From assembly GCA_012728835.1 (NCBI GenBank), contig JAAYEJ010000037.1, forward strand, positions 1 to 47,817: DNA of 47,817 nt, given 5' to 3'. How positions within the stretch are numbered: position 1 is the stretch's first letter; every line of letters begins with the position of its first letter. Made by a program: the position numbers and the translations under genes. The notes under the pieces were generated by a model. That model did no database searches and was not told the origin of the DNA. It saw only the letters and a list, made by a program, of their open reading frames with translations. This DNA is from Candidatus Brocadiaceae bacterium. GTDB lineage: Bacteria > Planctomycetota > Brocadiia > SM23-32. Below are positions 1 to 47,817 of the stretch, piece after piece.

Positions 1-1497
1 GACTTCCCGGGGCCCCGGCTCCCCGAATCCCAGGTCCGACGGGTCGTACGAGCCCGACGGCACGTAGTGGCCTCCGGCCGCGACCGAGCGTGCATCGCGC
101 GCCTCCCCGGCGTTCTTCGTCCAGATGCGCAGATCGCCGGATCCCGCCGGCAGGGCGTAGACGGGCGGGGTCCCCCCGTACGTAACCCCGGCCGGGTTCG
201 AATCGCTGTACCCCAGCCGCACCCTGGCTTCGCTCAGATCCACGCCCCAGCCGATCTCCAGGACGATGGGGATGAACTGGTCTCCCACGCTGGCGTCGTC
301 GGCGTTCTCGGGCGTGCCGTCCCAGTCGAATCCGTCGGCGAAGTCCGGTATCCCGTCCGCGTCGGCGTCACCCGTGTTCGGCGCGCATACCTTCCCGGGC
401 TTGTCCGGATCGTTGGGCACGTCCTCCACGCTCTCCTCGTAGGCGTTCCTGGACGGCGGGCCGTACGGTCCGGCGTTGTTGTCGGAGTCGGCGTCCAGGT
501 CGATCTCGATGTTCGTGGTGTGTACGATGTCGGTCGACGTCGGTCCATCCTCGCGGTGCAACACCGTGTTGAACTGCAGCGATAGCGCGATGTCGCATGG
601 GCCGTCCTGCACGGCCTCGACCCAGACCTCGTCGGGTGGGGCCTTGTAGTGGGCGGTCCCGGGGGGTTCCGTGTCCTGTTCAACGTGCCATCCCCACGTC
701 CGGTCCTCCCCGTTCATGGGCGTCGGGGAGTCTTCTTCCAGGAAGAACTCCACGGCTGACGCAGGATCCGCTTTCAGTTGCGCCACCCAGTAGGGGAAGG
801 GATCGGAGGGGTGGTCCATGCGGATCGCGTTCAGGTCTTCGGGGAAGAACGCGATGTTGAGCCGGCGGCGCGGGTGGCCGATGGGGTCCACGACCAGAAT
901 GCCTCCCGGGACTTGCTCCTCACTGTCCGCGAGACCTTCGAGGGTCAGTTTTGCCGCGAAGATGTGGATCGGCTCGGAGACGGCCGTCGCGAAATCGCCG
1001 TCCAGCGTATACGTCATCGTCGCCTTGCCCGGGACGACCTCGTTGTCGGCGTCGAACTTGTAGACGGTCTTCGGGGTGTTCGTGGGAGGGATGGCAAACT
1101 GCCAGGCGAATGTTGCTTCTTCCGGCTCGTACGGACGGGGCCGCACGCCCAGGGTTGCCTGCTGACTATACAGCGGCACGTACTTCGGTATGCCGTACGG
1201 CGGATCGAGGAAGACCACCGAGACCCCGCGCCCGAGCAGCTCCATGCCGCCGCCGAGGCCGTCAAACGGCCCGACGCCGGTATCGTCGCAGAGGCCGATG
1301 AAGGCGTCGGGCGGCGCCTCCCGGCCGAACACGTCGAACGGCTCGACCGTGTCGAAAGAGAGCCCGTCGTGCCGGGACGGCAGCGTGCGGGCGGAACCCC
1401 AGAGGGCGTCATCGAACGTCTGGGCGGCCGCCAGGGCGACGACCGCACTGAGCCCCAGGAACAGCGCCAGCAGGCACACGAACGCGCGCCGCGCCAT
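1..1497 (-). CDS. Secreted protein with Asp-rich calcium-type loops (C-terminus beyond window)
   Basis: The frame is open for 499 codons from an ATG at 1497 to the left edge with no stop, so the 3' end lies outside the window. GGGAGG sits 5 nt before the start. The first 25 residues (MARRAFVCLLALFLGL, ending in ALAAAQ) form a clear Sec signal peptide, so the mature part is exported. The body is rich in Pro, Asp and Gly. Two acidic stretches near the end, DLDADSDNNAG and DADADGIPDFADGFD, resemble the calcium loops of thrombospondin type 3 or EF-hand-like repeats found in large cell-surface proteins. No catalytic motif was recognised. The C-terminal anchor cannot be seen. It is divergent from the glycosyltransferase gene. 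The reading frame and export signal are well supported; function is unknown. Confidence 0.8.
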   Translation of the reverse strand, partial: MARRAFVCLLALFLGLSAVVALAAAQTFDDALWGSARTLPSRHDGLSFDTVEPFDVFGREAPPDAFIGLCDDTGVGPFDGLGGGMELLGRGVSVVFLDPPYGIPKYVPLYSQQATLGVRPRPYEPEEATFAWQFAIPPTNTPKTVYKFDADNEVVPGKATMTYTLDGDFATAVSEPIHIFAAKLTLEGLADSEEQVPGGILVVDPIGHPRRRLNIAFFPEDLNAIRMDHPSDPFPYWVAQLKADPASAVEFFLEEDSPTPMNGEDRTWGWHVEQDTEPPGTAHYKAPPDEVWVEAVQDGPCDIALSLQFNTVLHREDGPTSTDIVHTTNIEIDLDADSDNNAGPYGPPSRNAYEESVEDVPNDPDKPGKVCAPNTGDADADGIPDFADGFDWDGTPENADDASVGDQFIPIVLEIGWGVDLSEARVRLGYSDSNPAGVTYGGTPPVYALPAGSGDLRIWTKNAGEARDARSVAAGGHYVPSGSYDPSDLGFGEPGPREV

Positions 1498-1532
1498 CCC
1501 TGCCTCCCCGTCTCTGCCACCCCTCCACACAT

Positions 1533-1561
1533 TTTGTACACATATCGCTCCTGCATGTCAA
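1533..1561 (-). promoter_or_regulatory. Sigma-70-type promoter for the secreted protein gene
   Basis: On the minus strand TTGACA (1561-1556) is followed after 17 nt by TACAAA (1538-1533). It lies 36 nt before the ATG at 1497. The -35 is perfect and the -10 weaker. Confidence 0.55.
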
Positions 1562-1581
1562 GCCCTTATTTCGCATTCGTG

Positions 1582-1618
1582 CCGGCCGGGCGGGACGCCG
1601 CCGGGCGGGACGCCCGGC
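1582..1618. repeat. Short G+C-rich direct repeat
   Basis: The sequence CCGGGCGGGACGCC occurs twice in tandem here, with a flanking partial copy, in the 231-nt gap between the secreted protein and the glycosyltransferase. It shares the CGGGACGCCGG core with the longer array at 8765-8919. TATGAT at 1671-1676 could be the -10 box of the next gene, but no matching -35 is visible. Confidence 0.5.
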
Positions 1619-1728
1619 GCTACCCATTGAGGGCGGGCGGCGTGCATCGGCATCGGGGATGCGTTTGCAGTATGATGGGCGCGCCGGCGGCCCGGGAGGC
1701 CGCAGCCCTGTGGAGGTACCGTGCGTTC

Positions 1729-2427
1729 ATGAAGCTGTCGGTGATCATGCCGGTGTATAACGAGGCGACGACGATCGGCGAGGTCGTGCGGCGGGTGCGC
1801 GAGGCGGCGCCGGACGCGGAGCTGATCGTGGTGGACGACGGCTCGACCGACGGGACGCGTGCCGCGCTGGAGGCGCTCGACGGCGCCCCCGGCCTTCAGG
1901 TGTTCCGCCACGAGAGGAACCGCGGCAAGGGCGCGGCCATCCGCACGGCACTGGAGGCCGTCCAGGGCGACGTGGTGGTCATCCAGGACGCCGATCTGGA
2001 GTATGACCCCCGCGAGTATGTGCGGCTCGTCCAGCCCATCGTGGAGGGTCATGCCGACGTCGTGTTCGGCTCGCGCTTCGTGGGGCACGGTCCGCACCGG
2101 GTCGTCTACTTCTGGCACTACGTGGGCAACAGGCTGCTGACGCTGCTGTCGAACTGCTTCACAAACCTGAACCTGACGGACATGGAGACGGGGCACAAGG
2201 CGTTCCGGCGACAGGTTCTACGGGCGATGCCGCTGAGGGAGAACGGGTTCGGGTTCGAGCCGGAGGTCACGGCGCGCGCGGCGGCCATGCGCTGCCGCGT
2301 TTACGAAGTGGGGGTCTCGTACTACGGCCGCACCTACGAAGAGGGGAAGAAGATCGGCTGGCGCGACGGCCTGCGCACGCTCTGGTGCATCGTCAAGTAC
2401 AGCACCTGGGGACGCCGGGGCCGCTGA
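1729..2427 (+). CDS. Family 2 glycosyltransferase, DPM1-like
   Basis: The 232-residue protein starts MKLSVIMPVYNE, the typical opening of GT2 enzymes with a GT-A fold. VVDDGSTDGT (about 36-45) and QDADLEY (about 86-92) are the nucleotide-sugar and metal (DxD) motifs. GSRFVG and METGHKAFRR match the dolichyl- or polyprenyl-phosphate mannosyltransferase/glucosyltransferase-like subgroup. There is no transmembrane segment, so it is probably a soluble cytoplasmic enzyme loading a sugar onto a lipid phosphate; the actual sugar is unknown. GGAGGT lies 11 nt before the ATG. An in-frame ATG at 1672 would add 19 unconserved residues and is less likely. The gene stands alone and ends at a hairpin terminator shared with the convergent small gene. 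Confidence 0.93.
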   Translation: MKLSVIMPVYNEATTIGEVVRRVREAAPDAELIVVDDGSTDGTRAALEALDGAPGLQVFRHERNRGKGAAIRTALEAVQGDVVVIQDADLEYDPREYVRLVQPIVEGHADVVFGSRFVGHGPHRVVYFWHYVGNRLLTLLSNCFTNLNLTDMETGHKAFRRQVLRAMPLRENGFGFEPEVTARAAAMRCRVYEVGVSYYGRTYEEGKKIGWRDGLRTLWCIVKYSTWGRRGR

Positions 2428-2457
2428 GCGCACAGTCCGAGACGCCGACCGGGAGGA

Positions 2458-2490
2458 ACGCCCGCCGTTCCGCAGTGGCCCGGCGGGCGT
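2458..2490. terminator. Hairpin between convergent genes
   Basis: ACGCCCGCCG (2458-2467) pairs with CGGCGGGCGT (2481-2490) across a 13-nt loop, between the stops of the glycosyltransferase and the minus-strand small protein. No clear T-run follows on either strand. A bidirectional terminator or transcript-end stabiliser is the simplest reading. Confidence 0.55.
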
Positions 2491-2509
2491 CCGTCGCGGG
2501 GCGGACCGG

Positions 2510-2719
2510 TCAGATCTCCACCGGCTCGCAGAGGTTCGCTGCCTTGGCAGCGGCCCGGCCGCAGATGTGGCAGACGTACTTGGCGTCCTTCGACAACCGG
2601 GCTACCTCGGCCATCTTGCGCTTGGCCACCAGGTCGCACAGGTGCTTCGAATGCCCGGTGTGGTTCTCGAACAGCCTGTGCTCCGGCACGACCATCCCCT
2701 TGCCCTCTGACTTCGCCAT
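2510..2719 (-). CDS. Small zinc-ribbon-like protein
   Basis: This 69-residue protein has a charged N-terminal half and a C-terminal CHIC motif (CHICGRAAAKAANLC) that could bind a metal with help from the histidines at HRLFENHTGH. GGGGG precedes the ATG, and a near-consensus promoter lies 46 nt upstream, so it is very likely expressed. No enzymatic motif is seen. It is divergent from the Rrf2 gene, with the two promoters close together. The family is not recognised with certainty. The cysteine pattern suggests a structural zinc site and perhaps protein or nucleic-acid binding. Confidence 0.7.
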   Translation of the reverse strand: MAKSEGKGMVVPEHRLFENHTGHSKHLCDLVAKRKMAEVARLSKDAKYVCHICGRAAAKAANLCEPVEI

Positions 2720-2764
2720 TGCCCTGCCCCCGAATGGAGAAATGGAACGCTACTGCTTGAGTCC

Positions 2765-2793
2765 AGTGTATGCACGAGCCCGGCCGGAGTCAA
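2765..2793 (-). promoter_or_regulatory. Promoter of the small zinc-ribbon gene
   Basis: Minus-strand TTGACT (2793-2788), 17-nt spacer, TACACT (2770-2765). Confidence 0.65.
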
Positions 2794-2825
2794 AGGCGCG
2801 GGGACCTGCGCAGGCCGGCTTCGCT

Positions 2826-2854
2826 TTGACACGCCGGCCGCGGTCGCATATACT
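2826..2854 (+). promoter_or_regulatory. Strong promoter of the sulfur operon, with possible operator
   Basis: TTGACA (2826-2831), 17 nt, TATACT (2849-2854) is close to the sigma-70 consensus and about 43 nt before the Rrf2 start. Just downstream, TGCAC and GTGTA form an imperfect dyad around TAATCCG. That is a plausible binding site for the Rrf2 protein itself, by analogy with autoregulated IscR and CymR. Confidence 0.75.
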
Positions 2855-2896
2855 GCACTAATCCGGTGTACTTTGTCATCTGCAGGGGTGAGGCCG

Positions 2897-3328
2897 ATGC
2901 GACTGCCCACGCGAGTGCGGTACGGATGCCGGGCCATGGTGACGCTGGCGTTCCTCCAGGAGGACGGGCCGGTGCCTCTGGAGGCCCTGGCCGAACGGCA
3001 GGGCATTCCGGAGCGCTACCTGGCCAAGATCGTGCAGGACCTCCGTCGCAGCGGCCTGATCCGCAGCGTTCGCGGCGCGCACGGCGGCTACTGCCTGAGC
3101 CGGCCGGCCGCCGAGATCAGCCTCCTGGACGTCTATGAGGCCCTGGAGGGCAGCTTCTGCCCCGTCGACTGCCTGGACACGCCCGGCTCGTGCGGGCGCA
3201 CGGACGGGTGCACCACCCGGGGCGTCTGGCAGGAGCTGCGCGAGGCCGTCGTCGGCGTCATGCAGGCCCGCACGCTGGAAGACCTGGCACAACAGTCGGC
3301 CCATCGGGCCGCAGGGGGGACGGCATGA
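2897..3328 (+). CDS. Rrf2-family regulator (IscR/CymR-like)
   Basis: This 143-residue winged-helix regulator has the Rrf2 recognition region ([20 protein letters not shown], about 31-50) and the wing SVRGAHGGY. Cysteines 88, 92, 99 and 105 form a cluster where IscR-type members bind an Fe-S cluster; the spacing is not exactly that of E. coli IscR. GGGGTGAGG sits directly before the ATG at 2897; an earlier in-frame ATG has no such site. The stop overlaps the cysK start (ATGA), so it heads the sulfur operon. By context it senses cysteine or Fe-S status and controls this operon. CymR-like control through CysK contact is an alternative, attractive because cysK is the next gene. Confidence 0.93.
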
Positions 3329-4290
3329 AGATCGCCGAGAACGTCGTAGAACTGGTCGGCCACACCCCACTGGTGCGGCTGGGCCGGACGGCCGCCGGGC
3401 TGCCCGGGCACGTGGCGGCCAAGCTGGAGTCCTTCAACCCGCTCTCGAGCGTGAAGGACCGGATCGCCCGGGCGATGATCGAGGCGGCCGAGCGCGACGG
3501 CCGGATCGGCGCCGGAGCGGTGATCGTGGAGCCGACGAGCGGCAATACGGGCATCGGGCTGGCCTTCGTCTGCGCCTCGCGGGGCTATCGTCTCATCCTG
3601 ACGATGCCGGAGACGATGAGCGTGGAGCGGCGCATGCTGCTGCAGGCGCTGGGCGCGGAGGTTGTCCTGACGCCCGGCCCGGCCGGCATGAAGGGCGCCA
3701 TCGCGGAGGCCGAGCGGATCGTCCGCGAGACGCCGGGCGCCTTCCTGCCCCAGCAGTTCACGAATCCGGCCAACCCGGCGGCCCACCGGCACACGACGGC
3801 CGAGGAGATATGGGCGGACACCGACGGCGGCGTTGACGTGCTGGTGGCCGGGGTCGGCACGGGCGGCACGCTGACGGGCGTGGGCTCGCTGCTGAAGGAG
3901 CGGAAGGCTTCGGTGCGGGTGGTGGCGGTCGAGCCGGAGGCCTCGCCGGTGCTGAGCGGCGGCTCGCCCGGCCCCCACGGCATCCAGGGCATCGGCGCGG
4001 GCTTTGTGCCCGCCGTGCTCGACGCGGCGCTCATCGACGAGGTGGTGCGGGTGAGCCAGGCGGACGCCGAACGGACGGCGCGACGCCTGGCGCGGGAGGA
4101 GGGCCTGCTCGTAGGCGTCTCCTCCGGCGCGGCCGCCTGGGCGGCCCTGGAGGTGGCCGCGCGCCCCGAGAGCGCGGGCGGGCTGATCGTGGTGGTGCTG
4201 CCCGACACGGGAGAGCGCTACCTGAGCACGGGGCTGTTCCGGGAGGACGCGCAGCCGCCGGTCACAGGCGCAAGAGAGCGAGAGCGATGA
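3325..4290 (+). CDS. cysK: Cysteine synthase (O-acetylserine sulfhydrylase)
   Basis: This 321-residue PLP enzyme of fold type II makes L-cysteine from O-acetylserine and sulfide. The PLP lysine is K44 in [15 protein letters not shown] binds the substrate carboxylate, GTGGT binds the PLP phosphate, and SSGAA lies near the C-terminus. The length is normal for CysK/CysM. No heme or CBS domains are present, so a cystathionine beta-synthase is unlikely. The start overlaps the Rrf2 stop and the stop overlaps the desulfurase start, both by ATGA, implying translational coupling. It would supply the cysteine that the next enzyme desulfurates. Confidence 0.95.
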
Positions 4291-5444
4291 AGAGCATCTA
4301 CATGGATCACAGCGCGACGACGCCCGTTCGGCCCGAGGTGATCGAGGCGATGAGCCCGTACTTCGGCGACCTCTTCGGCAACCCATCCAGCGTGCACACG
4401 GCGGGCCGCCGGGCGCACGAGGCCCTGGAGGCCGCCCGGGGGGCGGTGGCCGCGGCCATCGGGGCCGCACCGGGTGAGATCATCTTCACCGGCAGCGGCA
4501 CCGAGTCCGACAACCTGGCCATCCAGGGAGTCGCCGCGGCGACCGGGAAACGGCACGTCATCACGTCGGCCATCGAGCACCAGGCCGTGCTGAACACGTG
4601 TTTGGCGCTGGAGCGGCGGGGCTTCGAGGTCACGCGCCTGCCGGTGGACGCGTTCGGTCGGGTCTCGGTGAGATCGCTGGCCGAGGCCCTGCGCGACGAC
4701 ACGTGCCTGGTGACGATCATGCTGGCCAACAATGAGGTGGGCACGATCCAGGCGATCCGCGAGCTGGCCGCGCGGGCCGCCGAGGCGGGCGTGCCGTTCC
4801 ACACGGACGCTGTTCAGGCCGTGGGGAAGATCCCGGTCGACGTGGACGAGCTGGGCGTGCACCTGCTGTCCCTTTCGGCCCACAAATTCTACGGCCCCAA
4901 GGGCGTCGGCGCGCTCTACGTGCGCCCGGGCACGCGCCTGCACGCCGTCCAGCACGGCGGCCATCACGAGCGGGGGCTGCGCGCGGGCACCGAGAACGTG
5001 GCCGGCATCGTCGGCATGGCCCGCGCCCTCGATCTGGCCGTCGCCGAGATGCCCGTGGAGGCCCCCCGTCTGCGCGGGTTGCGCGACCGGCTCGCGTCGA
5101 TCCTGACGAAGCGCGTGCCCGAATGCCGCTTGAACGGCCATCCCGAGCACTGCCTGCCGCACATTGCGAACCTGAGCTTCGAGAACGTCGAGGGCGAGAG
5201 CCTGCTGATGAGCCTCGACGCATTCGGCATCGCCGTCTCCACCGGCTCGGCCTGCACGAGCGGCACGCTGGAGCCGTCGCACGTGCTGACGTCGATGGGC
5301 ATCCCGCCGGAGAAGTCGCACGGGAGCCTGCGGTTCTCGCTCGGGCGCGCGAACACCGTTGAGGACGTCGACTACGTCATCGAGAAGCTGCCGGCCATCG
5401 TCGAGCGGTTCCGGCAGATGTCCCCCTTTGCCGGCAGGACCTGA
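4287..5444 (+). CDS. iscS: Cysteine desulfurase, IscS/NifS type
   Basis: This 385-residue class V aminotransferase-fold enzyme converts cysteine to alanine and carries the sulfur as a persulfide. The PLP lysine is K200 ([10 protein letters not shown]) and the catalytic cysteine is C323 in STGSACTSG, the group I loop typical of IscS/NifS rather than SufS. The N-terminus [14 protein letters not shown] is canonical. It overlaps cysK by 4 nt. Downstream are MnmA, a LarE-like protein and an IscU-type scaffold, all known or plausible sulfur acceptors, so this is the sulfur donor of the operon. NifS or IscS naming is a matter of convention here. Confidence 0.95.
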
Positions 5445-5541
5445 TCCCATGACACGCTCTGCACGGGCGGGCACGATCGCCGAACTCGGGCGTCGGCGCG
5501 GCGTGGAGCGCGTGCCGGCCGCCGGGTGACGGGGGGACGCC

Positions 5542-6645
5542 ATGCAATCCGAACGGTCGCCGGTCGTCGTGGGCCTGTCGGGGGGAGTCGACTCCGCCGT
5601 GGCCGCCGCCCTGCTGCGAGAGGCGGGCAGGGACGTGATCGGCGTGGTGCTCCGCATGCAGGACCCGGGCGACGACGGCCGGCCGGCGTGCCCGGCAGCC
5701 GGAGCGCTCGATGACGCGCGCCGCGTCGCCGAGGTGCTGGGCATCCCCCTGCACGTCGTCGACGCCACGGAGGTGTTCGAGCGCGCCGTGGTCGAGCCGT
5801 TCTGCGCGGCCTACGCCCGGGGGCGGACGCCGAACCCGTGCGTGCCGTGCAACGAGCAGGTCAAGTTCGCCCTGCTGCGGCGCACAGCGCGGGAACTGGG
5901 CGCGTCGGCCGTGGCCACCGGGCACTACGCGCGCAGGGGCCGCGACGCCGCGACCGGGCGCTTCACGCTGCGGCGGGGCGTCGGGGCCGGGGACCAGGCC
6001 TACTTCCTGTTCCGGCTCACGCAGGACCACCTTCGCGACGCCGTCTTCCCGCTGGGCGAACACGACAAGGAGCGGGTGCGGCGACGGGCACGGGAGTACG
6101 GCCTGCCGGTGCACGACCGGCCCGACAGCCAGGACCTGTGCTTCGTCCCCGCCGGCCGCTACCGCGAGTTCCTGCGCGCGCGCAGCCCGGAGGCCTTCCG
6201 CCCCGGGCCGATCGTGCACACGGACGGCCGCGTGCTGGGGCGGCACGACGGCATCGGCGGCTACACGGTGGGACAACGCCGGGGGCTGGGCATCGCCCAC
6301 TCCGAGCCCCTCTACGTGGTCGCCGTGCGGCCGGATCAGAACTCGGTCGTCGTCGGTGAACGGCAACACGTGATGGGCGCCGAGCTGGCCGTCGAGGCCG
6401 TCCACTGGGTCAGCATCCCGCCTCCGGCCGATGTCGTCCGGGCGACGGTAAAGATCCGGTATAATCACCCCGGGGCCCCCGCGTCCGTGACCCCCCAACC
6501 GGGCGGGACGGCGCACGTGCGGTTCGAGGCGCCGCAGGAGGCGCCGGCCCCCGGCCAGGCAGCCGTCTTCTACGCCGGGGACCTGCTCCTGGGAGGCGGC
6601 ACCATCGCGGGGAACAACGGCACGCAACCCGGAGGCAAGCGATGA
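5542..6645 (+). CDS. mnmA: tRNA-specific 2-thiouridylase
   Basis: The 367-residue enzyme adenylates and thiolates U34 of Glu, Gln and Lys tRNAs. The PP-loop SGGVDS is at 13-18. The catalytic cysteine pair is C103 (NPCVPCNEQVKF) and C199 (SQDLCFV), nearly the positions of E. coli C102 and C199. GQRRGLGI and the C-terminal beta-barrel are present, and the length is normal. It starts 97 nt after the desulfurase stop, with GGGGGGA before the ATG. TusBCDE are not nearby; direct transfer from the adjacent IscS-type enzyme, as in organisms lacking the Tus relay, is a reasonable inference. Confidence 0.95.
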   Translation: MQSERSPVVVGLSGGVDSAVAAALLREAGRDVIGVVLRMQDPGDDGRPACPAAGALDDARRVAEVLGIPLHVVDATEVFERAVVEPFCAAYARGRTPNPCVPCNEQVKFALLRRTARELGASAVATGHYARRGRDAATGRFTLRRGVGAGDQAYFLFRLTQDHLRDAVFPLGEHDKERVRRRAREYGLPVHDRPDSQDLCFVPAGRYREFLRARSPEAFRPGPIVHTDGRVLGRHDGIGGYTVGQRRGLGIAHSEPLYVVAVRPDQNSVVVGERQHVMGAELAVEAVHWVSIPPPADVVRATVKIRYNHPGAPASVTPQPGGTAHVRFEAPQEAPAPGQAAVFYAGDLLLGGGTIAGNNGTQPGGKR

Positions 6646-7505
6646 CGGACCCCACAGCGGACACGAAGGACCGGGAACTCCGCCGGCGGCTTCGGGAGAT
6701 GGGTTCCGTCCTCGTGGCGTTCAGCGGCGGCGTGGACAGCACCTTCCTGCTGACGGCCGCCCTGGACGAGCTGGGGCCGCGGGCGGCCGTCGCCGCGACG
6801 GCCCGCTCGCCCTTCTTCCCCGAGCATGAGCTGTCCGAGTCCCGCCGGCTGGTCGAGATGCTGGGCGCGGAGCAGTTGGTCTTCGAGGCCGAACACATGG
6901 CCGACGCCCGCATCACGGCCAACACTCCGGACCGCTGCTACTTCTGCAAGCTGGCGTTGATGAAGCAGATGCAGCGCATCGCCGCCGCGCGGGGCCTCCT
7001 CCGTGTGGCGGACGGATCGAACGCCGACGACGCCGGCGACTACCGGCCCGGCCTGCGCGCCGCACGCGAGCTGGGCATCCGGCAGCCCCTGATGGAGGCG
7101 GGGCTGACCAAGGCGGACGTCCGCGCGCTGTCGGCGCGCCGGGGGCTCCCGACGCACGACAAGCCGTCCGCCGCCTGCCTGGCCTCGCGGGTGCCCTACG
7201 GACAGGCCCTTACGGCGGAGGTTCTTGAGCGCATCGACCGGGCGGAGGCCGTGCTGAGGGAGATGGGACTGCGGGAGTTCCGCGTGCGCTCACACGGGCC
7301 GCTGGCCCGGATCGAACTGGGGCCGCAGGAAGCGGAGGCGGCCCTCCTGGCGCCCGGCGCACGCCGCCGTCTCGTTGCACGGATGACGGCGCTGGGGTAC
7401 AACTATGTGACGCTGGATCTGCAGGGATTCCGCAGCGGCAGCATGAACGAGACGCTCGGGTCGGCGGCCGCACAGGATGGGGAGCCATGTACACCGAGAA
7501 AGTGA
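6642..7505 (+). CDS. larE: LarE-like PP-loop sulfur transferase
   Basis: This 287-residue ATP-pyrophosphatase has SGGVDS at 28-33, the LarE-type PDRCYFCK motif (C99, C102) and SAACLASRVPYG with C179. The last aligns with the sacrificial sulfur-donor Cys176 of Lactobacillus LarE. LarE thiolates the nicotinate-derived precursor of the nickel-pincer cofactor of lactate racemase. LarB, LarC and LarA are not in the window, so the substrate here is uncertain. Its place between mnmA and iscU suggests sulfur from the desulfurase could regenerate it, or that it serves another thiolation. It overlaps mnmA by ATGA and the next gene by 19 nt. Confidence 0.88.
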   Translation: MTDPTADTKDRELRRRLREMGSVLVAFSGGVDSTFLLTAALDELGPRAAVAATARSPFFPEHELSESRRLVEMLGAEQLVFEAEHMADARITANTPDRCYFCKLALMKQMQRIAAARGLLRVADGSNADDAGDYRPGLRAARELGIRQPLMEAGLTKADVRALSARRGLPTHDKPSAACLASRVPYGQALTAEVLERIDRAEAVLREMGLREFRVRSHGPLARIELGPQEAEAALLAPGARRRLVARMTALGYNYVTLDLQGFRSGSMNETLGSAAAQDGEPCTPRK

Positions 7506-7849
7506 TGGAGCACTTCCGCGACCCCCGCAACATGGGGGAGGTCGAGGATGCCGACGGCGTGGGTGTCGTCGGCAACCCGGTCTGCGGGGACGTGATGAGG
7601 ATCTCGATCCGCGTCAGGGATGGACGCCTCGTGGACGTGCGGTTCAAGACGCTCGGCTGCCCGGCCGCCATCGCGACCAGCAGCATCACGACCGAGCTGG
7701 CGAAGGGGAAGACCATCGAGGAGGCGCTCAAGATCGGCCGGCAGCAGGTGGCCGAGATGCTCGGGGGGCTGCCGCCCAACAAGATGCACTGCTCGAACCT
7801 GGCCGCCGAGGGGCTGCACAAGGCCATCGAGGACTACCTGGACAAATGA
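7487..7849 (+). CDS. iscU: IscU/NifU-N Fe-S cluster scaffold
   Basis: This 120-residue protein carries the three cluster cysteines, C33 (NPVCGD, with D35), C58 (LGCPAAIA) and C102 (KMHCSNLA). It has the length of IscU with no NifU C-terminal extension. The HSCA-binding LPPVK motif of E. coli IscU reads LPPNK here, as in NifU-like proteins of bacteria without HscA. GGGGAG precedes the ATG, which lies inside the end of the LarE-like gene, so translation is coupled. It would receive sulfur from the operon's desulfurase. No ferredoxin, HscA/HscB or IscA gene follows. Confidence 0.94.
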   Translation: MYTEKVMEHFRDPRNMGEVEDADGVGVVGNPVCGDVMRISIRVRDGRLVDVRFKTLGCPAAIATSSITTELAKGKTIEEALKIGRQQVAEMLGGLPPNKMHCSNLAAEGLHKAIEDYLDK

Positions 7850-7861
7850 GGAGACGGGACA

Positions 7862-8764
7862 CTGGGCAACTGGCAAGACAGACTGGCCGCCAAGGGGCTT
7901 CTGGTGGCCGACGGAGCATGGGGGACCGAGCTGGCCGCCCGCGGCCTGCCGGCAGGCGAAGCGCCGGACGTGTGGAACCTCCAGCGCCCGGATGACGTCC
8001 GGGCCGTCGCCGTCGCCTACGTGGAGGCCGGGGCGGACATCATCCTGACGAACACCTTCGGCGCCTCGCCGCTGAAGCTGGCCTACGCGAACCTGGACGA
8101 CCGCACCGAGGAGATCAACCGGCGCGGCGTCGAGTTGTCGCTCGAGGCCGCCGCCGGGCGCGCGCTGGTCTTCGCGTCCATCGGCCCCTCCGGGGCGCTG
8201 CTCGAGCCGCTCGGCACGGTGCGCGAAGAGGACATGGTCGCGCAGTTCGCGCGCCAGGCCCGAGCCATCGCCGAGGCCGGTGCCGACGGCATCGTCATCG
8301 AGACGATGACCGCCCTGGACGAGGCGAAGGCCGCCCTGCGGGCCGTACGGGAGGTCTGCGACCTGCCGGTGGTCGTCTCCATGACCTTCGACCGGGGCCC
8401 CCGGGGGTTCGCCACCATGATGGGTGTGCAGCCGGCCCAGGCGGCCGAGAAGCTGACGGCCGCCGGCGCCGACGTGGTGGGCGCCAACTGCGGGGCCGGG
8501 ATCGCGCAGATCATCGAGGTGGCGCGCCGGATGCGCACGGGCACTTCCCTGCCGCTCTGGTGCAAGCCGAACGCCGGCCTGCCCCGCCTGGTCGGCGGCC
8601 ACACGATCTACGAGGAAACGCCGGAGGAGATGGTGCGCCACGTGGCCGACCTGGTGGACGCCGGGGCGCGCATCATCGGGGGATGCTGCGGAACCACACC
8701 GGCGCACGTGCGACTGCTGGCGGCCGAGTGCGCCCGGATCGCGGGGACGAGCACGGACGGATAG
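7862..8764 (+). CDS. Homocysteine S-methyltransferase family protein (probable CTG start)
   Basis: The Pfam S-methyl_trans fold is clear: ADGAWGTEL at the front, TNTFGAS, and the zinc cysteines in GANCGAG and GGCCGTTP. It would methylate homocysteine to methionine from a small donor. It lacks the cobalamin and folate domains of MetH. The first in-frame ATG/GTG is GTG 7904, which would start inside the conserved LLVADGAWGTEL strand with no ribosome site. The frame is open from just after the iscU TGA. CTG 7862 has AGGAG 7-8 nt upstream and restores a normal N-terminus (GNWQDRLAAKGLLVADG). I prefer CTG 7862. It ends the sulfur operon. Confidence 0.85.
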   Translation: MGNWQDRLAAKGLLVADGAWGTELAARGLPAGEAPDVWNLQRPDDVRAVAVAYVEAGADIILTNTFGASPLKLAYANLDDRTEEINRRGVELSLEAAAGRALVFASIGPSGALLEPLGTVREEDMVAQFARQARAIAEAGADGIVIETMTALDEAKAALRAVREVCDLPVVVSMTFDRGPRGFATMMGVQPAQAAEKLTAAGADVVGANCGAGIAQIIEVARRMRTGTSLPLWCKPNAGLPRLVGGHTIYEETPEEMVRHVADLVDAGARIIGGCCGTTPAHVRLLAAECARIAGTSTDG

Positions 8765-8919
8765 CGTCCGGCGTCCCGGCCGGGCGTCTCCGGCCGGGCG
8801 TGTCCGGCCGGGCGTGTCCGGCGTCCCGGCCGGGCGTGTCCGGCGTCCCGGCCGGGCGTGTCCGGCGTCCCGGCCGGGCGTGTCCGGCGTCCCGGCCGGG
8901 CGTGTCCGGCCGGGCGTGC
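8765..8919. repeat. 22-bp G+C minisatellite
   Basis: Five or more copies of TCCGGCGTCCCGGCCGGGCGTG, mixed with 14-bp short units TCCGGCCGGGCGTG, fill the space behind the sulfur operon. Most copies are identical, which implies recent expansion. The array starts 1 nt after the methyltransferase stop. Confidence 0.9.
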
Positions 8920-8933
8920 ACGGACAGACGCGC

Positions 8934-8957
8934 AGGGGCACGGCGGTGCGTGCCCCT
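8934..8957. other. Hairpin between convergent operons
   Basis: AGGGGCACG (8934-8942) pairs with CGTGCCCCT (8949-8957) over a 6-nt loop. The following TCCAACG and CCTTGC reappear after the array near 13400, so hairpin and array may form one dispersed module. It may also end the convergent sulfur and gnd operons. Confidence 0.5.
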
Positions 8958-8993
8958 CCAACGGCGTCGGAGCGTCCTTGCCCGGGGGCCGCG

Positions 8994-10328
8994 TCAGCGG
9001 CGCAGGCCCTGGGGCGTGTAGTCGCCGAGTCCGGCCGCGGGGGCCATCTTCGGGGCAAACTCGGTGAACTCCGGCAGCGGGTCGCCGATGATCGGACGCG
9101 CCCACCGCACGAACTCGTCGGTCACGTCCACCCGGCTCTCGGCGATCCACTCGGACGGGAAGTGGCGTTCGGCATTCGCAACGACCTCCAGCGGCACGTC
9201 GCCGTAGGTCACGGCGTAGTCGTCGCCCGGCGTGCGCAGCAGGGTGGACATGACGCCGCTGCGGCCGTCCAGCGCCAGCTTCGCCGCGTGCACGCCGATC
9301 TGGTAGGCCTCCTGCAGATCGACCGACGAGGCCCGGGAGATGTCGCGCCGCTGGATCGTGCCCGGCACGTCGACCCGTGCGATGCCCGGCACGACGAGGC
9401 GCGTCTTGGAGCGCCCGGAGGAGTCGGTGCGGTCCATGCCGTTCAGGTGGCCCATCAGGAGCTGGGCGGCCGTTGTGCGGGACGCGCTGAACTGAGCGTG
9501 GCCGAAGCTGTCGCGCAGTTCCTGCACGTCGCCCAGGTTGGCGCCCTCGGTGATGACGACCATGCAGCGCCCGGCCTGGCGCAGGACGGAGTTGACGTTC
9601 TCGGTAATCAGTTCGAGGTTGGCAACCGGGTCGTCCTTGCTGAGCGCCTCGGGCATGATGACCAGCAGCGGCATCCTGCGCTGGGGGTCGCCCAGGCGGG
9701 CCGAGGCTGTGATGAAACCGATCTTGCGGCCCATCGCCTGCATGATCAGCACGGGATCGCTGGTGTGGCTGGCCTTGTTCTCCTCGTTGGCCTCGCGCAC
9801 GTTCATGGCCCAGTAGCGGGCCACGCTGCCGTAGCCGGGGTTATGGTCGCACAGGGCGAAGGTGCCGTCCGGCTGGAGCCCGCCGCCGACGTCGTTGTCG
9901 ACGGTCTTGGCCAGGCCGAGGCCCTGGAGGTCCAGCCCCTGCTCGCGCGCCATGGTGGCGACGCGGTTGGCGGTGTCCATCGAGTCGTTGCCGCCGACGT
10001 AGAAGAAGCAGCCGACGCCGTGGGCCTTGAAGACCTGGGTGATGCGGGCGTAGTCTTCCTCGAACAGCCCCCCCTTGCCGGCCAGTTTGTAGCGGCAACT
10101 GCCGATCGAGCCGGCCGACGGCGTCTGCCCCAGCCGGCGGACCTGCTCGGGGTCCTGGGCGGTGAGGTCCACCAGTTCGTTGCGGAGCACTCCCAGGATG
10201 CCCATGCGGGCGCCGTAGACCCGGTCGACCTGCGGCGAGGCAGCCAGCGTCTCGATGACGCCCCGCACCGAGTTATTGATGACGGCGGTCGGTCCGCCCG
10301 ACTGCGCCACGACGACGTTCATTGCCAT
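8994..10328 (-). CDS. 6-phosphofructokinase, PPi-dependent type
   Basis: This 444-residue protein interconverts fructose-6-phosphate and fructose-1,6-bisphosphate. GGNDS at 112-116 has Asp where ATP enzymes have Gly (GGDGS), and K141 in KTVDND is the lysine that marks PPi-dependent enzymes. These residues point to pyrophosphate as phosphoryl donor and a reversible reaction. SGGPTAVIN and GSCRYKL are other family motifs. GGAG lies 7 nt before the ATG at 10328; a second ATG 6 nt later is less favoured. It is last of three minus-strand genes, 38 nt behind the HAD gene. Joint expression with gnd links glycolysis/gluconeogenesis and the pentose phosphate path. Confidence 0.92.
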   Translation of the reverse strand: MAMNVVVAQSGGPTAVINNSVRGVIETLAASPQVDRVYGARMGILGVLRNELVDLTAQDPEQVRRLGQTPSAGSIGSCRYKLAGKGGLFEEDYARITQVFKAHGVGCFFYVGGNDSMDTANRVATMAREQGLDLQGLGLAKTVDNDVGGGLQPDGTFALCDHNPGYGSVARYWAMNVREANEENKASHTSDPVLIMQAMGRKIGFITASARLGDPQRRMPLLVIMPEALSKDDPVANLELITENVNSVLRQAGRCMVVITEGANLGDVQELRDSFGHAQFSASRTTAAQLLMGHLNGMDRTDSSGRSKTRLVVPGIARVDVPGTIQRRDISRASSVDLQEAYQIGVHAAKLALDGRSGVMSTLLRTPGDDYAVTYGDVPLEVVANAERHFPSEWIAESRVDVTDEFVRWARPIIGDPLPEFTEFAPKMAPAAGLGDYTPQGLRR

Positions 10329-10366
10329 GTCTGCACTCCGTTTCGCCGGTGATGGAAGCGTCCGGA

Positions 10367-11416
10367 TCACACCGTCAGCAGCGTGCCGTCCGGGTGAAGC
10401 TCCCGGTAGGTGGCCGCCCGCTTGTCCTGCAGTTCGCGATAGGCCTGGCGCGCGTCGTAGCCGGGCAGTTGCCAGGGGCCCTTCTCCAGGAGGATGTTCT
10501 GGAACTCCGCCACCTTCTCGTCCTCCATGGCGCCGCAGTAGCGGCCCTCGAAGAAGGCGTCGAAGGCCTCGCGGGCGTTTTGCCAGGCCTCCTGCTCCTT
10601 GCCGGCGGGCGTGGGGTAGAACATCGCGTTGTTGGCCTGGGCCGCCTTCAGATCTCCGCCGCCGTCGCCGACCATGATGACCTGGTCGTCGCCGTAGCCG
10701 CCGGCCTCCTTCAGCAGGCGGATGTGCTCGTTCTTCTTGCCCATCTCCTTGCCGGCGATGGCGCCCACGTAGTCGGCCAGTCCGGTGCGCGTCCACCACT
10801 GGGCCAGGTCGCGGTACGGCGTGGCCGAGACGACCAGGATGTCGGCCTTCGCGCTCAGGTATTCGAGCGTCTCGCGCACGCCGGCGAACGGCGCCATGCC
10901 GAGCGTGACGAACGGGAACGTCCGGTCCACCGCCTCGCTCCAGCCGAGCAGCCGCGTGATGTTGTAGTCCAGCCCGTTCTGCTCGTGGAAGTGGCGCAGC
11001 GAGGGGATGCCGAACCCCCAGCGTCCGCCGCTCGCGTCGATGAAGTCCACGTAGCGCTGGACCGACGCCAGCAGATCGCGGACGTGGTCGACGGGCATCG
11101 CCTCGGTCGCCTGCGGGTCGTCCAGCAGGGACGCCAGGGTGTGGCGCACGGCCAGGTAGCGGTCGCAGCCGCGGGTCTTGCCCCACAGGTTGTGATGCTC
11201 GGCGTGCAGGCGGAAGAACATCTCGATCCCGCGCAGGCCGTTGAAGTCCATGAAATGCGGGTGGAAGACGACGACCTGCTTCGCCCACATGTTGTCGAGC
11301 GTGCAGCCGTCCGTGTCGATGCAGATGGCGAAGTCACGCTTCCGCTGCCACTGCCGGACCTGCTGCTGAGGGTCCTGAGCGATCTGCTCGTCGGTCAGCA
11401 CTCCCTGGAACGCCAT
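10367..11416 (-). CDS. HAD-superfamily hydrolase
   Basis: The 349-residue protein has HAD motif I IDTDGCTLDNM (about 33-43), with the nucleophile Asp and the second Asp two residues on. Motif II-like VVSATPY, a lysine-containing segment GKEMGKKNEH (motif III) and VGDGGGDLKAA (motif IV) follow. An unusually long helical cap (about 60-190) sits between motifs I and II and probably selects a sizeable substrate. It is co-transcribed between gnd and the PPi-type phosphofructokinase, so a sugar phosphate or sugar acid phosphate is a fair guess, but the substrate is not identified. The start at 11416 is preceded by AAAGGGAGAA. Confidence 0.85.
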   Translation of the reverse strand: MAFQGVLTDEQIAQDPQQQVRQWQRKRDFAICIDTDGCTLDNMWAKQVVVFHPHFMDFNGLRGIEMFFRLHAEHHNLWGKTRGCDRYLAVRHTLASLLDDPQATEAMPVDHVRDLLASVQRYVDFIDASGGRWGFGIPSLRHFHEQNGLDYNITRLLGWSEAVDRTFPFVTLGMAPFAGVRETLEYLSAKADILVVSATPYRDLAQWWTRTGLADYVGAIAGKEMGKKNEHIRLLKEAGGYGDDQVIMVGDGGGDLKAAQANNAMFYPTPAGKEQEAWQNAREAFDAFFEGRYCGAMEDEKVAEFQNILLEKGPWQLPGYDARQAYRELQDKRAATYRELHPDGTLLTV

Positions 11417-11430
11417 GGCATTCTCCCTTT

Positions 11431-11455
11431 CGGGGCCCCCGCGGGGGGGGCCCCG
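11431..11455 (-). other. Intercistronic hairpin between gnd and HAD genes
   Basis: CGGGGCCCCC (11431-11440) pairs with GGGGGCCCCG (11446-11455) with a 5-nt loop, in the 66-nt gap between the gnd stop and the HAD start. No T-run follows, so it may be an mRNA processing or stability element that sets gene ratios. Confidence 0.55.
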
Positions 11456-11482
11456 TCTGCTCGGATGCCCCGGCCCGGCTGC

Positions 11483-13024
11483 TCAGCGGGCGGGGTTGAG
11501 GTGGTAGCCCTTGCCGTCCTTGTCGACGCGCTCGAAGCCGTGCTCGCCGAAGGTGTCCCGCTGGGCCTGGATCATGTTGGCCGGCAGCCGCGCCGTGCTG
11601 TAGGTGTCGTAGTAGGTCAGCGAGGCGGCAACGGAGTCCACCGGCAGGCCCAGGGAGACCATTGTGGTCACCCACCGGCGCCAGTTCTTCTGGAACTTCG
11701 CCGAGACCAGCACATCTTTGAAGTACGGCGCCATCATCAGGCTGTGCAGCTTCGGGTTCTCCAGGTAGGCCTCGCGGATCGGGTCGAGCAGCTTGGAACG
11801 GATGATGCAGCCGCCCTTCCAGATGCGGGCGATCTCGACCATGTTCAGCGTGAAGTTGAAGAGCCCGCCGGACTCCGCCGGGTCGGCCTTGGAGCCTTCC
11901 TGGAGCATCCAGAAGCCCTGGTCGTAGGCCGCGATCATGGTGGCGTAGAGGGCGTCTGCCGCGGCGGCGATCAGTTCGTCGCGCTTCTTCGGCGTCACGC
12001 GGCTCAGCGCGAAGTGCTTCAGCCGCCGAGCGGCCTTCTCGCGCTGCGGCTTGAACGAACTCATGATGCGCGCCTGCAGCGCCGCCGCGATCGTCGGCAC
12101 GGGCACGCCCAGGTCGAACGCCATCTGCGAGGTCCACTTGCCGGTGCCCTTCTGGCCCGCGCGGTCCACGATCACGTCCAGCACGGGCTGCTGCGTCTCG
12201 GCGTCCACCATGCCGAGGGCGGCCGTGGAGATCTCCATCAGGTAGCCGCCGTGCGCGCCGGCCGTCAACTTCGCGAAGATCTCGTGCAGCTCCGGGTAGG
12301 ACAGGCCCAGCGACTGCTGGAGGCCGAAGAAGACCTCCGAGATCGCCTGCATGATGCCGTACTCGATCCCGTTGTGGATGTTCTTGACGAAGTGGCCGGC
12401 CTCGTTGTCGCCCAGGTAGGTGCAGCAGGGGCCGTCGACCTGCGCCGACACGGTCTCCAGCATCTTACCGACGACCTCGTAGGCCTCCCTGGTCCCGCCC
12501 GGCATGATGCTGGGGCCCTTCAGGGCGCCCTCGGCCCCGCCGCTCACGCCCGTGCCCACGAAGAGGATGCCGCGCCTGGCGAACTCGGCGCAGCGCCGGG
12601 CGGTGGACGACGGGTGCGAGTTGGCCGCGTCGATGATGACGGTGCCGGGGGGCACCAGGTCGGCCAGCGGCGGCACGCTGCGCGTGGTCTCGCCGATCCG
12701 GGCCTGCGAGCCGGTGAAGAACAGTTCGTCGATGCCGCCCAGGGGCTCCACGACCGGGTCGTTGGCCTTGATCATGGCCAGCACGGCGCCGCCGGGGCTC
12801 TTGAGCGCGCGGCAGGCCTCCACCAGCGTCTCGGCCGTCCCCACACGGTCGGCAATCGGCTCGTTGGCGACTTCCTTCGCGAACAGCTCCGTGCGGGCGA
12901 CCGTACGGTTGACGCCGATGACCCGATAGCCGTTCCGGGCGAAGTTCCGGATGAAGTTCTCGCCCATCACGCCCAGCCCATACAGCACCAGATCGTATTC
13001 GCCGTTCAGATTCGTCACCGACAT
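11483..13024 (-). CDS. gnd: 6-phosphogluconate dehydrogenase, decarboxylating
   Basis: This 513-residue enzyme oxidises and decarboxylates 6-phosphogluconate to ribulose-5-phosphate. YGLGVMGENFIRNFARNGY is the Rossmann nucleotide loop. GTGVSGGAEGALKGPSIMPGG is the family signature. FVKNIHNGIEYG supplies the catalytic Lys, Asn and Glu. IIRSKLLDPI and GHGFERVDK are the C-terminal dimer and substrate segments. The NRT after the second strand favours NADP. GGGAG precedes the ATG at 13024; an upstream in-frame ATG would add 13 unconserved residues. It heads the gnd-HAD-pfk operon behind a good promoter. Confidence 0.96.
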   Translation of the reverse strand: MSVTNLNGEYDLVLYGLGVMGENFIRNFARNGYRVIGVNRTVARTELFAKEVANEPIADRVGTAETLVEACRALKSPGGAVLAMIKANDPVVEPLGGIDELFFTGSQARIGETTRSVPPLADLVPPGTVIIDAANSHPSSTARRCAEFARRGILFVGTGVSGGAEGALKGPSIMPGGTREAYEVVGKMLETVSAQVDGPCCTYLGDNEAGHFVKNIHNGIEYGIMQAISEVFFGLQQSLGLSYPELHEIFAKLTAGAHGGYLMEISTAALGMVDAETQQPVLDVIVDRAGQKGTGKWTSQMAFDLGVPVPTIAAALQARIMSSFKPQREKAARRLKHFALSRVTPKKRDELIAAAADALYATMIAAYDQGFWMLQEGSKADPAESGGLFNFTLNMVEIARIWKGGCIIRSKLLDPIREAYLENPKLHSLMMAPYFKDVLVSAKFQKNWRRWVTTMVSLGLPVDSVAASLTYYDTYSTARLPANMIQAQRDTFGEHGFERVDKDGKGYHLNPAR

Positions 13025-13101
13025 GATTGGTCTCCCAGATGAAGCACGGCCGACAGGACACACTCGCGCCGCAACGGCCCGCGAGAGTCAGGGGAACGGC
13101 C

Positions 13102-13130
13102 ATTGTGCCAGAGCCTCATCGCGGTGTCAA
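13102..13130 (-). promoter_or_regulatory. Promoter of the gnd operon
   Basis: Minus-strand TTGACA (13130-13125), 17 nt, CACAAT (13107-13102), 77 nt before the gnd ATG. Confidence 0.72.
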
Positions 13131-13160
13131 GCAAGGGAACGCACGGACGGACAGACAGGA

Positions 13161-13210
13161 ACCGACACGGACCGACACGGACTGACACGGACTGACACGG
13201 ACGAACACAA
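13161..13210 (-). repeat. 10-bp minisatellite, array 1 (minus orientation)
   Basis: Five tandem 10-bp units of the ACTGACACGG type, with looser copies back to 13141. Read on the minus strand they are the same unit as the array at 13295, so the two arrays are inverted to each other across 84 nt in the divergent gnd/dehydrogenase intergenic region. Confidence 0.85.
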
Positions 13211-13294
13211 ACCCCGGTCCGCACGGGGGCGCCTGCACGCGCGGCTCCCGGGGTAGCGCCGGGGGTTGCCGGGCAGGGGCACGACGGCGCCGGC

Positions 13295-13384
13295 GTCCGT
13301 GTCAGTCCGTGTCAGTCCGTGTTCGTCCGTGTCAGTCCGTGTTCGTCCGTGTCAGTCCGTGTTCGTCCGTGTTCGTCCATGTGT
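13295..13384 (+). repeat. 10-bp minisatellite, array 2
   Basis: Nine 10-bp units alternate GTCCGTGTCA and GTCCGTGTTC. The period is close to one turn of the DNA helix. With array 1 it could form a long cruciform or RNA hairpin. Together with flanking sequence this accounts for the 523-nt gap 13025-13547; no gene is seen there. Confidence 0.9.
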
Positions 13385-13426
13385 GGCACAGGCGCGTGCC
13401 CTTCCAACGACGCACCGGCGCGGCCC

Positions 13427-13455
13427 TTGCACGCAGCCGGTGGATGCGCTATAAG
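13427..13455 (+). promoter_or_regulatory. Promoter of the MDR dehydrogenase gene
   Basis: TTGCAC (13427-13432), 17 nt, TATAAG (13450-13455), 92 nt before the ATG. The -35 lies at the end of the sequence module that follows the repeat array. Confidence 0.5.
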
Positions 13456-13547
13456 CAGGCGATGTGTGGCCCCGGCGTGCGTCCGGACCGCCCGGACGCG
13501 GCCGCGGCCCTCCGACCTCATTCCGTGAGCCAGGACGGGGGATTCGC

Positions 13548-14600
13548 ATGAGCAGGCCGAAGACCAGACGCGTCGCTGCCATCGACGGCAGCGGACAGTT
13601 CATTTTGATCACCGAGGACGTGCCCGAGCTGAAGCCCGGCCAGGTGCTCGTGAAGAACGAGGCCACGGTCATCAGCCCCGGGACGGAGCTGGGCGAGGTC
13701 CCCAACCGCCGGGCCAACCCCAAGCCGGACGCCCGCCCCCGCCGGTTCGGCTACAGCAGCGCCGGCGTCGTGCTGGAAGTGGGCGAGGGGTGCGACGACA
13801 TCGCCGTCGGCGCCGAGCTGGCCTGCATGGGCGGCGGGTATGCCCTCCACAGCGACTACGTCGTGGTGCCCCGCAACCTGACGGTGCCCAAGCCGGCCGG
13901 CCTGACCTTCGAAGAGGCCGCCTTCGCCCACCTGGCCGCCACGTCCATGCACGCCGTGCGGCGCGTGGAGGTCGGGCTCTGCGAGCACTTCCTGGTGGTG
14001 GGCCTCGGCATCGTCGGCCAGATCGCGGTGCAACTGGCCGCCGCCGCCGGCGCGCACGTGGCCGCACTGGACCGCATCGAGCATCGGCTCGACCTGGCCG
14101 ACCAGGGCGGCGCCGAACTCGTCCTGGCGGGCAACGGCGACGAGCCCGAGCGTGTCCGCGAGTTCACGCGCGGCTACGGGCTGGACTGCGCGCTGATCGC
14201 CTTCGGCGGCGACGCCACGGCCGTGGTCGAGATGATCGCCGGCATGATGAAGGTCGCCCCCGACGGCCACCGCATGGGCCGCCTGGGCATCGTCGGCGGC
14301 GCCCAGTTCCAGACCAAGGGCTGGCCGGTGGCCGTCGGCAACATGGACATCCGCCCCTCCTCGCGCCCCGGTCCGGGCTATCACGACGACGCCTGGGAGC
14401 ACGGCCGCGACTATCCGCCCGTGTTCGTGCAGTGGACCACCCGGCGCAACATGGAGGACTGCCTGCGGCTGGCCGAGGTGGGCAAACTCGATTTCGAGAT
14501 GCTCGTCACGCACAGGCTGCCGCTGGACGACTTCGCCGAGGGAGCCGAGGCGCTCGTCAGCAATCCCGCTTCGGCACTCGGCGTGGTGCTCAAGCCGTAA
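13548..14600 (+). CDS. Medium-chain dehydrogenase/reductase (zinc-type ADH family)
   Basis: The 350-residue protein has the GroES-like N-terminal fold (about 20-130, with GTELGEVP and GYSSAGVVLEVG) and a Rossmann domain beginning VVGLGIVGQIAVQLAAAAGAH (about 155-175). ALDRIEHRLDLA suggests NAD(P) binding. The classical catalytic zinc cysteine and the structural four-cysteine lobe are not evident, so it may be zinc-free or use another ligand set. Such proteins act on sugars or polyols in planctomycetes, but the substrate cannot be told. The start has GGGGG 7 nt upstream. A strong intrinsic terminator follows, so it is a single-gene transcript. Confidence 0.85.
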   Translation: MSRPKTRRVAAIDGSGQFILITEDVPELKPGQVLVKNEATVISPGTELGEVPNRRANPKPDARPRRFGYSSAGVVLEVGEGCDDIAVGAELACMGGGYALHSDYVVVPRNLTVPKPAGLTFEEAAFAHLAATSMHAVRRVEVGLCEHFLVVGLGIVGQIAVQLAAAAGAHVAALDRIEHRLDLADQGGAELVLAGNGDEPERVREFTRGYGLDCALIAFGGDATAVVEMIAGMMKVAPDGHRMGRLGIVGGAQFQTKGWPVAVGNMDIRPSSRPGPGYHDDAWEHGRDYPPVFVQWTTRRNMEDCLRLAEVGKLDFEMLVTHRLPLDDFAEGAEALVSNPASALGVVLKP

Positions 14601-14628
14601 GAGAGCCGACCCGCGAACGAGTTCGCTC

Positions 14629-14663
14629 CCCGGGGCCGCCCGTCCCGGCGGCCCCGGGTCTTT
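14629..14663 (+). terminator. Intrinsic terminator
   Basis: A perfect 12-bp stem (14629-14640 with 14647-14658) with a 6-nt loop is followed by TCTTT, 29 nt after the dehydrogenase stop. It is the clearest factor-independent terminator in the window. Confidence 0.85.
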
Positions 14664-14716
14664 CCGGCCGGGGCGGGGGGGCCGGAACGACTGCTCGAGA
14701 GACACGGGGACCGAAC

Positions 14717-17206
14717 GTGCCTGCGTCATTGCTGTTCGCCCTGGCCCTGGCCGTGCCGGCGATCCTGATCATCAACCGTCTTGCGGACGACCTCGCCCCC
14801 TGGGCCGCAAACTCGCACCCAACCGACGTGCGGAGGCGGCACGTCCAGGACGTCACGGCCGGCCGGCAGGAGTACCTGGTCGTCCAGGGCGGCACGGTGG
14901 ACGGCCGGAGCTGCCGCTCCCCGTTCGGCGTCTTCGACGGCTGGACGCAGAGCTGGGAGTCCAACCGCTTCGTGCGCATTGAAAACGTGGGCGACACGGA
15001 CGTGGTCAACCCCTGGCTCTCCAACGGCCGCAACAACTTCCGCACCATCGAGGAGATCGCCCGCCAGGCCGTTGCGCCCGGCATGACGGACCGCCAGAAG
15101 GCCATCGCGATCTGGTTCCAGGAGGTCACCCACCGCCATCACGCCGGCGGCGACAACAAGGAAGTCGGCGACCCGGTCAAGGTCTACAACATCTACGGGC
15201 ACAACACCTGCGGCAACGACTCGATCTGCATGGCGGGCCTCTGGACGCGCGCCGGCATGAAGGCCACCCCCGCCCACCCGCAGGGGCACTGCATCTCGCA
15301 GGTCTTCTACGACGGCCGCTGGAACCTGCTGGACGCCGACCTGCAGGGCATCTACCTGCTGAGGGACAACCATACCGTCGCCAACGAGCAGGAACTCGTG
15401 CGCGATCACGATCTGGTCAAGCGCACCCACGCGCACGGCATCCTGCGCAGCCGGAGCACGGCCGCCGCCGAAGGCGTCGCCGCCTGCTACACATACGAGG
15501 GCGAACTCGGGGACGGACGCGACGCCAACGGGCAGTTCACCATGGCCATGACGCTGCGGCCCGGCGAGGCGCTCGTCTACCGCTGGGGCCACACCGACCC
15601 GGCCAGGTGCAGCGGGACGCATCCGCCGAAGTACCCCGACACGGTCTGCAACGGCCTGTGGGAATACCGCCCCGACCTGTCCGGCGACCTCTGGCAGAAG
15701 GGCGCCGAGAGCGTCCGGCACGTCCGCAGCACGCCGGACGGCCTGGCCGCCCGCAAGGGGCGCACCGGCGCCATCGTCTGGAAGATGCGCAGCGCCTACG
15801 TCTTGGTCGGCGGCCGGCTGGACGTCGACGGGTCCGGCCCGCGGTTCCTCCTCTCCTGGGACGGGCAGGAGTGGCGCCCCGCCGGCCCGGACCTCGACGA
15901 GCACTTCCCCCCGGCCGAGCGCGCACGCTACCATTACTACCTGAAGTGCGAACTCGAAGGCGACGCCCGGCTCCGGGGGCTGACAATCGTCAACGACGTC
16001 CAGATGGCCCCGCTGGGCATGCCCGAGATGGCCGTCGGCGAGAACCGGTTCGTCTACGCCGACGAGTCTCCGGGCGGCCGGAGCGTCCGCATCGTGCATG
16101 AATGGGTGGAGCGCTCGGCCACCCGGCCGCCCCGCGCGCCGGCCGCGCCGCTCGAACCCGCCGACGGAGGCGAGGCGGAGGGCACGCGGTTCGCCTTCCG
16201 CTGGGCGCCGTCCGAGCATCCGGACGGCGCCGCCATCGTCGACTACCACTTCATGCTGTCCGACCACGCGGACATGCGATTCCCGCTGTCGATGGACTTC
16301 TGGAAGCTCATCTCGCGCACCCCGGACAAGGGCACGGCGCAGTACTCCCTGCCCCTGCCCGGCCTGCTGACGCCCGGGACGACCTACTACTGGCGCGTGC
16401 GCGCGCAGGACGAACACGGCGTGTGGGGCCCCTGGAGCCGGACCTGGACCTTCACGCCGCAGGGCCCCGCCCACCCCGTCGACGTGCGGTTCGAGTTCGA
16501 CGCCGGCGCGGGCACGCTCCGCTGGCGCCCGAACCCCGTCGGCCGCCCCCCCGCACGATACCGCGTCTACGGCAGCGACGAGAAGGGTTTCACGGTCAGC
16601 GACACCCCGTACGACGTCCGCGTCCGGAACGGCGACGAGGGCGCGACGGACAGGTTCCCGGCGAACCTCGTGGCCGAGACGTCGCAGACGCACCTGGCCG
16701 TGCTGGGCGCCGGCCTGGACCTGCCGAACGCCAACAGGGCCTACTACCGCGTCGTCGCCGTCGACGCGAACGGAAGCCGAAGCTGGTCCTCCGACTACGC
16801 CGTCGCCGAACGGCCCTTCATCTACACAACGCCCATCACGGAAGCCGTCGTCGGCAGGGAGTACGCCTGCCCGGTGGCGACGGTGCGCTCGCTCGGGGAC
16901 GTCCGTTGCCGCGCGGGGTCGAAGATCGGCCTCTGGGACGTAGAGCCGCCGCAGTACAGGCTCGAGGAGGGGCCGGACTGGCTCCGCATCGACCCGGCAA
17001 CGGGCCTTCTTTCCGGCACACCGACTGCCGCGGGGATGTTCGCCGTGGCCGTGACCGCCGTCATCGACCGCCCGGTGCGCGAAGTCGATGAGACCCTCAT
17101 GAAATGGGGCCGCGAGCGCGTCGTCCGGACCCGCATCGAACACGTCGGCGCTGCCACGCAACGCTTCGTCCTCGCCGTGACCGACAGCAAGGGAGCCGCC
17201 GTATGA
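14717..17206 (+). CDS. Secreted transglutaminase-like, FnIII and Ig-like domain protein
   Basis: The 829-residue protein starts at GTG 14717 (GGGGA 6-7 nt upstream) with a hydrophobic signal or anchor (LLFALALAVPAILII). Residues about 110-215 are a transglutaminase-core fold: C165 in GHNTCGNDS, H191 in QGHCISQVF and an Asp in NLLDAD (about 206-208) form the usual Cys-His-Asp triad, as in bacterial papain-like proteases and amide-modifying enzymes. Around 490-700 are two FnIII-like segments (TYYWRVRAQDEHG). Near 755-800 is a putative Ig-like domain (LRIDPATGLLSGTP). It probably acts outside the cytoplasmic membrane on protein or peptide substrates. It overlaps the next gene by ATGA. Confidence 0.85.
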   Translation: MPASLLFALALAVPAILIINRLADDLAPWAANSHPTDVRRRHVQDVTAGRQEYLVVQGGTVDGRSCRSPFGVFDGWTQSWESNRFVRIENVGDTDVVNPWLSNGRNNFRTIEEIARQAVAPGMTDRQKAIAIWFQEVTHRHHAGGDNKEVGDPVKVYNIYGHNTCGNDSICMAGLWTRAGMKATPAHPQGHCISQVFYDGRWNLLDADLQGIYLLRDNHTVANEQELVRDHDLVKRTHAHGILRSRSTAAAEGVAACYTYEGELGDGRDANGQFTMAMTLRPGEALVYRWGHTDPARCSGTHPPKYPDTVCNGLWEYRPDLSGDLWQKGAESVRHVRSTPDGLAARKGRTGAIVWKMRSAYVLVGGRLDVDGSGPRFLLSWDGQEWRPAGPDLDEHFPPAERARYHYYLKCELEGDARLRGLTIVNDVQMAPLGMPEMAVGENRFVYADESPGGRSVRIVHEWVERSATRPPRAPAAPLEPADGGEAEGTRFAFRWAPSEHPDGAAIVDYHFMLSDHADMRFPLSMDFWKLISRTPDKGTAQYSLPLPGLLTPGTTYYWRVRAQDEHGVWGPWSRTWTFTPQGPAHPVDVRFEFDAGAGTLRWRPNPVGRPPARYRVYGSDEKGFTVSDTPYDVRVRNGDEGATDRFPANLVAETSQTHLAVLGAGLDLPNANRAYYRVVAVDANGSRSWSSDYAVAERPFIYTTPITEAVVGREYACPVATVRSLGDVRCRAGSKIGLWDVEPPQYRLEEGPDWLRIDPATGLLSGTPTAAGMFAVAVTAVIDRPVREVDETLMKWGRERVVRTRIEHVGAATQRFVLAVTDSKGAAV

Positions 17207-17688
17207 ACGAACCGATCCGCGTCAAGCCGCACCACGTCGTCGACATCATCACGTCCTTCGGGACCGGCCGGCGGCGTTTCGAGCCCCACCCCTACGGGCA
17301 CGCCGTCCACTCCGTCGCGGCGGCCGTCGCGGCCGACCCCGACGTGATGCTCCAGATGGAACTCGGCGCCGACGACATCTGCGCGCCGTGCAGCCACAAC
17401 ATCGACGGCGTCTGCGACGACACGATCGACACGTCCTACCGGCCGACCGCCCCGTCGCTCAAACGCGAATGGAACCTGCGGCTCGACCGCCGCTGGTGCA
17501 CCGCGCTGGGGCTGCGCGAGGGCGACCGGCTGACGGCCCGGCGCTTCTGCGAACTCCTGCGCGACGGCCCTCAGGACCTGACGGACATCTACCGCGAGAT
17601 CCCGGCCGACCGCACCGCCGACCGCGCGGCGAATCTGCAGAAGGGCGTCGCCGCCTTCCTGACGGGCCAGGTGCGGCTCGAAGCCTGA
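17203..17688 (+). CDS. Cysteine-rich DUF1284-like protein
   Basis: The 161-residue protein begins with IRVKPHHVVDI, where paired histidines follow a short strand. It has DDICAPCSHNIDGVCDD with three closely spaced cysteines, then RRWC and RRFC. This resembles DUF1284, a family with conserved cysteines that may bind a metal or Fe-S cluster; the match is by eye. Overlap with the transglutaminase-like gene (ATGA) means they are coupled. Since the upstream product is exported and this one has no signal peptide, they probably do not share a compartment. Function unknown. Confidence 0.72.
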   Translation: MNEPIRVKPHHVVDIITSFGTGRRRFEPHPYGHAVHSVAAAVAADPDVMLQMELGADDICAPCSHNIDGVCDDTIDTSYRPTAPSLKREWNLRLDRRWCTALGLREGDRLTARRFCELLRDGPQDLTDIYREIPADRTADRAANLQKGVAAFLTGQVRLEA

Positions 17689-17760
17689 GGGCGCTCCGCC
17701 TGCATGCAGGCCCCGGGCGAGACGCCGCCGGGGGCCGCCCGTCGGCATCCCGCCGTGTGA

Positions 17761-17830
17761 GTCCGTGTTCCGTCCGTGTTCCGTCCGTGTTCGTCCGTGC
17801 TCGTCCGTGTTCGTCGGTGTTCGTTCGTGT
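17761..17830 (+). repeat. 10/11-bp minisatellite (GTCCGTGTTC type)
   Basis: About seven units of GTCCGTGTTC, some with an extra C, lie just before the mgtE leader promoter. It is the same family as the arrays near 13.2-13.4 kb, in plus orientation. Confidence 0.85.
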
Positions 17831-17840
17831 GGCGCCGCAG

Positions 17841-17870
17841 TTGACCGGTCCGCGCGCGACGTGGTAGAGT
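17841..17870 (+). promoter_or_regulatory. Promoter of the mgtE leader transcript
   Basis: TTGACC (17841-17846), 18 nt, TAGAGT (17865-17870). Transcription would begin near 17877-17880, almost at the ATG of the leader ORF, so the first ATG would be leaderless. Confidence 0.6.
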
Positions 17871-17880
17871 CTCCCCCTGT

Positions 17881-18057
17881 ATGAACGCGCCTTTCCGCAA
17901 CTACTGGAGCATCGAGATGTCCGAGTCTCAGGAGACAACGGCGCCGTCGTTGGCCGGCGAGTCCGCCGCCGAACCCGACGACCCACACGAGCCTGAGCCC
18001 GGTCCGCTGTACCGGCGCATCCTCCGTACGAACCGGCCGGCCGTCGTTCTGCCGTGA
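17881..18057 (+). CDS. Candidate Mg2+-sensing leader peptide (MgtL-like)
   Basis: A 58-codon ORF (or 46 codons from ATG 17917, which has GGAG 7 nt upstream) ends 55 nt before mgtE, in another frame. Its central part EPDDPHEPEPGP alternates acidic residues and prolines and is followed by LYRRILRTNR. Salmonella MgtL ([17 protein letters not shown]) has the same acidic-Pro run then basic order. Acidic/proline runs are known to destabilise translating ribosomes when Mg2+ is low. The ORF sits between a promoter and the mgtE Shine-Dalgarno hairpin. It has no domain or signal peptide. I infer a regulatory peptide; a short unrelated protein remains possible. Confidence 0.55.
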   Translation: MNAPFRNYWSIEMSESQETTAPSLAGESAAEPDDPHEPEPGPLYRRILRTNRPAVVLP

Positions 18058-18112
18058 TCTCCGGTTCGCCTCGGGGCGGCGCATGCAGGGGCCGGCCCCA
18101 GGGAGGCGAACC
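18029..18112 (+). promoter_or_regulatory. Two mutually exclusive RNA hairpins controlling mgtE translation
   Basis: Segment 1, CGAACCGG (18029-18036), lies in the last codons of the leader ORF and pairs perfectly with segment 2, CCGGTTCG (18061-18068). Segment 2 extended, GGTTCGCCTC (18063-18072), pairs perfectly with segment 3, GAGGCGAACC (18103-18112). Segment 3 contains most of the mgtE Shine-Dalgarno sequence and touches the ATG at 18113. Inner GGGGC/GCCCC and GGC/GCC pairs extend this second stem. Only one hairpin can form at a time. With segment 1 free, the ribosome site opens; with segment 1 covered by a ribosome, the site is closed. No M-box was recognised. Confidence 0.75.
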
Positions 18113-19492
18113 ATGAAGAACCCTCTCCTCGCACCCGAACTCCGGGAACTCATCGCCGGAGGCGACACCGGCGTCCTGAAGGACTTCTGCAGCTCAACGC
18201 ACCCCGCCGGAGTGGCCGAGTTCCTATCGGCCCTCGAACCGGACGAGATCCGGCAGGTCCTGTCCCTGCTGGATGCCGAGCCGGCCGCCGAGATCTTCCA
18301 TCACCTCGACGAGGGCATGCAGACCGAGACCGTCGAGCGCCTCCGGCGCAGCGAACTCGCGCGGATCGTCACGCACATGGCGCCGGACGACCGGGTCGAC
18401 CTGCTCAAGCGCATCCCGGAGGACAAGCAGCACGTCCTCCTGCAAGCCCTGGCCGTGGCCGAGCGGGAGGACGTCCGTCGTCTGGCGTCCTACGAGGAAG
18501 GCACCGTCGGGTCGATCATGACGACGGAATACGCCACGCTGCCGCCGTCGGTCACGGTCGCCCAGGCCATTGAGCGGCTGCGCGTGGCCGCCCCGGACAA
18601 GGAGACCATCTACTACGCCTACGTGGTGGACGAGGCCCGCAAGCTCCTGGGCTTCGTCTCACTCAAGGACCTCATCCTGGCCCCGCCCCACAGGCGCGTC
18701 GAGGACCTGATGCACCCGGACGTGATCTCCGCCGGCGTGCAGGACGACCAGGAATCCGCCGCCCTGCTCATATCGAAGTACGACCTGCTCGCCCTGCCGG
18801 TGGTCAACGGCAGCGGCGCGCTCGTCGGCATCGTGACCCACGACGACGCCACGGACGTGCTCATGCAGGAGAACACCGAGGACATGGAGAAGCTCATGGC
18901 CATCGGCGGTTCCCACGAGGCGGCCGCCTACCTGCGCACGCCCGCCTGGAGCCACTTCAGAAACCGCGCCGGGTGGCTCGTCGGCCTGGCGGTCCTGGGC
19001 CTGGTCTCGGGGGCCATCGTCCAGAGCTTCGCCAACCTGCTCGTCCAGTTCGCCATCCTGGCGACCTTCATGCCCATGCTGGCCGACACGGGAGGCAACA
19101 CCGGCAGCCAGTCGGCCACACTGATCGTACGCGCGCTGGCCCTCGGCGACGTGCGGCCCCGCGACGTGCTGCGCGTGCTGGCGAAGGAGTTCGCCGTCTC
19201 CGGCCTCCTGGCTCTGACCCTGGCCCTCTTCTGCTTCGGACGCGTGTGGCTGTTTGCGCGGGGTGCCGACGTGACGGGGGGGCTGTCGGTCGCCCGCGTC
19301 GGCTTCGGAGTGGCGCTGGCGCTGGGCCTGCAGGTCGTCACCAGCACACTGATCGGAGCCCTTCTGCCGCTGGGAGCGGCCCGACTGAGGATCGACCCGG
19401 CCGTGGTCGCCAGCCCGGCCCTGACGACCATCGTGGACATCACCGGGCTGCTGATCTTCTTCACGACCGCAAAGGTCGTGCTCGGCATCTGA
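18113..19492 (+). CDS. mgtE: MgtE-type magnesium transporter
   Basis: The 459-residue inner-membrane Mg2+ channel/transporter has the full layout. An acidic alpha-helical MgtE_N domain spans about 20-125, with LDAEPAAEIFHHLDE. Two CBS domains follow (about 130-255; VGSIMTTEY, VEDLMHPD). Five transmembrane helices run from about 285 to the end, with the pore signature PMLADTGGNTGSQSATL. In known members the N and CBS domains bind Mg2+ and close the pore when internal Mg2+ is high. GGGAGG lies 6 nt before the ATG but inside the hairpin described at 18029-18112. It is the only long gene of its transcript. Confidence 0.96.
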   Translation: MKNPLLAPELRELIAGGDTGVLKDFCSSTHPAGVAEFLSALEPDEIRQVLSLLDAEPAAEIFHHLDEGMQTETVERLRRSELARIVTHMAPDDRVDLLKRIPEDKQHVLLQALAVAEREDVRRLASYEEGTVGSIMTTEYATLPPSVTVAQAIERLRVAAPDKETIYYAYVVDEARKLLGFVSLKDLILAPPHRRVEDLMHPDVISAGVQDDQESAALLISKYDLLALPVVNGSGALVGIVTHDDATDVLMQENTEDMEKLMAIGGSHEAAAYLRTPAWSHFRNRAGWLVGLAVLGLVSGAIVQSFANLLVQFAILATFMPMLADTGGNTGSQSATLIVRALALGDVRPRDVLRVLAKEFAVSGLLALTLALFCFGRVWLFARGADVTGGLSVARVGFGVALALGLQVVTSTLIGALLPLGAARLRIDPAVVASPALTTIVDITGLLIFFTTAKVVLGI

Positions 19493-19503
19493 ACCGAAGC
19501 GGC

Positions 19504-19532
19504 TTGAAATGCGCCGCCCGGCTCACGAGAAT
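19504..19532 (+). promoter_or_regulatory. Possible promoter of the PHP gene
   Basis: TTGAAA (19504-19509), 17 nt, GAGAAT (19527-19532). The start point would fall right at the palindrome that begins at 19540. Confidence 0.4.
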
Positions 19533-19539
19533 GGACGCC

Positions 19540-19573
19540 GCGTGTGCGGCCCGGCCGGCCGGGCCGCACACGC
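19540..19573. repeat. Perfect 34-bp palindrome
   Basis: Each half reads GCGTGTGCGGCCCGGCC and its exact complement, with no spacer. It lies 47 nt after the mgtE stop and 27 nt before the PHP gene. It may be the mgtE terminator (no T-run), an operator for the following promoter, or a 5' hairpin protecting the PHP transcript. Confidence 0.85.
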
Positions 19574-19600
19574 ACGACCTGAGCGAATGGGAGTGGCGTC

Positions 19601-20665
19601 ATGCGTCGAACCGATGGGATGAAGGCGCTCCGTGCCGGGAAACTGCTTGCCCTTCTGCCGCTGCTTGTGGCTGCATCCTGCTGTCTCACCCTCGCCTCCC
19701 CGAGGCCGGCCGTCCGGCGGACCCTCGTCCTGAACCCCTACGCCGGGGTCGACTGGGACACGGTCGGGCACCATCGGGCCAACCTGCACGCACACACGAC
19801 CCGGAGCGACGGCACCATGGAGCCGCAGGCCGTGATCGACGAGTATCACAAGGCGGGCTACACCATCCTGGCGCTGACCGACCACAGCCGATGCACCTAC
19901 CCGTGGGAGGACCTGGGCCGCAGCCCGGACGAACTCGGCATGGTGGCCGTGCCCGGCAACGAACTCTCGCGCCATCATCACACCGGCAGCTTCTTCTGCA
20001 CGCTGGAGACGGACGAGACCGATCTGGACGCCGCACTGCAGGCCGTGGCGGACCACGGCGGCCTGGCCGTGCTCTTCCATCCCGGCCGCTACTGGCGGCC
20101 CGACCTGCTCGCCGAGCCCGTGCCGGCCGCGGTGCGAAACGACTACCTGGGCTACCTGCGCCGGCACGACCATCTGCTCGGGATCGAGGTCTTCAACCAG
20201 CGCGACCGCTACCCCTGGGACCGCCTCCTGTGGGATGCCCTGCTGGCCGAGTGCATGCCCGACCGACCGGTCTGGGGCTTCGCCGACGACGACATGCACT
20301 CGATGAGCACCTTCGGCTACGGCCGCAACGTGTTCCTGCTGGACGAGGCATCGTTGGACGCCGTGCGCCGGGCCATGGTCGGCGGCGCGTTCTACTTCAA
20401 CCACGGCACCGAACCGGACCGCCTGCCCGTGCTCACACGCGTCGCCCACGACGAAGAGGCGGGCACGCTCGAGGTCACCGGCGAGGTCGCCGGCGAGCCG
20501 CTGGCACGGACGGCGTACCGCTGGGTTTCCGACGGACGGCCCGTACAGGTCGGCCCGCGGCTCTGCTACCGGACGGTTCCCGGCCTGGGCGGCTACGTGC
20601 GCGTCGAGCTGATCGGCCCCGGCGGCACGACCTACGTCAACCCATTCGGCCTGGGCGGCCGCTGA
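19601..20665 (+). CDS. PHP-domain metal-dependent phosphoesterase, exported
   Basis: The 354-residue protein has a signal sequence (LLALLPLLVAASCC) whose cysteine makes a weak lipobox. The PHP domain follows, with ANLHAHTTRSDG (first metal histidines), LTDHS, GNELSRHHH, LFHPGRYW and GFADDDMHS. These supply the histidine and aspartate ligands for two or three metals and indicate phosphoester hydrolysis. A C-terminal beta domain (about 285-354) is like those of planctomycete PHP proteins. Export implies an external phosphate-containing substrate, not DNA polymerase proofreading. GGGAG precedes the ATG. A second ATG six codons on is possible. Confidence 0.88.
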   Translation: MRRTDGMKALRAGKLLALLPLLVAASCCLTLASPRPAVRRTLVLNPYAGVDWDTVGHHRANLHAHTTRSDGTMEPQAVIDEYHKAGYTILALTDHSRCTYPWEDLGRSPDELGMVAVPGNELSRHHHTGSFFCTLETDETDLDAALQAVADHGGLAVLFHPGRYWRPDLLAEPVPAAVRNDYLGYLRRHDHLLGIEVFNQRDRYPWDRLLWDALLAECMPDRPVWGFADDDMHSMSTFGYGRNVFLLDEASLDAVRRAMVGGAFYFNHGTEPDRLPVLTRVAHDEEAGTLEVTGEVAGEPLARTAYRWVSDGRPVQVGPRLCYRTVPGLGGYVRVELIGPGGTTYVNPFGLGGR

Positions 20666-20692
20666 GCACCGTGCGCACCGGTCGCTGCCCGG

Positions 20693-21106
20693 TCAGTCGC
20701 CCAGCCGTTCCATAGCCTCAACCTGTAAGCTCTGCGGCGTGAACTGCTGCAGTTCGATGCGGATGCCGTCCGGGTCCGTCACCCAGACCTGGTAGCTCCC
20801 CTCCCCGCCGCGCACGATGTCGGTCACATCGACGCCGCGCTCGCGCAGCGTGCGCACGGTCGCCTCCATGTCGTCCACCTCGAAGCTGACGTGCTTGTGC
20901 GAGGCGTTGGGCGGCAGGGGCACCGGGTCGCCCTCGAACAGCTCGACGAACGTGCGCCGCCCGGCCAGCAGGAAGATGCCGCGCACCTCCCCGCCCCGCA
21001 GGTCGAAGTCGAACGCCTTGCGCAGCCCCAGCTTGTTGCACCAGAAGTCCACGGCGCGGTCCAGGTCCGAGACGAGGTAGCAGGCGTGCGAAATGCCGGT
21101 GATCAT
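20693..21106 (-). CDS. VOC/glyoxalase-superfamily protein
   Basis: The 137-residue protein has two beta-alpha-beta-beta-beta halves: ITGISHACYLVSDLDRAVDFW at the front, then HKHVSFEVDDMEATVRTLRERG and WVTDPDGIRIELQQF. His7 (SHACY), Glu in FVELFE, His in KHVSF and Glu in RIELQQ occupy the usual metal-ligand places, so a glyoxalase, dioxygenase or epimerase-type activity is possible. The start at 21106 is chosen because GGGAG lies 6 nt before it; the longer frame has no such site. It follows the UroD-like gene by 28 nt and is likely co-transcribed. Substrate unknown. Confidence 0.85.
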   Translation of the reverse strand: MITGISHACYLVSDLDRAVDFWCNKLGLRKAFDFDLRGGEVRGIFLLAGRRTFVELFEGDPVPLPPNASHKHVSFEVDDMEATVRTLRERGVDVTDIVRGGEGSYQVWVTDPDGIRIELQQFTPQSLQVEAMERLGD

Positions 21107-21134
21107 GTGGAACTCCCTCAGAGATTCGATGCCG

Positions 21135-22283
21135 TCAATACGGCGCGGCCCCCGCATGCCGCAGGTCGGCCGCGTAGTCCTTCTCCCGGTACTCGCGCAC
21201 CATGTCGGGGTCGAGCGGGTAGTTGCCGTGCCGGCGCGCCGCCTCGACCATGGCGCGGTAGTTCTCCGGCCGGACGGCCGGATGAATGCTGTTGGACGAC
21301 GCCAGGATGAGGCCGCCCCCGACGCCGCCCTTCGCCAGCGTCTCCTTGACCGCCTCGACCACCTGCTCCGGCGTGGCGTACGGCAGCAGGTGGCTGCAGT
21401 CCACGTTGCCGGCCAGCGCGATGCGGTCGCCGTAGCGCTCCTTGACCCGCCCGATGTCCATGTTGGCCACCGGCTCGATGGGGTCCAGGACGTCGATGCC
21501 GGCGTCCACGATCATGTCGATGATCGGCCACAGGTCGCCGTCGGTGTGCTTCAGGAACGGCAGGCCGTGAGCATGGGCGACGCCCACGACCTCCTTCAGG
21601 CACGGGTAGAGGAAGCGCTCGAAGTGCGTGGGCGACATGATGGGCGCCAGGTTGTGCGCGTAGTCGTCGCCGGTGCACAGGATGTCGGCCCCCGCCTCGG
21701 CGGCGCGCTCCAGCACCCGCAGCTTGTAGTCCAGGACCATGCGCGAGAGCCGTTCCGCGAAGGACGGGTCCAGCGCGTAGTCCATCAGCAGCGCTTCCAT
21801 GCCGTGCAGGTAGTGCGAGAACTCGAAGGCCTCGTGGCTGAGGAAGACGATGCAGCGCTTGCCCTTGAACCGCTCGACGGCCATCTCCAGGCTGCGCAGC
21901 CGCTCGGGCGCCTCGGGATCGGGCGGGCGGTAGTCGGCCAGGTCCGACTCGGTCCGGATGGGGTGCTCGACGCAGTACGGGATGCCCGACTCCGGCACCC
22001 GCCACGTGATGCCCCACTCGTCGCGGTAGGTCGCCGCGTCGATCCAGTCCGCGTCGCCGTCCTCGAAGACCGTGATGCCGTCCAGGTCCTCGGCCTCGAT
22101 GAAGTCGGCCTGGAGCAGGAAGCCGCCCTGCGAACCGCGCTCGTAGCGGCTGACGCGGTCGGGCGTGAGCAGCTCGGGGCAGAGGGCCTGGATCACCGGG
22201 CGGTTGATGATCAGCTCCCAGACGGGCACGCGGTCGGGCCGGCCGCGCCGGGCGGCCGTCATCATGCGCTCGTAGCCGTTCAT
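21135..22283 (-). CDS. Uroporphyrinogen decarboxylase-like (URO-D superfamily) protein
   Basis: This 382-residue TIM-barrel protein has the N-terminal RMMTAARRGRPDRVPVWE typical of the large URO-D-like family of PVC bacteria, then GDDYAHNLAPIMSP, FLKHTDGDLWPIIDM and DVLDPIEP. These differ from true HemE, which carries an invariant FAGAR motif near the N-terminus that is absent here. The family includes corrinoid methyltransferases (MtaA, CmuA-type). HTDGD is consistent with a metal site, but the His-x-Cys zinc pattern of MtaA is not clear. A small-molecule methyl transfer or decarboxylation is therefore only a suggestion. GGGAG lies 7 nt before the ATG. The VOC gene follows. Confidence 0.85.
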   Translation of the reverse strand: MNGYERMMTAARRGRPDRVPVWELIINRPVIQALCPELLTPDRVSRYERGSQGGFLLQADFIEAEDLDGITVFEDGDADWIDAATYRDEWGITWRVPESGIPYCVEHPIRTESDLADYRPPDPEAPERLRSLEMAVERFKGKRCIVFLSHEAFEFSHYLHGMEALLMDYALDPSFAERLSRMVLDYKLRVLERAAEAGADILCTGDDYAHNLAPIMSPTHFERFLYPCLKEVVGVAHAHGLPFLKHTDGDLWPIIDMIVDAGIDVLDPIEPVANMDIGRVKERYGDRIALAGNVDCSHLLPYATPEQVVEAVKETLAKGGVGGGLILASSNSIHPAVRPENYRAMVEAARRHGNYPLDPDMVREYREKDYAADLRHAGAAPY

Positions 22284-22380
22284 CGGACGCTCCCAGGTCT
22301 GCTGACCCCCACATTCTACACACTCCGCCCGGCGACCGAGACGAAAACGACCCCGACTGCGCCTGAGAAGGACGGAGCGC

Positions 22381-22409
22381 TGGACGTTCCGTGCACGCTT
22401 GCGTATAGT
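22381..22409 (+). promoter_or_regulatory. Possible promoter of the amidohydrolase gene
   Basis: TGGACG (22381-22386), 17 nt, TATAGT (22404-22409), 58 nt before the ATG. The -10 is good and the -35 weak. On the other strand TAGAAT near 22317 could serve the UroD-like gene. Confidence 0.4.
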
Positions 22410-22466
22410 GGGGGCCGGTTTCTGGGGCTGCCGCTGACGGGCAGACCGTTCTTCTGGGAGCACAGC

Positions 22467-23663
22467 ATGTCGCCGCTCGTGACGAAGGTGCCGAAGAGGC
22501 TGCTGGAGAAGGTCCGTCGCATCCGCGAGGACCTGCATCGCCATCCGGAACTGTCCTTCCATGAGGAGCGCACGGCGGGCCTTGTGGCCGACCGGCTCCG
22601 GGCGTTGGGGCTGGACGAGGTGCGCACGGGCGTGGGCACGACCGGTGTGGTGGGCCTGCTGCGCGGCGTGCAGCCGGGCCCCACGGTGGCGCTTCGTGCC
22701 GACATGGACGCGCTGCCGATCCGCGAGGAGACAGGGCTGCCGTATGCGTCGGTGCACGACGGCCTCATGCACGCCTGCGGACACGACGGCCACACGGCCG
22801 TGCTGCTGGGCGCCGCGGAGCTGCTGGCCGCCGCACGCGCGGCCCTGCGCGGCAACGTGAAGTTCTTCTTCCAGCCCGCCGAGGAGGGCGGCGCGGGAGC
22901 CGCGCACATGGTCCGGGATGGCTGCATGACGAACCCCGACGTGGACGCCGTCTTCGCCCTGCACGCGCGCCCCACGATCCGGCCGGGCCAGATCCAGCTC
23001 TCGCTGACCCCCAACGCCGGCGTCTACGGATTCGCCATGGACGTGACGGGCCGCGGAGGCCATGGCGCCTATCCCCATGCCTGCGTCGATCCGATCGCCA
23101 TCGGTTCGGAGATCGTCGTGGCCGCCCAGACGATCGTGAGCCGCGAGGTGCGCCCCTCGGAACCGGCGGTCCTGAGCTTCTGCGTCTTCCAGGCCGGTAC
23201 GAAGGACAACATCATCCCCGAGACCGCCCACCTGGAGGGGACGATCCGCGGCATGGACTTGAAGACGCTCAAGGCCGTTCGACGGGCGCTCGAACGGGTG
23301 GGCGGCAACGTGGCCCGGGCCATGCGGGGGCGTGTGAGCTTCCGCGAACTGGAGGCCTACCCGCCGGTGAAGAACGACCCCCGGATGCTCGAACTGGTCA
23401 GGGGCGTCGGGAGCGAGGTCCTGGGCCGGCGGAACGTCCTGCCGCCGCCGCCCCAGCAGATGGGCGCCGAGGACTTCTCCTTCTACCTGAAAGACCAGGG
23501 CGGCGCCCCGGGCGTCATGTTCGCCCTCGGGGTCGAGACCGACGAGACCCTGCACACGCCGCGCTTCGACTTCGGCTCGGCCGCCCTCGAGCCGGGCATC
23601 CTGATGATGGCCGGCGTCGCGATCCGCGCGCTCGATGCCCTGGCGTCCGCCGGCGGTCAGTAG
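22467..23663 (+). CDS. M20-family amidohydrolase
   Basis: The 398-residue enzyme belongs to the M20D branch (hippurate hydrolase, N-acetyl-amino-acid deacetylase, IAA-amino acid hydrolase). RRIREDLHRHPELSFHE opens the protein. RADMDALP, HACGHDGHT (C104, H106), QPAEEGG (Glu pair about 139-140), H166 in ALHARP and a late His in LHTPRFDF are the metal and catalytic residues. A dimerisation domain (about 180-290, GRGGHGAYPH) splits the catalytic part. No signal peptide, so cytoplasmic. GGGAG precedes the ATG. Its end overlaps the convergent dehydrogenase by 7 nt. The exact acyl substrate is not decided. Confidence 0.92.
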   Translation: MSPLVTKVPKRLLEKVRRIREDLHRHPELSFHEERTAGLVADRLRALGLDEVRTGVGTTGVVGLLRGVQPGPTVALRADMDALPIREETGLPYASVHDGLMHACGHDGHTAVLLGAAELLAAARAALRGNVKFFFQPAEEGGAGAAHMVRDGCMTNPDVDAVFALHARPTIRPGQIQLSLTPNAGVYGFAMDVTGRGGHGAYPHACVDPIAIGSEIVVAAQTIVSREVRPSEPAVLSFCVFQAGTKDNIIPETAHLEGTIRGMDLKTLKAVRRALERVGGNVARAMRGRVSFRELEAYPPVKNDPRMLELVRGVGSEVLGRRNVLPPPPQQMGAEDFSFYLKDQGGAPGVMFALGVETDETLHTPRFDFGSAALEPGILMMAGVAIRALDALASAGGQ

Positions 23664-24619
23664 CCCGCACGCTTGTCGACAACGTTCAGCAGCGGTTCGC
23701 CGGCGGCGAAACGGCGCACGTTCTCCCGCAGCAGGGCGAACTGACGCCGGAGCGTCTGCGGCGAGAAGCCGGACACGTGCGGGGTGACCACCACGTTCTC
23801 CATGGTCCAGAGCGGGCTCTCGACGGGCAGCGGCTCCCGGGCGGTAACGTCCAGGCCCGCACCGCCCAGGTGGCCGCGCTGCAGGGCGTCGATCAGCGCG
23901 GATTCGTCCACCACGGCGCCGCGCGCCACGTTGACGAAGACCGAACCGGGCTTCATCAGGGCCAGCTCGCGCCGGCCGATCAGGCCCCGGGTCTCGTCGG
24001 TCAGGGCGCAGCTCAGGACCAGGTAGTCGGACTGCCGGAGCAGATCGTCCAGGCGGTCGGGGCCCCAGACCTCATCGGCGAACTCGTCCGCCTGCGGCCG
24101 CCGGCGCAGGGCGAGCACGCGCATGCCGAACCCCTTCGCCCGCCGCGCCACCTCCCGGCCGATGCCTCCGTAACCGACGACGCCGAGCGTGGCGCCGTTG
24201 AGTTCCCGCACCTGCCCGGTGATGCGCGTGCGGGCGCCCGGGGCATGCCAGAGCTGCTCCGGTGGGCGCCGGGCGCAGGTCAGCAGGGCGCGGGAGACCG
24301 CCAGCATCATGCCGATCGCGTGGTCTGCCATGGGCACGGCGAAGACGCCCGCCGCGTTCGTGACCAGCACGTCGCTCTCGGCCAGCGCGGGGAACATCTG
24401 CGACTCGATGCCGGCCCAGTCGAAGTGGACCCAGCGCAGGCGTCGGGCCGCCGCGAAGATGTCCTCGTTCCACGGGCCCGGCACGTAGGCCTCGGCATCG
24501 GGGATGTCTCGTATCGCCTCGTCGCGCGTATTCGTCACCACCACGTTCTCATCCGGAACGGCTGCGGCCAGTCCCGCGCGATCTTCGTCCGACATCCGTA
24601 TCGCCACTACGATCTTCAC
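23657..24619 (-). CDS. D-2-hydroxyacid dehydrogenase
   Basis: The 320-residue NAD-dependent enzyme starts at GTG 24619, with AAGGAG 7 nt upstream. VVGYGGIGREVARRAKGFG is the Rossmann loop. NVARGAVVDESAL carries the substrate Arg, AREPLP the Glu and VVTPHVSG the catalytic His. It belongs to the GHRB/phosphoglycerate-dehydrogenase-like group without an ACT domain, so serine biosynthesis is less likely than glyoxylate or another 2-oxoacid. Its 3' end overlaps the convergent M20 gene by 7 nt, so antisense effects between the two transcripts are possible. Confidence 0.92.
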   Translation of the reverse strand: MKIVVAIRMSDEDRAGLAAAVPDENVVVTNTRDEAIRDIPDAEAYVPGPWNEDIFAAARRLRWVHFDWAGIESQMFPALAESDVLVTNAAGVFAVPMADHAIGMMLAVSRALLTCARRPPEQLWHAPGARTRITGQVRELNGATLGVVGYGGIGREVARRAKGFGMRVLALRRRPQADEFADEVWGPDRLDDLLRQSDYLVLSCALTDETRGLIGRRELALMKPGSVFVNVARGAVVDESALIDALQRGHLGGAGLDVTAREPLPVESPLWTMENVVVTPHVSGFSPQTLRRQFALLRENVRRFAAGEPLLNVVDKRAGY

Positions 24620-24710
24620 GGCCGTCTCCTTCCCTGTCCGGCGGTCCTGCGTCCGCGCCCCGGCCGTCCTGAGCCCGGTACCCGGGGGCCGCCGGTGCCG
24701 GCTGCGCCAA

Positions 24711-24739
24711 ACCATAGCGCCTCGGCGCCGGCCGCGCAA
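24711..24739 (-). promoter_or_regulatory. Promoter of the hydroxyacid dehydrogenase gene
   Basis: Minus-strand TTGCGC (24739-24734), 17 nt, TATGGT (24716-24711). Confidence 0.45.
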
Positions 24740-24783
24740 CAGGAACGCCGACCCGCTGTGGGCCGGCGGCCGCCCGTGCGAGG

Positions 24784-24838
24784 GGCACGCGCCGTCGTGC
24801 CGCTCCGTGCTCGTCCGTGGTGGTCCGCGTGTCCGTGC
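24784..24838 (+). repeat. Degenerate hairpin plus GTCCGTG repeat
   Basis: GGCACG and CGTGCC (24784-24789, 24796-24801) form a hairpin followed by four decayed GTCCGTG units. It repeats the hairpin-plus-array layout seen at other places in the window and lies just before the dinB promoter. Confidence 0.6.
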
Positions 24839-24845
24839 ATGGGGC

Positions 24846-24874
24846 TTGACGCACCGAGAGAGAAGCCGTAAACT
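24846..24874 (+). promoter_or_regulatory. Promoter of dinB
   Basis: TTGACG (24846-24851), 17 nt, TAAACT (24869-24874), 31 nt before the ATG. No LexA box of a known type is evident. Confidence 0.6.
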
Positions 24875-24905
24875 ATACAGGCGTATCCTCCATGAGGTGG
24901 GGCGC

Positions 24906-26222
24906 ATGCATACGCCGTGCATCATCCACGTGGACGCCGATGCGTTCTTCGCGTCCGTCGAGCAGGCGCTGGACCCGTCGCTGCGGGGCCGGCCGGTGGT
25001 TGTCGGGGGCGGGGTGGGCGGGCGCGGGGTGGTCGCGGCCGCGTCGTACGAGGCGCGGCGGCTGGGGCTGAGCGCGGGCATGCCCATCGCCCGGGCCCGG
25101 GAGCGCTGTCCGGACGCCGTCTGCGTGCCGCCCCGGTTCGAGGAATACAACCGCTTCGCCGCGCGCATGTTCGACGTGTTCTCGGGCGTCACGCCGTTGG
25201 TCGAGCAGCCCTCCCCGGACGAATGCTACCTGGACCTTCGGGGATGCGAACGCCTGTATGGTGCATGGACGCCGGCGCCCTTTGCGCGGATCGCGCCGGG
25301 CGTCTACCGGCGTCGCGAAGGCGACCGCCTGCCCGCCGCACGGTGGACGTCCGTGCCCGCGTCCTGCTCCTGGCCGGCCGCCGTGGCGCTGCGGATTCGG
25401 CGGGCAGTGCGCGGGCAACTCGGGCTGAACGTGTCGGCGGGCATCGGCTCGAACAAGCTCATCGCCAAGCTGGCCTCGAAGCTGGCCAAGCCGGACGGCG
25501 CCGCGCTGGTGGCGCCGGGGTACGAGGCCGATTTTCTGGCGACGATCGACCTGAAGGACGTGCCGGGCATCGGCCCGGTCACCCGGGAGCGCCTGCATCG
25601 CTGGAACGTGCGGAGCGTCGAGCAGGCGCGGCGCCTGCCGCCGGAGGTCTGGGAGGACGCGTTCGGTCCGGAGCGCGGGGCGGCGCTCTACGGCCTGGTG
25701 CGCGGCGATCTGCCGTGCGAGGCGGCCGGGCTGCGCGCGGACGGGCCGCCGCGCTCGATCAGCCGCGAGACGACGTTCTGGAGCGCATCCGGCGACTACG
25801 CATTCGTCGAGTCGATGCTGTTCTACCTGACCGAACGGCTGGGGCGCGCGCTGCGGAGGGAGCGCGTGCACGGACGCACCGTGCAGGTCAAACTGCGCTA
25901 CCAGGATGCCGCGGCCGTGCAGTGCGCGCGGACGCTGCGGGCGCCGACGGACGGCGACGCCCCCATCTTCGCGGCCGCGCGGAGTCTTCTGCGGGCGCGG
26001 TGGACGCGCACCCGCCGGCTGCGGCTGGTCGGTGTGGGGCTGGCCGACCTTCGCCCGGTGCTGGCGCGGCAGGACAGCCTGTTCGACGGCGACGCCGAGC
26101 ACGCCCGCCGCATCGACCGCTGCCTGGACGGCTTGCGGGACCGGTTCGGCTTCGACGTGATCCGGCGCGGCCTGTCGATCAACCTGGATCGGGCGGACCG
26201 GCCGGAGCCGGCGCGGCCGTGA
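24906..26222 (+). CDS. dinB: DNA polymerase IV (Y family) with insertion in the palm
   Basis: This 438-residue translesion polymerase has the metal-binding HVDADAFFASVE (Asp8 region of E. coli) and SPDECYLDL (D105, E106). It also has NVSAGIGSNKLIAKLASKLAKP, the thumb HhH motif VPGIGPVTRERL and a little-finger domain from about 300. The C-terminus is long and Arg-rich, with QDSLF (about 392), which could be a beta-clamp-binding motif of the QxxLF type. About 35-40 extra residues (about 119-157, Pro/Arg/Ala-rich) lie between the catalytic DE and the next helix; no frame break is seen. Expected to copy past damaged bases. Confidence 0.93.
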   Translation: MHTPCIIHVDADAFFASVEQALDPSLRGRPVVVGGGVGGRGVVAAASYEARRLGLSAGMPIARARERCPDAVCVPPRFEEYNRFAARMFDVFSGVTPLVEQPSPDECYLDLRGCERLYGAWTPAPFARIAPGVYRRREGDRLPAARWTSVPASCSWPAAVALRIRRAVRGQLGLNVSAGIGSNKLIAKLASKLAKPDGAALVAPGYEADFLATIDLKDVPGIGPVTRERLHRWNVRSVEQARRLPPEVWEDAFGPERGAALYGLVRGDLPCEAAGLRADGPPRSISRETTFWSASGDYAFVESMLFYLTERLGRALRRERVHGRTVQVKLRYQDAAAVQCARTLRAPTDGDAPIFAAARSLLRARWTRTRRLRLVGVGLADLRPVLARQDSLFDGDAEHARRIDRCLDGLRDRFGFDVIRRGLSINLDRADRPEPARP

Positions 26223-26256
26223 CCTCGCCCGCCGCCCGGGGAATCCGATATGATGA

Positions 26257-26297
26257 GGCCTCCGCAGAGTGCGGAGGCCTCCGCAGAGTGCGGAGGC
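26257..26297 (+). repeat. Tandem pair of 19-bp hairpins
   Basis: CCTCCGCAGAGTGCGGAGG occurs twice in a row, each copy an 8-bp stem with a GAG loop; GGCC ends extend the first. It follows dinB by 34 nt and the -10-like TATGAT (26249-26254) by 2 nt. It may be a terminator for dinB or a leader structure for the chaperone gene. A similar hairpin is at 37982-38000. Confidence 0.75.
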
Positions 26298-26379
26298 TCC
26301 CCCGCCGGCTGTTCGCCCGAACGGGGAACCGGCGCGTTCCGACCACCTTCCGGCGGGCCATGACATGGACAATGACCGC

Positions 26380-27447
26380 ATGAGACGCGCGACGAACCGG
26401 GCGTGCGGGGGCGCCGTGACCCTGCTCCTGCTCGCAGCGTCTGCGGCGCTGGCAGCGTCTGCGGCGCTCGCAGCGTCTGCGGCGCTGGCAGCGGCCGTCC
26501 CGCAGGACGAGGGGGCGCCGCTGGTGTCGGTGAACGGCCACCTGATCATGACGCGCCACCTGGAGGCCCATCTGCGCACGCTGCAGCCGCTGTCCGCAGC
26601 CGCGTTCGACTCGGCGACGTCGACGGCCATCGAGCTGGAGTACGTGGACGCGCAGCGGCGCCGGGAGGCGCTGGAGACGCTGATCGAGCGGCGCCTGCTC
26701 TACCAGCAGGCGCAGGAGGAGTACCTGGGCACCGAGCAGGCGCGCACGATCGTGGACGCGGCGGTCGAGGACGAGGTGCGCAGGTTCGAGGAACGCGTCG
26801 GCTCCCTGCTGACCGCACGCCGCGTGCTGGCCCAGGTGGGGATGACGCTGGAGGAGTACAGGGAGCTGCTGAGGCAGAGCCTGCTGACAAACAAGCTGCT
26901 CTCGGACAAGGTGGTCGCGCGCGTGCTGGTGGCGCCGGCGGAGTCGCGGCAGTACTACGCCGGCCACCCGGAGGAGTTCGCGCAGCCGCGGGCCATCCTC
27001 TTCCGGCAGATGCTGTTCGTGGTGCTCGGCGAGGACGACGAGGACGAGCAGCGCGCGCGGGCGGAGGCCGCCCTGGAGCGGCTGCAGGAGGGCGAGGCGT
27101 TCGAGGTGGTGGCCCGGGACACGGCGGCCGAGGCCGAGGGCGAGCCGGGAGCCGTCCGGCGTGTGGAGGTGCCGGACGACTTGCCCGAGTGGCTGCCGCC
27201 GGCCGTCGAGGGGCTGGCTGCCGGCGAGACCTCGGAGGTGCGGCGGCTGGCCGCCGGCTACTCCGTGGCCCGCCTGGAGGAGGTGCGCCCGCCGGGCCTG
27301 AGGCCGTTCGAAGAGGTGCAGCCGGCGATCAAGGAGGCGCTGCTCCGGTACAAGCGCGCCGTCGCGCAGGCGAGCTACGTGGAGGAGCTGCGCAGGACCG
27401 CGCGCATCGAGTACCTGCCCGCCGGGCGCGATCTGATGCCGCAGTGA
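26380..27447 (+). CDS. SurA-like periplasmic chaperone / parvulin-type PPIase
   Basis: The 355-residue protein has a long Ala-rich signal peptide (start MRRATNRACGG; the h-region includes three copies of an AASAAL unit). A SurA N-like helical domain follows (about 70-200: LIERRLLYQQAQEEYLG, MTLEEYRELLRQSLLTNKLL). A parvulin-like domain spans about 200-310 (FRQMLFVV, GEAFEVVARDTAAEAEG, GLAAGETSEVRR, YSVARLEEVRPPG). Conserved PPIase histidines are not obvious, so it may be a chaperone without isomerase activity. An in-frame ATG at 26365 is the other possible start; neither has a good ribosome site. Likely role: handling exported proteins. Confidence 0.8.
   Translation: MRRATNRACGGAVTLLLLAASAALAASAALAASAALAAAVPQDEGAPLVSVNGHLIMTRHLEAHLRTLQPLSAAAFDSATSTAIELEYVDAQRRREALETLIERRLLYQQAQEEYLGTEQARTIVDAAVEDEVRRFEERVGSLLTARRVLAQVGMTLEEYRELLRQSLLTNKLLSDKVVARVLVAPAESRQYYAGHPEEFAQPRAILFRQMLFVVLGEDDEDEQRARAEAALERLQEGEAFEVVARDTAAEAEGEPGAVRRVEVPDDLPEWLPPAVEGLAAGETSEVRRLAAGYSVARLEEVRPPGLRPFEEVQPAIKEALLRYKRAVAQASYVEELRRTARIEYLPAGRDLMPQ
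26434..26487 (+). repeat. 18-bp tandem repeat inside the signal-peptide coding part
   Basis: GCAGCGTCTGCGGCGCTG is repeated three times with a single base change, coding AASAAL units in the signal peptide of the SurA-like protein. In-frame unit gain or loss would change the length of the hydrophobic core. Confidence 0.9.
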
Positions 27448-27518
27448 CCGGACCGGGGCATCCGGGCATTGCGCCGTCATCGGCGTGCCCGCTGCCCGGC
27501 CGGCGGAGGGGGGGGCAC

Positions 27519-27546
27519 TTGAAGGGCCGCCGATGGGGGCTATGAT
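27519..27546 (+). promoter_or_regulatory. Promoter of the AEC permease gene
   Basis: TTGAAG (27519-27524), 16 nt, TATGAT (27541-27546), 35 nt before the GTG start. Confidence 0.55.
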
Positions 27547-27581
27547 GGTGGCTTTCGACCCCTGTGAGGCGGGAGGCCGGT

Positions 27582-28511
27582 GTGGACGATTTCCTGCGCG
27601 TGGCAGTGCCCGTCGCCCGTGTGCTGATCCCCATCGGGTTGGGGGTGCTGCTGCGGTGGATGCGCGTGTTCAACGACGACGACGGGGCGGTTCTGCGGCG
27701 GTTCGTCGTGCGGTTCACGGTGCCGCTGTTCGTCTTCTTCTCGATCTACGAGTCGTCGCCGGACAGCTTTCGGGCGATCGGCCCCATGGCGGCGGCCCTG
27801 CCGGTCTACACGGCGGTGCTGTTCGGGATCGGGTGGGTCGTGGCGCGTCGGTTCGGCGACGGGCGGCGCCGCGCGGCCGTGCACAACTGCATCACGTTCT
27901 GCAACTACGGCTGGCTCGGCTACGGCGTGGCCTACGCGTTGCAGGGCCAGGAGGGGCTGCAGCGGGTCATCTACTTCCTGCTGCTCTGGTGGCCGGTCTT
28001 CTATGCCTTCGGGCTGCTGATCGGCTACGTCCACCTGGGCGGGCAGAAGGGGTGCATCCCGCTGCGGCGCACGCTGGCGCTGGCGCTGCCGCCGGTCGGG
28101 GCCATGGTGTTGGGCCTGGGGGCGAACCTGGGCGGGCTGGTGCTGCCGGCCATCGCCGTCGAATCGCTCAAGCCGCTCGGGGAGATGACGGTGCCGATCA
28201 TCCTGCTGAGCGTGGGCATGATGCTGGACTTCAGCCGGCTGCATCATGAGGTCCGGCCGGCGCTGCTGATCTCCGCCGTCAGCCTGGCCGTCGGCCCCCT
28301 GGTCGCCTGGGCGGTGGCGGCGCTGCTGACGAGGGACGCCGTCAGCCACGCCGCGCTCGTCCTGGAAGGCGCCATGCCGGTCGCCACGGTCATCCCGCTG
28401 CTGGAGGAGAACTACGAAATGGACGCCGACCTGGTCAGCACCTCGATCGTGCTCAGCACCGTTCTGTCGCTGGTCTCCATCCCGATCGTGGCCCTCTTCG
28501 TCCTCGGTTGA
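27582..28511 (+). CDS. AEC-family (auxin efflux carrier-like) permease
   Basis: The 309-residue integral membrane protein has about ten hydrophobic helices in two inverted halves, with a hydrophilic loop near the middle (GYVHLGGQKGCIPLRR). Family marks are RFTVPLFVFFS near the front, HNCITFCNYGWLGYG in the fourth helix region and ILLSVGMMLDF and EGAMPVATVIPLL in the second half. AEC members export or exchange organic acids such as malate or amino acid derivatives; the solute here is unknown. GTG 27582 is preceded by GGGAGG at 5 nt. The gene is convergent with the giant envelope gene, with only 18 nt between stops. Confidence 0.85.
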   Translation: MDDFLRVAVPVARVLIPIGLGVLLRWMRVFNDDDGAVLRRFVVRFTVPLFVFFSIYESSPDSFRAIGPMAAALPVYTAVLFGIGWVVARRFGDGRRRAAVHNCITFCNYGWLGYGVAYALQGQEGLQRVIYFLLLWWPVFYAFGLLIGYVHLGGQKGCIPLRRTLALALPPVGAMVLGLGANLGGLVLPAIAVESLKPLGEMTVPIILLSVGMMLDFSRLHHEVRPALLISAVSLAVGPLVAWAVAALLTRDAVSHAALVLEGAMPVATVIPLLEENYEMDADLVSTSIVLSTVLSLVSIPIVALFVLG

Positions 28512-28529
28512 GCGGGCAGGCCGCGCCGC

Positions 28530-31500
28530 TCAGACCTCGTCGTTGTACCCCGCCGGCTCGTCCTGCGCCTCGTGCATGCGGCGTCGGTTCCGCGCAACGG
28601 CGATGCTGCGGACGAGGGTCAGGATGCCGAACAGCCCCACGGCCACCGCGATCGTGCCCTGAACGGTCAGCAACAGCAGTCGGTGGTCGCCTTCGGCGAT
28701 CTCGCGGATGCCGGCAGTCACGAGCACGGCCGCGGCCAGCACGGCCAGGGCCACGACGGGCCGGCGGCGGCTCCAGAGCCAGAGCAGGGCGCAGAGCGCG
28801 AACACCACCAGCACGACCACCGCCAGGAGAGGCAGCAGGGCCGAGGAGGCCACGCACAGCATGCGGACCTCCGCCGGCACGTGCGGGTTCAGGATGAGGC
28901 CCTGGAAGTGGAAGCGTTCCGGCAGTTGCGGCTTGGCGCCCGCGATGACGGACGCGGATGCGGGCGCCGCCTTGGCGCCCGCTCGACCGGAGACGACCAT
29001 TTCGTTGCTGACCCATTGGACGTTGGAGTAGGAGGCGGCTTCGCCGGCCGATTGTGCGATGCCGGCCGGGGTGCTGGACGGGCGCAGTCCCCGCAGCATC
29101 GGCTCCATGAGGGCCTCCGAAGTGAGGCGTTCGAGCGAGCCGGACGAGCTGACCACGCGGTAGCCGCGCGGCAGTTGGAGCTGCCAGCCCAGGCGCAGGA
29201 TGCGCACGCCTCGCAGGCCGGGGGCCAACAGATGGACGGATTCGACGCGGGACAGCTCGTCGCCGCCGAGTTCCTCCCACCAGAGTTCCACCTGCACGGG
29301 GCCGCTGACGCCCTGGAGCTGCGCGATGGGGATCTTGGTCACCTCGCCGGTCGCCGTGGCCTCAGTCAGAGGGCGAACGGACCGGCCGTTGACCGTGGCC
29401 TGCCAGAGCCGGGCGCCCTCGGGCAATTCCACCTCCAGGAACGGCTGGTAGCGGCTGCGCACGGTCGCGACCATGCTGGTGATGCGGTTGCCCTCGCGCG
29501 TCAGCGTCGTGTCCAGGTTGCAGGCTTCCACGACGGCCGTGACCACGTCGGCCTCGGCATGCCGCACCGAGTCGAGCGCCAGCGTGTAGGGGTGGGCCAG
29601 GTAGCGGAACGCGAACAGGATCGGCACCGTCTCCCGGCCGATCTGCGCTGCGACCGACGGCGGCAGCTCGCGGAACCGCAGGGGGATCTCCTCCTCGTCC
29701 ACCGGGGTCAGGTTCTCCATCCGGTCGGGCACGGGGGTCAGTTCCAGCGACGGGTCGCCCGTGACGGCCAGGTAGCCGATCTCGCGTTCGACGCTGTCCA
29801 TCTCGATGCGGGGCCCGGCAAAGGCGCGCTCCCGCGCCCTGGGGTCCAGGTCCATCGTGTACTCGAAGATGAGCGTATAGGAGTCCTTCGCCTCGCTCTG
29901 GAGTTCGACGCGCCACAGCTCGCCCGGCTTCTCCTCCTCCTCGGCGACCCGTTCCTGGATCTTGGTGTTCCCGCCGCGGATGTTGGGCTCCTTGACCCCC
30001 TCCGGCAGGCGGACGCGGAATTCGTTGACGCCGGCCTGCTGGATGGAGAACTCGATGGTGCTGGCGCCCATCAGGTAGTCCTCGCCGAAGCGCACGTAGT
30101 TGAACGTCTGCGCGGTGATCTTGGGCGAGATGCTGGTGAGGTCGAGCTGCAGGTCCCATGGCGATTCGATGACGCGGAAGGCCAGCCGGGCGTTCCGTGC
30201 GCGCTGGAGCAGGGACGGGGCGATCTCCTGCACGTCCACATCGTGCAGTCCGTCGCCCTCGCCGCTGCGCTTCAGGCGGATGCTCTCGTCCGTGCCGATG
30301 GCGATGAAGCCGCGCTCCTGCTCGCAGCCGAGGGTGTAGATGGCGGGGATCGCAAACGTACCGGTCTCGCCGGGCTTCGGCAGCTCCCGGCCGAGCAGCG
30401 CCTCGGTTTCGACCTCGACGCGCACCTCGTCCGTCGTCTTCTCCGTGAGCTGGATGGTCAGCGTGCGCGAGGCCTCGTCGTAGGTGTGGTCCTCGACGCG
30501 GGGCCCCCGGACGACCAGGTTCCCGCGCAGCTCCGGCGGCACGTGCAGACGGAGCTGGAAGACGCCGGCCTTCTTGATCCGGTAGTCGAACACGGACTGG
30601 TAGCGCAGGCTCTTGCGCGTGATCTGCACCATGTGCAGCGGTTCGCACCGCAGCTCCGGCTCGACGTGGCTCACCTTCAGGGCCAGCGTGTACGGGAAGG
30701 TCAGGTAGCGGAACGCCAGCACCGGCTGGGCCGCGCTCTGGTCCGAGACGATCTTCTGCACGGCGGCCATGCCGCGCGTCTCGGGCACGTCGATCTGCGT
30801 GATGCCCGCCATGCGCACCGTCTCGACGGCGATGCCGGAGTCGGCCGCCAGGGCCACCGTGCCCCACTGGCGCTCGGCTCCGATCAGGTTCACGGCCGGC
30901 ACGACCGCCGAGGCCGCGTCGGCAACGTCGCTCTGGGTCTGCAGACCCAGGCGGTAGGCACCCTCGGCCTTCGAGCGCAGGTCGACCGTCAGCACGTTCG
31001 TGGCCGGGTCGAGGCTCTGGTTGTTGATGTTCTGGCCTTCCAGGCTGATGAGCTTCACGCCGGGCGCCAGGCCGATCTGGAGCTGGAACACGCCGGCGTT
31101 GCGGATCTCATACTGCACGTCCCAGTACTGGCGGAAACGCTCCAGCGAGGCGACGGCCAGGCAGGAGACCTCCCCGTAGACCCGCGGCTCGATCGTGGAG
31201 ACGCGCAGGCGCACGGCGAACGGACGGGCCAGGTACCGCAGCCCCAGGCTGAACTGCTCGGGGCCCGCGCGCAACTCGTCCGGCATCTCGGTCAGGTTCA
31301 CCTGGCCGATGTTCTCGCGCTGGACGATCTCGGCCTGGAGGCCCTTCTCGACGGCGACGGCCAGCACGCCCTTCTCGCGGGTGACGCCCCGGGCGACGAT
31401 CTGCGGCGCCTCGACGTCCACCGGCACCGGGTCCAGCGTGCGTTCGAGCACCAGCGTCAGGGCGAAGCGCGCCGTCGCCGGCTCCAGCAGGCTGACGGCC

Positions 31501-32297
31501 AGAACGCTGCCGCCGTCGTCCCCCGGCCGCAGGTCCCAGTTGCGCAGCGATTCGCCCTCGACCTTCAGCAGGCTGTAGCCGGCCGGCAGCTCCACCTGGG
31601 CCTCGGCCATCTGGCCCTGCAGCACGGTGTAGTGCAGGGTCGACTCCACGCGCAGCAACCCGGGCGAGATGCGAAGGGCCGTGTGCTGCTCGGCGAAGGC
31701 CAGCGTCTCGACCTCGCGCACCTCGGGGGCAGCCTTCCATGTCAGGCGCAGCGTCCCGTCGATCGAGCCGAAGACGCTCACGGTCGTCCGGCCGCCCGCC
31801 GCGTCCGTGCGGTAGGGCAGACCGGGTTCGAGCGTTACCTCCACGTTCTCGTCCGGGATGGTCACCTCGCAGAGGCCGCTGAGGGCGGCGACCATCGGCA
31901 CCTGGACCGTGCTCGTCTGCCGGTCGCGACCGACCGCCGTGGCGAATTCCACGTCGGCGGCGTACTCCCCGCGGCCGGGCAGCAGCAGGCCGATCCGGTC
32001 GCCCCGCCGCATGACGGTCGGGCCGGTTCCGAGCCAGCCGCCGCCGGACGCCCTGGCCGAGAGGACGCCGACGCTGCCCCCGAACAGCGGCACCCAGACG
32101 CCGCCCTTGTCGAGGCTGCGCATCCGGACGGACATCGTGCCCCGGAGCGCGTTGCCGTCGGGTGCGGCGCGCACGTTGACCTCCTGCATCACGTAGGCGG
32201 GCAGGCCGGTGTCCGGCGTCGGCATCTCGTCGGCCGCCGCCGCGGCCATCGCCGCCAGCAGGCACAGCAGCCCCGCAGTCGTGAGCCTCCTCACCAT
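28530..32297 (-). CDS. Giant envelope protein built of repeated modules
   Basis: The 1255-residue protein has a signal peptide (TTAGLLCLLAAMAAAAADE) and three C-terminal transmembrane helices from about 1145. In between, a beta-rich module occurs at least four times: RYLARPFAVRL (about 354), RYLTFPYTLAL (529), RVIESPWDLQL (704) and RYLAHPYTLAL (896). Each of the first three is followed by an AGVFQLRLHVP-type strand. Modules are about 175-190 residues apart. It would be held in the cytoplasmic membrane with the repeats outside. No enzyme motif was seen. GGGAGG lies 7 nt before the ATG at 32297. It follows its larger relative by 45 nt and is surely co-transcribed. Role unknown; an envelope scaffold or sensor is possible. 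Confidence 0.8.
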   Translation of the reverse strand: MVRRLTTAGLLCLLAAMAAAAADEMPTPDTGLPAYVMQEVNVRAAPDGNALRGTMSVRMRSLDKGGVWVPLFGGSVGVLSARASGGGWLGTGPTVMRRGDRIGLLLPGRGEYAADVEFATAVGRDRQTSTVQVPMVAALSGLCEVTIPDENVEVTLEPGLPYRTDAAGGRTTVSVFGSIDGTLRLTWKAAPEVREVETLAFAEQHTALRISPGLLRVESTLHYTVLQGQMAEAQVELPAGYSLLKVEGESLRNWDLRPGDDGGSVLAVSLLEPATARFALTLVLERTLDPVPVDVEAPQIVARGVTREKGVLAVAVEKGLQAEIVQRENIGQVNLTEMPDELRAGPEQFSLGLRYLARPFAVRLRVSTIEPRVYGEVSCLAVASLERFRQYWDVQYEIRNAGVFQLQIGLAPGVKLISLEGQNINNQSLDPATNVLTVDLRSKAEGAYRLGLQTQSDVADAASAVVPAVNLIGAERQWGTVALAADSGIAVETVRMAGITQIDVPETRGMAAVQKIVSDQSAAQPVLAFRYLTFPYTLALKVSHVEPELRCEPLHMVQITRKSLRYQSVFDYRIKKAGVFQLRLHVPPELRGNLVVRGPRVEDHTYDEASRTLTIQLTEKTTDEVRVEVETEALLGRELPKPGETGTFAIPAIYTLGCEQERGFIAIGTDESIRLKRSGEGDGLHDVDVQEIAPSLLQRARNARLAFRVIESPWDLQLDLTSISPKITAQTFNYVRFGEDYLMGASTIEFSIQQAGVNEFRVRLPEGVKEPNIRGGNTKIQERVAEEEEKPGELWRVELQSEAKDSYTLIFEYTMDLDPRARERAFAGPRIEMDSVEREIGYLAVTGDPSLELTPVPDRMENLTPVDEEEIPLRFRELPPSVAAQIGRETVPILFAFRYLAHPYTLALDSVRHAEADVVTAVVEACNLDTTLTREGNRITSMVATVRSRYQPFLEVELPEGARLWQATVNGRSVRPLTEATATGEVTKIPIAQLQGVSGPVQVELWWEELGGDELSRVESVHLLAPGLRGVRILRLGWQLQLPRGYRVVSSSGSLERLTSEALMEPMLRGLRPSSTPAGIAQSAGEAASYSNVQWVSNEMVVSGRAGAKAAPASASVIAGAKPQLPERFHFQGLILNPHVPAEVRMLCVASSALLPLLAVVVLVVFALCALLWLWSRRRPVVALAVLAAAVLVTAGIREIAEGDHRLLLLTVQGTIAVAVGLFGILTLVRSIAVARNRRRMHEAQDEPAGYNDEV

Positions 32298-32342
32298 CGT
32301 CCATCCTCCCTTGTCGGGCGAAGCGGCCATGTCCTCTCTCCC

Positions 32343-35300
32343 TCAGCTTGCCTCGTGTTGCGATTTCGGTCCGAATATCGATTGCAGAACGACGATGAGC
32401 CCCTCCGCGACCAGGCAGAGGGCCATGGCCAGGGCGGTGCCGGCCAGCAGGCATCCGGCGGCCGGCGGGGCGGCCACGACCGCGGCCACGCCGCCCAGGA
32501 ACGCCAGCGCGGCGAACGGGACGGCCAGCCCCGTGTTCCGCACACGCAGGACCAGGAACACCCCAAACGCTGCGGCCGCCAGGGCCAGTTCGCAGGCCAT
32601 GGCAGCCCCGCCGCTCACCAGGCGGAACCACACCGCCGCAGCCGTGCGGCCCAGAAGGGGCGTGGCGAACCTGTAGGTCGCGCCCCCCGGGTCGGGGAAG
32701 TCGATGGTGATCGGCAGGGCGCCCGTGCTGCGTCCGCCCGGCAACTGCCGCACCAGCGAGCCCGTGCGGAAGCGCAGGGCGGGTTCGCTCGGCGCCGCCA
32801 CCGTTGCCTGGGCCGGCTCCGTTGCGTGTCGCAGGAAGCTCCGCTCAGGGTGGAGTTCGCTGGGGGCGTCCGCCCCGACACCCCCCAGCCCGGCCTGCTC
32901 AGGGATGCGGCCATCGTCTGCGAACATGGCCGTCGCCTCGCGCTTGGCGATCTGCTCGGCGATGAGGTCCAGGTCGTCGTATTCCCCCCGCGACATCCTT
33001 ATGGCGTCGGCCACCCGCATTCCACCCCTCCGCGCTGCGCCGGCCGCATCGGCCTCCTCCTCCCGGTCGGAGAGGCGCCGCATGACCTGTGCCTGGCCGA
33101 GCTGGCTGCGGGCCTGTTCGTGCTGAGGGTCCAGCCGAAGGACCTGGTCCAGGTTGGACTCTGCGGCCTTGTAGTCGCCGGCCTGCAACTGGGCCATGGC
33201 CAGGTTGTAGCGGTCCGTTGCCAGTTGCTTTGTGAGGGCCTGAGGGGGTTCGGCCGCGGCGGGCTGCGCCCCCTTATGGGCCTCGTGCCGTTCGCGCCGT
33301 TCGCGACCGCGCGCGGGCGCGGAGCGTTCGAGCGCGCCGGCCAGGCGGCGGTCGGCGACGTAGGGCGCCAGGTCGGAAAGCTCCTTCGGCGCCCGGCCGT
33401 CGTTGCGCGCCGCGTATTGCTCGCGTGCGGCCAGGATCTGGTCCGCGCCGGCCTCGACGAGCACCTCGTCCAGCACCTGCTGCCTGAGGGCCGGCTCCGG
33501 CCCCGAGGCCCCCGGGGCCGTCGTGGCCGCCGTCTGCCGCTCGAGGCGGACCGCCAGCTCGAGTTCCTCGCCGGTGATCGCGGTCTTGCCGAACGAACTC
33601 GGCACGGTGGCGCCCGGGGCGGACGCGGTCCGTTCGGGCTGCCAGACGGCAATCAGTTCCTCGGTGCGGGGGTTGCGCAGGATCCCGTCGTCGGGATTGG
33701 CGCTGACGCACTGGACGGCGCCGTCCATGTAGAGCACATGAATGCACGCGGCGGCGTCGGGAGGCCAGAGGTAAGCGAGCACCTCAGTGGCCGCTGCGGC
33801 GCCGCTGGGCCGGCGGTAGACGACCTCCTGCCCGTTCCACCGGAGCAGGGATTCGTCCGCCAGGTGTCCGTCGTCCACCAGCGACTGCAGGTCCGGGGGA
33901 TACCGGCCGTCTGCGTTCGCGCGGTAGTGCTCGATCCCCATGAAAAGGTTGCGAAGATTGGACGTAGCCGTAGTCCTGCATGCCATGTAGCGCGCCCGGC
34001 CGAGCGCCGGCATGAGCATCGCCGCCAGGACGACCCCGACGGCCAGGACGGCGAAGACGAGGAGCAGAGGCCTCGAGGGGACGAGCCGGCGGGCGAGGGC
34101 GGGATGCCGCGTGCAGGTCCTGACGAGGCCGTAGCCGACGGCGCACGCGGCGGCCAGAACGCCGATCAGAACGAGCGCCCCGGCATGCCGCCGGAACGGG
34201 CTCCAGACGGCCCTCAGCAGGCGGCCGGTCAGGCTCGGGTCCGGCGGCGGGCCGAGGGGCCTGCCCATGTTGCCGCCCACGGCGGCCAGGCGCACTCCCT
34301 CGGGCACGCGCACGGTCCATTCGAACTGCCCGACGTTCAGGCTCAGGTCCGGGGCCGCCATCGCCTGCCGTGAGAACGGCCTCTGCGCGCTCTGCGGCGT
34401 CGCGTAGATCACGTCGATGGCCGACATGCCGAGCCGCGCGGCGCGTTCGCTCGTGAACAACGGGATCTGCAGCGTGCGCTCCCCCTCGCGGAAGGGCTTG
34501 ATCGGTTCGTTGAACGCGTAGGTGCCGATCAACCGCGCCTTCGGCCCCAGCGCGTCGAGGTCGAGCGTCAGGAACTGCCGGTTCTGGTTCGACACCCAGA
34601 GCCGCAGGTGATTGAGCGTCTCGCGGTTGTCCTGCAGCACCGTGTCGAGCCACGCATACGGGATGCGCGCGCCGAGCAGGATGTCGCTGAGCGCCTGGGC
34701 CTCCACGGCCACGGGCAGGGACCAGTCGGCGCCGCGATAGGTGTAGGCGGCCAGGGCGGGAAGCTCCCGGCGGTACCCCCACGGCGCGTACGACTCCTGC
34801 GGATCGGCGCCCGTGAGCGCACCGGGCAGGGCAGCCGGACGCACCTCCACGTCGGGCCGCGCCTGCAGAAGCAGCAGGGCGCCGTTCTGCTCCCGCGCCC
34901 CCCGCAGCCGGACGGTCCCGACGTCCACGGTGGCCGCCGCCACGTCACTGACGACGTCGTAGTGGACCCGGCAGTCGAAGGTGCCCGTGCGGCGGCCGCG
35001 GAAGCGCACGCGCCACGCGCGCCCCTCCCCCTGGCTGAGGACCACCTCGGGGCCCTCGAAGCGCGGCGAGACGGCGCCGTCCGGCAGGTCGAACACCAGT
35101 TCGCCGACGCCGCCACGCTCGACGGCGATGCGCACGAACGCCGTCGCCTCCACCTGCCCCGCGCGGAAACGCAGCACGTCGAGCACCTCCGCGGCGTAGA
35201 CGGGCCGCACGGTCTCCGTGTGCACGTCCAGCCACCAGCGGCTGTCGAAAAGTTCATACAGGAATCGGTTCTCAAATGCCTTGAGGTAGTCGGGCGCCTG

Positions 35301-37250
35301 CTCGACGCGCAGGGAGTGCAGGTTCGTCTGGCCGTCTTCGAGCGGGCGGACGTCCACCGAGACGTCGGTGCCGACGCCGAACCAGCCCTTCAGGTGGGCG
35401 GCGTCGCGCAGACCGATGCCGCGCAGGCGCACGCGGCCCGGCACGGCCGGCTCGGAGGCCACCAGGCGGAAATGCAGGGCGCCGCTGACGGGCTCGTGCA
35501 GGCGGATGCGCACTTCGGAACCGTCGCCGGGCTGCTCCCAGGACTCGATCCGGGGGCCGTCGACCCGCTCGGCCGTCAGGCCTTCCGGCAGCAGCACGCA
35601 CAGCTCCGCCATGGGCCGCCGGCGGACCTCCAGGGCGAACAGGACCTCGCGCAGGATGCGGTCCTCCTGCACCGTGGCGTGGTCCTGCACGGTGCCGCCG
35701 AGTTCGGCCCGCACCGGGTAGACCTCCACCTGGACGGCCAGCGGCCGGTCGCGGAACGCGTAGGCGGCCTCAGGTTGGCGCCGGCGGAGCCACTCCGGGA
35801 GCTGGTCGGCGGCGACGCGCCAGGGCTCGGCCGGGCCGCCGGTCGTCATCTGCAACTCGGCCGCCGACGAGAGCGCCAGCCGGTAGTCGGCCGCGTCGAC
35901 GCCCGGCATCGTCGGCGGGGCCAGCACCAGGCGCTGCCCGCCATCGGCCAGGGCCTCGGTGAGGATGGTGATCTGGACCGCCTCGGCCGCCGGCCCGAGC
36001 GGCGCGATGCGCAGTCGGGAGCCCTCCTGGGTCCAGTCGGGCCGGCCGCCGGCCGCCCCGACGCTCCGCGCGAGGTGCCCGTCCGGCAGCACCACGACGG
36101 TTTCGGGGGCCGGACGGCCGTAGTCGACGACGATGCGGTGTGTGCCCGCGATCCCGTGGGCGGCCACGGCGTAGTGGGTCTCCACAGCCGCCCGGGCGGA
36201 CGCGCGGATGGGCACGCTCCGCACGACGATGACCGGGTCGGCCCGGCGGAATGCGCACGAGAGCTTGTGCGAGCGGCCCTCGGCGACGGTCTGGGCGGCC
36301 CCGTCCAAGCGTTCGAACGTGAGTTCGTTGCGGCCGGCGGAGACGAGCACGCGGCCCTCGGTGCGTGCCGCGCCGGGGCACAGGAAGACGGGCACGCCCA
36401 CCCGATGAGCGCCTCGGCCGTCGTCCTGCATGGCGCCCGTCAGGCGGCACCGCACTTCAAGGAGTTCCCCGGCAGCGCCCTCGGGCAGGTGGAAGTCGAG
36501 CGTGCTTCCCGAGATACGCCACCGCACGTCGGCCGGGCACTCGACCGTTTGCAGGTCCGCGTCGGATGGCAACCGGACGGACAGCGAGTCCGGCGGGGCC
36601 CCGTCGAAGCGGAACTGCAGCGTCACGGCGTCCCGGAACCCCGGGGGGTCCTCCGCCAGGTCGTGCGTCTGGCCGAACGAGTACGTGGCCACGCGCGCGG
36701 GCGGGCGCGGCGCCCACGTCAGCGCCAGCGGACGCACGCTGAGGGGCACAATCTGGAAGCGGGCGCGCCCGTCGGCCTCGTCCAGGGGCAGCACGAGGGC
36801 ACCGGGACGGGCCGCGAAGTCCACGGCCGGCCCCGGCAGGTCGACCTCGACGGTGCAGTGCACGGCAGGCGGCATGGGCAGGCGGGTCATGAACGCCGTC
36901 CCCGTCCGCGCCCGCACGATGCGCTGCCGCAGACGAACCGTCAGGTGCCCGCGCTGCCCGGGCGGGACCGTGGCGTGCAGGGACTCGATGCCGCGGGTGA
37001 CGACCAGGTCGCCGTGGGCGCCGTCGACGCGCTCCAACGTGTCGACGGGGGACAGAAGGAGGACGTCGGCGGCCGTCCGGCCGGGGTTGTGAAGGTCGAT
37101 CTCGTAGACGATCGAGAGGAACTCGTCTTCGGCGCGGCAGCGCACGTGCGCCTCCAGGCACGGGTTGACAATGGCCGCACGGGCGCCTGTGCCGGCAAGC
37201 GCCAGCAGGAGCGTCGCTGCAAGGACGACAGACCGTCGGAGCGCCTGCAT
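32343..37250 (-). CDS. Giant envelope protein with embedded pilin-like module and TPR
   Basis: The 1635-residue protein has a signal peptide and a beta-rich body with modules like those of the next gene (AYAFRDRPLAVQVEV, about 497). A membrane helix lies near 1020. A pseudopilin-like unit follows at about 1055-1165: hydrophobic helix LLLVFAVLAVGVVLAAMLMPALGRAR, SNLRNLFMGIEHYRANADGRYP, then HVLYMDGAVQCV. This is the order of PVC H-X9-DG pilins but without the prepilin peptidase site. A TPR (about 1345-1380) and two or three C-terminal helices end the protein. It may anchor or scaffold a pilus-like or secretion structure; function is not established. Confidence 0.8.
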   Translation of the reverse strand: MQALRRSVVLAATLLLALAGTGARAAIVNPCLEAHVRCRAEDEFLSIVYEIDLHNPGRTAADVLLLSPVDTLERVDGAHGDLVVTRGIESLHATVPPGQRGHLTVRLRQRIVRARTGTAFMTRLPMPPAVHCTVEVDLPGPAVDFAARPGALVLPLDEADGRARFQIVPLSVRPLALTWAPRPPARVATYSFGQTHDLAEDPPGFRDAVTLQFRFDGAPPDSLSVRLPSDADLQTVECPADVRWRISGSTLDFHLPEGAAGELLEVRCRLTGAMQDDGRGAHRVGVPVFLCPGAARTEGRVLVSAGRNELTFERLDGAAQTVAEGRSHKLSCAFRRADPVIVVRSVPIRASARAAVETHYAVAAHGIAGTHRIVVDYGRPAPETVVVLPDGHLARSVGAAGGRPDWTQEGSRLRIAPLGPAAEAVQITILTEALADGGQRLVLAPPTMPGVDAADYRLALSSAAELQMTTGGPAEPWRVAADQLPEWLRRRQPEAAYAFRDRPLAVQVEVYPVRAELGGTVQDHATVQEDRILREVLFALEVRRRPMAELCVLLPEGLTAERVDGPRIESWEQPGDGSEVRIRLHEPVSGALHFRLVASEPAVPGRVRLRGIGLRDAAHLKGWFGVGTDVSVDVRPLEDGQTNLHSLRVEQAPDYLKAFENRFLYELFDSRWWLDVHTETVRPVYAAEVLDVLRFRAGQVEATAFVRIAVERGGVGELVFDLPDGAVSPRFEGPEVVLSQGEGRAWRVRFRGRRTGTFDCRVHYDVVSDVAAATVDVGTVRLRGAREQNGALLLLQARPDVEVRPAALPGALTGADPQESYAPWGYRRELPALAAYTYRGADWSLPVAVEAQALSDILLGARIPYAWLDTVLQDNRETLNHLRLWVSNQNRQFLTLDLDALGPKARLIGTYAFNEPIKPFREGERTLQIPLFTSERAARLGMSAIDVIYATPQSAQRPFSRQAMAAPDLSLNVGQFEWTVRVPEGVRLAAVGGNMGRPLGPPPDPSLTGRLLRAVWSPFRRHAGALVLIGVLAAACAVGYGLVRTCTRHPALARRLVPSRPLLLVFAVLAVGVVLAAMLMPALGRARYMACRTTATSNLRNLFMGIEHYRANADGRYPPDLQSLVDDGHLADESLLRWNGQEVVYRRPSGAAAATEVLAYLWPPDAAACIHVLYMDGAVQCVSANPDDGILRNPRTEELIAVWQPERTASAPGATVPSSFGKTAITGEELELAVRLERQTAATTAPGASGPEPALRQQVLDEVLVEAGADQILAAREQYAARNDGRAPKELSDLAPYVADRRLAGALERSAPARGRERRERHEAHKGAQPAAAEPPQALTKQLATDRYNLAMAQLQAGDYKAAESNLDQVLRLDPQHEQARSQLGQAQVMRRLSDREEEADAAGAARRGGMRVADAIRMSRGEYDDLDLIAEQIAKREATAMFADDGRIPEQAGLGGVGADAPSELHPERSFLRHATEPAQATVAAPSEPALRFRTGSLVRQLPGGRSTGALPITIDFPDPGGATYRFATPLLGRTAAAVWFRLVSGGAAMACELALAAAAFGVFLVLRVRNTGLAVPFAALAFLGGVAAVVAAPPAAGCLLAGTALAMALCLVAEGLIVVLQSIFGPKSQHEAS

Positions 37251-37251
37251 C

Positions 37252-37335
37252 TCATCCCCTCCGTACGATGCGGGGCGGGCACCGGCCCGATGCCCGTGTG
37301 CCCGTGAGACGATCCTCGAGGCCCGAAAGTTCCAT
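37252..37335 (-). CDS. Possible 27-residue mini-ORF before the giant gene
   Basis: ATG at 37335 has GGAGGAGG just upstream (spacing short, about 4 nt). The ORF MELSGLEDRLTG... ends in an Arg-rich tail whose codons overlap the Shine-Dalgarno sequence of the giant gene, with its stop 1 nt from that ATG. It could couple translation into the long mRNA. It is short and without homology clues, so it may be a chance ORF. Confidence 0.3.
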   Translation of the reverse strand: MELSGLEDRLTGTRASGRCPPRIVRRG

Positions 37336-37364
37336 GCCTCCTCCGAAACGCCCCCACGGACGGC

Positions 37365-37820
37365 TCACGAGGGCCCCTCCGCAGGCGGCCGTCCCCGGGG
37401 CCGCAGTCGGTTCAGCTTGGCCGTGTCGGCGCGCATCTGCACGGTGCCGCAGGCGGCGCAGACCCACGCCCGGGTGGGCACCAGGCTCTCTTCGAAGACC
37501 CAGAAGCGGGCGTGAAAGGGGCGGAAGTAGAGCCGGCCGGCCCCCTGCAGGCGGCCCTCGACCAGCACGTTATGCCCGCAGGCCGAGCAGCGGCCGGCGG
37601 CGGCCTCGGCCTCCTTGCGGCCGGTCGACTTCTCGATGACCGCGTCCAGCCCCTCGCGGGAGAACCGGGTGGCGCCGCCGATCTTGTAGAACGACAGCAG
37701 CCCCTCCTTCATCCAGCGGTAGATCGTCGGCTCGCTCACGTCCAGATAGGTGGCGGCCTCGCCCACCGTGAACCACTCCGGCATCGCCGGCCTGGCGTCT
37801 GCTCGGTCTTCTGAGGCCAT
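37365..37820 (-). CDS. HTH (excisionase/MerR-type) regulator with zinc ribbon
   Basis: The 151-residue protein has an N-terminal helix-turn-helix of the HTH_17 excisionase type (EWFTVGEAATYLDVSEPTIYRWMKEG, about 15-40, then a wing-like IGGATRFSREGLDAVI). A four-cysteine zinc ribbon follows (C78, C81, C121, C124). It begins with GGGG before ATG 37820, under a perfect-consensus promoter. An AT-rich box (37843-37866) around the promoter could be its own operator. It is 29 nt ahead of the mini-ORF and 114 nt ahead of the giant genes, in the same direction, so it probably regulates them. Phage excisionase function is unlikely as no integrase is near. Confidence 0.82.
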   Translation of the reverse strand: MASEDRADARPAMPEWFTVGEAATYLDVSEPTIYRWMKEGLLSFYKIGGATRFSREGLDAVIEKSTGRKEAEAAAGRCSACGHNVLVEGRLQGAGRLYFRPFHARFWVFEESLVPTRAWVCAACGTVQMRADTAKLNRLRPRGRPPAEGPS

Positions 37821-37859
37821 GCATGCCCCTGCAAATGGGTCTATAGCCTATCATTAACT

Positions 37860-37887
37860 ATTATACGCAATCGCGCGGCGCTGTCAA
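37860..37887 (-). promoter_or_regulatory. Perfect-consensus sigma-70 promoter
   Basis: Minus-strand TTGACA (37887-37882), 16 nt, TATAAT (37865-37860). Both hexamers are perfect, a rarity in this G+C-rich DNA. An AT-rich segment with CTATAG and repeated TAATAG/TGATAG-like words follows and may bind the HTH protein encoded just downstream. Confidence 0.85.
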
Positions 37888-37923
37888 GCCCCGTCATCCC
37901 TTTCAAGACACCCCGGATGCGTC

Positions 37924-37952
37924 TTGCGCCGCGCCGGCACTTGTGCTCTAAT
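37924..37952 (+). promoter_or_regulatory. Possible promoter of the histidine kinase gene
   Basis: TTGCGC (37924-37929), 17 nt, TCTAAT (37947-37952). It implies a leader of about 340 nt before the kinase ATG. Confidence 0.4.
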
Positions 37953-38301
37953 GGGTTCGGGTCCGATTTCGGTGAGGTCGGCCTCCGCACGGATGCGGAG
38001 TCGAATGCCGCCCTGAGGGGGGAGGACGAAGGGCGGTGTGTTTATGTACGGAGAGCCCGTCACCCACCGGGCGGAGACGGCCCGTTCCGCCGACGCCGTG
38101 CGCGGGCCGGCTCTCGGCCATGCACCTGCCCTGACGCATTCGGTCCGCAACGCCCATCCCGGCTGCGCCGGCCCGGCAACCGGGGTCTGCACCCCTGTCC
38201 CCTTCCGCGCTGCGCGCCGGCGGTCTGCCCGGCGCTCCCCGTGGCCGGGGGCGATGGAGGTGGCGGGCACGTCCATGCGGCGAAACTGAACGGAGACGGA
38301 C
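37953..38301 (+). other. Long structured leader of the histidine kinase gene
   Basis: No convincing gene fills these 349 nt. CTCCGCA and TGCGGAG (37983-38000) form a hairpin like those at 26257-26297. CCGCCCT with AGGGCGG forms a second one near 38007-38036. An 82-codon ORF from ATG 38044 has no good ribosome site and no recognisable motif; I do not call it. No known riboswitch class was recognised. Confidence 0.45.
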
Positions 38302-39843
<1,542 letters not shown>

Positions 39844-39893
39844 GGCCGCCGCAGAGGAACCGCGTCGTGCCGGAACAACGGCCTTCAGGCCAC

Positions 39894-40300
39894 TGTAACG
39901 GTTCACGGATTTCCTGAGAATCTGCCCTCGGGGTTTGCGTATCCTGCCGCATCATGGCAGACGCAGCGACATCCGAATGCCCCAACTGCAGACGGCTCGA
40001 AGCCCTTCTGGTCGCTCTGGAAGCCCACTTCCGCTTCATCACGACGCCGGGCGTGGAGCCGACGAACGACCTTGCGGAGCAGCCGCTGCGGTTTGTGGTG
40101 ATCGACCGGCGCATCACGCAAGGCACGCGGGGTGAGGCCGGACGGCAATGGTGCGAGCGGTTCTGGACGGTGCGTGCCACCTGCGCCCAGCAGGACCGCT
40201 CTGTCTTCGAGTTCCTTCACAGCGCCGTGACGGCCTCCTTCACGACCCGCCCTGCACGGTCCCTTCTGGCGGCTTGACCAGAAAGCCGTGAACGGTTACA
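39894..40300 (+). mobile_element. 407-bp non-autonomous IS66-derived element, copy 1
   Basis: Its ends TGTAACGGTTCACGGATTTC and (complement of the right end) TGTAACCGTTCACGGCTTTC are inverted repeats with about 90% identity. Inside is a transposase ORF with the middle deleted. The same 407-bp length, orientation and almost the same sequence appear at 47130-47536, on the other side of the restriction island. No convincing 8-bp target duplication is seen at this copy. Confidence 0.8.
39954..40277 (+). pseudogene. Internally deleted IS66 transposase (TnpC remnant), copy 1
   Basis: The 107 codons join the start of an IS66 TnpC (SECPNCRRLEALLVALEA) straight to its C-terminus (GVEPTNDLAEQPLRFVVIDRR ... 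TCAQQDRSVFEFL). The usual protein is near 500 residues; the zinc finger, the first two catalytic Asp and most of the core are gone, though the last Glu (LAEQ) remains. It cannot be an active transposase. It is in frame and uninterrupted, and so is copy 2, so a short product could be made. If an intact IS66 exists in the genome it might move this element in trans. Confidence 0.75.
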
Positions 40301-40444
40301 GGCACGCGAAGCACCCGGGCCAGAAGGAACGCAGACAGACCGAGGGTGAGAGGTGGCTCGGAAGTCACCAGGACCGAAGTGCGACCGCTGCGAGGTCTCG
40401 GAGGAGATCACTTCGCGTGAGTAGGGATGTTGTCCAACGCCCGC

Positions 40445-40473
40445 TTGAAAGAGCATGCTTTCAGCGATACCAT
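40445..40473 (+). promoter_or_regulatory. Promoter and possible operator of the restriction island
   Basis: TTGAAA (40445-40450), 17 nt, TACCAT (40468-40473). TGAAAG and CTTTCA (40446-40463, spacer AGCATG) form an inverted repeat across the -35, a plausible operator. The rest of 40301-40514 holds only a 23-codon GTG ORF (40353-40424, with CDRC) that may be a gene remnant. Confidence 0.5.
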
Positions 40474-40514
40474 CTGCGCGAGGGGGGAGGTGTCAACCTG
40501 GGAGATTGGCTGCT

Positions 40515-43328
40515 ATGGCCACGCGCCGTCGTAAGAAGCAAACCAAGGGTTCGGAGGACTACCGGCATCCTGAGTCTACCAGCCCGATGCGGCCGGATGT
40601 GGGCACGCAGGCGCAGTTCCGCAAGAAGAAGCCGCCGGTCACCTACCGATATGACTCCTCCCTCTCGCCGGCGCTGGACTGGGACGGGCAGAACGGGGCG
40701 CGGGAGCTGGGCGAGTGGCTGCTGGCCTGCATCGAGGACGCAGCCGCGCTGGAGCCGCCTCACAAGTTCTCCGAGCCTCGGGTGTTCAAAGGCGGCGACG
40801 GCGCGGTCCTCGTCACAGTCTCCGGCCTCCATGATGCAGTTGAGCAGCTCAAGCGCCTCGGCAAGCCGTTCCTGAACTGGGCGGGCAAGGCGGAGCGGCT
40901 TTCCTTCGATGTGCCGACGCTCCCGCTTTTCGTGCACGAACGCCTCAGCACTCAGGCCATCATCGAGACGCTCAAGTCCCACCGCAAGGCGCCCGCCCTC
41001 AACCAGATGGCGCTCTTCGCCGACCCGCAGCATTCGGTGTCCGACCAGGTGCTCAGGGCCTACGAGTATCGGGACAACTGGGTGAACCGGCTGATCCTGG
41101 GTGACAGTCTCGTGGTGATGAACTCGCTGCTGCACTATGAGGGGCTGGGCGGTCAGGTGCAGATGATCTACATGGACCCCCCGTACGGGGTCAGATTCGG
41201 CAGCAACTTCCAGCCCTTCGTGCGGAGGACCGAGGTCAGGCACAACGACGATGATGACGTCACGCGAGAGCCCGAGATGGTGCAGGCTTACCGAGACACA
41301 TGGGAACTCGGTATTCATTCGTACTTGACTTACATGCGCGACCGCCTGCTTGTCTCCCGCGAGTTGCTCGGCCCCTCGGGCAGCGTGTTCGTTCAGATCA
41401 GTGACGAGAACCTCCACCACCTCAGAGAACTGATGGATGAGGTCTTCGGTGCCGACAACCTGGTAGCGGTGATTGCTTTTACGAAGACCACCGTCGCAAC
41501 ATCCCTCCTGCTCCCCACCGTGTGCGACTTCGTTCTGTGGTACGCGAAGGATCGTTCTGCCGTGAAGTTCAGGAGTCTGTTCCTGCCCAAGAAGCTCGGC
41601 GACGAGGGCGCCACCCGTTACAACTTCCTCGAACTGCCCGATGGGACACGAAGGCGGCTCACCAAGGAAGAACAGGAAGGAAGCGTGGCCGCTCCGGCGA
41701 GCGGAAGACTCTACACCACTACTGATCTTAAGTCGCAGGGGTTCCGGCAGTTCACCACCGTGCCATTCGCATTCCAAGGCCAGGAGTACCATCCGGGCCC
41801 GAATATGAACTGGAAGACAACTCTCCAGGGCCTTGAGCGGCTTGCGGGCCAGAGTCGGATAGTGGTCGAAGGCAACTCGCTTCGCTACCTGAGGTACTTC
41901 GACGATTACCCCGTGAACCCTCTGTCAAACGTGTGGACGGACATCGGAGGCATTCAGAGCCGGACTGACCCAAAGGTCTACGTTGTACAGACGACGAACA
42001 AGGCCATAATGCGTTGCATGCTGATGACAACGGACCCCGGCGACCTGGTTCTCGACCCGACCTGCGGGAGCGGGACAACGGCGTATGTCGCCGAACAGTG
42101 GGGGCGGCGCTGGATTTCGATTGACGTGAGCCGCGTTCCGGCCGCGTTGGCGCGGCAGCGCATCCTGACAGCCACGTTCCCCTGGTACGAACTCCAGGAC
42201 GAGAAACGCGGCCCGGCAGGCGGCTTCGTCTACAAGCGCAAGCAGAACAAGAAGGGCGAGGAGGTGGGCGGCATCGTCCCCCACATCACGCTGAAGTGCA
42301 TTGCCAACAACGAAGAGCCGCAGATGGAGGTCCTTGTCGACCGGCCCGAAGAAGACAAGGCTATCACGCGCGTGGCCGGTCCGTTCGTGGTCGAGGCGAC
42401 GATCCCGACACCGGTGGACTGGGAGGCGGACGGCGAGGAGGACTCCGGCGCGGACATGCAAGAGCGTGGCGCGTTCCTCGACCGCATGCTCGAGGTACTG
42501 CGCAAGAGCCCGGTCCTCCGCCTGGAAGGCAACCGCACCGTGACGCTCAAGAACGTCCGCCCGCCGGCCAAGTCGCTCTCCCTCTCCGCCGAGGCGATGG
42601 TGACGCCTGCCGAACTCGGTCCGCCGAAGACGCTGGAGGACATGCGGGAGCACGCCCTCGACGCGAAGGGAGGGCGGCTGCCGTTCAGCGACAGGCCTGT
42701 CGCCATCCTGTTCGGCCCCGAGAACGGCGCCGTCAGCGAGAAGCTGGTCTACGAGGCGGCGCGCGAGGCGCACGCCAAGGACTACGCGCACATGTTCGTG
42801 ATCGGCTTCGCTGTCCAGCCGAACGCGCGGAAGCTGGTGGACGACTGCGACAAGGCCGTCGGCGTGCCGGCCAGCTACGTGCAGATGACGCCGGACCTTA
42901 TGATGGGCGACCTGTTGAAGAACATGCGGTCGAGCCAGATCTTCAGCGTCTGCGGCCTGCCCGAGATCGCGGTCCGGAAGACCAAAGGCGGCAAGTACCA
43001 GGTGGAACTGCTGGGCCTGGACACCTTTGACCCGGCGACGATGAAGCCTGAGCACCGGCGCGGCGACGACGTGCCGGCGTGGTTCCTGGACACCGACTAC
43101 AACGGCCTCTGCTTCCACGTCTGCCACGCGTTCTTCCCGCTCACGGGCGCGTGGGAGAGCATCAAGAAGGCGCTCAAGGGGACCTACGACGAGAGCGTGT
43201 GGGACCACCTGGCAGGGACGACGAGCGCGGAGTTCGAGCCCGGCGAGCACGGGCAGGTAGCCGTCAAGGTGATTGACGACCGTGGAAACGAGCTGCTGGT
43301 GGTGAAGGACCTGAAGGAGGCAGACTGA
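40515..43328 (+). CDS. Type III-like adenine DNA methyltransferase (Mod)
   Basis: The 937-residue protein has the beta-class motif order: catalytic DPPY at 221-224 ([11 protein letters not shown]) ahead of the SAM-binding motif DPTCGSGTT at 514-522. This is the layout of type III Mod N6-adenine methyltransferases. Upstream and downstream flanks (1-190, 560-937) are longer than in classical Mod (about 600-650 residues) and may hold extra recognition and assembly parts. GGGAG lies 10 nt before the ATG at 40515. It is followed by an ORF6N gene and a Res subunit with overlapping stops and starts, so all three form one operon. G+C appears lower than in flanking genes. Confidence 0.88.
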
Positions 43329-43864
43329 TGGCTGGTGCCACTGGCGGTTTGGTCCCGGTGGAGCGGATTGAGCGGCTGATTCTGGTGGTCCGAGGCCACA
43401 GGGCGATTCTGGACAAAGACCTGGCGGCGCTCTACGGCGTCACGACGGGCAATCTGAACAAGGCCGTCAGCCGGAACATCGAGCGCTTTCCCGAGGACTT
43501 CATGCTGCAACTCACCGCAGAGGAGTTCCGCGACTTGAAGTTCCATTTTGGAACATCAAGTTGGGGAGGCACGCGCAAACCGCCCAGGGCGTTCACCGAA
43601 CAGGGCGTCGCGATGTTGTCCAGCGTGCTGCGCAGCAAACGGGCGGTTCAGGTCAACATTGAGATCATGCGGGCGTTTGTCAGGCTCCGCGGGATGCTGG
43701 CCTCGCATGCGGACCTGGCGCGTCGGTTGATGGCTCTGGAGAAGAAATACGACGCGCAGTTCAAGGTGGTGTTCGACGCCATTCGGCAACTGATGGCCGA
43801 GCCGGAGGCGCCGCGCGGCCAGATAGGGTTCCGTCGTCCCAAAGTGGAGGGGGACAGGCCGTGA
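43328..43864 (+). CDS. ORF6N-domain protein
   Basis: This 178-residue protein has an N-terminal ORF6N domain (about 10-95): [40 protein letters not shown] (key positions R17, D29, L32, Y35), then [11 protein letters not shown] and [14 protein letters not shown]6N domains occur in phage antirepressors and next to restriction genes and probably bind DNA. A coiled region (about 120-160) follows and suggests oligomers. Its ATG overlaps the mod TGA by one base, and its TGA overlaps the res GTG. Sitting inside a mod-res operon suggests it controls expression of the system or forms part of the complex; neither is shown here. Confidence 0.88.
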
Positions 43865-46800
43865 CCAGTTTTGAAGTCCCGACACCCATTCTGAACACCC
43901 CCTTCGAGGAGCCGAAGGAGTACTGGTACATCCGCGAGGGGGAGTCGCCCGAGCAGCGGCCGGGACGGCGGCCGTCGGTGATCTACCCGCCCAGCGACAC
44001 GCCCGTGGCGTGGACCATTGACGAACGTGTATTGCGGCGGTCGGACGAGTTCGCGCCGGGCTACGAGATGGTGTTGGTCAACCTGATCCGCCAGCGGTTG
44101 GCCGCCTGGCGCAAGGACGGATACCCGGGCGTGACGCGCGTCACGAAGGAAATGCTCGACTACTGGCGGCGGGACGGGCGCAAGACGCCGCTGTTCTTCG
44201 CCCAGATTGAGGCGGCGGAGACGGTCATCTTCTTGCGCGAGGCGCGGCAGGACTACCTCCAGGGTGTCAGCGTGCCGCTCGACGAGCCGAACGAGAACCA
44301 GAGGGCGGCCGGGGCGAAGGCGTTCCTGCGGTACGCCCTGAAGATGGCGACCGGCTCGGGCAAGACGACCGTCATGGGGATGCTGGCCGCCTGGAGTATC
44401 CTGAACAAGGTGGCCAGCCGAGCGGACGCGCGCTTTTCCGACGCGGCGCTGGTCGTCTGCCCGAACATTACGATCAAGAACCGCCTGCGCGAGCTCGACC
44501 CGGCCGAGGGCGAGGCCAGCCTTTACCGCACGCGCGACCTGGTGCCGCCGCACCTGATGCCACAGCTCAGCCAGGGCAAGGTGATCGTGACGAACTGGCA
44601 CCTGTTCCAGCTTCTGGAACTCGGGAGCGACGCGAAGGTCAAGAAGGTCGGGGTGCCGGTGCGCACGCTGGAGACAGTGCATATCCGGGACAAGACTACG
44701 ACGGCCCGGGGCTATCGGTACCTGTCGCTCCAGGACTACCAGATGCAGGTCGCCAGGGGGATGCTGACGGTGCGAAAGGAGTACGTGGACAGCGACGGGC
44801 ACGTCGAGAAGGCGGATGTCGAGTCCGTGCGCTACGTCGAGAGTGACACGCACTGGGACCAGCGGGTGCTCGGGCGCGAGATCGGTGGCAAGCAGAACAT
44901 CCTGATCATGAACGACGAGGCACACCACGCCTACCGTATCCGACGGGAAGAGAAGGACGAGGACGAAGAAGACAGCATGCCCGGTGGTGACGAGGACGTC
45001 GAGGACTTCTTCACGGAGGCGACGGTCTGGGTCGAGGGGCTGGACCGCATCCACAAGATGCGCGGCGTCAATCTCTGCGTGGACCTTTCGGCGACGCCGT
45101 ACTTCCTGGGTCGGGTGGGGCAGGAGACTAACAAGCCGTTCCCCTGGGTCGTGAGCGACTTCGGGTTGACCGATTCCATCGAGGCGGGGCTGGTGAAGAT
45201 ACCGCAGCTCGCCCTGCGCGACACGAGCGGCGAAGAGCGGGCGCTCTACTTCAACCTCTGGCGGTACATCCTGGGGCGGCTGACCCCACGGGAGCGTGGC
45301 GGCAAGCGCGGCAGCCCGAAACCGGAGGCGATCTTGAAGCACGCCCATCATCCAGTCGCCATGCTGGGCGGGCAGTGGGAGGAGACACGGGAGGCGTGGC
45401 AGAGGAACGAAGACGATCCCCGGCCTCCGGTGTTCATCGTCGTCTGCAAGAACACGAAGATCGCCGACGCAATCTACCGGTGGCTTGCCAACGATGAGTG
45501 TCCGTCTGGTGTACCGCCCGTCGGGGTGCCGGGCTTCGCCAACGGGAACGGTGAGGTCAACACCATCCGCGTCGACTCCAAGGTGATCCACGAGACGGAC
45601 ACCGAGGGCGCGAAGTCTGACGAGACGAAGTGGATGCGACTGACACTGGACACCGTGGGCAGGCTGGACTGGCCGACGGACCGGCAAGGTCGGCCCATCT
45701 ACCCGGAGGGCTTCGAGGAACTGGCGCGAAAACTCGGCCGACCGCTGCACCCGCCAGGGCGCGACATCCGGTGCATCGTCAGCGTAGGGATGCTGACTGA
45801 AGGATGGGACTCCAAGACGGTCACACACATCATCGGGCTGCGACCGTTCATGTCGCAGCTTCTGTGCGAACAGGTCGTCGGCCGGGGGCTGCGTCGCACG
45901 AACTACGAGGACTTCGACGAGAACGGCAGGCTGACCGAGGAGGTAGCCCAGATACTGGGTGTGCCCTTTGAAGTGGTGCCTTACAAGGCGACCCCCGAGG
46001 GGCCGGTCAAGACACCGAAAAAGCGCAAGCATGTCCACCCGCAGCCGGATCGGGAAAAGTACAAGATCACCTTCCCGCGGGTCGAAGGCTACACGCGCGC
46101 CATACGCAACCGGATCACAGCCGACTGGGGCAGCCTGCCGAAGCTCCGTCTGGACCCGATGCACATACCGCCCGAGGTGCAGCTGAAGGCGAGCGTTCCG
46201 AACAACGAGGGGCGTCCATCGCTCTTCGGGCCGGGGAGGATTGACGAGGTTACGCTCGATGCCTACCGCAAGGGCAGGCGGATGCAGGAGCTGGCTTTCG
46301 AGCTTGCAGCGGCGGTCACGCGAGATGTCACGGGGCAGGGATCGTTTGAGCTGCCGGCGCACGTGCTGTTCCCTCAGGCCCTCCAGATCGTGCAGCGCTT
46401 CCTGCGAGAGTACGTGACGCCCGTGCCGCCGGCAGAACTGATCGACGTGTTCCTGTCTCCGTATTACGGCTGGGTGAGCGATGTGCTGCGGGAGGGCATC
46501 CGGCCCGACACCAGCCAGGGCGACCCCCCAGAGATCCCGCTCTACGAGCAGCATAGGGGGCCGGGGTCGACGGCCGAGGTGGACTTCTGGACGAGCAAAC
46601 CCGTTTGGCCGGTCGAACACAGCCACGTGAACTACGTCGTGGCGGACACGAAGCGGTGGGAGCAATCAGCGGCCTACTTCATCGACACCCATGACGCCGT
46701 CGAGAGATTTGTGAAGAACGCCGGGCTTGGGTTCGCCGTCCCCTACGTCCACAATGGCGAGCCGCACGACTACGTGCCGGACTTCATCATCCGCCTCAAG

Positions 46801-47004
46801 CCGGCTGGCGGCCAGGAACGCTACCTCATCCTGGAGACCAAGGGCTTCGACGAACTGGAAGGGGTGAAGCGCGCTGCAGCCGAGCGATGGGTGCAGGCCG
46901 TCAACGCCGACGGCAAGTACGGCTGGTGGGCATACGCCGTAGTGCACTCACCGCAAGAGACCAGGGAAGTGATCACGAGTGCTGCCAGCAGCAGAGCCGA
47001 CTGA
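43861..47004 (+). CDS. Type III restriction subunit (Res): SF2 translocase with PD-ExK nuclease
   Basis: The 1047-residue protein starts at GTG 43861, overlapping the ORF6N stop. [15 protein letters not shown] (Q-motif-like, about 111-125) is followed by Walker A ATGSGKTT (K168), DEAH box NDEAHHAY (D352-H355), SATPY (about 410-414) and motif [11 protein letters not shown] (about 671). A C-terminal PD-(D/E)xK nuclease shows D974 (VPDFIIRL), E992 and K994 (ILETKG). That is the composition of type III Res, which translocates or diffuses along DNA after recognising unmethylated sites with Mod, then cuts. An acidic stretch [21 protein letters not shown] (about 363-383) is unusual. All motifs look intact. 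Confidence 0.92.
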
Positions 47005-47129
47005 CGGGCTCAGAACAGGCCGTCCGCGCACTGCATTCGGCGCAGCGCGCAGCACGTCTGCAGGCCGAGCGAGGCTTCATCGCGAGAGCATGGCCACGCC
47101 TAAGGGAGCACTTGGCGTCCGGCAAGGAA
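47005..47129 (+). other. Gap after res with an ORF ending in the element
   Basis: A frame that is open from within res continues as [21 protein letters not shown], then GFIARAWPRLREHLASGKE, and stops exactly in the left inverted repeat of element copy 2. It looks like the end of a helical protein cut by the insertion, but has no ATG or GTG start after res. Evidence is weak. Confidence 0.3.
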
Positions 47130-47536
47130 GGTAACCGTTCACGGATTTCCTGACAATCTGCCCTCGGGGTTTGCGTATCCTGCCGCATCATGGCAGACGC
47201 AGCGACATCCGAATGCCCCAACTGCAGGCGGCTCGAAGCCCTTCTGGTCGCTCTGGAAGCCCACTTCCGCTTCATCACGACGCCGGGCGTGGAGCCGACG
47301 AACGACCTTGCGGAGCAGCCGCTGCGGTTTGTGGTGATCGACCGGCGGATCACGCAGGGCACGCGGGGTGAGGCAGGACGGCAATGGTGCGAGCGCATAG
47401 GGACGGTGCGTGTCACCTGCGCCCAGCAGGGCCGCTCTGTCTTCCGATTCCTTCACGACGCCCTCACCGCTTCCTTCACGGGCCAGCCCGCGCCGTCGCT
47501 CCTGCCGGCTTGACCGAGAAACCGTGAACGGTCACC
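47130..47536 (+). mobile_element. 407-bp non-autonomous IS66-derived element, copy 2
   Basis: Ends GGTAACCGTTCACGGATTTC and (complement of the right end) GGTGACCGTTCACGG differ from copy 1 only in the outer bases. The length is identical, the orientation is the same, and the first two-thirds are nearly identical; the last third has diverged more. With copy 1 it frames the restriction island as in a composite element. Confidence 0.8.
47190..47513 (+). pseudogene. Internally deleted IS66 transposase (TnpC remnant), copy 2
   Basis: It has 107 codons, the same deletion junction and the same first 66 or so residues as copy 1. Amino-acid changes cluster in the last 40 residues (WCERIGTVRVTCAQQG). 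The copies share the exact deletion, so they descend from one deleted element and not from two separate events. The ORF is still open in both. Confidence 0.75.
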
Positions 47537-47629
47537 AGAACCTTTTACACATTTCTCCTTGCGCCAACGTAACAATAGGTAGAAGGTCTTCACGCACGCT
47601 GTGACGACATCACCAAGAGCGAGAACATC

Positions 47630-47764
47630 GTGAGCGAAGCGGACGAGCTGTACGACCGACTGATCAGGCCGATCGAGCAGAAGCTCAAGGCCATGTCACC
47701 GGTCACTTCAAAACCGGCCACGGGTGGTCACTTCAAAACCAGCCCGTTTATGTATGGTAGTTGA
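47630..47764 (+). pseudogene. Truncated sigma-factor-like N-terminus (tentative)
   Basis: The frame reads ADELYDRLIRPIEQKLKAM, resembling the start of some planctomycete ECF-type sigma factors. It then turns into unrelated sequence at the 15-bp repeats (SPVTSKPATGG...) and stops. A GTG at 47630 is the best start. The abrupt change at the repeats suggests an insertion broke the gene. The homology is by eye and short. Confidence 0.3.
47701..47740. repeat. 15-bp direct repeats, possible insertion-sequence end
   Basis: GGTCACTTCAAAACC is present at 47701-47715 and 47726-47740, a 25-nt period. Repeated words at an end are a feature of IS21-type elements. The element itself would lie to the right, outside the window. 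Local G+C falls here. Confidence 0.5.
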
Positions 47765-47817
47765 CTGACATTGGAGCGTTTTCCCTCCCGGATTTCAAGC
47801 CTTCTGCTCGGTTGCCC

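Follow-up and report, generated by a model that had tools for sequence, protein, structure and literature searches.

Pilins are cleaved subunits of filaments, and the locus considered here raises the question of how a stretch with the features of a pilin comes to lie in the interior of a giant membrane protein, and what it may do there. The protein in question, protein A, is encoded in a window (the whole stretch of DNA analysed) of 47,817 nucleotides from a Candidatus Brocadiaceae bacterium (Table 1). Its open reading frame is regarded as real, since the GC content by codon position is of the coding type (0.77/0.52/0.91) and a relative carries an ortholog in an independent assembly (genome G001). 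Pfam and NCBIfam searches with the whole of protein A yield weak TPR matches alone, and no pilin model scores above its cut-off.

Table 1. Coordinates of protein A, its segments, and the adjoining genes in the window (residue numbers refer to protein A).
Feature	Residues	Position	Strand	Basis or remark
Protein A, giant membrane protein	1635 aa	32343..37250	(-)	
Predicted signal peptide	1-25	37176..37250	(-)	hydropathy peak 9-27
Ectodomain, beta-rich, homologous to the protein B ectodomain	26-1015	34206..37175	(-)	hhalign, AlphaFold, Foldseek
TM1	about 1023-1048	34107..34184	(-)	hydropathy peak about 1025-1043, AlphaFold
Short positively charged loop, predicted cytoplasmic	1049-1059	34074..34106	(-)	net charge
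TM2 = pilin alpha-1 (N and C halves)	1060-1112	33915..34073	(-)	HMM, AlphaFold
Pilin head, four strands, VLYMDGAV end	1116-1186	33693..33905	(-)	hhalign, AlphaFold
Helical stretch with YAARNDGRAPKELSDLAPYV	1254-1310	33321..33491	(-)	alignment to G001
TPR-like segment	1341-1405	33036..33230	(-)	Pfam TPR_19, E 8.6e-5, below family cut-off
Conserved GRSTGALPI segment	1506-1543	32622..32735	(-)	63% identity to G001
Three C-terminal TM helices	1544-1625	32376..32621	(-)	hydropathy
Protein B, paralogue of protein A	1266 aa	28530..32330	(-)	12 bp after A
HTH_17 protein upstream of A		37365..37820	(-)	Pfam HTH_17, E 9e-16

The relationship of the embedded module to pilins was examined with profiles. 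A prepilin HMM, based on 29 class III prepilin N-termini from the source genome and related genomes, matches residues 1062-1119 of protein A at E 4.7e-14. A single-sequence search with the protein A segment retrieves geopilin from the PDB (E 7.8e-4), and a profile of the module finds geopilin (1.3e-6), PilA (0.0035), and GspG (0.0056) there, the helix part only being covered. An hhalign comparison set 26 uncut modules against 12 true prepilins from the phylum, with the head also tested apart from the helix. The whole module gives an E-value of 1.8e-35 (score 203.6), the C-terminal half of the helix together with the head 1.6e-28 (score 155.4), and the head only 2.5e-15 (score 78.2), compared with best scores of 18.5, 12.3, and 11.2, respectively, among column-shuffle controls (30 each). 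Alignment to pilins, on which the initial annotation of this DNA had staked its proposal of a pilin-like module, is significant in both the HMM and the hhalign comparison, and as judged by sequence the case for membership of the module among the pilins is strong. A C-terminal NNLKQ match to the prepilin HMM in another protein (L128, E 0.0022) is short and stands without context.

The pilin-derived module comprises residues from about 1060 to about 1186 and lies C-terminal to an extra membrane helix (TM1), which the initial annotation had correctly placed before it. The hydrophobic part of TM2 ends at residue 1080, and P1081 is the equivalent of P22; SNLRN starts at 1097, RYPP at 1116, and HVLYMDGAVQCV covers 1171-1182, the stretch downstream of TM2 reading ...LLLVFAVLAVGVVLAAMLMPALGRARYMACRTTATSNLRNLFMGIEHYRANADGRYPPDLQSLV...EVLAYLWPPDAAACIHVLYMDGAVQCV. 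The elements stand in pilin order over residues 1060-1182, as had been proposed, but the module runs on to about 1186 and does not stop at 1165. With P1081 taken as P22, S1059 falls at position -1, R1060 at +1, and L1064 at +5. The class III signal peptide (Gly or Ala at -1, N-terminal) is absent from the module, which is internal to protein A, and Glu5 of the pilin hydrophobic tract is likewise missing, L1064 standing there; the earlier statement that a prepilin cleavage site is lacking is upheld by these residues. Since neither Gly(-1) nor Glu5 is present, the module should be neither cut nor polymerised as pilins are. Its end differs from the H-X9-DG that had been claimed, being H-X4-DG instead (PPDAAACIHVLYMDG). 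HVLYMDG was rejected as an H-X9-DG motif, as its His is misplaced and TIGR04294 gives no call for protein A; in the source genome, one canonical pilin passes this model. The Pfam model of DUF1559 (PF07596) has no match in protein A but does match a canonical relative, and PF07963/N_methyl (IPR012902), by which modular pilins are defined, matches neither in protein A nor elsewhere on its contig (C37).

In the AlphaFold model of residues 1012-1325, the long alpha-1 helix (about 50 residues, with a hydrophobic first part) is present as one helix of 53 residues at 1060-1112 with high pLDDT, followed by strands at about 1141-1145, 1157-1162, 1169-1174, and 1179-1183; block pLDDT over the module is mostly 82-98. 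A Foldseek search of the PDB with the module model, a query that also contained TM1, extra helices, and disordered parts, gives a best E-value of 0.96, with no pilin among the matches listed. The pilin fold anticipated from the sequence is borne out in part: the predicted architecture is of the pilin type, but no significant structural match in the PDB accompanies it. Further downstream, the helical stretch at 1254-1310 is possibly a decayed second pilin module, to judge from its alignment; the equivalent in G001 scores below significance with the prepilin HMM.

Protein B, the paralogue that follows protein A, has neither the TM1-TM2 hairpin nor the pilin module. The ectodomains of A and B align in hhalign at E 3.7e-75 over about 960 columns, and B contains internal repeats of about 165 aa (self-comparison offset of about 165 columns). 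AlphaFold renders residues 548-1015 of protein A as all-beta, and Foldseek matches the ectodomain model with OST1/ribophorin I (E 8e-7) and with M1 aminopeptidases, with a TM-score of at most 0.31; no sequence-level match of the ectodomain to ribophorin I or M1 N-terminal domains is found. No Pfam family covers the giant paired A/B ectodomains. Relatives of A/B turn up in 101 of the 392 genomes sampled across Planctomycetota but in only 5 of the 75 genomes of the organism's own class, and a contig search with protein A alone as query gave no match. A B-type relative also exists outside Planctomycetota, in Verrucomicrobia bacterium UBA1319 (L143, E 6e-54). The HTH_17 protein encoded upstream of A is possibly its regulator or a gene of the same, presumed operon. 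Elsewhere in the window, a type III methyltransferase gene lies at positions 40455-47004 (+) together with genes for a ResIII protein that matches type III restriction enzymes weakly and for a small ORF6N protein (PADLOC PDC-S05, E 4e-52). The GC content of this stretch is 62-65%, versus about 70-73%, and it is apparently an acquired type III R-M-like island, with the ORF6N gene between its two subunits.

Pilin-derived sequence recurs at the same place in relatives of protein A, to varying extents. A full pilin head was found, among the A orthologs examined, only in the source genome and in G001. The G001 ortholog harbors two tandem modules that are 66% identical, the second without the hydrophobic half, and a third copy resides in a small protein (L047, 2552-3025 (-)) encoded between A and B, its start overlapping the end of A. 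The N-terminus of L047 shows a lipobox-like VASC and then a pilin head, which suggests a putative lipoprotein-anchored pilin domain. In G011, from another family, ILASILMPTMMKSR..GNLRR is kept and there is no head. The stretch from TM2 to GRSxGALPI is variable among A orthologs and mostly linker-like, and the GRSTGALPI segment is kept in distant orthologs as well. The A ortholog of G200 (L113, 1590-7151 (+)) has a FecR-like domain (PF04773, E 3.2e-4, below cut-off) in the position of the pilin module, in keeping with a slot that takes extracytoplasmic modules. In the family f33, A-fragment matches occur in 120/120 genomes searched, some of them being pilins themselves. TM2 matches pilin models (E < 0.05) in 13 of 30 f33 A proteins, with a best E-value of 4.4e-18, a fraction that is biased upwards since the 30 were the top scorers with a query containing TM2; reversed f33 sequences give no match below E 2 with the first pilin model. 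Glu5 and a complete cleavage site are absent from protein A and from every pilin-type TM2 of A orthologs lined up. The mean net charge of the TM1-TM2 loop is +3.2 (34 proteins), versus +0.7 and +0.9 on the other sides, which supports a TM2 that runs from inside to outside in a prepilin-like manner.

The explanation favored here, with a rough probability of 0.55, is that a pilin has been exapted as a fixed N-in/C-out anchor and small extracytoplasmic domain of an A/B envelope scaffold. Protein A belongs to a pair of giant envelope proteins whose family extends across Planctomycetota; TM2 derives from the alpha-1 of a type IV pilin, with a whole pilin head behind it in this lineage. As the helix starts inside the cell behind the charged loop, the module is predicted to insert N-in/C-out like a prepilin. 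Presumably never cut nor extracted, it would remain permanently anchored without polymerisation and would link the large beta array on its N-terminal side with the TPR and membrane part towards the C-terminus; its role would be that of a structural or interaction domain in the envelope scaffold and not that of a filament subunit.

Uncut modules are not confined to the A family. A profile made from them has matches in the source genome at C26 and C75, and its best matches elsewhere in the phylum lie mostly in frames of 730-1030 aa. Secreted DUF3352-like proteins are among the carriers (L185, E 9e-5; L175 is similar by eye). Protein L176 (G152:C39) consists of a zf-HC2 anti-sigma domain, a pilin-type helix as TM, a pilin head, and then vWF_A/VWA, and L048 (G001:C136, 3-6449 (-)) combines an M56/BlaR1 peptidase, an uncut pilin module, and a secretin in one frame of 2149 aa, which runs off the contig end. 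In protein A, the pilin head is directly followed by an NPRTEE tail; among the loci compared, an NPRTGE-like tail is confined to protein A, the lipobox protein, and the M56 protein and may be read as a sign of domain shuffling within the lineage. The presence of uncut pilin pieces in unrelated proteins suggests that pilins are reused as fixed membrane parts and not as fibre subunits. The recurrent use of uncut modules, absent from the initial annotation, is a phylum-wide habit in Planctomycetota, of which protein A is one case. A wider proposal, against which the odds are somewhat tilted, holds that the Planctomycetota pilin serves as a general uncleaved N-in/C-out TM adaptor or sensor shuffled among envelope proteins. 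It would cover the giant envelope proteins, the anti-sigma/vWA protein, the M56-secretin protein, and the lipoprotein alike; if true, a former filament domain has taken on reporting or fixing roles at the inner membrane.

The resemblance of TM2 to pilins of its own lineage bears on another possibility, that of docking to the type IV filament machinery: by mimicking pilins, the pilin helix of protein A would bind pilins, the platform protein, or a pseudopilus and so tether the A/B scaffold. In its favor, the same genome encodes 18 class III prepilin matches above the PF07963 cut-off and a prepilin peptidase. Where an f33 TM2 matches both pilin models, it scores higher with f33 than with Brocadiia-side pilins (10/10), and the TM2 of protein A and of its G001 ortholog both score higher with Brocadiia-side than with f33 pilins (2/2). 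However, one f33 member (L160) matches the Brocadiia-side model only, and gene conversion or repeated capture would lead to lineage tracking of this kind as well, as pilin genes are numerous in the phylum; the pattern reflects either coevolution with the local pilins or such processes acting repeatedly. Docking is further disfavored by the absence from the module of Glu5 and a free N-terminus, both of which take part in the docking of pilin subunits into the filament (PMC10191384), and by the lack of any pilus gene among the ten neighbouring genes scanned; it is thus considered unlikely.

Sequence divergence has to be weighed with regard to a relic, i.e. an old fusion of a pilin gene into A that is now decaying, its head being devoid of a specific function. 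Identity between protein A and its G001 ortholog amounts to 35% in the head, 36% in alpha-1C, and 33% in the linkers. As the module is no more conserved than the linkers, this comparison lends no support to constraint on it and the relic explanation stays alive. The head is absent from G011 and the inspected f33 proteins, the helix is degenerate in many, and many A orthologs, even ones of a single genus, lack a pilin-type helix, so that head and helix are dispensable in many lineages. On the other hand, the heads of protein A and the G001 protein keep the full signature in a gap-poor alignment with a confident model, the module has undergone tandem duplication in G001 with a third copy in the neighbouring gene, and modules recur in unrelated proteins, which renders mere decay doubtful. 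The complete pilin architecture would also suit a true pilin that is freed by an unusual cut and assembled; with S at -1, R at +1, L at +5, a TM helix adjoining on the N-terminal side, and about 450 more residues including three TM helices C-terminal to the module, this is highly improbable. An artefact is barely credible although the sequence comes from a draft assembly of 82 contigs, as an assembly chimera was rejected because of the same arrangement in the independent genome G001 and chance similarity is opposed by hhalign scores far beyond those of column shuffles.

If real and functional, the exapted module shows that a filament subunit can become a fixed membrane domain, offers a way into the study of two giant paired envelope proteins, so far uncharacterised, that are widespread in Planctomycetota, and turns the role of a pilin unable to polymerise into a testable question.

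Among known systems, the type IV prepilins of Planctomycetota (PF07963 N_methyl, DUF1559/SBP_bac_10 PF07596), with DUF1559 paralogue families described in planctomycetes (PMC2754498; PMC10632474), share with the module alpha-1 with P22, the NLRN/NLKQ turn, GxYP, and a head ending in VLxxDGxV. In contrast to them, the module has no class III signal peptide, no Glu5, and no H-X9-DG histidine and is internal, embedded in a membrane protein of 1635 aa. The ectodomain resembles ribophorin I/OST1 and the N-terminal beta domains of M1 aminopeptidases by fold match alone (E 8e-7), at about 10% identity and without a catalytic domain. Geopilin domain 1/PilA-N of Geobacter and GspG are the best sequence relatives of solved structure for the module helix, but are separate cleaved pilins and match the helix only. 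Internal uncut pilin modules are described nowhere in the full-text literature searched, which covers few subscription journals, and their novelty is provisional. Pilin fusions surveyed so far are defined by an N-terminal cleavable motif (PMC8179133), so internal uncuttable modules would be invisible to such surveys. Modular pilins (e.g. PilB of Streptococcus sanguinis) have, like protein A, a pilin module fused to other domains, but they retain a cleaved class III signal peptide at the N-terminus and act as filament subunits (PMC8179133), whereas the module of protein A is internal and uncleavable.
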